A DNA stretch of 40,240 nucleotides, from positions 1-40,240 of the forward strand of contig JWZX01002699.1 of assembly GCA_001275005.1 (NCBI GenBank), read 5' to 3'. The position numbers were made by a program, and so were the translations under genes. Positions 1-40,240 of this stretch are shown piece after piece. This DNA comes from Chrysochromulina tobinii (taxonomy: Eukaryota > Haptophyta > Prymnesiales > Chrysochromulinaceae). The stretch's first letter is position 1, and the number at the start of each line of letters is the position of its first letter. The notes below the pieces were generated by a model. The model was not told where the DNA came from and searched no databases. It worked only from the letters and a program-made list of their open reading frames with translations.

Positions 1-2
1 GG

Positions 3-3000
3 GAGCAGTCGGCCGCGGCGGCCGCCGCCGAAAAGGCGAGCGCGGTCCGCGGGGCCGAGGCGGAGATCGCGCGAGCTCTGGCAGCTCGCGATGCGGCGAG
101 CGCGCGCGCCGTGTCGGCGGAGGCGACGTCGGCGGCGGCCGCTGCTGAGAGGGAGGAGGCTGTGCGTGCGGCGGAGCGTAACGTGGCGTCCGCGCTGCAG
201 CTGCGCGACGCGGCCTCGGCACGGGCGACCGAGGCGGCGCAGGCTAGGGCACGCGCCGAGGCGGAGGCGAAGGCGGCGGAGGCCGCGGCCGAGTCGGCGA
301 TCCGCTCCGCCACGCTGGAGCACGAGGCGGCCAAGGCCCTGGCGCAGAGAGCCGAGGCCAGCGCCGAGGCCAAGGCGAGCAGCGCGACCGAGGCGGCGGA
401 GGCGGCGGTGAAGGAGGCGCACCTGCGCTCCCTCGATCTCGAGGCGCAGCTCGCGTCGAGCTCGCGCGAGCTCGCGCAGCTGCGCGACGAGCTCGCGCGG
501 GAGAGGAGCGCGAGCGCACGCCGGCTCGAGGCAGCCGAGGCGGCGGCGGCGCGGCTCGAGCGGAGCGAGCGGGAGCTGCTCGCGCGTGGGGAGGCGCTCG
601 AGGCGGCGCGTGCGAGGGAGGCGGCCCGCGAGGCGGCGAGAGAGGCGGCGGTGGAGGCGGCGCGCCAAGCGGACGCGCAGGCGGCGGCGGCGGCGGCGCA
701 GGCGGCGGTGGAGCAGGCGCGCGAAGCGGAGAGGAAGGCACGATCAGATGCGGAAGAGGCGCGGGCGCGCGCGAGGGCGGCTGTGGAGGAAGCCAAGGCA
801 CAGACCCAGACGGCCCACGACGACGCGCGCGTCGCCAAGGCGGAGGCTGCTTCGGCTCGTTCGGAGCTGCACCGCGCGCAAGAGGCGACCAAGACGGCGC
901 GTGCGGCGCAGGCAGAGGCCGAGATGGCGGCGGCAGCGGCGGCGGCGGCCGAGGCGAACGCCAAGGCGCGGGCCGGCCTCAAGGTCACCGAAGCCCACGG
1001 AGCGACCGAAGCCAAGCTCGTGGCCGAAGCCCGGGCCGCGGTGGCGGCCGAGGCCCAGGCGGCGGCCGAGGCGGCGGCGGCGGCCGCGAGCTTGGCGGAG
1101 AAGGGAGCTCGAGCGGAGCTGGACGCTACCGCCAAGGCCGCGGCGGTGGCGGTGGCGGCGGCGCAAGCGCGCGCGCACGAAGCCGAGTCCAAGGCACGCA
1201 GCTCCATCGAAGAAGTCAAGGCGCGCGCGAGGGCGGCTGTGGAGGAAGCCAAGGCACAGACCCAGACGGCCCACGACGACGCGCGCGCCGCCAAGGCGGA
1301 GGCGGCTTCGGCTCGTTCAGAGCTGCACCGCGCCCAAGAGGCGACCAAGACGGCGCGTGCGGCGCAGGCAGAGGCCGAGATGGCGGCGGCGTCGGCGGCG
1401 GCGGCCGAGGCGAACGCCAAAGCGCGAGCGGCGGCGAAGGCGGCGGAGGCGTTCGCGGCGATCGAGGCCAAGGGCGTGGCCGAAGCCAAAGTGGAGGCAG
1501 CGCGGGCGGAGGCCGACTTGGCGCGCGCGGAGGCGGCGCGGGCGGACAAGGGGCGTGCGGAGGCGCGAAACGACGCGTTGCAGGCCAAGGCGCGGTCCGA
1601 GGCGTCGCTCGATGTGAGTGTCGTTAATTGCCTCTTGATGGCCTCTTCTGATTGCCTCTGATTGCCTCTGATTGCACAGGTCCGAGGCGTCGCTTGATGT
1701 GAGAGCGCGCGTGCAGACGCCCTCCTTGGCTGATTGCTGCTGATGACCCTCTGACAGCCTCTGATTGCTTTCTTCATCAGGTGAGAGCGCGCGCGCAGAG
1801 GCCCTCCTTGGCTGATTGCTGCTGATGACCCTCTGACAGCCTCTGATTGCTTTCCTCATCAGGTGAGAGCGCGCGCAGAGGCCCCCCTTGGCTGATTGCT
1901 GCTGATGTCCCTCTGACAGCCTCTGATTGCTTTCCTCATCAGGTGAGAGCGCGCGCACAGGCCCCCCTTGGCTGATTGCTGCTGATGACCCTCTGACAGC
2001 CTCTGATTGCTTTCCTCATCAGGTGAGAGCGCGCGCAGAGGCCCAGGCACACGCAGCCAAGGCGGAGGCTGCGAGGGCTGAGGCGGCGAGGTCCGAGGCC
2101 GTTGAGGCCGCCAGGACGGCAGGGGCGCGAGCGGAGGCGGCAGAGGCGGCCAAGGCGGCCGCTGTTAAGGCCGAGGCCGCCGCGACGGCGCGGGAAGAGG
2201 CCGCAGAGGCGGCAAGGGCGACTGCAGAGGCGGCCAGGGCAAGTGCGGAAGCGGCGAGGGCGGAGGCTGTACTGGCCGAAGCGGCGGCGGTGGCGAGGGC
2301 GGAGGCCGCGGAGGCAGCCAAGGCGGACGCTGTGAGGGCTGAGGCGGCGGCCCTTGCCCGCGCCGAGGCGGCGGAGGCGGCGAGGGAGGCGGCGGAGGCG
2401 GCGAGGGCGGCGTCGGCGGAGGCGGCGAGGGCGCTCAGCACGGCGCGGTCCCAGCCGCCGGTGCAAGCACAGTCCTTACGGGCCGCCGAGCCCGAGACGC
2501 GCCGTGCTGAGCAGCTGGCCGAGCAGCTGGCCGCCGTGCAGACGGAGCTGGCGGAGGCGCGCGCGGCGCTCCTCGGGCAGCCGCTCCGAGCCGACCAGGC
2601 CGCCGCCGTCCAAGCCGCCGCCGCCGGCAGGGTGGACAGAGTGGACAGGGTGGACATTGTCCTGCCGAGTCCGGCCACGTCCCCAGCCGTTGAAGGTCAA
2701 GTCGCTCCATTGACGAACCAACCGTTGACGAACCAGCCGTTGACGAACCAGGGTCCCGTCGAGAAGGACGTGAGAGCGCTCGAGCGCCGTACTGAGCGCC
2801 AGTTGGAGCTCGAGCACTCGACGGCCGAGGCGCTGCGCGCGCAGCTCGCCGCCCAGGCCGAGCTGCACCTCGCGCAGCTCGCCGCCCAAGCCGAGGCTCA
2901 CCAAGCCCAGCAGAGGGAGATGGCGGAGCGTCATCGTGCAGCCCTCGCCGAGAAGCGCGAGGAGAAGAAGAGCCTCGCGAAACAGCTGGCCGACGTGAGC

Positions 3001-4885
3001 AAGGCGCAGCGGCGTGAAGAGAAGCGAGCGTCGGACAAGAGCGCCGAGTTGAGCGAGGACCTCGAGAAGCTGCGCGCCGAGCTGAGCACTGTGGAGGCCG
3101 AGCGGCGGGAGCTCGAGGAGGCGGCGAGATCGCGCCTCAAATCGCTCAAGGCGCTGCAGGAGGATGCGGCGAGGGCGATCAAGGCGCTCCATGCCGAGCG
3201 CGCCGAGAAGACGCAGCTCGAGAGCCGGCTGGCGCATTCGATCGCCGAGGTTGGCTCGCACAAGTCCGCCGTGTCGCGGCTGACGAAAGAGGTGGCCGCC
3301 AAGCACGCACCTGATTGCACCGGATTGCACCGGATGGCACCCGATGGCCTCACTCATCAGGTGGCCTAAGGACGCACCTGATTCAGGTGGCCTAAGGACG
3401 CACCTGATTGCACCTGATTGCACCTGATTGCACCGGATGGCCTCCCTCATCAGGTGGCCGCCAAGGACGCTCAGTTGCGCGAGGTGCGCGCGCGCCTCGA
3501 GGAGCGATCTGCCGCGAGCCTGGGCCACGAGGACGAGCGCAAGCGGCTCGAGGAGAAGCTCAAGGGGATGCAGGGCGAGCTCGCACGTCGAGATCGTCAA
3601 GCAAGCGATCTCAAAGCGAAGGTGGATCCCCTCGAAGGCTTGCACAAGTCCTCATTGCACCTGAGTGCCCCTGAGTGCACTTGAGTGCACCTGAGTGCAC
3701 CTGAGTGCACATGATTGCACCTGAGTGCACCTGATTGCTTTGGATGGCCTCCCTCATCAGGTGGATCAGCTCGAGGGCAGCCTGCTGAGTGAGAAGAGCG
3801 CCGTCGAGGAGCGCGCGGCGCAGTCCGCCGCCGAGCCCCTGAGGCGGGCCCTCGAGCGCAAGGAAACCGCGCTGCGCTCGATGAAGCTCAAGCTCGAGGT
3901 GGTTCAGGCGGAGCTGAGTGGCAGCCGGGCGGAGCTTGAAGGCGCCAAGGCGGAGGTGGCGAAGCGCGAGGCGAGGACGCGCAAGCAATCCGAGGCGGCG
4001 CACGCAGCGCTCGGTGTGCAGCTCGACAGGGCGCACGCCGACCGTGATGAGCTTCGGCTGCTCCTCCATCGGATCGCCCATGTCCTCGAGCAGACAAGGA
4101 CGAGTAGAGAAGCGACCGAGGCGGCCGGCCAGCGGCGCGCCGTCGCGGGCGGTACCACGGGTTCGTCAGCGCTACGCGAGCTCGGCGAGCTCGGCGGAGA
4201 TTTGGAGCTCGCTGCCAACGAGGACATGCAAGTGAGTGCGCTGGCCCACTCGCTGCTGCAGCTCTCTCCCGAGCAGCTCGGGCTGAGGCCGCGCACCGAG
4301 ATCGGGGGCGAGATGGTGAGCGGCCAGGGGGGCGCGAGCGAGAACGCGCCACCGCAGCTGCTGCTCACGTCCGCTGCCGATGTGGCAGCGGCCACGAGCA
4401 CCTCGCGGCATCAGAAGCAGCTCAGGACGGCGCTCTCGGAGCCGTTGGACGCGCAGGTGCGTTGATTGCCACTGATGATCTGCCTTGCATGCACGTGCTC
4501 ACCACGGCGCTCTCGGAGCCGTTGGACGCACAGGCCGCGTTCACCATCTTCTCGCGCCTCGTGCAGCAGCTGCCGCCATCCGGGGCGGCGCAGCAGCGCG
4601 GGACGGACGAGGCGGTGCAGCAGGCGCTCCATGAGTACGAGGCGATGCTCCGTCAGATCCGCTCGCAAGTCGTCACCGAGAAGGCGGACTACGAAGTCAA
4701 GCTCGCGCAGCGAGATCGCGTGATTGCGGGGCTGCGCGTCCGGCTGCAGGTGAGTGTCGTTAATTGCATCTTGATGGCCTCTTCTGATTGCCTCTGATTG
4801 CCGCTGATTGCGGCGGCTGCGCGTCCGACTGCAGGAGGCCGGGGTCGCGGGCACGTATGGGGTCGGCCACGTCACGTTTGAGTGA
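3..4885 (+). CDS. Giant Ala/Glu-rich coiled-coil protein, 5' end outside window, six exons
   Basis: The reading frame is open from base 3, so the 5' end lies outside the window. Exons inferred from frame and GT-AG signals are 3-1613, 2023-3291, 3454-3621, 3761-4456, 4534-4749 and 4835-4885; every junction is phase 0 and the total is about 1,336 residues before TGA. The first 800 or so residues are almost pure Ala/Glu/Lys/Arg with regular EAA spacing, as in a very long single alpha-helix or coiled coil. A less biased stretch with NQPLT repeats (about 2700-2760) follows, then a more conventional coiled coil, then a short non-repetitive tail. No catalytic domain is visible. The family is not recognised; a cytoskeletal or structural filament role is only a guess. 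All five introns are unusual repeat-built introns, listed separately. Confidence is high for coding and moderate for the exact splice sites, since duplicated exon ends give alternatives. Confidence 0.75.
765..1429 (+). repeat. Two 209-bp direct repeats inside the first exon (765-973 and 1221-1429)
   Basis: The segment at 765-973 recurs at 1221-1429 with an offset of 456 bp (152 codons) and only scattered substitutions. Both copies encode the same roughly 69-residue block, including EAKAQTQTAHDDAR and SELHRAQEATKTARAAQ. The offset is a multiple of three, so the copies are in frame. This is a segmental duplication within the coiled coil. Confidence 0.85.
1614..2022 (+). repeat. Intron made of a tandem array of intron-like units
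   Basis: This phase-0 intron lies between codons ending at 1613 and starting at 2023. It opens with GTGAGTGTCGTTAATTGC and holds a second copy of the upstream exon end (GGTCCGAGGCGTCGCT, 1680-1695; original 1595-1610). Four tandem units follow: 1699-1780, 1781-1862, 1863-1942 and 1943-2022 (82, 82, 80, 80 bp). Each unit begins GTGAGAGCGCGC, the same bases that start the next exon, and ends CATCAG, so each could be an intron by itself. The internal sequence has a roughly 10-bp rhythm of CTGATTGC-like words. Confidence 0.8.
3292..3453 (+). repeat. Repeat-built intron, three GTGGCC...CAG units
   Basis: This is a phase-0 intron of 162 bp. It is made of units 3292-3360, 3361-3386 and 3387-3453, each starting GTGGCC and ending in CAG. 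The first unit opens with GTGGCCGCCAAGCACGC, which nearly matches the first 17 bases of the downstream exon (3454-3470). The interior has CACCTGATTG decamers and ends GGATGGCCTCCCTCATCAG. The middle units carry an in-frame TAA (GTG GCC TAA), so retaining them would truncate the protein. Confidence 0.75.
3622..3760 (+). repeat. Repeat-built intron with a 10-bp minisatellite
   Basis: This is a phase-0 intron of 139 bp. It opens with GTGGATCCCCTCGAAGGC, a diverged copy of the downstream exon start at 3761 (GTGGATCAGCTCGAGGGC). From about 3657 to 3740 the sequence repeats with an exact 10-bp period, consensus CTGAGTGCAC or CTGATTGCAC. It ends TTTGGATGGCCTCCCTCATCAG apart from the first two bases, the same 3' end as the preceding intron. 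Confidence 0.75.
4457..4533 (+). repeat. Short intron whose 3' half duplicates the upstream exon end
   Basis: This is a phase-0 intron of 77 bp. Its last 30 bases (4504-4533) repeat the last 30 bases of the upstream exon (4427-4456) with one mismatch, ending in the same GCxCAG. The unique part starts GTGCGTTGATTGCCACTGATG and contains TTGCATGCACGTGCTCACC, a segment that has a match near 39600. Confidence 0.7.
4750..4834 (+). repeat. Short intron sharing its 5' half with the intron at 1614
   Basis: This is a phase-0 intron of 85 bp. The first roughly 50 bases, from GTGAGTGTCGTTAATTGC, are nearly identical to those at 1614. The last 20 bases (4815-4834) repeat the upstream exon end (4730-4749) with one mismatch. 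Removing it joins the coiled-coil exon to a final 16-codon exon ending TGA at 4883-4885. Confidence 0.7.
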
Positions 4886-5261
4886 GAGGACGCGCGCCGC
4901 TACCGGTTCCTACTCGCCCAGGCCGTCTCAACCCAATCAAGTCAATTCAGGGCATTGCAGTCATGATTATGCTCAACATGCTCATGGCCATGGCCCATGC
5001 ATGGGGAGGTTTGAATCCCAAACCGAACTCGCGTGTGCTTTTGTGTCGAGTCGAGTGTCGTGTGCTGCGGCGTCACGCGGGGCCGTATCGCGTATAATGC
5101 CCCATCGTAACTACTATTCAACATTAAAATTTATAAAAAATTATATAGTTCGGTTATAGATAACTAGACACCGTCCCGGCCCCGGGCGGCCAAGCGCACG
5201 CTTCAAGTTACGAAATTAAGGCACAGCCGCAAGTACAGGAAGGACACGCCAATAAAAGTCG
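4886..5261. other. Intergenic, convergent gene ends, AT-rich patch
   Basis: No convincing gene is seen. The stretch holds the 3' flanks of two convergent genes. Bases 5105-5165 are strikingly AT-rich for this genome and could contain 3' end-formation signals of either gene (inference). Confidence 0.5.
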
Positions 5262-6200
5262 TCAGATCGCCGGCAGTTGGAAGGTCACTTTCCGCCGCAG
5301 AGGATGGGCCGACTCCGTCGATAAGCGCGCCGCCCGACGGGTCGAGCGTTTCATGGACTCGTCCACCATCCGACTGATTCGGTTGGAGTTGACCACCATC
5401 CCAAAAGGGAAGCGATCCGGATCTGTCAGGGCCGAGAACGGCTCGCATGGAGGCGCGCTGCTCTTGACGCTGCTCGGCGCGACGCACTCGTGCATCCGCT
5501 CCCGCTTGCGCGCGGCGGCGTTTGCGTTCAGAATGAGCGCGCAGAACTTGTCGAGGTCCAGCTCGTCGTCGATGGTGCAGTGCACGGCCGCTATGGCTTC
5601 GCGAGTATCCGTGATGCCAATGGACTGAAGAGGCTCTTTGAGCTCCTGAAGGGAGAGAGAGCCGTTTCCGTTGGTATCGAGGGCATGGAACGCTCGTTGC
5701 AGCGCGTCGCGCGTGCTCTCCGGGATGATCGTGCGCCGCGGCGACATACGAGAGTGACCCGCGCACCACTCGGTTTGCTCCTTTTCGAGCAGCAGCAGTT
5801 GGTGCTCGCTCAGTCCACGGGGGGATAGCCAGTCTTGCTTCCGAGGGGATGCGAGCAGCGACGGCAGCGACGGCAGCGGCGGCGGCGGCGGAGGCGGGCG
5901 CGGCAACTCGGCTGAGTTCCTTGGCGAGCGGGACATGCCCTTGAAGCCCGTACCGCTGCTCGACGACGGCACAGACTCGAGCCCCTCGGCCGCCGCGGCC
6001 GTTCTGGCGTTGTCAGTGGTCATGGTTGATGACGGCGGAGCAGGTGCATTGGATGGCCGGGCTTGCGAGGGCGGAGGAAAGAAGTGGGGAGGTAATTGCC
6101 CAGGTGCGACACGGGTTCGGGAGGTGCTCGCAACGTGCTGAGCGGCCATGCTGTCCAGCTCACGTGCCACCAGGTTGAGCGGCCGTACGCGGACGGGCAT
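5262..6200 (-). CDS. EF-hand calcium-binding protein with Pro-rich N-terminus
   Basis: A single-exon ORF of 312 residues from an ATG at 6200. One canonical EF-hand loop is visible, DTNGNGSLSLQE, with D, N, N, S and E at coordinating positions, set in a longer helical stretch that begins RDALQRAFHALD. A second, degenerate EF-hand probably follows around TIDDELDLDKFC. The first roughly 150 residues are low-complexity, rich in Ser, Pro and Ala, with a run of seven prolines. A calcium sensor or regulatory role is inferred from the EF-hand pair. Several in-frame ATGs occur near the N-terminus, so the start could be later. No signal peptide or membrane segment is seen. Confidence 0.75.
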   Translation of the reverse strand: MPVRVRPLNLVARELDSMAAQHVASTSRTRVAPGQLPPHFFPPPSQARPSNAPAPPSSTMTTDNARTAAAAEGLESVPSSSSGTGFKGMSRSPRNSAELPRPPPPPPPLPSLPSLLASPRKQDWLSPRGLSEHQLLLLEKEQTEWCAGHSRMSPRRTIIPESTRDALQRAFHALDTNGNGSLSLQELKEPLQSIGITDTREAIAAVHCTIDDELDLDKFCALILNANAAARKRERMHECVAPSSVKSSAPPCEPFSALTDPDRFPFGMVVNSNRISRMVDESMKRSTRRAARLSTESAHPLRRKVTFQLPAI

Positions 6201-6529
6201 TTTGTGGGGCAGTCTGTTTCGTTTCCAATGGCAGTTTCGTTTCCACGTTCTTGAGATTACATAAAGGCAACGATTGCATGCTGATGGCAGTCAGTCAGGC
6301 TCGAGAGACGCGTGCGGACGTCACGTTTGGTCGCCATTCCACGACACCTGTTTGGGAAACTGAATGGTTTAGCGTAGACTTTGAAAGGGGAGTGGTCTCT
6401 TCGTATTTTTCATTCATGTACTCCGAAAGTTACATACCTCAAGGCAAGATGACGAGTAGATGGCGTTCATGATAGCTTTCCTTCGCCTGGTACCTTCAGT
6501 TAATGACAGCCCCCACGAGCGCAGAGTGA
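6201..6529. other. Intergenic between two minus-strand genes
   Basis: Nothing recognisable. The stretch is relatively AT-richer than its flanks and presumably holds the promoter of the EF-hand gene and the 3' flank of the gene to its right. Confidence 0.4.
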
Positions 6530-7456
6530 CTAATAACAATCACCAATCTTTGCAAGGCGCGAGTGCCGGCGGCGGACATCCCGTGCATGGCATTCCTCGG
6601 CCCTCGCACAATTGCGGACCGAGGTACGAGCCGCGCAACTGCGGCTTGTGCGGCTGCGCGGCTTGAGCTCATTGCCGCGCCGCGCAGCCGCACGAGCCCT
6701 CCTCCGGCTCTCACGGACGCGCCCCCGAGCCACGGCCGCCCTCTCCCCCCTCCCCCGTCGTCTCATATTAGGGTATTCCCAAGCATCTGCCCAATTCTCT
6801 GCCCAAGCATCTGCCTCTGCCTCTGCCCAAGCCTCCGCCCGAGCCGCCTTCGCCTTCCTCCGAGCCCTCGCCCAAGCCTCTGCCTTCTTCACAGCAGCTA
6901 CCACCGCCGCCTTCGAAGCAGCAACCGCCGCCGCCTTCGCAGCGACAAGTGCCACCGCCCTCTCAAACGCCTTCTCAGCGGCAACCGCCGCCGTCTTTTC
7001 TGCTGTCTTCTCGTCATAGTGGACGTTCGCGAGCTTAAGAGCGGCGTAGCATGCATCCGTGAGCGTCGGATCAAGGGCCTTTGCCTTGTTGTTAATCGAT
7101 GCGTCCACGATGGGCGCGGCGCTTGCAATCATTGCGAGCGGCGTCTTGCACTTCATCATCTCATGTTTGTTCGTCGCAAGCCACGTGCGGCAGCGGGAAA
7201 TGACGCCGCTGTCGATTGGCATATCGGTGGTGGTCAACTCGGCGACGTACTTGACAAGGCTTGCGGGCATGCCATCCGAGGAGGATGCAAGGGAGGCGAG
7301 AGCGCCGGCAGCCGTCTTCATTGCAGACGCACGGCGGCAAGCGGCCTGCACGGCGTCCCACTCGCTCATGCGGCGTGAGGTGAGCAGACGCTTCATCTCA
7401 GCGACAGCCCACCCCGCCGCGTCGGAGGGCAATGGAATGGTTTGGTTGGAGGGCAT
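6530..7456 (-). CDS. Unrecognised Ala-rich protein
   Basis: The ATG at 7456 opens an ORF of about 308 residues. The open frame extends upstream to 7747 but has no other ATG. The first roughly 150 residues look like a folded helical domain (SEWDAVQAACRRASAMK, SLVKYVAELTTTDMP, ISRCRTWLATNKHEMMKCK). A long Ala/Lys/Glu helix follows, with AWAEAEADAWAENWADAW near its end. After about residue 225 the composition becomes Arg-rich and looks like a wrong-frame translation, so the true C-terminus may lie earlier or be reached by an unseen splice. No family is recognised and no function is proposed. Confidence is moderate for the N-terminal part and low for the tail. Confidence 0.5.
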   Translation of the reverse strand: MPSNQTIPLPSDAAGWAVAEMKRLLTSRRMSEWDAVQAACRRASAMKTAAGALASLASSSDGMPASLVKYVAELTTTDMPIDSGVISRCRTWLATNKHEMMKCKTPLAMIASAAPIVDASINNKAKALDPTLTDACYAALKLANVHYDEKTAEKTAAVAAEKAFERAVALVAAKAAAVAASKAAVVAAVKKAEAWARARRKAKAARAEAWAEAEADAWAENWADAWEYPNMRRRGRGERAAVARGRVRESRRRARAAARRGNELKPRSRTSRSCAARTSVRNCARAEECHARDVRRRHSRLAKIGDCY

Positions 7457-8617
7457 TGGAAAGGAGCCTGTGTGCTCGGGTTTTGAGAAGAGTGTGCTTG
7501 CCTTGGCATTTCCGCGAACGCGCTTGTCTTTCGCTCGACTTTTGCATAATCCTCTTGCCAGTCTGGCCCTTCTCTTCTGGGAAGGCCTGAGACCTGCGTT
7601 TGGGAACACACGAGACTGGATGCGCTGCCGCGGACGCGGTGGCCGCCGGCGCCGCCGTGACGCACAGCAGCCTCTTTGGCTGTGATGGGGGCCGGCACTT
7701 GCCTGTTCGCGGTTGCGCCCCCGAAATGCGAAAACAACGGCACACAAAGACAGACCGAAGCTCTATACTCTGAAACTCTCGGTCAAGTCTCGAAAGACGG
7801 CCTGGTGTGAAGCGAAATATGCAGGACAGTAATTTTCTTTGTCGGTCTCCTACATCCGCTCCGGGTCCGATATGCGCGGGTGAATGCGAGGGTCTGTCAC
7901 TGTTGCGGTTTTCAAGCAGATCGGCTGTTTGGCACGCGTTCTGAGTGCTTTCGCCCAAGCTGTCATGTTCGGCTCATTCCCCCAGCCATCAATTGGATCG
8001 GATGGCGCTCAACCCGTACGTGCCGGCGGCTCTCGCGTCGTGCTGCACGTTAGTGTCGAACGTAGTGCGGCTCACTTAGCGCCTCGCTGAGCGGCCACCT
8101 CTGTGGAAGCCTCTGTGAAGGGCTCGCTGAGCGCCTCCGCTGAGCGGCTTGTCTGCCGCCATGCAGTCGCACGCGTTGCCGAACCACGACGTCGTCGCAC
8201 CGGCGCTCTTGGCGTAGTCGTTGAGGCTTCTCAGGCCCAGGACGCGATGAATGGCTCTCCGCTTGCGTCGTGGTATGAGCCGTTGACGCCGGGGCCGAAT
8301 ACGCCTCCCAGGCTGTCGTCTTCCGACGACTGTGTGGCCGGCACAGGAGAGGGCAGGGCGGACGCCGTCTGAGCAAAGGGACCGTGGATCAACAGCAACG
8401 TCTGGTCGGTGAAGGAGCGGCGGAGTTCCGAGCGCGCACGCCTCGGTGAGGAGTCCTGCCGAAACTATTTGGGAAGCTGTTGTTCGCCGCAACGGCAGGC
8501 AGAGGAAGTGGCAGGAGGCGAACCGCTGAAATTCGGAATATCGAATGGTATCGAATCTTGTGAGCTATATGCCTAAGTGTAGAAGCGGCATCTCTGCCGA
8601 AGGCATGCGCGCTGGTG
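7457..8617. other. Largely non-coding stretch
   Basis: No ORF here has a convincing protein composition on either strand. One minus-strand segment around 8120-8240 encodes a locally plausible peptide (SLNDYAKSAGATTSWFGNA) and could be an exon, but no splice partners could be fixed. Confidence 0.35.
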
Positions 8618-8815
8618 TCACGGCATACCAAGAAAGTAAACCATCCCTGTGGTAAGTAATGCCACGATGACAAGGAAGAACCATAGCTCCCGGTGACTTT
8701 GCTCCTCCTCAAGCATTTGCTTGGAAGATACTAGGGACCGAACGTATTCTGGGAGTTCGAGACAAAAGGGCCAGAAGACCCACGCGGCGCCTTGCGTCAC
8801 GATATGAAGGTCCAT
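8618..8815 (-). CDS. Possible small membrane protein or terminal exon
   Basis: The ATG at 8815 opens a 65-residue ORF. Its composition is unlike the Arg/Ala-rich shadows around it: an aromatic segment (AAWVFWPFCLELPEYVRSL), a charged stretch (QMLEEEQSHREL), then one strong membrane segment (WFFLVIVALLTTGMVYFL). The frame stays plausible upstream of the ATG (SSADKNPVVGP), which suggests it may be an exon of a larger gene spliced after an AG near 8860. A GTATGC near 8630 could be a donor. No family is recognised. Confidence 0.35.
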   Translation of the reverse strand: MDLHIVTQGAAWVFWPFCLELPEYVRSLVSSKQMLEEEQSHRELWFFLVIVALLTTGMVYFLGMP

Positions 8816-9310
8816 TGGACCTACAACAGGGTTTTTGTCGGCCGACGAGGTGCAGATTCTGTGTCGCCCCCGACTTTTCGTTTTCGAAACTTGGACAAAC
8901 TTGTTTGACCTTCATGCGAAAAGGTCACCTAGGAATGACTCACGTAATTACAAGGAGTTTTGGAACCCCTCATCCCCAACCCACCGACGCTAAATCGAAG
9001 CGGAGCACCACGCCACCCCTGCCGACTTCGTTTGCCTAGTCAGTCAGTCACATGCCCTACATTTCGCCTCACGCCATTGCTTCGTATACCTCTGTCATCG
9101 CATAGTCATCGCATGACCTATCTCCTCCACGCTCTGCTTACACTTCGCCCATCTCTCTGACTCTCTCTCTCAAGATCCCGTCTCTATAGCCAACCATCAC
9201 CACAGCGAGTACTCCAGCTCTCGGCACAGCTCCTCGCGCCCGCCATGGCGCCCGTGCAGCTTTGGCCATAGTTCGCCCACATCAGCGCTCAGACGACACA
9301 CCAGACCAGC

Positions 9311-9388
9311 CACCTCGGCGCTCGGGGCTATGTGCATATGCCATATGCCCACCTCGGCGCTCGGGGTTATGCTCGTATGCCATGTGCC
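9311..9388. repeat. 39-bp tandem duplication
   Basis: The segment starting CACCTCGGCGCTCGGGG at 9311 recurs at 9350 with a 39-bp period and a few substitutions. Confidence 0.7.
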
Positions 9389-9442
9389 CACCAACTCGTC
9401 CCCGAACTCACCCTCGATGCGGAGCGACGAAATACGGTTTCG

Positions 9443-9493
9443 TCATCGTGTGCCATTCGAAACATGGCTTCTTCATCGTGTGCCATTCGAAAC
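9443..9493. repeat. 21-bp direct repeat at 30-bp spacing
   Basis: TCATCGTGTGCCATTCGAAA occurs at 9443 and again at 9473, just beyond the stop of the minus-strand cystathionine beta-synthase gene. Confidence 0.75.
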
Positions 9494-9520
9494 GACGTGC
9501 ACAGCAAGAATGCGACTCTC

Positions 9521-12184
9521 TTATTTGAGTTCCATCTTCGGCAGCGCCTCGTCCAATGCCTTCCCGTCGCAGCCCGTCGTTGAGGGGATGGCTGGGCTTG
9601 CGAGGCAGCTTGCGAAGCGCGTGGGCGCCCCCGATGCCTCGTTGTCCTCGAGGAGGGTGCCCGTCGGCTTGAGATCCACTGACACGTGGCCGTCCGGGCC
9701 GAACGACCAGTCGAGAGTTGCATGCCGATCCTTACCCGCCTCCCCGGCGTTGATGTCGATGGCGTTGATGTCGATGGCGTTGATGTCGATGGCAGGCATC
9801 CCGTTGACGCCCTTGGAGGTTGGCAGGTCGGGGCTCGCGCAGTGCTTCGTCTCGGGAGAGCTCGGGGGGGTCGCAGGGGAGATCTGAGGAGGCGAAGGTC
9901 GCTTCAGCTTCATGAAGGACCAGGCGAGCTGCGCACACTGCAACTCCGGTCTGCTGCCAGCGGCCCCGTCCGCTGCGTGCCGGCTCCCGTCTGTGGCCTT
10001 GTAGAAGGCGGCTGCCTCGTCGCGCGCGGCCTTTTCGTCGAGTGCGGCACGCCACGCGTGCTCCATGTACGCGTCGCGCAAAGCCTTCTCCGCATGTGCC
10101 TCCCGCCACGCCTTCTCCTCATGCGCCTCCTCCCACACATGAGCCTCGTGCGCCGCAGCCATCGCGGCCACATCGGTCGTATGGCCGCTCGGACGGTTGC
10201 TAGGAGGGAGCCTGCGGTAGGCGGCGTCAGGCTGCGTCATGGCCGGCTGCTTCATAAACTGCCACGCGAGCTGGGCGCAGTCCATCTCGTTGCCGCCACG
10301 CCCAAGGCTCTCGGCGCGGTTGGAAGACTCGATGACAGTATCCAGCCGACGCCGTGCCGCCTCCGCCTTGAACGCGAGGCGATCCGACGCCGTCGTGATC
10401 CGGGCAGGAGGCAGTGGGGCCGTCCACTTGGCTGGCGAGGTCTTCGGAGGAGATGGAGCATGCGCCGGGCCCGGCTTCATGAACTGCCACGCGAGCTGAG
10501 CGCAGTCCATCTGGTTGCCACGCTCGTTAGGGCTGGTGGGCGGCTCGGGGGGCAGTGATGCCGAGGCGGTGCGCACCGCGTCCACGACCGTCCCAGGCCG
10601 CGCCGCGGTCGCCCCGTCCATGACGAACTTGAGCAGATCGATCTGCGTGCAGACCGCCACGACGACCTGCTTGGGCGACGTGAACGAGGAGGCGTCGTGG
10701 AGTGCGACGGGCAGCCGTGGGGCGTGTACGGGCAGGTGCCGGATGGGAGCGACGATGAGGCAGAAGGCGTCACGCTCGAAGATGCGCGAGAAGGCAGCGA
10801 GCTTCGTGTTGAGTGGTGCGCAAGCAAAGCGCGTAAACATGAGCTTCGAACATGGGTCGCGCGGCGAGGCGCCGTTGGAGAGGATCTTGGAGGACAGGTG
10901 ACCCAGGGTCACGACGCCCACGACGCCCAGCGAGTCCTCCACAACGGGCAGCTGATCGATCCCGTACGCCCGCATCACTTTGACGGCCTCGGCGATCGCC
11001 ATCGTCGGCGGCACAGTGATGGGCGAGGGCAGGTCGAGGTCCACCGCCGTCTTGTCTGCCCACCACTCGAGGTGGGCCCCTGGTGGCCGGTTCACGAGCA
11101 GCCCACCACCGACGTGGTCCTCGATGAGCCCTAGGAGAGCTGACGGGCGTGTCAGCAGGGAGGCGGGCTCCATGCCCTGCTCGACCATCCAGTTGTCGTC
11201 GATGAACTTGGACATGTAGTTGCGCGACGCGTCCGGCAGCAGCACGACGACCCGCTGACCCCTGCCAAGCCCTTTCGCGGCGAGCAGCGCGGCATGCATC
11301 GCCGCGCCACTCGAGCCTCCGCAAAGAAGGCCTTCCTCGCGCACGAGCCGGCGCGCCATCTTGAGCGAGGCGGCATCGTCGGTCTTGATCCACTCGTCGA
11401 TGAGCGACCGATCGAGCACGCCCGGGATGAAGTCGTACCCAATCCCCTCCACCAAGTACGACTCGCCGATCTTGTGGGCATTCAGCGAATCCGGCTGCGC
11501 GAGGATGGAGCCCTGAGGGTCAACACCGACCACGCGGACGTTCGAGCCGAGCTGCTCCTTGAGCCGGCGAGCAATGCCTGTGATAGTGCCCCCCGTGCCG
11601 GCGCCGATCACCACCATGTCCACGTGCCCGCCGCACTGGTACAGTATCTCGTGCGCGGTTCCGTCGTAGTGCGCGAGTGGGTTGGAAGGGTTAGTGTACT
11701 GGTCGAGGATGTGCGAGTTGGGGATCTGCGCGTGCAGGCGCTTGGCCACGCCTATGTGCGACTCCGGTGCATCCCACGCGGCCTCGGTCGGCGTGCGGAT
11801 GATCTCGGCGCCGAGGGCCTTGAGCATGTTCATCTTCTCGTTGCTCATCTTCTCCGGGAGCGTGATGATCATCCGATAGCCGCGGATGAGGGCGGTGATG
11901 GCGAGGCCGATGCCGGTGTTGCCCGAAGTGGGCTCGATGATGGTGTCGCCCGGCTTGATGCGACCCTGCTTCTCAGCGTCGAGGATCATGCGCTTGCCGA
12001 TCCGGTCCTTGACGCTCCCTCCGGCATTCATGAACTCGCACTTTGCAAGGATCTCGCACTCGTGCGTGCCCTTGCCGATCTTGTTGATGCGAACAAGGGG
12101 AGTGCATCCGACGTGGTCGAGGATCGATGACGAGATAAGGGGTCGCTCCCAGCCGGGTGGGGGAAGTGAAGAGTCCGACCTCAT
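9521..12184 (-). CDS. CBS: Cystathionine beta-synthase with CBS domains and a long novel C-terminal tail
   Basis: Single exon, 887 residues from the ATG at 12184. The enzyme condenses serine and homocysteine to cystathionine in transsulfuration, using PLP. The catalytic fold-type II domain spans about residues 15-340. The Schiff-base lysine is in GGSVKDRIG (K59), the substrate loop is PTSGNTGIGLA and the phosphate-binding loop is GAGTGGTITG. Only about 15 residues precede the catalytic core, so the heme-binding extension of animal CBS is absent. A CBS-domain (Bateman) region follows, about 350-535 (ITVPPTMAIAEAVKVMRAYG). The remaining roughly 350 residues are not part of known CBS enzymes as far as I know. 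They hold three copies of a CAQLAWQFMK-like motif, an Ala/His/Glu helix and a DINAIDINAIDINA repeat. The gene is divergent from NudC. Confidence 0.93.
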   Translation of the reverse strand: MRSDSSLPPPGWERPLISSSILDHVGCTPLVRINKIGKGTHECEILAKCEFMNAGGSVKDRIGKRMILDAEKQGRIKPGDTIIEPTSGNTGIGLAITALIRGYRMIITLPEKMSNEKMNMLKALGAEIIRTPTEAAWDAPESHIGVAKRLHAQIPNSHILDQYTNPSNPLAHYDGTAHEILYQCGGHVDMVVIGAGTGGTITGIARRLKEQLGSNVRVVGVDPQGSILAQPDSLNAHKIGESYLVEGIGYDFIPGVLDRSLIDEWIKTDDAASLKMARRLVREEGLLCGGSSGAAMHAALLAAKGLGRGQRVVVLLPDASRNYMSKFIDDNWMVEQGMEPASLLTRPSALLGLIEDHVGGGLLVNRPPGAHLEWWADKTAVDLDLPSPITVPPTMAIAEAVKVMRAYGIDQLPVVEDSLGVVGVVTLGHLSSKILSNGASPRDPCSKLMFTRFACAPLNTKLAAFSRIFERDAFCLIVAPIRHLPVHAPRLPVALHDASSFTSPKQVVVAVCTQIDLLKFVMDGATAARPGTVVDAVRTASASLPPEPPTSPNERGNQMDCAQLAWQFMKPGPAHAPSPPKTSPAKWTAPLPPARITTASDRLAFKAEAARRRLDTVIESSNRAESLGRGGNEMDCAQLAWQFMKQPAMTQPDAAYRRLPPSNRPSGHTTDVAAMAAAHEAHVWEEAHEEKAWREAHAEKALRDAYMEHAWRAALDEKAARDEAAAFYKATDGSRHAADGAAGSRPELQCAQLAWSFMKLKRPSPPQISPATPPSSPETKHCASPDLPTSKGVNGMPAIDINAIDINAIDINAGEAGKDRHATLDWSFGPDGHVSVDLKPTGTLLEDNEASGAPTRFASCLASPAIPSTTGCDGKALDEALPKMELK
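9749..9793 (-). repeat. 15-bp in-frame triplication in the cystathionine beta-synthase tail
   Basis: GTTGATGTCGATGGC is repeated three times in a row without mismatch, at 9749, 9764 and 9779. On the minus strand it encodes the DINAIDINAIDINA stretch of the tail. Confidence 0.9.
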
Positions 12185-12553
12185 TCGCGTCCAGGTCCGA
12201 CCGATATCGGCCGGCCGTCAAAAGCGATCACCGCCGGACGGACGAAATCAGAATTCAATCAACGAAACCGGACGAAACGCAGTCGGTGCGCACCCCTTTG
12301 CGCGACCGCATTCTTTTTTCGCCTATCTGTGGCATGGAGGTTCATTTTTCCTATACAGAACACTTACAGAACTCCTCGTCGGCCCACGCTCGTCCTTACA
12401 GCGTAACAGCCTACAGGCCGTGCAACAGGCCGCTCCGTCCGGTCCGTCCAAAACCGCCGCAAACCCGCCCTCTTCAACCTTCCACATGTGCCTGATAGCG
12501 CCGTTTCGGGCTCCTTCTCTCGTCAACGGCCCACAAGGCGCGGAGCGTGTGCG
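12185..12553. promoter_or_regulatory. Divergent promoter region between cystathionine beta-synthase and NudC
   Basis: 369 bp separate the two divergent start codons. The stretch is less GC-rich than the flanking exons and has no gene of its own. It must hold both 5' leaders and promoters, unless an upstream exon is missed. No specific element is recognised. Confidence 0.5.
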
Positions 12554-13717
12554 ATGGCCGACGAGCGCTTCGATGAAGTGCTGCTCAACCTCGCAGGGAA
12601 CCTCGGTGGCATCGAGCCGCTCTTCGACACAATCTTCTCCTTCCTCTACCGGAAGACGGACTACTTCCACGTGATGAAGCCCGGCGACAAGATCGGCTTC
12701 AAAGCGGGCGTCGCTCAGCAGATCCTGCTCCGTTCGTTCGGCAAGTTTGAGCAGCAGGCGGCTCTCGCGGCCGCCAAGCAGCAGGCGGCTGCCAGCGCCG
12801 CCCCTGCCAAACCCAAGACGTCGAGCATTCCTCAGCCAGCTCCGACGCCCGCCAAGGACGCCGCGCCTGCCGCGCCGGGCACGCCTGCTGCACCTACCGC
12901 CGCACCTACCGCCGCGCCTACCGAGCCTACCGCGCCTACAGCGCCTCCCAGCGTGCCGGGAGCGTCTTCCTCGGCATCACCGGCGACCCAAATCACCACC
13001 GCCGCCGGCTCGGCCGCGGCGGCGGACAAGGGCGTAGCCGTTGCGCAGGCCGCGGGCGCCAAGTCGTCGAGCCACCTGTCCGAGCAGTTGGGCGTGCCGT
13101 ACAATGGCGGCCGGTGCGCCAACTTCTGGTGGGAGCAGACGCTCGGCGATGTGACGATCAACGCGCCAGTACCGTCGGGCACGAGCGCGCGCGACGTCGT
13201 GTGCGTCATCGGGCGCTCGCACCTGACTCTGAAGCTCAAGGGCACGTCGGACCCTCTCATCGACGCCGACTACCCATGCGACGCCCGTAACGGCCAGGAG
13301 ATTTGGGAGAGGGTGAAGACGAACGAGTGCTACTGGAGCCTCGGCGAGTCGCGCGGAGCGCCGTGCGTGTGCATCTACCTCGAAAAGGAGAGGGAGTGCT
13401 GGTGGAAGAGTGCTGTACATGGGGCGGAGGAGATCGACACGACCAAGGTCGACTCGACGCGGGATCTGTACACGTACGACGACGAGACCCAGGGCGCGAT
13501 CCGCAAGATCATGTTCGACCAGCATCAGAAGCGTTTGGGCAAGGCGACCTCGGACGAGCTCAAGAATGAAGACATGCTCCGGAAGGCGTGGGACGCGGAG
13601 GGCTCACCTTTCAAGGGGCAGCCCTTCGATCCGAGTCTCGTCAACTTTTCGGGCGGCGCAGGCGGAGCCCCGATGCCGCCGCTCCCGCCCAGCAGGGGGC
13701 TCGATGAGGCGGATTAG
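12554..13717 (+). CDS. NudC-family protein
   Basis: Start chosen at the ATG at 12554 (MADERFDEVLLNLA), because the NudC N-terminal domain begins there; an in-frame upstream start would add 22 unrelated residues. The protein is 387 residues, single exon. Residues 1-70 match the NudC N-terminal domain (FDTIFSFLYRKTDYFHVMKP). A low-complexity Ala/Pro/Thr linker of about 110 residues follows. The CS/p23-like domain begins near residue 185 (FWWEQTLGDVTINAPVP) and ends with the basic and acidic stretch around the WKSAV segment. The tail (QRKLGKATSDE-like) is typical of the family. NudC proteins are Hsp90 co-chaperones connected to dynein and cytoplasmic client folding. The long Ala/Pro linker is unusual for the family. 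Confidence 0.9.
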   Translation: MADERFDEVLLNLAGNLGGIEPLFDTIFSFLYRKTDYFHVMKPGDKIGFKAGVAQQILLRSFGKFEQQAALAAAKQQAAASAAPAKPKTSSIPQPAPTPAKDAAPAAPGTPAAPTAAPTAAPTEPTAPTAPPSVPGASSSASPATQITTAAGSAAAADKGVAVAQAAGAKSSSHLSEQLGVPYNGGRCANFWWEQTLGDVTINAPVPSGTSARDVVCVIGRSHLTLKLKGTSDPLIDADYPCDARNGQEIWERVKTNECYWSLGESRGAPCVCIYLEKERECWWKSAVHGAEEIDTTKVDSTRDLYTYDDETQGAIRKIMFDQHQKRLGKATSDELKNEDMLRKAWDAEGSPFKGQPFDPSLVNFSGGAGGAPMPPLPPSRGLDEAD

Positions 13718-14287
13718 AGGACGCGCGGAGGCCTTCACGTCTCTTCATGTAGCCTTCATCTCAGCCTAGGAGCGGGGCCCGAGATGGGCCCGAGGGACTG
13801 CGTGCAGCTCCTCAGGCGCAGCGTAGACGAGCCATGCCCGGACGTGAAGCCACCGTCCTTAGTTCTATGCGTGCGTGGAGAGTCAGAGCTCAGACTGAGG
13901 AGTGGTGGTTGTGGCTTGAGCACCACCGCTCTTTGGTTGTTTTGGAAACATTTATATCGTGTAGTTTCCCAACGTCGAACCGAACATGAACGTCCCATCC
14001 AACTCGTTCCGGTCGTCGCGTTTCCGTGCGCGTGTGATGAGCTCCGGTGAGAGTCGTCACAGAGACAAACACGCGAACGCTCCTCGTACCTCGACTGTGC
14101 ACTGTGAACACGCCTATCGCCTTCCTCCCACCGCGCCTTCCTTGCACACCACGGCGCTGCTATCAGTTCTCCTCGCCTGGCCGCTGAGTTGAGCGCAAAG
14201 CGCCGTTTCGCCTCTAAGTTTCAGTCGGACCAACTTTCGCCCTCCATCCTAGGTCACATATCCGTCCTCTGGACAAGATCCACAGGG
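13718..14287. other. Intergenic between two plus-strand genes
   Basis: No gene is supported. It holds the 3' flank of NudC and the leader of the EF-hand/coiled-coil gene. The downstream frame stays open back to 14189 but lacks an ATG before 14288. Confidence 0.5.
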
Positions 14288-17098
14288 ATGGTCCGCGCCA
14301 CGGTGCAGCACCTCGAGTCTCCTCTGCAGGACTATGAGGCCGGTGTCGAAGATTTCCTCATGGCACACGCTCGAAAGCTCAGGACATCTCGTTCGCCCGT
14401 CCGTTCGCCCGAGGGCTCTAACAATGCATCTCGAGATGCTTCGCCGGAGAAGTCTATTGAGCAGCTTGCCGCAGAGCTGCGGCAGGAGGCACGTGAGGCG
14501 CTTCGGAAAGGCGTCTTTCCTCAGCTTGAGGTGGACAATCAGAAAGTCTACAGGACGATGGCTGAGAGGCTCTGGGGCGGCGATGGGGAGACGCTCGTCA
14601 TCGAGAGCATCGGCAAGAATACCAAGGAGCCGGAGTTGCATTTCATCCCTTATGGCGAGGATGGCGATGGCGATGGCGCTGCTGGGCGGTATATGGGCGC
14701 CAAGCAGGGCCTGGAGTCGCTCTTCGTCGGCGGTGGCGGCGGTGGCGGCGGTGGCGCTGCCCCGGGAAAATTCGTGAGCTTCGAGGTCACTGTGGCTGGG
14801 GACTTGTCTGCGTTCGACGAGGCCGCGTTCCGTGAGCGCGTGAAGGAGGCGCTCGGCTTTCGTGGCTTAACTGACCCATCGACGATCGCGGTGACGCTCG
14901 TTCCAAATGCCGATGGCACCTACCATGTGCATGTGCGCGTGAAGGCGACGGGGGCGGTGCAAGCCGTGAGTGCAGCGGTCGAGAAGCTGAGTAACTCCGC
15001 CGACGTGGCCGCGGCGGCCCTGGGTTTGCCCGTGGCCTCTGTCTCGCCACCTACGGCGATCGACACGGCCAAGTCGGGCGGCGCGAGGGGCAAGGGAGCC
15101 AGGGCCGAGCCACGTGGCGTGGCCGTTGGCATGGGCGGCGCGCCTCCGCCGGAGTGGACCGAGAACGACTATCCCGATGACGGCACGAAGATCAATTGCC
15201 CGGCCAACGACAACTCGGGGCTGAAGGCAGGATCGAAGGCGTGGTACAAGCAATCTGACGGCACGCGCGTGATTTGCACCATCGTCAAGGTGTACTACGA
15301 CGACCCCCCGCCCTACTATGCGATCAATCTCGATGGGCAAGAACGCTCGACGGTGCGGGACAAGCTGAGGCCCTATCTTGAGGGCCAGAGCACGGCGCCG
15401 CAACCGCCGGCCGGCCAGATGGGCGGTGCCGGCAGGACACTCACTCCCCGAGCAACGCTCATGCATGGCCTGTACGGCGGGCTCGACGAGGGCGCCATCC
15501 TGAGCGCCTTCCAAACTTGTGACCGGGACGGAAGTGGCGCTTTGGAGAAGGACGAGTTCCTCGTCTTCCTGCGGGCTCTCAACGACGAGACGACGGAGAA
15601 GGATGCGGACACCCTCTTCGCCCTGTGCGACAATGACGGCTCTGAGCTGGTCACCCTCGTCGAATTTCTTCGGGCGTGGCGCGGCAAACCGGATGTCGTG
15701 CAATTCGAGCAGGGGATCGACGCAGCGGACGAGGCGAAGGATCAACTAGCGTCGCGCGCGCAGCGCATGTCGGCGATGCGCCTGGAGCGCGACGCGGAGC
15801 GTGAGGGGCAGCGCACGAGCGACATCAAGGCTAGGAAGCGCCGCGCCATGGAGCAGCGCAAGCTCTCAGGCCTCGACTCGAGGCTAGAGCAAGAGTCGAT
15901 GGCACAGCAGGCACGGATCGAAGCGCTCCTCGCCGAAGAGAATAGCCGTGAGCAAGAGCGCCAGCGGCGCCAGCAGGAGGCGGCCAAGAGGCTAGCCGCG
16001 CAGCGTGAGGAGAAGTACGCGGCGGAGTCTGAGGTGCGGCGCGCGCGAGAGCAGCAAGAGGCTGCCGAGCGCGAGCGCAGGACCAAGGGTGCTCTGGCCA
16101 AGATGGAGGCAGAGAAGCTCGCGCGCGTGGAGCGGGAGCACGCGCAGAGGCTTGCTAGAGAGGAGGCAGCGGAGGCGGAGCGGCTCCGTCGGATTGCGGA
16201 GACGGCAGAGAAGGAGAAGCGCGGGCAGGAGGCGCGGCAAGCGGCCGCGCTGGCGCAGGCGGCCGCGCTTCGCGAGGCGCGGGAGAGAGAGGAGGAAGCC
16301 TTCCGATCAGCGCAGGCGTCGCGCATCTCAGCGGCGGCCGCGGCCGAGCTCGAGGCTCGTCGAGCTCACGAGCTCAGGGAGCGCTCGAGGCTCGACGTCG
16401 TGGAAGAGGCGGCGCGCCAACGGCAGGCAGAGAAGGTGTCCGCCGCGCTGGCGGCCGAGCAGGAGGCGCGCCGTCTCAAGCGCCAGGCCGAGCTCGACTC
16501 CGAGATTGCGGCAGAGGCTGATCGTCTGAGACGTCTCGCTGCGGAGACCAAGGCGGCCGAGGGCGCACTCGCCGAGCGGCGTGCTCGTGTGGAAGAGGAG
16601 CGGCGCCGTCTCGAGCAGAAGCGTGAGGCCGAGGCAGCGGCCCTGCCTGCGAGCTCTCGAGGAGTTCTCACCGAGAGGCGCTCGGGGCGGCGCGAGCGCG
16701 AGCGGCGTCTCGAAGGCAAGTCGGGATGTTTCGGGATGCTCTCGGCACTACGGGAGGCGTACGGGAACGAGACGGACGCCTGCTCGGCCGAAGTCTTCGA
16801 GGCGGCGATGCGCTTCATTGATGCGAAGCGCGTGCGCCACGTCAAGGAGATCCTCAAATTCAAAATGACGGACGACCTCGTTGCCGCGCTGCCCAATCTC
16901 GACGACGCCTCTGCCAGCCGGCTGCGTGGGGCGCTTGTCAAGCAGGCCGAGGTGGCCTTTGAGAGCATGACCGTACCCAGGTCGCCGACCGGTTACGACG
17001 GCAGCCCCTCACCGAAGACGAAGAGGAAGGCGATCAAAAGGATGAGTCCATTACGTACACCTGGTGAACTAGAGGGCTTGCCGCGGTACAACTGGTGA
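14288..17098 (+). CDS. EF-hand protein with Tudor/SH3-like segment and long coiled coil
   Basis: Single exon, about 936 residues from the ATG at 14288. Layout: a helical N-terminus; a Gly-run linker; a segment at about 160-250 with beta-alpha pattern; a small beta-barrel-like segment (GSKAWYKQSDGTRVICTIVK, then YYAINLDGQE) resembling Tudor/SH3-like modules; a pair of EF-hands with loops DRDGSGALEKDE and DNDGSELVTLVE (about residues 410-465); about 350 residues of Arg/Glu/Ala coiled coil; and a C-terminal helical domain (CFGMLSALREAYGNET onward). Calcium-regulated scaffold or flagellar function is inference only. The full architecture is not a family I can name. It is convergent with the DUF6314-like gene to its right. 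Confidence 0.8.
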   Translation: MVRATVQHLESPLQDYEAGVEDFLMAHARKLRTSRSPVRSPEGSNNASRDASPEKSIEQLAAELRQEAREALRKGVFPQLEVDNQKVYRTMAERLWGGDGETLVIESIGKNTKEPELHFIPYGEDGDGDGAAGRYMGAKQGLESLFVGGGGGGGGGAAPGKFVSFEVTVAGDLSAFDEAAFRERVKEALGFRGLTDPSTIAVTLVPNADGTYHVHVRVKATGAVQAVSAAVEKLSNSADVAAAALGLPVASVSPPTAIDTAKSGGARGKGARAEPRGVAVGMGGAPPPEWTENDYPDDGTKINCPANDNSGLKAGSKAWYKQSDGTRVICTIVKVYYDDPPPYYAINLDGQERSTVRDKLRPYLEGQSTAPQPPAGQMGGAGRTLTPRATLMHGLYGGLDEGAILSAFQTCDRDGSGALEKDEFLVFLRALNDETTEKDADTLFALCDNDGSELVTLVEFLRAWRGKPDVVQFEQGIDAADEAKDQLASRAQRMSAMRLERDAEREGQRTSDIKARKRRAMEQRKLSGLDSRLEQESMAQQARIEALLAEENSREQERQRRQQEAAKRLAAQREEKYAAESEVRRAREQQEAAERERRTKGALAKMEAEKLARVEREHAQRLAREEAAEAERLRRIAETAEKEKRGQEARQAAALAQAAALREAREREEEAFRSAQASRISAAAAAELEARRAHELRERSRLDVVEEAARQRQAEKVSAALAAEQEARRLKRQAELDSEIAAEADRLRRLAAETKAAEGALAERRARVEEERRRLEQKREAEAAALPASSRGVLTERRSGRRERERRLEGKSGCFGMLSALREAYGNETDACSAEVFEAAMRFIDAKRVRHVKEILKFKMTDDLVAALPNLDDASASRLRGALVKQAEVAFESMTVPRSPTGYDGSPSPKTKRKAIKRMSPLRTPGELEGLPRYNW

Positions 17099-17356
17099 GG
17101 CCGTATGCCCTTTTCCAGTCCAGTGGAGTGGAGTACCTGTCGTGTGGTGCGGACTGCCGGTGCGGAACCCGAACGGTCGCGACGTCCAGGTCCGGGTCTC
17201 CCACGACGACTATGCGTGATCTCGTGTCCCCGCTCCGGGGTGCCCGTGAGCGCTCCGATTCGATTCCTACATATCAATTCCCCTATACTTTGTGCTACAC
17301 AAGCCGACACGCAAGCACATTTCAATAGCTCCACCAGCATAGAAGATTGAGAGTCA

Positions 17357-17920
17357 TCACTCGCATCTTCGGTACAGCAGTGTCTGCATGCCGAGCTTCC
17401 GCGGTCCTTCAACTTTCCAGTGCAAGATGAACGAATCCGCATCGCAGAGCTCCAGCCTACCTCTATACATGTCAGGTCCACATGGGTGGCTGAAGCTCGG
17501 CTGCGAGCTCGAGTCCTCCTCCTCCGGTAGCTCAATGTCATGAAAGAAACGTTGAGAGAGCAGCACTTCCTTCGGATCGTTGGTACGCGCCTCGTCGAAA
17601 TAGACGCGTACGCGATCCGGGTGAAAGTGGTAAATAAGTTTCCGGCTAGCGGCCAGTTGCTGCTGCTCCTGTGCGAGCGTAATTGTCCCATCCTCCAGAT
17701 ACCACAGACATTCATCTGCATACGAAACCCTATTCAGGCACTGAGAGGTGTCGAGAGATTCAAAGCGCGCGGTGCCCGAAAATGACGCCTCCTTGCCACC
17801 ACGCACGTACGACATTTGCTTGGCTATCGTCCAATGGCCTGCAAAGTAGCCTGCGAGCGCGTGTGGCGTTTTTGGTCGGGTCCATGCAGCGGTTGCGAGA
17901 ATGAACACCGTCCACGCCAT
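17357..17920 (-). CDS. DUF6314-like protein
   Basis: ATG at 17920, 187 residues, single exon. The spacing of motifs (LAGYFAGHWTIAKQM, FSGTARFE, YADECLWYLEDGTITL, HPDRVRVYFDE, HPCGPDMYRG, FILHWKVEGPRK) matches my recollection of the DUF6314 family, a small beta-barrel protein of unknown function found in bacteria and eukaryotes. A short hydrophobic N-terminus (AWTVFILATAAW) could be a weak signal or targeting sequence. It shares a 219-bp divergent upstream region with the SHIPPO-repeat gene. Family assignment is moderately certain; function unknown. Confidence 0.75.
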   Translation of the reverse strand: MAWTVFILATAAWTRPKTPHALAGYFAGHWTIAKQMSYVRGGKEASFSGTARFESLDTSQCLNRVSYADECLWYLEDGTITLAQEQQQLAASRKLIYHFHPDRVRVYFDEARTNDPKEVLLSQRFFHDIELPEEEDSSSQPSFSHPCGPDMYRGRLELCDADSFILHWKVEGPRKLGMQTLLYRRCE

Positions 17921-18139
17921 CGAAGACCCTTCTGTTCTTCACGAGCATGCGTGAACTTCACAAAAGTCGTCAAACTTGCATTTCACGAGCCGGCGCGAAA
18001 CACCCTGGGATCATCATCGAGGAGAAGAGATTGCGGACGTTGAAGCGCGCGCGCCGATCCGGAAACCAAATGCGACAAGTTCGGAATCTGAAACCGATGA
18101 TCAGGGGGCCGACTGGCTGGGCGAAGTCCACTATCAGAC

Positions 18140-18865
18140 ATGCCAGTCTCCATGGAGTTCAACAGCAAGGCATCGCCTTCGCAGCGCGCCTCGCTCGACG
18201 AGGCGCGGCTGAAAGCACGCGTGGCCAAGGGTGGGCTCACACCGGCGCCGGGCGCTTACGACCCCAAGCGCCTGGCAACGGATTCCGAACAGCTTGCGGG
18301 CACAACAGCGTTCAAGAGCAAGAGTGACCGCAAGGCTGACAGCACGCTGCGTGAGCAGGGCGACCCGGGCTCGTACAATCCGTATGACAACAGATCGATG
18401 GCCTCGAACGCCTCGCGCTCGTTCAACAGATCACAGCAGACGGGCGTGGGCGGCTTTGGAAGCAAAGTCAAGCGAGCCGAACTTTCGACGCCGAACGAAG
18501 CACCCGGGCCGGGCACGTACGACGCCAAGCTGCCCTCTTCACCCGAGGCGAAGCAGGGGAGCGCCTTTGCCTCGAACACGAAGCGCGGAGCCTATCTCGG
18601 CAAATCTCAGACGCCTGGTTCAGGCGAGTACGATCCTGCTGATGTGACCGCTCGAACGCCTGGTGGCGACTCCATGTTCAAGAACAAGGACGATCGCTTC
18701 AAGAAGAGCCTCGAGCTTGAGTACGCGGCGCACGTGGCCCCTGGCTCGTACAGTAGCGATGGCCACACCATCGAAAAGAAGGTCAGGCAGAGTCGAGGCA
18801 AGGTGTCGTCTGCCTTCGCCTCTACTAGCCTCCGCGGCGACATGTTCATGGGACATCGCTGCTAG
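18140..18865 (+). CDS. SHIPPO-repeat (sperm-tail PG-rich repeat) protein
   Basis: ATG at 18140, 241 residues, single exon. At least five repeats with the diagnostic PGxY-type core are visible: TPAPGAYDPK, GDPGSYNPYD, APGPGTYDAK, TPGSGEYDPA and VAPGSYSSDG, each followed by a basic AFxSxxxR-like segment. Proteins with such repeats bind along axonemal microtubules (ODF3-like family), which supports a flagellated cell. The gene is divergent from the DUF6314-like gene and convergent with ferredoxin. Some upstream in-frame sequence exists, but the ATG chosen gives a compact start just before the first repeat. Confidence 0.85.
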   Translation: MPVSMEFNSKASPSQRASLDEARLKARVAKGGLTPAPGAYDPKRLATDSEQLAGTTAFKSKSDRKADSTLREQGDPGSYNPYDNRSMASNASRSFNRSQQTGVGGFGSKVKRAELSTPNEAPGPGTYDAKLPSSPEAKQGSAFASNTKRGAYLGKSQTPGSGEYDPADVTARTPGGDSMFKNKDDRFKKSLELEYAAHVAPGSYSSDGHTIEKKVRQSRGKVSSAFASTSLRGDMFMGHRC

Positions 18866-19337
18866 CGGCCAGTGGCACGTTGAGCAAGTGCTCAGCCTCA
18901 TCGACGGCGACCCAGCCAGAGGCGTCTCGTCTCGCACGAGATTTACTAGTTACCGTACCTCAGCGTTGTCTTGCCTAAAATAGCTTGGTGATCCTGGTTT
19001 TACCTTTTGATCGAATTCTTTACCATGAAGCATGTTAAGAAGCATGTGCCGTACGCTCACCAGGGGCCTTAGTCGGTTGTTCACATGTGGACATGTGAAC
19101 AGGATGCACACGCACTCGCGAGTCATCCGAGACGTTCGTCCGGTAATACCGCTTACGCGGCGGACGCGCTCAACGCCACAAGGTCGCTGGGCCTCCTCGG
19201 GCCTCATACCGTCGTGGATGCAGATGTCCTTGCACGTGCACACCCAACGAGTCGATGCCGGACCATGCTTAGCAGCCACAGGCGGCGGTCGCATGCGTGG
19301 TCAGCGGGCTCTCACCGCTAACCGAGGATTCTAATGA
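18866..19337. other. Intergenic, convergent gene ends with a 22-bp palindrome
   Basis: No gene is supported. A near-perfect inverted repeat, GTTCACATGT / ACATGTGAAC with a GG spacer, lies at 19079-19100. It could be a protein-binding site or an RNA hairpin in a 3' UTR. Confidence 0.5.
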
Positions 19338-19823
19338 TTAAGGGTTGTCGAGGGTAATCTTGAGCTTGCGGGTCGCGCCTCCTGGGATCACGCCGCCTTG
19401 GCATACCTTAATTGATGAGCGTCCGTTTAGGCGCACCTGGCATGTGCCGCATTGGCCACTCTTGCAATCGAACTTGACGCGGAGGCCAGCCTTCGAACAG
19501 ACCTGGGCGATATTGTCGCCCTGCTTTGCAATGACGACCTTGTCACCCTTTTGCGGAAACGTGCACTCGACCGAGCCAGCCGGGAGCTCTTTGGCCTTTT
19601 CCTGCCGCGCGGCGAGCTTGTCCTGGCGCCTCGCAAAGTCAGCATCGCGAGCGCTCAGGCCAGCACCGCCGCTGCCGCTGTCTTTGTTTCCGCCGCCAAA
19701 GAGGCCGCCGAACAGCATGGTCGGCGAGGTGGCACGCGACACAGCGTGCACGAGAGGCCGCTGCGGGACAATTAGGCCCTCGGCGGATAGCAGCAGCGCA
19801 GCTGCGAGCGTGGTCAGGACCAT
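19338..19823 (-). CDS. 2Fe-2S ferredoxin-like protein, probably plastid-targeted
   Basis: ATG at 19823, 161 residues, single exon. The C-terminal domain carries the 2Fe-2S cysteine pattern FDCKSGQCGTC (C-x4-C-x2-C) and a later Cys in KVCQGG, as in plant-type ferredoxins. The chain is short after the last cysteine and the N-terminal half has a helical Arg/Ala/Lys stretch, so it may be a ferredoxin-like protein and not the photosynthetic one. The N-terminus is hydrophobic (LTTLAAALLLSAEGL) and is followed by SRATSPTMLFGG, consistent with a bipartite leader for a complex plastid; this targeting is inference. The longer open frame upstream is Ser/Arg-rich shadow and was excluded. Confidence 0.8.
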   Translation of the reverse strand: MVLTTLAAALLLSAEGLIVPQRPLVHAVSRATSPTMLFGGLFGGGNKDSGSGGAGLSARDADFARRQDKLAARQEKAKELPAGSVECTFPQKGDKVVIAKQGDNIAQVCSKAGLRVKFDCKSGQCGTCQVRLNGRSSIKVCQGGVIPGGATRKLKITLDNP

Positions 19824-19944
19824 GGTTGGAGGCAGAAGCCTTTCGTCTTCGTCGATCTCGGTGGACCTCGCGCGCTCGACGCTCAGTACGGCGTTTTTGA
19901 AAACTCTAGGAGAGAGACACACGCTGTTAACCACGCATGTGCTC

Positions 19945-20626
19945 TCAACAGTGGTGCGACGCGGCGTACATGGCGCCCGAGACGAGCAGGTGCAAGCAGA
20001 CCATGTAGCCGAAGAGGAAGAGTCGCGCGTGCCGATTGGCCAGGAAGAACTGTGAAAAGTTGAGCATGAGCTTCTCGGGCGCGGGCAGCTCGGCATAGCG
20101 CTGCTGCCGCTCGCGCTGGTGGAACGCGGCGAACGGGTTCACCTTCTCTTCGTACATCTTTTGGTACCGGCCCTCGGTAGCCTGCTCCTCAATCGAATTC
20201 CGACCGATTGGGGTGGCAGCCAAGCTGTCCCTCGAGTGACCGGCTGCGGCGACCGTCGACTGCAGGAACTTGACCTTCTCGTACAGCTTGAGGTTGTCCG
20301 CCTGCAGCCGGCGCGCCTCAGCCTGGTGCCCGTGCGAGATTGCGGCGAGCTTCGCCATCTCGACCTCGAGATCTTGCACCTGGCGCCGAGCTCGCTCCCG
20401 CTGACCACACACAAGCTTGAAGGCGTCGTCCGCGCTCGACGAGGCGATCGGCTCAAGCCCGAAGGCACCCGCGCCCGCGGCGGCGCTCGTGCCGCCCCCG
20501 GGCGTCGTCCCGGGCGTCACGGGCGTCGCGGGAGCCATCGCAGACACTCTGTACCGGTCGCTGCCGCCGTCGACGCCGTACCGGTACGACGCGTCGCTGC
20601 CGCTTAGCAGCACTGCTGACAGCGCC

Positions 20627-20670
<44 letters not shown>

Positions 20671-22379
20671 CGGGACGGCGCCCATCGCGGTGCTGTTGCC
20701 GCTCGCCATGCTGGTGCAGCTACTCCGATGCTGCTGCACCCACCGATCCTCGAGCTCCGCGAGCCTGGCGGCTTGCTGGCGCAGCAGCTCGGCTTGCTTC
20801 GCTTCGGTCAGCCGAGCCCGGTGAAGCTCAGCCTCCACATCAGCGAGCTGCGACCGGTGGAGGGAGAGCTCCGCCTGCAGCCGCTGCGCATTGGGCCGCG
20901 TGCCAGCGCGTTCATCGAGCGTGCGCCCTCGCCCGCACCGCCCACGGCCGCCGCCGTGGCATCGTCGCGGTTCGTGACGCCCGCTGCCGCAAGGAGCTCC
21001 GCCGCCGTAGCCGTACTGAGCGCCGCCGCCGCCGCACCCGGCGCGCCGACGCTCGAGTCGGCGCCGTACTGAGCGCCCGCCGCGAGCTGCTGCTGCTGCG
21101 CCCGCAGCGCCGTACTGAGCGCCTCGCTCGCCACCTGATTCGCCTCCTGCGCCGCGCGCTGCTCAGCCTCGTGCGCCGCACGCTGTGCCGCGTCGCACTG
21201 CGCCTCGAGGCGCGCGAGCACGCCTCATCAGTGGTCATAAAGGGCAATCAATGGCAATCAATGGCAATCAAGGGTTCTCAAGGGAGATCGCACCTGCGCC
21301 TCGAGGCTCGCGACCTTGGCCTCGAGGGCGCGCCGTGCTGAGCGCTCGCGCTGTAGGTCCTCCTCCAAAGTCGCGAGGTGGCGCTCGGCGGCGGAGAGCT
21401 GTGCCGACGTCTTGGCCAGCTGGAGCTCCTTGTGCGACAGCTGCCCTTCGAGGCGTCCCACAGCCGCTTGCGCCGCTGCCATGTCCGCCGCCGCCCTCTC
21501 TGCAGCCGCCACCGCGGCGGCGCCACTAGGGGAGGCATGGCTGGCGCGGAGCTGCTCCTCGAGGGCGGCGCGCTGCTTCTCGGTGGCGAGCTGCGTCGCC
21601 GTCGCGCGCTCGAGCTCCACGCGCAGCACCTCCATCTCGGCCCCCGCGGCCTCCTGCACCTGCTCGAAGCTCGAGCGCATCTCGAACAGAGCTTCCTGCG
21701 CTTGCTGGTGCGAGCGTGCCGCCTCGCGCGCCTCATCCTGCGCGCGGAGCAGCTTGGCGGCATTCGCCTGCTCGCGCTCGCGGTACTGCTCCGCCGCCGC
21801 GCTCGCCTGCTCTTTCCACGCCGCCTCGCGTGCCGCGAGGGCGGCCTCGAGCGCCTCGCTCGCCACGGTCTCGCTCTTGCTGTCCACCTCGCGCAGCTGC
21901 CGCTCGAGCCGCCGAATGGTCGCCTCTTGGTTCTTGAGCGAGGTGAACTCGCGGTCGTAGTCGGCGATCTGCTGGCGCAGGCCCTCCACCTCGACCGCCT
22001 CCGCCGCCAGCCGGCGTACCTCGCTGCTCACCTCTCGCAGCAGCGGCACCGGGTCCGGAGCGTCGTCGAGCGAGCGGTAGAGCGAGAGGAAGGCGGTCTC
22101 CGCCGAGCTCTGACGCCGGGTGAGCGCATCCACTTCCGCCTGGAAGGCGCGGATCACGGAGCCAATCTGCGCAGGGCGCTCCTCCGCCGCGACCGCGCGG
22201 AACTGGCGGATGACCTCCTTGAGAGCATCGCGGCCCTCGGCCGAACGCTCCTGGTTGTCGGCGATCTCGAGGCCCTGCTGGTCGAGGGCAATGTGGCGCT
22301 CCGCGGAGAGGTCCGCGCGCGTCCACACCGCGATTGCCGCCTCCAGCTTGGCGACGACGGGAGGCGGTGCCGTCTTCAT
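19945..22379 (-). CDS. CASP-type golgin, C-terminally anchored Golgi coiled-coil protein
   Basis: Inferred exons (minus strand): 22379-21294, 21197-20946 and 20883-19945, about 758 residues. The N-terminal part matches the CASP/CUX1 family (SAETAFLSLYRSLDDAPDPV). The C-terminus has the family hallmark segment (YEEKVNPFAAFHQRERQQRY, then EKLMLNFSQFFLANRHARLF) followed by a single membrane anchor (FLFGYMVCLHLLVSGAMY) and a short tail. CASP proteins act in Golgi membrane tethering and retrograde transport. The first intron is phase 0 with a CTGATTGC-type repeat. The second (20945-20884, 62 bp, GTGGGC to CGCAG) is inferred because it restores the frame; a frameshift is the alternative. A run of 14 or so Gly codons interrupts the coiled coil. 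The start is 117 bp from the divergent methyltransferase-like gene. Confidence 0.87.
20629..20670 (-). repeat. GCC trinucleotide run coding for poly-Gly
   Basis: About 14 consecutive GCC triplets on the plus strand, read as Gly codons in the minus-strand CASP gene. It is probably length-variable. Confidence 0.9.
21198..21293 (-). repeat. Repeat-built intron in the CASP gene
   Basis: A 96-bp phase-0 intron on the minus strand, GTGCGATC to GGCGCAG. Its interior is a run of decamers (CCATTGATTG twice, then CCCTTTATGA, CCACTGATGA). Its last 14 bases, GCCTCGAGGCGCAG, duplicate the end of the upstream exon. It belongs with the introns of the gene at the left edge of the window. Confidence 0.75.
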
Positions 22380-22495
22380 GACCAGGAACTTGAAGTGCCC
22401 ACTACAGCGTGTCGAATTTCCTGACGAAATCGTGCACATGCAACATGTTCCGAAGCGGTTGAGAACCCTGTTCACGCTCGACACTCGCACGACCA

Positions 22496-23150
22496 ATGGC
22501 GAAGAAGGGCAAGAAGAGGCGCGCGACCATTGATGGCCTGGAGGAGAGCGACGACGAGGGCTCGCCGGCGCCGCAGCAACAGCGTCGCGGCCCACCTGTA
22601 GCGGAAACATCCGGGTGGCTCCGCGGCACCGTGCCGAACGACGAGTGGCAGACCACGCGCCGCACTTGGGAGGCAGTGGCGCCCCACTTTGACAAGTGGC
22701 GTGGCCAGCGCGTGTGGATGCCATTCTACTATGACGGCGCGTGCGCGGAGCCATCTGCGTGCCTTGGGCTTTGCGAACGTGGTGCACGATGATCAGGACT
22801 TTTTCGTGCGCGTGCGCGACAAGAAGTTTATGGCGTCGATCGACTTGATCTGGGACAACCCACCGTACACAACGCCCGACATGAAGGAGCGTGTGCTGCG
22901 CGCGCTCGCCGCAAGTGGGAAGCCATTCGCCATGCTGCTGCCGATCTCGATTCTCCACGTCGCCTTCGTTCGTGACGTCGTCGACATGGCGCACGTACAG
23001 GCCATCGTGCCTCGGCGGGCTTGGGTGAAGAAGCGAGGCACGGAGGACAAGGAGCTGCCATTCAAGTACCTGTGCTGGTTCTGCTTCAAGGCCAAGCTCG
23101 CACGTGACCTACTCTTTGCCGAGGACGAGGACGGCGCCGATGGCGATTGA
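22496..23150 (+). pseudogene. Methyltransferase-like protein with NPPY motif, one-base frameshift near 22740
   Basis: The ATG at 22496 opens a frame (MAKKGKKRRATIDGLEES) with a basic, possibly nuclear N-terminus. It runs to WMPFYYDG near 22738 and then loses sense. A second frame picks up at once with RSHLRALGFANVVHDDQDFF and runs to the stop at 23150. Together they give about 218 residues with an NPPY motif (WDNPPYTTPDMK), the catalytic signature of N6-adenine/amino methyltransferases, plus FAMLLPISIL. I cannot assign the substrate. The shift is a single net base with no room for an intron. It may be a true inactivating mutation, an assembly error or a programmed shift. The protein is otherwise well preserved, which favours a recent event or an error. 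Confidence 0.6.
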
Positions 23151-23681
23151 TGCATGGAGAGCGTTGACGAACCCTGAGGTTTAAGGGTAGGGCGAAAGTG
23201 GAGCGACGGATCGCAGTTATAGCTAGTTATACACTCCGTTTGAAATACACAATGTAACAATCTCGTGGGAGTGAGACGGTCCCTCGCGCCTCGCACGGTG
23301 TGCCGCGTGCTGCCGCGCGCTCGGAGTCCACTCTCCACAGAGCCTCTAACAGTAACACAGCGTCAGAGCCGGTCAGGGCGCTCAGGTGCGGACGACCGCG
23401 AGGCTCGAGCCTCGAGGGAGTCGATCCGCCGTTCGCGCGTGCGGCGGATTCGTCAATGGGCTCAATGCCTTCAGAGGCACACAGGCTGCATCGATGCCTG
23501 AAAACTCTAAACTCTAAACTCACAGTCTAAGCTAAGTGCTGCACACAAACGAAAGGGAACCTAGTGTTCCCGTGGGTCCGATTCATGTCCAGTCGATTGT
23601 GTACAGGGGCTCGCACCCGGACGCCACGCCACGCCAGGAACTGGCGGACCAGATGGCCCAGGTAGTTGCAAAGAATGCGGA
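23151..23681. other. Intergenic, convergent gene ends
   Basis: No gene is supported. It includes a short AAACTCT triplication (about 23502-23520) and most of the 42-bp repeat at the lipase 3' end. Confidence 0.45.
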
Positions 23682-23727
23682 TCACCACGCCAGGCACTGG
23701 CAGACCGGATGACCCAGGTAGTTGCAA
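23630..23727 (-). repeat. 42-bp direct repeat spanning the lipase stop codon
   Basis: The segments at 23630-23671 and 23686-23727 match with a 56-bp offset and a few substitutions. The right copy encodes the last residues of the lipase (NYLGHPVCQCLAW) and the left copy lies just beyond its stop. A tandem duplication therefore fixed the current C-terminus or its 3' UTR. Confidence 0.75.
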
Positions 23728-24629
23728 TGGGAAGTCCATCCCATGGCGACTGCGACGCTGAGCGAGCAGTCCTCATCCTCGCCGCCGCCGTTGCACACGA
23801 TGACATCTTCGCTTGCGTGGTCATACCAAATCTCGCGTGCAAAGTGTGCGAAGCCCACCTCTTGCGGGGGCAGGTGAGGCACCGGATCATTCCAGTGAGT
23901 GACGCGCAGCCAGCCAGGGAAGTAGGCGCCATGCCAGCGGGCAAAGGCCGCGTCGCCCGTCCGGGGCTGTCCGAAGGTGTACACGTACGGCTCGAGCGGC
24001 AAGTTGCGCACGAGCCGCAAGCTCACCGCCGCGTGCGCCGCCATGGCCGCCCCGAGGGAGTGCCCAGTGAGCGCAATGGTCCGATTTGGATAGAGCTCGA
24101 GCAGAGCGAAGATCGACGCTTCGACCCCCGGCTGCAGGCTCCAGTAGGCGTCGAGGAATCCCTTGTGAACGTAGCATTCGTCGCAACCGAGCTCCGCGTA
24201 CGCTTGCGTCTTCAACACGTCCAAGTTGGTCACCCAATCCTGCACCGACAGGGATCCTCGAAAGACGGCCACGATCTGGTCCAGCTCAGCATCGTAGCCG
24301 ACGTAGGCCGAATGCCCATCGTTGTCGGTCACGTTGATGCCGTGGAGGCTCACATTCGCCGAGCACGCGGTGCAATTCCACGCACGCACCGGCCCGGCGT
24401 CGCACTGGCTCGCGGCGTTCAAGGCGAGCATTCGGAGTGCGAGATTATCGTTGTAGCCCACAGACTCCCGGGTCGGCTGCTCCTTGCACCCGCACGCGCC
24501 CTCCAGGGAGTTGCGGCATCCGGCGGTGCATGCACTGGTATTGCAGCAATGCGATTCGAAGTTGGAGTTGCAGCAATACTGCCCGTGGCCGCGAGTCCCG
24601 CATGGCTCATCGGCAAACCAATTGTGGCA

Positions 24630-24679
<50 letters not shown>

Positions 24680-24854
24680 GCTTTCCGCCCTTGGGGACGG
24701 TGCAGCAGCCGTCGGGATTGCCCGAGAAGGGCGAGCAGACGCAGTCGTCCAGATCCTCAACCCTTGGCTCTTCGGCCACATCCTCGACTATCGGCCGCAA
24801 GAGCGTGAGCGATGACACGAGCGGTGCCAACGCAAGGTAAAGCGCACACCTCAT
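23682..24854 (-). CDS. Secreted class-3 lipase with Cys-rich module and poly-Thr linker
   Basis: ATG at 24854, 390 residues, single exon. A signal peptide (RCALYLALAPLVSSLTLL) is followed by a short acidic segment, a CSPFSGNPDGC stretch, 16 or so Thr residues in a row, and a Cys-rich module (CHNWFADEPCGTRGHGQYCC and more Cys pairs). The alpha/beta-hydrolase lipase domain (fungal/plant class-3 type) runs from about residue 140. The nucleophile is S266 in TGHSLGAAMAAH; the oxyanion-side motif is VAVFRGSLSVQDW; the acid and His are probably in the WNDPVPHLPP and later segments. The Cys-rich, poly-Thr front end looks like a binding module plus O-glycosylated linker of a secreted hydrolase (inference). 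It is divergent from an unrecognised gene 139 bp away. Confidence 0.88.
24631..24678 (-). repeat. GTC trinucleotide microsatellite coding for poly-Thr
   Basis: Sixteen uninterrupted GTC triplets on the plus strand, read as ACG/Thr codons in the minus-strand lipase. It is probably polymorphic in length. Confidence 0.95.
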
Positions 24855-24993
24855 TCTTTGACCTTCTTGAGATGGGCTCGCGTTCTCCTCACCGGGTCAG
24901 TCGAGAAGAACTTGTCATCACAAAAAGTGCCGAAACTCAAGGTACTTGAGATGGCTCTCTGTGAAGTACATGCGCTCTTGAACGACATGCGCG

Positions 24994-25950
24994 ATGCGGC
25001 ATCAAAAACCTTGTACCGGTAGATCTGGGGCAGAGATTTTTCGCGCACGAGCACAGACAAGTGACAGTCGGACCGACGCGACCGGCTTACAGAAAGCTTG
25101 GGTAGCCTGTCGCGCCATGTGGAACGTGGACCTCCACAACGGGCGAGAGCAGCTCGACCTGATGCGCTCGCCAATCGATGAGTGCGGCCGACGCGGCCCG
25201 TTGCTGACGTCGTGCATGCCACAGCAATGGAAGGGCACTTCTCACGAGCCGCCAGCAGACTTTCTGGCCGCGTGCGTGCACATTGTGCATTATCTGAGCT
25301 GCTCGCCCAGCTCAATGGCCGGTCTTTCTTGGATGACGCAACGCCATCTCGCGGTGCCCTCTCGCACCTACGCGCACACATTCATTCGATTGGATGCCGA
25401 TCCAAGCAAACTAGAACAGGTCCCGGCCGGATGGTGTGAGCTTATTCCGCGCGGCGCTGGCGAGCCCTACATTGACGCCATGGTGCTCGTCGACCGTGGC
25501 GCAGAACTGGTGATGGCCACACCCGTTGGTGCCACGATGTTTGGGCACCCGTTCGTCGGTCCTCATGTCCGAGGGTACTCATTCCGGCGCGCGCGCCTCA
25601 TCGTCACGCGTGATCAGCTCTTCGCCCAGGGGGGCATGCGTCCCGCAAGCGACATCGAGTTTTGCGATGATATGGAATTTGTCCACGTCGCACCTACAGC
25701 TCCTCCTCCCGTTGCCCTCGCTCCTCAACGAGCGGTGTCATCGAGAGACGAGCGACCATCTGGATCCATGCCGGTATCTGCTGGCACGAGCAGGTCAGGC
25801 GGCGCGGGTCCATCTGAAGCTGGGCCGGCTTGCGGTTCTCCCTCGTGGACCAAGCGCCGTTCGGGGGGGCAGGGCGGTGGTCAGGGCAGCAAGGCGCCTG
25901 CAGCCTGGGCGCCTGCGAAGCCTCTGTTCAAGAACAAGATAGTGCTGTGA
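24994..25950 (+). CDS. Unrecognised protein with basic, Gly/Ser-rich tail
   Basis: The ATG at 24994 gives 318 residues; a second in-frame ATG at 25117 (MWNVDLHNGREQLDLM) is a good alternative, as residues 1-41 look less protein-like. The core (about residues 42-240) has a normal composition with hydrophobic segments (FLAACVHIVHYLSC, YIDAMVLVDRGAELVMATPV, FGHPFVGPHVRGY). It is followed by a Pro/Ser/Gly low-complexity tail ending KPLFKNKIVL. I recognise no domain and propose no function. It shares a 139-bp divergent upstream region with the lipase gene. Confidence 0.6.
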   Translation: MRHQKPCTGRSGAEIFRARAQTSDSRTDATGLQKAWVACRAMWNVDLHNGREQLDLMRSPIDECGRRGPLLTSCMPQQWKGTSHEPPADFLAACVHIVHYLSCSPSSMAGLSWMTQRHLAVPSRTYAHTFIRLDADPSKLEQVPAGWCELIPRGAGEPYIDAMVLVDRGAELVMATPVGATMFGHPFVGPHVRGYSFRRARLIVTRDQLFAQGGMRPASDIEFCDDMEFVHVAPTAPPPVALAPQRAVSSRDERPSGSMPVSAGTSRSGGAGPSEAGPACGSPSWTKRRSGGQGGGQGSKAPAAWAPAKPLFKNKIVL

Positions 25951-26763
25951 CCTCGCTGTTAGTGCGCGACCCCCCCCCCCCACCGCGCCACGGGCCGGCG
26001 TTGTCTGTTGACTATAGGACACGCCGGGACACGCGGGAGTGCCGCCTCTCGGAGCGGCCAGTGTACTCTCACTCTGGACAATGCTCAGTGGACCAGACGA
26101 GACAGGACTCAGGTCACAGGGATTTCGGCCGCGATCGAAAATGAATCGCACGGGTTGCGATTGCGGGGAGCCGGGAGGAGCAGGAGACGAGACAAATGAA
26201 CAGAGATGAGTTCGGCGATGCCGATTGTCGTGGACGGGACGTCGCACGTTACAGGCGCTAACTCCGGCAAGCGAAAGCGCGTAAGACAGTGCAAAGTCTC
26301 ATTGTTACAATGATTCAATCCGTTCGTAATGTCGGTTTTCGAGGTCCTCGGCAAGCGAAAGCGCGTAAGACAGTGCAAAGTCTCATTGTTACAATGATTC
26401 AATCCGTTCGTAATTTCGGTTTTCGAGGTCGTGGACGGTCGTAAGTCTACGACGAGTCTAGCGGTGTCGTGATGTGAGATGTCCGGTCAGCGGTCTCATA
26501 CCGAGTGCAACGCAACGAGACGCTTACGCGAACGGTCGAGTACTCCAGCGCCGGCGGGGCGCGTGACTCGATGTACCTCACCACCGAGCCGAACTACAAG
26601 AAGTGAAAATTAGCGCCAATGCACCACGGCACAAGGCCCAGTGTCACGCCCTCCGCGACTGAAAGCGTCGTCACGAGCAAGTCAACCGCGATGCGCGTTA
26701 AACATGCCCGTCAAACCGTCTGAGAGCATATCAGCATCTGCTACATTCCCCATAAAGCCACAT
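25951..26763. other. Intergenic, convergent gene ends with an 84-bp tandem duplication
   Basis: No gene is supported. The stretch holds a C-run at about 25970-25980 and the tandem repeat at 26266-26430. Short ORFs over the repeat simply read the duplication. Confidence 0.5.
26266..26430. repeat. 84-bp tandem duplication, almost perfect
   Basis: A unit starting GGCAAGCGAAAGCGCGTAAG at 26266 recurs at 26350. Within the shared stretch only one clear difference is seen (TAATGTCGG against TAATTTCGG). The near-identity points to a recent duplication. Confidence 0.9.
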
Positions 26764-27502
26764 TCACTTCCCCACCTGCTTTGCGAACTCGTCGTAGTGC
26801 GGATTGGCCAGCCCCTTGGCCTCTTCGGCGAGGGCCGCGGCTTCCCACTCCAACATTCCAGGGTCTGCGAGCATCGCCTCGAAATAGGCAACAGCGAGCG
26901 GGTCCGACAGAACGATGCCATAACTACAGAAGCGCCACACCACGGGTGAAAAGAAGGCATCCGCGGCACTAAAGCGTCCGAAGAGGTACGGCCCGGCCTC
27001 CATGCCTGTGGCCTGGCACCCAAAGTCTCGGCGCGCCGTCGCCCAGATGTCTTCGATGCGCCGGATGTTGGACACTACGTCTTCGGCCAATCTCGCGGTG
27101 ACGGTGACGTCGGGGACGGAGCGGTGCTTGATGTTCATCGGGCACGCGGCACGCAGTGGCCCGAAGCCCGAGTGCATCTCGGCGGCGAGACAGCGCGCAC
27201 GGGCGCGCGCGGCGCGGTCCAACGGCCAGATGCCTGCCGAGGGGAAGAGCTCATGAGCATATTCGACGATCGCGAGCGAATCCCACACGGTGAGCTTCGC
27301 GTGGACATCGTTCAGGACGGGGACGAGGCCCGAGGGCGAGTAGCCGCCATGGACGGCGAAGTTGACGCCCTTGCCGAAGACTTGGACGACGCGCGTCGTG
27401 AACGGGATGCCGCCATTGCGCAGAGCGATCCAAGGGCGCAAAGACCACGAGGAATAGTTTTGTGATCCGACGATGAGCTCCAGAGAGGGCGTCATCGAAG
27501 GC

Positions 27503-27533
<31 letters not shown>

Positions 27534-28536
27534 GCGTCGCCTCGGCTGGAGAGGGTGGCGACGCTGCTCCCACTGGCGCTGGAGCCTCCTCAAACACCGC
27601 CACGTGCGCCGATGCGTCGCCTTCGCGCACAAAGCCCCGAAACATGCCCTTTGTATTGAAGGGCATGGCGAGGTTGCCGCTGGCGTCTACGGCGATCACG
27701 CCGCCGTCGCCTGGCGCGAGTGCGCGATGCACGAGCTCATCGCACGCCGCGTCGAGTGAGACGCCCATGGCGACGCGCGTCCCGATGGCGCCGCACACGG
27801 CATGACGCAGGAACTGCTCTCCGCGGCCGGTGCCCGAGACCGCGCAGAACGCGCTCGCGTGCGTCCCCGCGCCGATGACTGGGCTGTCGCCGATGCGGCC
27901 CACCATCTTGTTGGTCATGCCGCCCGTCGAGGTGGCCGCCGCGAGGTGTCCGTGCGAGTCGACGGCAACCGCACCCACCGTCCCGGTCCGCAGCGGAGGT
28001 TCGCCTGTCGGAGGTGGCTCACAGTCAGTTCCTCGACTGCCGCTCCCGTGATCTTGGCTCACCACGTCCTCACGTTTGGCGTCTGCGAGCTGCTGGAGAC
28101 GCTCGGCGGTGTCAAACCAACCCGCGGGCTGCTGTTCAAGCCCCTGCTGCGCGAGCCACGCGTCGCAGTCGGCCAGAGCCACGTGCCGCGTGCGGTCCAT
28201 GACCGCACGGGCACCTTTGATTGGGTGTCGTGTCGTGCGCAAGCCGAGGACGGCGCCGGCGGCGCATGTGCGGCCATCTTGCATCGATGCCTCCATGCGG
28301 TGCGTCCCGTCCTCGCAAAACACGGAGCCGCGGCCCGCGTTGAACAGCTCGCAGTCTTCGAGCACGCACACAGCCGCCTCCACCGCGTCGAGGGCGGCAC
28401 CACCGCTCGCGAGAATCGCGCGACCAGCTTCGAGCGCGGCAGCTAGTGCAGCGGTGTAAGCATGAACGCCGTGGCGCTCGACTGCACTCGAGATGACGCC
28501 CGCGCCGCCGTGGACTGCGATCGTGAAGGGGGGCAT
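26764..28536 (-). CDS. Isoaspartyl peptidase/L-asparaginase fused to a glutathione S-transferase
   Basis: ATG at 28536 (PPFTIAVHGGAGVI), 590 residues, single exon. The open frame extends upstream to 28803 but without another ATG. Residues 1-320 are a plant-type (Ntn-hydrolase) asparaginase: NAGRGSVF; the autocleavage/nucleophile segment TGTVGAVAVD with T186; GRIGDSPVIGAG; SGTGRGEQFLRH; and GDGGVIAVDASGN. A Pro-rich linker follows (about 320-347). Residues 348-590 are a glutathione S-transferase-like domain with NYSSWSLRPWIALRN at the glutathione-binding N-terminus and a helical C-terminal half (AADAFFSPVVWRF). Ntn asparaginases self-cleave before the nucleophile Thr, so the GST would remain attached to the beta subunit. 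I know of no such fusion; cytosolic location is assumed since no signal is seen. Confidence 0.9.
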
Positions 28537-28877
28537 TATTGCGCCGACCCTCTGTGCGATGGCGATGCCGAAGGCCAGCTGTGAGAAAAGCTCTCCTCCC
28601 CGTTTCCCCACAATGGTGCCGGCCCGGCTTGGGCGCCGGACACTCGCGTGGGAGCCCCCATTCACGATGAGAAAGGAGGGGCTGCGATGAAAGCGGCGCG
28701 GTAAGACGTAAGAGCGATGGTTCGCGACGAAATTGTATGACAGACACCCTGCCTGAGACAACACATTCCTAGTCGTGCTCCCCAGGCCTTTACGTTTCCC
28801 CACAGAGCGGGGGAGTTGCGTGGATTGGGAGATGCCCCTTGATTAGGGAAGTAATTGCGCCTTTTCTACCGGCCCAC
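28537..28877. promoter_or_regulatory. Divergent upstream region
   Basis: 341 bp between the asparaginase-GST gene (-) and the Pro/Ser-rich coiled-coil gene (+). Part of it is open in the asparaginase frame but has no ATG, so it is treated as 5' leader. No defined element is recognised. Confidence 0.4.
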
Positions 28878-31186
28878 ATGCAGGTATTCGTCGACGACGC
28901 AGCAGCGCCACCTCGCACACATGCATCGAGCTCTCGCAAAGTTCTCAAAACGCTCGCACCCAACGTGCAAGGGCAACAACAAGCTGCCTCCAAGGCCTCT
29001 CCCGCGGAGTCGGCGACGGCAGCGGCTGTGAGCGACGAGCTCTTCGAGAACCGCGCGTTGCTTCATCGCGTGCTGCGGGAAAAGCAGCAGCTGCTCGCGC
29101 GCTGCACGCAGCAGGAGGTCGCTCTGCGCGCCGCAGCTGCCCGCGAGAGTGCGCTCACGGCAGAGCTGGCCGAAATGGAGAGCACCATTGCTGGCCTCGC
29201 GGCGGCGAATGCGGCTAACACGCGGCGGCCCGTCAATCATCTTGCCATGGCAGCGGCTCCCACCAAGCAGGACGAGGCTCCGGCGCCGGCTGCCCTTCAC
29301 CCTCCATCGCCACTGCCGGTGGAGACGCTCGCCGCTGCTGCCCACGCTGCGGCTGCCCACGCCGTGGCCGCACGTGAGGCACAGGCACAGGAGGCGATCG
29401 AGCGCCAGGCACGGGAGGCGGTCGAGCGCGCTCTGCTCGCCCGAAGCCGCGAGTGTGAGGAGCTTGAGCTGCGCGCGCGCTTCAAGGAGGCACAGTTAGA
29501 GCACCAGCTCTCCCAAGTCGCCAGGCGCGAGAAGGAGCTCTCCTCGTACTGTCGGCAAGCGGCTCAGCAGCCGCAGCATCCGCCGCTGATGCTGTCGCCC
29601 GCCGCGATGTCGCCTAGCCTTTCGGAGCCAGTCGATATGATTGCCGCAGCGATCGCCACCGCAGCTGCGGCCTTTCTCAGCGCAGCTCCGCCGCCACCGT
29701 CAGACGCGATGCCAGAAGCGGCGGCCGCGCCAGCGCCGCTACCGCTACCGCCGCCGCCGCCGCCGCCGCCACATGCGAGCAGCCTTGCCGTGCACCGACC
29801 AGGCGCCGTGCCGAGCATCCCCGCGTGGCGGCAGGGGCAGCGGAGGGCGAGCGCGCCTGCCGCGATGAGCTCGGGCTCATCTGGCACGCGCGCCCTCGCG
29901 AGCCCGAACCGTCAAGCCTCGATCTCGGCGATGAGCTCGGGCTCATCTGGTCGCATGCCTCCCTCGGGCTCATGCTGGTCGCATGCTTCATCCATCGACT
30001 CGCTACCGCCCTCCCTCTCCGCGGGTTCGCATCCCTCTTCGCGCCCATCCTCGCACCCCTCCTCAAGGACCACTTCGCCCTCGCGCCCAGCCACCACACG
30101 CCCAGGCTCTCTCCCGTGCTCGCGCGCGCCGTCGCCCGGCGCCTCGCGCCTACCGTCGCCCATGCACTCGGCGCGCCTGCCCTCGCCTGCCCGCCCGGCC
30201 TCGCCCGCAGGCACGGGCCTGAGCATGGGCCTGTGCAGCGCCGTCGTGGGCCCCACCACCTCCGCCTCGTCGCTCCGATCGGACTTGCGCCGACTGCAGC
30301 TGCTCGAGCGCGAAGCAGCCAGGCAGCAGTGGCTGCCGCCGCCGCGGCGCGAAGGCCGTGCGTGTGTGTCGACTACCGCGAGCACCGCCGTACCGAGCGC
30401 CGTACCGAGCGCCGTACCGAGCGCCGTACCGAGCGCCCCGCTGCTCGCTCACCCGCACGCGCGCCGCGGTCTGAACGCCAGCCTCCACGCTTCCTCCCAG
30501 AGCGCCGGCCCGAGCCGCCGGCCCGAGCGCCGGCCCGAGCGCCGGCCCGAGCGCCGGCCCGAGCGCCGGCCCGAGCGTCGTCCATGTTCCCAACAGCCGC
30601 AGCCCGTCGGTCGAGTCCGAGTCCCCGCGCCCGCCCACTCACCTCTCGTGAGCTTCAAGTCCCCGCGCCTTTCGACCTTCATGCGGAGGCGCGCCATCCC
30701 GAGCGCGTCGTCCCGAGCGACCACGTACCACCACGACCGGCGGCGACAGCGTCGGCGGCGGAGGAGGCGGGGATTCTGGACACGCCAAGCTCGGCAGCGG
30801 CCCTCGCCAAGATCCCGAGTGACGTGCTGGCGATGGTGGCTCGTGCCGTGGGCCACCAACTCGAAAAGGAGGAGGCCGATGTGTTGGCGATCGTGGCACG
30901 GGTGGTGGGTCAACAGATTGGCGTCGAGAAGCACGCTGGCCATCAGATGGACCTCGAGAAGCACGCTGGCCATCTCGAACGAGAGGCCGAAGCAGAGGCC
31001 ATGGCAGCGGCCGACGTGGCGGCGGAAGAGGCGGCGGACGCGGCGGCGGCGGCGGTGGCCGGCGAGCGGGCGGTGGCGCCGGCTGCTCCAGACAAGATGA
31101 AACCACCACCACCACCCGTCGCCCTCGACTACGCGCGTGCTCAGCCCGTGCCTCCCGCCTGGCGGAGCTCAAGGCAAGCACGCTGA
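28878..31186 (+). CDS. Pro/Ser/Ala-rich coiled-coil protein, reading frame changes near 30.5-30.8 kb
   Basis: ATG at 28878 (MQVFVDDAAAPP). The first roughly 240 residues hold a coiled coil (ENRALLHRVLREKQQLLARC, EELELRARFKEAQLEHQL). A long disordered region rich in Pro, Ser, Ala and Arg follows, with two 12-bp minisatellites. This frame reads sensibly to about 30600. From about 30780 to 31186 a different plus frame is clearly the coding one (IPSDVLAMVARAVGHQLEKE, and a duplicated EKHAGH block). The change may be an unseen intron or indels; the minisatellite at 30504-30576 itself contains one extra base. A third frame (RLAELKASTLTLRLEISRA) is plausible at 31141-31212. Family not recognised. 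Confidence 0.55.
30387..30434 (+). repeat. 12-bp minisatellite, four copies
   Basis: GCCGTACCGAGC is repeated four times without mismatch and encodes VPSA repeats in the starting frame. Confidence 0.9.
30504..30576 (+). repeat. 12-bp minisatellite, six copies with one inserted base
   Basis: GCCGGCCCGAGC occurs six times. Copies at 30504, 30517, 30529, 30541, 30553 and 30565 are identical, with a single extra C at 30516 between the first and second. That base changes the frame from AGPS-type to RRPE-type repeats. Confidence 0.9.
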
Positions 31187-32720
31187 CGTTGCGGCTGGAG
31201 ATCTCTCGAGCGTGAGCCAAAGAAGCCCCTGATGAGGGAGGCAATCAAGGATGCTGAAGTCGCGGCTATGATCTCTCGAGCGTAAGACCACGCGCCGGTG
31301 GGGGAGGGGATTTTGAGATTGGGGGGGAGGCAATTCAGAGATGGCGGCGCGAGGGGCTCCATGGGACCGTGCACATGAGCATGCGTGTGGCGTGAGCGTT
31401 GCATGGACCCGAAACCGATCACCGACAAAAGTGCTCGGCGGCCGGGTTTCGGTTTGCCCGTGATCCGACCAAGAAGCAAGATTGGAGTCGTGAAGGCTCG
31501 GTGGTGTGATCACATGATCTTCTTACCTGGTATCGTCAGCCGGTCAGCGCAAGTGATAGCCGGGCTCTTAGTCTTTTTGTGGAGGGTTGACTCGGTCGGA
31601 CGCGATCGCGACCCTTGCTAGGATCGCGACCATTTCGCGACCATCCGATCCGAATTGGAAATCGTCTAATATATTACTTATTAGTCATCACCCGCGCTGA
31701 CGCCCGGCGCGGTCGCTCGCTCGGCTCGCGGACGATCAACGATGCGGCTGATATGCTCTCAAGGGCTGAACGGAATGATTGTTCTAACAGTTCATTCCAG
31801 GAATGCTGCAGCGCACGATACCGCAGCGCGCAAACATGATCATGGTTCATCGAACGAGGTGAGGACGAGCGTGAGAAACTGAGATCCGGCCGCGGGGCCG
31901 CCGCGTCCACAGGGCCTGTGCCCTGTGCCAGCATATTGACCCTAGGCGACCGGACCCGACCCCCCGAGCCGAAGATTGAGAGTCGAAGGGTCACACTGGA
32001 GTGTCAGACACTAAACATGCGGGAAAAGGTTCGTCGAAGTTTCATCACTGACCTCGCAGGGTTTCGTCATCTCTTTATTAGGCAACCAGTGGGTTTCGTC
32101 ACTAGGGCTACCGGCAGTAAATCTCCGTACTATATAGCGCCGGTTACGATAACGAACGAAACCATAAACACATACGACCCAGTAGACTACGTAAAATAAT
32201 CAACGAATGCCACTTGTGCGCATGACCTATGAGCATGTCCATGCGGCCTCTCGGGTGTGTGTAACCGCGACACGTATGCAGGCTAAGTATGCACACCGCG
32301 GGCCCTCCCCGCAGCCGATCGAGCCGATCACGCCTGACGACATCTACATGCAGGATCCCTGAGTAGGCATGTCATGTTCCCACAAGTACACCGGTCACCA
32401 CGGGCGCTCCCCGCGGCGATTCACGCCTGACGACGACATCTACACATAGGAACCAGGATCCTTGACGTAGGCATGTGGCTGACACGTCGACGACGCTTGT
32501 TGCCAAGTCATGTGTCTACATGTACACCGCGGGCCCTTCCCGCGGCGATCACGCCTGCCGATACCTACACCGCGGCAGGCCCTCCCCACGCTCACAGCCA
32601 GCCCGCGTCTCACGCCTGGCATCTCAGAGCTCCCACTCTCCAAAGCAGGTTGGCGGTTTAGTGGCGGCTGGCCACGTAATGCCATCCAGCCCTGGGGCTA
32701 TTTCAAGGCATATCTCGGGG
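31187..32720. other. Long intergenic stretch with repeats and an intron-like relic
   Basis: No gene is supported. At about 31190-31285 there is a repeat-flanked segment containing the reverse complement of the CTGATTGC...CATCAG intron 3' end. 31500-32210 is comparatively AT-richer and has no recognisable content. Degenerate repeats occupy about 32230-32600. Confidence 0.5.
32230..32600. repeat. Degenerate intergenic repeat, roughly three copies
   Basis: A unit with CACCGCGGGCCCTCCCCGC, then ATCACGCCTGACGACATCTAC, then GGATCC and TAGGCATGT recurs about every 110-120 bp with substantial divergence (near 32290, 32400 and 32530). No coding potential is seen. A decayed tandem repeat is the simplest reading. 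Confidence 0.55.
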
Positions 32721-34457
32721 CTATTTCTCCTTCAGAGAGGCCACGTCTGACGACGAGGGCGTCACGGGAATGATCGGGGGATCGTCCAGGGGAAGACCAT
32801 ACGAGGCCATCCACGGGTGCTGCAGCGCCTCCGCCGCAGTCGGGCGCACGTTGGGGTCGAGGGTCAGAAGCGTCTCGGCGAAGAGACTGAAGGACAGCAC
32901 GTCGCCGAATATGGAGGGATCGAGATGTTGGGCGAGTAGCTCGGGCAGCGTCATGTTGGGCTCGCTGCGCAGCAGATAGGTGCCCGGGGCGGTGGCAGGA
33001 GGGTCGACCTCGTACACGTAGCCCGAGCCGGAGAAGTAGATGGATCCGAGTGGCCCTTCCATCATCCATGGTGGGAAGGGCCCGCGGGTAGCCTTGTGGG
33101 CCGCGAGGACGAGCTCCGTCGACGCGAACTGGAAGGGCACGAAGCCGAGCGCGACTTCGATGGCCACGCAGCCGAGAGACCACACGTCGATCTTGGGCGT
33201 CCAGCTGAGGCCGAGGATCACCTCGGGCGCGCGGTACCAGCGGCTCTGCAGGGTAGGGGGCGGGGGGCGCCATGGTGGGTGTCGAACACGTGAGGACCAC
33301 CGAGCCGAGGCGATCGGGAGGCACTTGGGAGGTGATCGGGCGGGTGGACACTTGCGGGGCACTCAGTGGCACTCACCTGCAGGTAGGACATGTGGGCGTC
33401 GTGCGTGAGGACGACCGAGCCGAAGTCGATGAGCTTGAAGATGCGACGCTCCGCGTTGACGATGCAGATGTTGGCCGTCTTGACGTCGCAATGCGTGATG
33501 CCGAGGTAGGTGAGGAAGGCGAGCGCGTCGAGCATCTGGATGGAGAGGGCCCCGATCGAGCCTGCGTGCCAGTACTCAGCGCGCGCGCGCGGGCCAAGTG
33601 TCTCGAGGTGCGTGCAGTGCGCCAAGACGGACGCGTTGAGGCGCTCGTACACAAGAAAGAGGTGCTCGCGGTAGTAGAAGCAGTCGAGCAGCCGCACAAT
33701 GTGCCGGCGGCCGAGTGGGTCATGTAGGCGGATCAGAGATTGAACCCGGGCCTCGCCCAGCCCGGCATCCACCGTCTCCTTTGCGTTCTTTAGGCACTTG
33801 AGTGCCACGGGCCGGTTCTGGGCGCCTTCGTGCACGGCGCGGAAGACGGTGGCAAAGGAGCCCGAGCCGAGGATCCCGTCGATCTTGTAGCTGCGAGTTC
33901 ATAAGGGTGGCGGCAAGCAGATGAGACAAAACCATGCGGTGGCGTAGAGACGTGGCGTGGGGAGAGGGAGCGCGCGCCTCGCGGGGATCGTTGCGAGATG
34001 GGCACGCGCGGTGCATCGGGCAATCAGAGCAAGGCAGGCGAGGGGCGCACTTGAAGCCGACCGTCTCGTTCGGGCTGGGAAGGAAGTCGGATATGGGCTC
34101 CATGCCGTTCAAGTTCGGATTGAAGATGGTCGGGATCGACATCATCACGCGGAGCTCCGGCGGAGCCGAGGGCACGTGCGTCACTACACGATGAGCCGCA
34201 TCATGCGTACCTCGGCGTTCTCGCAACGCCGCCTTTGCCGCGTGGTTGCTAACGATGACGCGACTGCACGCACACACATCCAGACCGCGCGTGTCAGGGG
34301 CTGCTGATGGATGATTGCGAGGCGCGTGCAGGGGGGTCTGTACGCACTTGAGGATCGGAATGGGTTGGGGAGGTGCCCTTGTTGGCTGCGGCAGCTGCTC
34401 CTCGAGAGGAGTGACGGCCACCGTCCAGATGAGGTCTGCGGGCAGCGTGAGGTTCAT
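32721..34457 (-). CDS. DYRK/HIPK-type protein kinase, four exons
   Basis: Exons inferred on the minus strand: 34457-34348, 34263-34051, 33890-33377 and 33245-32721, giving 453 residues in a continuous frame (phases 2, 2, 0). The first two exons are the least certain. The kinase domain shows the glycine loop GSGSFATVF (about 116-124), lysine K139 in VALK, HCDVKTAN (241-248) for the catalytic loop, DFG at 263-265, and the activation/P+1 segment YLQ-SRWYRAPEVILG across the last intron. HCD in place of HRD, and SRxYRAPEVILG with GCVAIEV after it, are typical of the DYRK/HIPK branch. DYRK/HIPK kinases are Ser/Thr kinases that autophosphorylate on a Tyr of the activation loop; the Tyr here is in MSYLQ. 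The last intron has GTGAGT and CTGCAG borders. Confidence 0.85.
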
Positions 34458-35375
34458 GTGGGCGTCGATGTTGCGCGTCGCTTGCGGACGCGCCTTTCTT
34501 TTCTTGGCACGACACGATGCGTCTGGAGAAGAGAATCTTTCAGAGAGTGTCGAATGAATATTCCCCGAAGTTGCGGAACATTCCAACTTTAGAAATCGCA
34601 AGCTATAGAGTCGCACGAGTGAAAGAAGACGGGCCTTGTCGTCGGACGACGGCGCTTGAATGCGCTCGTGACGTCGAACGCAGAGCTGGCCTTTAATTGC
34701 AGCCAAATCACTTGTACCATTAACCGACTAAAGTACATCGTACATACACGAAGTCGGATGTAGTCGGAGGTAGTATGCAAATATGAGAGTCTGTTTATTA
34801 AGTACCAATCACGCTATCCACTTAGCACTTTGCAGATACAATGTTATTTCAAGTTCTCGTCTTCCGCCCTGCATTCCGCCCCCGCCCTCGTGCCTCGATG
34901 CTCGAACGCCTAAGCCACTCAACGGGCAACGGGTATCGCTATCGGGTTTACGGGTAGTCATTTACACGCCCGGTCGGGTAAGCCAACGATTAATCTCCGA
35001 CTATCTCCGGATCTCCTGTGTGATGCACAATCAGGAGTAATCAGGAGACTTGAGTTCGTGATCGCACATTCGACATTCATTGTCGACATTGGTATAGATC
35101 TAGAGATGGAGGTTCGCATATCGTATGCCATATCGCAACTTTGCAACATTGCAAGTTTTCATTGCTGATTCGCGGCCCGACGAGTTACGGCGGAATCAGT
35201 ACGGCAACAAAGTACGGCTAAGCGCGGTTAGTACAGTTTACATACAGACCACAGTACTTTACAGACCAGCACCAGGGCGCAGGGGCCGCGGCCGGGCTCA
35301 CTTCTAGAGCTAGAGCTGTCGAGATGCACCGCTGCGACGCTCCGAGGCAGCGCCCGCCAGGGGGGCCTCACGGCC
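34458..35375. other. Intergenic between two minus-strand genes
   Basis: No gene is supported. It is AT-richer than the coding flanks and presumably holds the kinase promoter (right of 34457) and the 3' flank of the cyclic-nucleotide-binding protein gene. Confidence 0.45.
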
Positions 35376-38300
35376 TCAGGACGCGGCCGAGAGCACCTTC
35401 TTCGCCATCTCGAGCTCCGACATCGCCGCGAGGAACACGGCTCCTTGCGACTCCTCCTGCTGTGCCTTGGACAGAGAGCCATCTGGAGGCCCGATCTCCA
35501 TGAGAGATTGGCGGTTGGCCTTCAGCTTGCCCATGAGCCTCTCGGTCGCCTTGTCGGGCTTGGTGATCGTGCCGCCAACTCCGACATGTCCTTGATTCAT
35601 CGCGACTTGTCCAGCGGCGCGCGCGCCCCCAGCCGCATGATCGGCTTGCGGCTTGAGCGCCGCGTCGCCCGCCAGGCCCATCTTAAGCGCGACCCGATGC
35701 ACCTCCATGCCGTTGAGCATGATCTTGCGCGACTGCTCAGCGATACCCTTGCGCTCCCGCGCCGGAACGCGCTGCACTCCGTCAAAGCCCACCGGCACGG
35801 CGTGCTCGTGGACGGGCGGCGGCGGCTTGGGCGTCCACCTTTCGAGATGAGGTCGGCGTCGCGACCTGGCAAAGTCGAGCGCCTCTTGCAACTCGGGTGG
35901 CCTGCCGCTCATCGCCTCCTCCTGGTGTTTCGCCCTCGCCTGCTGCAGCGCGATGTCGTGCATGGACTGGTGCAGCAGTCGATGGCGTCTTTGGTGCACG
36001 AGCTCTGCAAATTCAGGAAGGGCGCGCGCAAAGCCCTCGGCGTCCTCCCGAGCGAGGCACAGCACACACGTGTGGTCCGCCGCGCGCACCGCCACCGCAC
36101 TGATCGGCTCTTGCGCGCCACCCTTGCCCACCCCGCCGCCGCTAGTCTTGAGGGCAGTGGCAGCAGGCTGGGCGCCGAGAACCACCCCGTACACGTCGTC
36201 GAGAACGCTCTCGCCCACAAAAGGTGTGTGCGTCTCGTGCGTGAGTGTCGCCACGATCTTCTCGGTTTGCATGCGTCCCGCCCTTTGGAAGAGCCGCAGC
36301 TTGCCCCATCCGGTCCGCTGTGAGAAGACGAGCTTGCCGCTCACGACCACATGGAATGTCTCAATTGGCCTCCCCTCCTCCGCGAGCTTGTCCCCCGGCG
36401 CGTACGCGCGCATTCGAAACGTCTGAGCGAGCGGTACGAGCCGTCGAGGTGCAATCTCCGAGAAGACGGGCGCACGCACGAGCGCTTGCTGGCACAGCAT
36501 GATCTCCGCACGGCGCGCCGTCTGAAACTGGATCAGCTGCTCGTAGATGCGACGTGACTGCGCCAGGAGCGCTTCGGGCAGCACCAGCAGCACGGCCGCC
36601 TCTATGCTCGTCGCCGTGTGCGCGCGCAACATGCCGCCCGCGCCGCCGGCCGTGCTGCCGGGGGAGCCGGAGGAGGCGGAGGAGGCAGGGGTGGCAGGGG
36701 TGGCAGGGGTGGCTGAGGCGGGCTTTCCTTGATCGCCTCCCTCCGTCGACACATTCGTGATGAGGGCGAGGGTCTCGATGCCGAAGACGCTCCCCGGCCC
36801 GAGCGTCGAGTCCTCGTAGATGCCCACGTCGAGCCCCAGAACCTTACCCGTCTGCACGTCGGTGAGCACACGAGGGAAGATTGACATCTTATGCCCAGAG
36901 GCCGCGGCGCCCGAGACGGCGGCGGCCGCGGCCGAGGGTGCGCCGTCTGCGGATGTTTTCGCTCCCCACTCGTTCACCGTCAGGTGAATGGCGCCCGAGA
37001 GCACAATGTAGAATGCGTTGCACGGCTGCCCCTTGCGATAGAGAAGTTCGTACCTGAGGAGGAACGCGATCCTCAGAGGCAATCCAGTGCAATCAGAGGC
37101 CATCAGGATGGTCATTCGAAGCACTCAGAGGCCTCTCAGAGGCAATCCAGTGCAATCAGAGGCCATCAGGATGGTCATTCGAAGCACTCAGAGGCCTCTC
37201 AGAGGCAATCCAGTGCAATCAGAGGTCATCAGGATGGTCATTCGAAGCACTCAGTGGCCTCTCGCACCGGCGCAGCTCGCGCTGCTTGAGCTTGTTGATG
37301 ACGAGATCCTGCAGGTAGTGGTGCGGCCAGCTGCTGAAGAGTGCCGTCGCCTTGAGCATCTTGATGGTCTCGTTGGCAGTGGGCAGTGGCGGTGGCCCCC
37401 TCGCCGGCGCTGTCGCCGCCTTTGACGGCGCCGTCACGGGCGGTGGCGGAGAAGCTCCTTCGTGCAAGATCTCAAAGCCAGGGGGCGCCGTCTCGGGCAG
37501 CACGGTCGGCGCGCCGTCTCGGGCAGCCGGTGGCTCTTCGGCGGGTGGGTTGCCCTTGGCCGGCGCAGACGACGGGCGGCCGCCCGCCTGCGCCTGCGCT
37601 GCAGCATACTCCCTCTCCTCTGCCGTCTCTTCAAATCCCGGCGGCATGAGGTACATTGCAGCAGCTGATTGCGGGCGTGCGGGCGGTGGTGGCTTGCGCG
37701 GCAACGTCGGTGCCAAGGGCTTCTCAGGGCTTCTCTTCTCCGCCTGCGCCGGCGGGCGAGGGCCCGCGGAGTCTCTGTGAACGTGGACGAAGCCACCATC
37801 GGTAACGGTCGCGCTGCGACGGTTACCGAGGTCTGGTGTGGAGGCACTATGGCGAAGGTGGAAGCGGCTTGCGTGCGATGACGAGGTGGGCCGACTCGAC
37901 AAGACTGGCGAGGGAGACTGCGGCCGTCGCAGCATTGAGGCGGCGGCTGAGGCAGGGCGTGCACCTTGCTGCTGTGGCTGCTGCTGCTGCGGCTGTGTCT
38001 GCGTCTGCGTCTGCGTCGGCAACATATCGTCCAACGAGGGATGCGACAGCAGTGGTGTCCGCACGAGAACGGGGTAAGCGTGCATCAAAGGTGCGCGAGG
38101 TAAGCCTCGCGTATCGAGCAGGAAGGCATCAGACCGCACCGGGAAGGCACGGGGCTCCAGCTCCAGGACCACGTCGTCTGCCATGTAGTCCACATCAATC
38201 GCATCGGCCGCCACCGAAGTGACCTTGCCGATCACGATCTTGAGCTGTGTCGCGACGGCCGCAGGAGCGGAGCTTGGCACGGACGAGCTGCTGCGTTTTG

Positions 38301-38604
38301 CCACAGCTTCCTCCGCAATACGTTGGGGTTGCCACGCCAACACGCTCTTGGCCGCCATATACGAGGAGGACCGCTCGAGCTCGTTGAAGCGACGAGCGGC
38401 GAGAGCCGCCTCAATGTGCACCACCTGCGGGGGCAGCCGGCGCTTGTTGGGCGGCACGAGGACCATCACGTCCCCCTCTGCCGAGCGCCCGAAGGACAAT
38501 CGAACCGCTTGGCCGCTCAAATTCCGCAACAAATGCCTCGACTCTGGAGCGGCCAACGCCCGCGCAGGGCCTGGTTCTTGTTTCAACGGTGCATTTGTGA
38601 GCAT
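35376..38604 (-). CDS. Protein with two cyclic-nucleotide-binding-like domains, two exons
   Basis: Exons 38604-37268 and 37053-35376 (phase 2), 1,004 residues. The intron join gives LRRYELLYRKGQPCNAFYIV, a normal first strand of a CNB fold. Residues about 1-400 are largely disordered (Pro/Ser/Gln-rich) after a small ordered N-terminal segment (LRNLSGQAVRLSFGRSAEGD). The first CNB domain has FGIETLALITNVS, but the phosphate-binding cassette is interrupted by a Ala/Thr/Pro/Gly low-complexity insert of about 40 residues before RAHTATSIEAAVLLVLP. The second CNB domain starts near VFSEIAPRRLVPLAQTFRMR and has FVGESVLDD, but the canonical Arg is not evident. Cyclic-nucleotide binding is thus doubtful for both. 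The tail is basic and helical. The start codon overlaps that of the divergent gene; an internal ATG at 38466 is an alternative start. Confidence 0.75.
37054..37267 (-). repeat. Intron containing three 63-bp tandem copies
   Basis: A 214-bp intron on the minus strand (GTGCGA to CCTCAG). Plus-strand coordinates of the copies are 37081-37143, 37144-37206 and 37207-37266, almost identical to one another. Each copy contains the decamer words CTGATTGCAC and TGGATTGCCT, matching the repeat-built introns elsewhere. Here no clear duplication of the flanking exons is seen. Confidence 0.85.
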
Positions 38605-40003
38605 GAACCACGATGATCTCCGCACCTTAATCATTGCAGTGGCGTCCTGGTTCTCCCTGCTGCTGGTCGGCCTCCTTTTCCATTTTCTCTGGTCGCGACG
38701 GCAGCAGCACCAGGTCGCTCCGGAAGAGCGGAAGGTGGCTCCGGCGCCCATGTACCCACGCGAGAGCCACACGGTGTACCACGACCCCATCGGTTCAGTC
38801 GTTCTTGTCGCGGGCATGGAATCGCGAGCGCTCTTCGCACCGCAAAATCGGACTCCATATCCAAGAGAGCGCTTGCAGCTCGCCTCCATGGGGCGTCCAC
38901 GATTGCAACCCGGTGTCGCGGAGCTCCACGCCGCCGCCAAACCCGTCGCCACACCTACCGCCACAGACGGCGACAGACGCCCTTTGCCTACCGCCGCCAC
39001 CCCTGCCGTCGCCCCTGCCGTCGCCCCTGCCGTCGCATATTTTGGTGATACGTCCGTCATTCTAGACGCCGCACATCCCGCTGCTGCACCTGGCGCCGCA
39101 CCAACCACCGCCACTGAAGGGGAAGCAAGGAAAGAGATTGAGGAGTTGGCGCTGCGCAAAGATGCGCTACGGCGACGACGAAGGCTGCCATTCAAGCTCT
39201 CGTTGTTCCGATCGCGTCCACCGCCTCCACTGGCACCCGGCTCTGGCACGGCTGAGCAGCTACCGAAACTGGCCGCGCCAGCTACCGCAACGGCAACCAC
39301 GCCTGCAATGACACCTGCGGACGCACCTGCGCACGCTCTAGCCGCCTCTGCTGCCCTCGGGCAGCCACCAGCTGGAGACCTGGAACCAGAACCAGCACCA
39401 GCACCAGCGCCAGCGCCAGCTCCAGCGCCAGCTCCAGCACCAACAGAGCAGCAGCGGCCTGGAAGGAGCGGCAGCAGCAGCACTCCCTCCGACGAGCCGC
39501 CGCCGCACGCAGAGACGCCGGCTGTCGAGCGCCGTCTCGAGCCCTCCCGCGAGGACTCCCGCTTGGACGTGGCCGAGGCCCTCCCCACAGGTGCGCTAGG
39601 CTGCATGCAAGTGCTCACCACGACGCCCCCCCGCTTGGACGTGGCCGAGGCCCGCGCGCTCAATGCGAGGCTTACACGATCCCTCGAATTTGCCGAGGCA
39701 GCTACTACTGCATCGCCGGCTGAAGGTGACCAGCAGCGATGTGCACCTGCGAGGGGCTTCGATGCGCTGGCGGCTGCCGGGGGCTACGTTGCAAAGAAGA
39801 GGCCGCCGCCGCCAAAGGGCACCGGGAACGTCGTCGCCGCCAACGCCAACGCCAACGTCACTTCCAGTACATGTAGTAGTACTACTGCTGTCGTCGGTGG
39901 TAGCAGGAAGCGAATTGAGGCCCCGGACGAGGATGTGGGGGCCGGCGTTGGACTACCGGCTGCGTCGCGGGCAAAGGCCCCATTGCCCAGCCAGCAGCAA
40001 TAG
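38603..40003 (+). CDS. Signal-anchor membrane protein with long Ala/Pro-rich tail
   Basis: ATG at 38603, 466 residues, read here as one exon. A single strong membrane segment near the N-terminus (LIIAVASWFSLLLVGLLFHFLW) is followed by basic residues (SRRQQ), consistent with a type II/III signal-anchor. An ordered stretch follows (SHTVYHDPIGSVVLVAGMES). The rest is low-complexity: Ala/Pro/Thr repeats, a basic block around KDALRRRRRLPFK, a PAPAP run and a LDVAEA motif that occurs twice. No family is recognised. Antisense ORFs over this region have poorer composition and no membrane segment. The gene is divergent from the CNB-domain gene with overlapping start codons. Confidence 0.65.
   Translation: MNHDDLRTLIIAVASWFSLLLVGLLFHFLWSRRQQHQVAPEERKVAPAPMYPRESHTVYHDPIGSVVLVAGMESRALFAPQNRTPYPRERLQLASMGRPRLQPGVAELHAAAKPVATPTATDGDRRPLPTAATPAVAPAVAPAVAYFGDTSVILDAAHPAAAPGAAPTTATEGEARKEIEELALRKDALRRRRRLPFKLSLFRSRPPPPLAPGSGTAEQLPKLAAPATATATTPAMTPADAPAHALAASAALGQPPAGDLEPEPAPAPAPAPAPAPAPAPTEQQRPGRSGSSSTPSDEPPPHAETPAVERRLEPSREDSRLDVAEALPTGALGCMQVLTTTPPRLDVAEARALNARLTRSLEFAEAATTASPAEGDQQRCAPARGFDALAAAGGYVAKKRPPPPKGTGNVVAANANANVTSSTCSSTTAVVGGSRKRIEAPDEDVGAGVGLPAASRAKAPLPSQQQ
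39558..39652 (+). repeat. 23-bp direct repeat flanking an intron-like insert inside an exon
   Basis: CCCGCTTGGACGTGGCCGAG plus GCC occurs at 39558-39580 and 39630-39652, offset 72 bp. The sequence between contains CAGGTGCG and then TGCATGCAAGTGCTCACCACG, closely matching the unique part of the intron at 4457-4533. The frame stays open through it. Confidence 0.75.
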
Positions 40004-40240
40004 CAAGAGAGCCGTACGGCGTAGGTCAGTCAAGAGGTCAGACTTCTACTGGTCTACAGTGTGCACACTCAGTCCTGGGGGCACATGATTGTGGGGTGAC
40101 GGGGGGTTTCCTATACAAATTGGGGGGGGGTTCCTATACAATACGTATCCTGATGTATCCTGCATGTATCCTGCATGTATTCATCAAGATACATCAAGAT
40201 ACATCGAGATACAACAAGATACATTTGTATCTGTCACTTT
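40004..40240. repeat. Window end: G-runs, direct repeat and a decamer hairpin
   Basis: No gene is supported. A GGGGGGTTTCCTATACAA segment occurs twice (about 40101 and 40125). From 40145 to about 40225, GTATCCTGAT-type words are followed by ATCAAGATAC-type words in the opposite orientation, each with a 10-11 bp period, so the two halves could pair as a long hairpin. Confidence 0.7.

Follow-up and report, generated by a model that had tools for sequence, protein, structure and literature searches.

Two candidate families of short introner-like elements with long, variable target duplications in the genome of Chrysochromulina tobinii

The window, by which we mean the whole stretch of 40,240 nucleotides that was analyzed, is one complete contig (C1542) of the Chrysochromulina tobinii assembly. 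Introns and insertions were located in gene 1, in a CASP-like gene and further along the window (Table 1). Conceptual splicing of the five introns of gene 1 produced a single open frame of 1,336 codons, and when any one of them was kept, the first stop occurred at codon index 552, 985, 1036, 1250 or 1335. The stop at 1335 shortens the frame by a single codon, as little coding sequence is left 3' of the last intron, and retention of this intron altered the C-terminus despite a near-equal length. Gene 1 was matched at 92%, across 15% of the query, by a protein with the label Chrysochromulina_OHIO (jgi/Chrpa1), which we take to be from C. parva. For a ferredoxin-like protein of the window, the best named relative was an MMETSP0287 entry (organism 'Chrys...', 69%), followed by Emiliania huxleyi (57%) and then by other haptophytes.

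Table 1. Positions of gene 1, of the introns and of the element-related features in the window
Feature	Position	Strand	Remarks
Gene 1	1-4884		5' end open
Introns of gene 1, re-bounded	1614-2022, 3292-3453, 3622-3760, 4457-4533, 4750-4834		
Exon-side copy of the target (20 b) at the first donor-arm insertion	1594-1613	+	
Donor-arm insert, decamer family (GTGAGTGTCGTTAATTGC + decamers)	1614-1678	+	65 b
Second copy of the 20-b target	1679-1698	+	Within intron 1614-2022
About four tandem units of target copy plus acceptor-arm insert ending in CATCAG	1699-2022	+	82, 82, 80 and 80 b
Exon copy of the target of the tandem units	2023-2044	+	
Acceptor-form intron	3292-3453	+	Target copies 3292-3308 and 3454-3470 (17 b)
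Acceptor-form intron	3622-3760	+	Diverged target copies 3622-3639 and 3761-3778
Empty site	4014-4027	+	Acceptor-arm insertion, with at least these bases duplicated, indicated in a relative by the protein P0192
Donor-form intron, second family (arm + core)	4457-4533	+	Target copies 4427-4456 and 4504-4533
Donor-form intron, decamer family	4750-4834	+	Exon copy ends at 4749, intron copy at 4834
Donor-form intron, CASP-like gene	21198-21293	-	20-b target copies, in the exon at 21294-21313 and in the intron at 21198-21217
Intron with roughly three decamer-like units of 63 b	37054-37267	-	63-b repeat at 37072-37263
Insert carrying the core of the second family, flanked by a perfect 24-b duplication	39558-39653	+	48-b insert at 39582-39629

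The original prediction had described seven introns (those of gene 1, the CASP-like intron and intron 37054-37267) as sharing decamer words, with a 5' half common to two, a 3' end common to several and a copy of the adjoining exon in six. Sequence comparison established that the decamer words are real and that introns 1614 and 4750 are identical at 52 of their first 53 bases. The shared 3' end, GGATGGCCTCCCTCATCAG, was present exactly as a 19-b terminus that introns 3292 and 3622 have in common and was only similar in 1614-2022, so that "several" was generous. Alignment detected the exon copies in six of the seven introns. The exception was intron 37054-37267, at which an exon copy was absent (alignment score of 7.5 against a null 99% value of 8.0) and whose removal left the frame open. 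Intron 1614-2022 contained a 20-b copy in its first part and a 22-b copy in the 80-b unit; because this intron is composite, the copies lie inside it and not at its two outer ends. The copy at 4457 could be aligned over 37 b, with one base differing in the last 30 b, and that at 4750 over 29 b with a gap. The duplication at 3622 was weak (18 b with 3 mismatches), and the scores at 3292 and 3622 merely equalled the 99th percentile of a null that was drawn from the same exons with the true sites included. Intron 3292-3453 also held an inner 26-b tandem repeat (3357 to 3409). The insertion at 39558-39653 is in frame, leaves the ORF open and adds 24 codons, and is apparently an unspliced exonic insertion. 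Its insert spans a CCCCACAG/GTGCGC junction and looks circularly permuted. Elsewhere in the window, an 84-b unit unlike the elements occurred twice at 26265-26430 with 98% matches.

The elements belonged to two families, each with two forms. In the decamer family, the donor form starts with GTGAGTGTCGTTAATTGC and the acceptor form ends in CYTCATCAG. The second family has a donor form of 54 b, made up of GTRCGTTGATTGCCACTGATGAYCTGCCTT and the core (GCATGCAAGTGCTCACCACGGCGC), and its acceptor form consists of the core, a variable stretch and CCCCACAG. Acceptor inserts of the second family measured 38 to 49 b in 8/13 cases and 56 to 121 b in the others, and bases often intervened between core and duplication. 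With the strict pattern, the core was at an offset of 30 to 31 from the donor in 19/27 sites. The acceptor end CYCCACAG was found within 130 b of none of the 27 second-family donor-arm sites. Among cores in stretches that had not been chosen by donor arm (n = 32), 17 had the acceptor arm alone, 3 had the donor arm alone, none had both and, as counted by the strict pattern, 12 had neither; loose patterns applied to all 63 cores detected one core with both arms. The possibility that the two forms are one element in opposite orientations was rejected, as the strand of the core was the same whichever arm accompanied it. If the duplication is long, an element that brought both splice sites would cause the mRNA to retain a surplus copy of the target, and one carrying neither would rarely be able to splice. 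Neither the complementary half-intron forms nor the coincidence of the duplication edge with a splice site had been seen in the original prediction.

The motifs CTGAT and GCTCAC of the cores look like branch points when set against what we take to be the branch-point consensus. The conservation of CTGA in the decamers was discarded as evidence, since the scan pattern itself demanded [CT]TGA. Classified by array (n = 77), the commonest decamers were CTGATTGC (37), CTGATGAC (22), CTGATGGC (11) and CTGAGTGC (4). Homogeneity within arrays was 0.77 against an expected 0.57 (maximum of 200 draws, 0.62) and arrays differed between introns, which indicated local tandem growth. The decamers are the core of one family, as the idea of introns built from decamer arrays implied, but the arrays are local expansions and not the engine of intron formation, and the second family makes introns in the same manner without decamer arrays. 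Whole units were also present head to tail, of 80 to 82 b at 1699-2022 and of 63 b on contig C1677 (26838 to 27107), with AG/GT at the joints, each of which may be an exon of zero length or a site of recursive splicing. Furthermore, the donor-arm insertions at 1614 and on contigs C343 and C1026 lay exactly at the 5' splice site of an apparent older intron.

In order to determine the abundance of the elements, the genome (53.15 Mb in 2,253 contigs) was searched, with each pattern read backwards as the control; the counts are of pattern matches rather than introns and are lower bounds. In the decamer family, the donor arm GTGAGTGTCGTTAATTGC (up to 2 mismatches) was found at least 120 times versus 2 reversed matches, runs of three decamers (up to 1 mismatch, overlapping matches) at least 2,157 times versus 0, and the exact acceptor end TGATTGCCTCCCTCATCAGGTG at least 407 times versus 0. 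In the second family, the core was found at least 1,368 times, the donor arm at least 108 times and the arm-core junction at least 334 times, all versus 0. The decamer family is thus abundant beyond the window, as predicted, and similar introns occurred at unrelated positions in many genes. A further decamer, TGACGAACCC, occurred in runs of three at least 31 times versus 0 reversed (for example, C107:14429-14488 and C1757:11902-12043). Donor arms starting with GC instead of GT (GCGAGTGTCGTTAATTGC) were observed, for example, at C396:11015, C413:19084 and C1067:25568, and GC-AG splicing may be common in this genome. The notion that all introns of the genome belong to these families was rejected: in ten stretches of 5 kb taken at random, an exact CTGATTGC occurred once and a coherent GT-AG duplication also once, the latter being a second-family element with a 35-b copy, and in these stretches coherent GT-AG duplications were no commoner than those of most other dinucleotide pairs. 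No relatives of this genome were present in the collection that contains it, and a search of the set genome_contigs found no other carriers of the elements. In IMG/VR, one contig (L099) matched the second-family core and none matched the decamer acceptor end. At the end of this phage-like contig (4320 to 4554), the second-family core and (TGACGAACCC)n were located between two long direct copies; it is an apparent chimera of phage-like sequence and a relative of this alga, and it shows another decamer family.

The duplications were then scored in 66 merged stretches (207,874 b), in which sites were picked by pattern and not at random, by aligning the exon sequence adjoining each element with the opposite end of its intron; the control consisted of exon pieces taken at other loci. 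Median scores were 23 versus 9 in the control for decamer-family donor sites (n = 33; 20 above the control 99% value), 18.5 versus 8 for acceptor sites (76 found, 75 scored; 37 above), and 23.25 versus 7.5 for second-family acceptor sites (n = 20; 14 above). Second-family donor sites (n = 27) were scored at 24 loci, with a median of 15 versus 6.5 (18 above). Rows above the score cut numbered 31 for donor, 53 for acceptor and 15 for second-family acceptor sites; 22/75 acceptor sites fell below it. The edge of the copy lay exactly at the splice site in 25/31, 37/53 and 14/15 of these rows, respectively, and 6/31, 16/53 and 1/15 were out of register. Donor rows at gap 0 ended in AG in 23/25 cases (second-family donor, 19/22), and acceptor rows in register started with GT in 31/37 cases (second-family acceptor, 13/14), indicating that one splice site comes from the target duplication. 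Predicted U2-type GT/GC-AG borders were present in most rows. The five acceptor rows that lacked both GT and GC were all inspected and were found beside or inside other elements or had a possible donor further in, which suggested that CATCAG is the physical end of the element and not merely a product of selection for splicing. A test of dinucleotides at all direct repeats of the element loci (n = 174; GT-AG, 55; TG-GA, 28; CG-GA, 30) was weak because decamer arrays generate their own repeats; in the window alone (n = 18), GT-AG occurred 5 times and other pairs 0 to 2 times, if reverse readings of these introns are disregarded. A strict requirement for G beside the cut was rejected, this base being present in 15/15, 26/29 and 11/13 sites but in 14/22 second-family donor sites.

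Exclusion of array copies left 15 donor, 29 acceptor and 13 second-family acceptor rows. Among these, duplications were 12 to 31 b (median, 23), 13 to 38 b (median, 26) and 14 to 39 b (median, 29) in length, respectively. Those of second-family donor sites were 10 to 29 b (22 rows scoring at least 10), copies of 10 to 11 b being within chance. Overall, target duplications were of variable length, about 12 to 39 b, in contrast to the fixed 3 to 9 bp of introners of the DNA-transposon type and in keeping with the variable lengths of SINE-like, target-primed reverse transcription. The two copies were identical in 7/13 donor, 11/26 acceptor, 5/12 second-family acceptor and 14/22 second-family donor cases, so that part of the insertions look recent.

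Comparisons with homologues indicated that removal of the elements restores the coding sequence. Spliced NSF-like and phosphatase proteins aligned with PDB proteins across the insertion points, the duplication being absent. A 2,4-dienoyl-CoA-reductase-like protein aligned across an acceptor-form intron that was without a clear duplication. From the frames and homologues, mRNA length would be unchanged by insertion. In the NSF-like gene, P0066, a 99% cluster of 54 JGI sequences, read into the donor-arm intron (...SLAQVSVVNCL), and five relatives at 65 to 73% were continuous through both insertion sites; one of the five, from Chrysotila and with no contig listed, may be a transcript. Presence and absence between close relatives was seen at the protein level in gene 1, among the predicted proteins P0186, P0187 and P0192. 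P0186 (98%, 35 members) had the 3' end of intron 3622 and read into intron 4750 but was missing intron 4457, with the frame exact across the site, and P0187 (89%, 37 members) was without introns 4457 and 4750. P0192 (95% over 27% of the query, 22 members) read through an acceptor-arm core element at a site that is empty in the window (4013-4014), after which it matched the shifted frame of the window except for one residue. As P0186 and P0192 contain unspliced intron sequence, a genomic DNA source is favored; alternatively to genomic polymorphism, they may represent partly spliced transcripts. The tails of P0188 and P0191 diverged from the gene 1 sequence, and these two may be assembly chimeras at repeated sequence.

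The presence of dispersed copies, duplications that were long in comparison with controls and in part perfect, and differences between relatives at the protein level supported the earlier proposal of a recently active introner-like family. We consider it probable that these introns derive from two families of non-autonomous elements, very short and introner-like, with single-arm forms and target duplication, that spread by copy-and-paste at staggered nicks. Each element would comprise a branch-point-like core and one arm, either a donor at the 5' end or an acceptor at the 3' end. Insertion would duplicate about 12 to 39 b of the target, and the edge of the duplication would provide the missing splice site: the AG from the downstream copy of the exon for a donor form and the GT from the upstream copy for an acceptor form. 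Splicing of either form in RNA would then drop the element with one duplicate and restore the coding sequence exactly, while decamers and whole units would multiply locally by slippage or unequal exchange. Because the missing splice site is gained by duplicating the gene that was landed in, introns would differ between close relatives. Each insertion would re-form a splice junction where the duplication ends, and the same site could therefore be hit again, producing stacked or tandem introns and zero-length exons. It is quite possible, if short of probable, that mass intron gain has proceeded through such half-introns, with one core in two complementary forms that each yield an intron only jointly with a long duplicated target, a route other than DNA transposition (retroposition-like or break-templated) and sites hit repeatedly to give stacked or tandem introns.

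Variable long duplications do not fit transposition with a fixed stagger but fit either nicks 12 to 39 b apart followed by copying in, the scheme of target-primed reverse transcription, or the capture of intron pieces during break repair. The first would be retroposition-like, the most likely form of copy-and-paste at widely staggered nicks, and is suggested tentatively for that step alone; no poly(A) tail was noticed on the elements. The CCCCACAG/GTGCGC junction and in-frame position of the insert at 39582 suggested that the template could be DNA, unspliced RNA or circular RNA. In the second, repair with template switching would copy an intron piece bearing one splice site and a branch point into a staggered break and return behind itself, duplicating the exon with no mobile element as such. 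Such copying would account for a small excess of microhomology at ragged ends (donor, 1.13 versus 0.62, P = 0.011; acceptor, 0.79 versus 0.44, P = 0.021), for the 7-b overlaps visible at 4457 and 4750, for the permuted insert at 39582 and for the greater similarity of donor arms from the same contig (7/27 pairs versus 8%; 80/5,000 shuffles; among the matches listed, which were thinned by hand). However, the ends of the core recurred in the same position at many loci (the offset of 30 to 31 in 19/27 sites and the 38- to 49-b inserts in 8/13), and the recurrence of element ends across loci was counted in favor of a discrete element. Repair copying is thus rather unlikely, and retroposition-like movement is slightly ahead of it.

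An ordinary introner, in the sense of a non-autonomous DNA transposon that is bounded by terminal inverted repeats and makes a short, fixed-length duplication, is improbable: introners are widespread in algae and often co-opt a splice site from the duplication (PMC9860276, in its available portion), but the duplication lengths found here varied from about 12 to 39 b and no inverted repeat was visible by eye at the ends of the short elements or the consensus. Local tandem duplication of exon pieces with repeat expansion, as in Cryptococcus and without a mobile family, would explain the tandem units and decamers, yet the same arms and cores were present in unrelated genes at hundreds of places on the contigs and the insert is not exon-derived sequence, making this explanation very improbable. 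Repeats arising by chance in GC-rich coding regions and errors of assembly, for which the repetitiveness of gene 1 and a genome that is a contig set and possibly a metagenome bin might argue, were rejected because duplication scores exceeded the other-locus controls, the genes are conserved and separate metagenome protein clusters (P0066, 54 members; P0186, 35 members) read into the same introns.

The origin of introns in bulk is a long-standing question, and the introners described so far mostly resemble DNA transposons. Retroposition-like or not, the long scar of the present families allows the ancestral exon to be read directly, divergence between the duplicate copies would date the gain of an intron, and the family shows selection sorting insertions by the missing splice site. 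With introns present in some close relatives and absent from others, intron gain becomes testable in an alga that is encountered repeatedly in public metagenomes. These families also suggest that surveys that drop low-complexity introns or seek short duplications would miss others of the kind.

No description of half-intron elements with long duplications was found in the open-access literature, within the portions of the articles that were available and to which the following comparisons refer. Like Rogers and Bendich in 2025 (PMC11782384), we read direct repeats at intron borders as insertion scars; their 213 introns fell into several classes with repeats of 4 to 30 bp (mean, 11.4), and no single family with donor and acceptor forms is described in the available text. 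The introner elements of Amoebophrya (PMC7789003) are likewise repeated introns of an invasive kind, bordered by direct repeats where they meet the exons, but those repeats are of 3 to 5 nt and are accompanied by inverted repeats of 8 to 20 nt. Tandem multiplication of an intron-containing unit, as at 1699-2022, resembles intron gain by repeat expansion in Cryptococcus (PMC2395259), which concerned one gene rather than a dispersed genome-wide family. Daphnia neointrons, attributed to repair of staggered breaks with exon repeats of 4 to 12 bp (PMC4202315), share a repeat of the exon end at the opposite end of the intron, polymorphic introns and internal repeats; here the repeats were longer, and the inserts came from dispersed families instead of lying outside any such family. 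A close likeness is also seen to the introners surveyed by Gozashti et al. in 2022 (PMC9860276), which included a Chrysochromulina MAG and comprise families of similar introns in unrelated genes that bring one splice site with them and obtain the other from the duplicated target. In the available portion of that survey, duplications were of 3 to 9 bp (4 bp in the Chrysochromulina MAG) and low-complexity families were removed, whereas the elements described here have variable duplications of about 12 to 39 b, include decamer arrays of the kind filtered out there and carry one core in both donor and acceptor forms.
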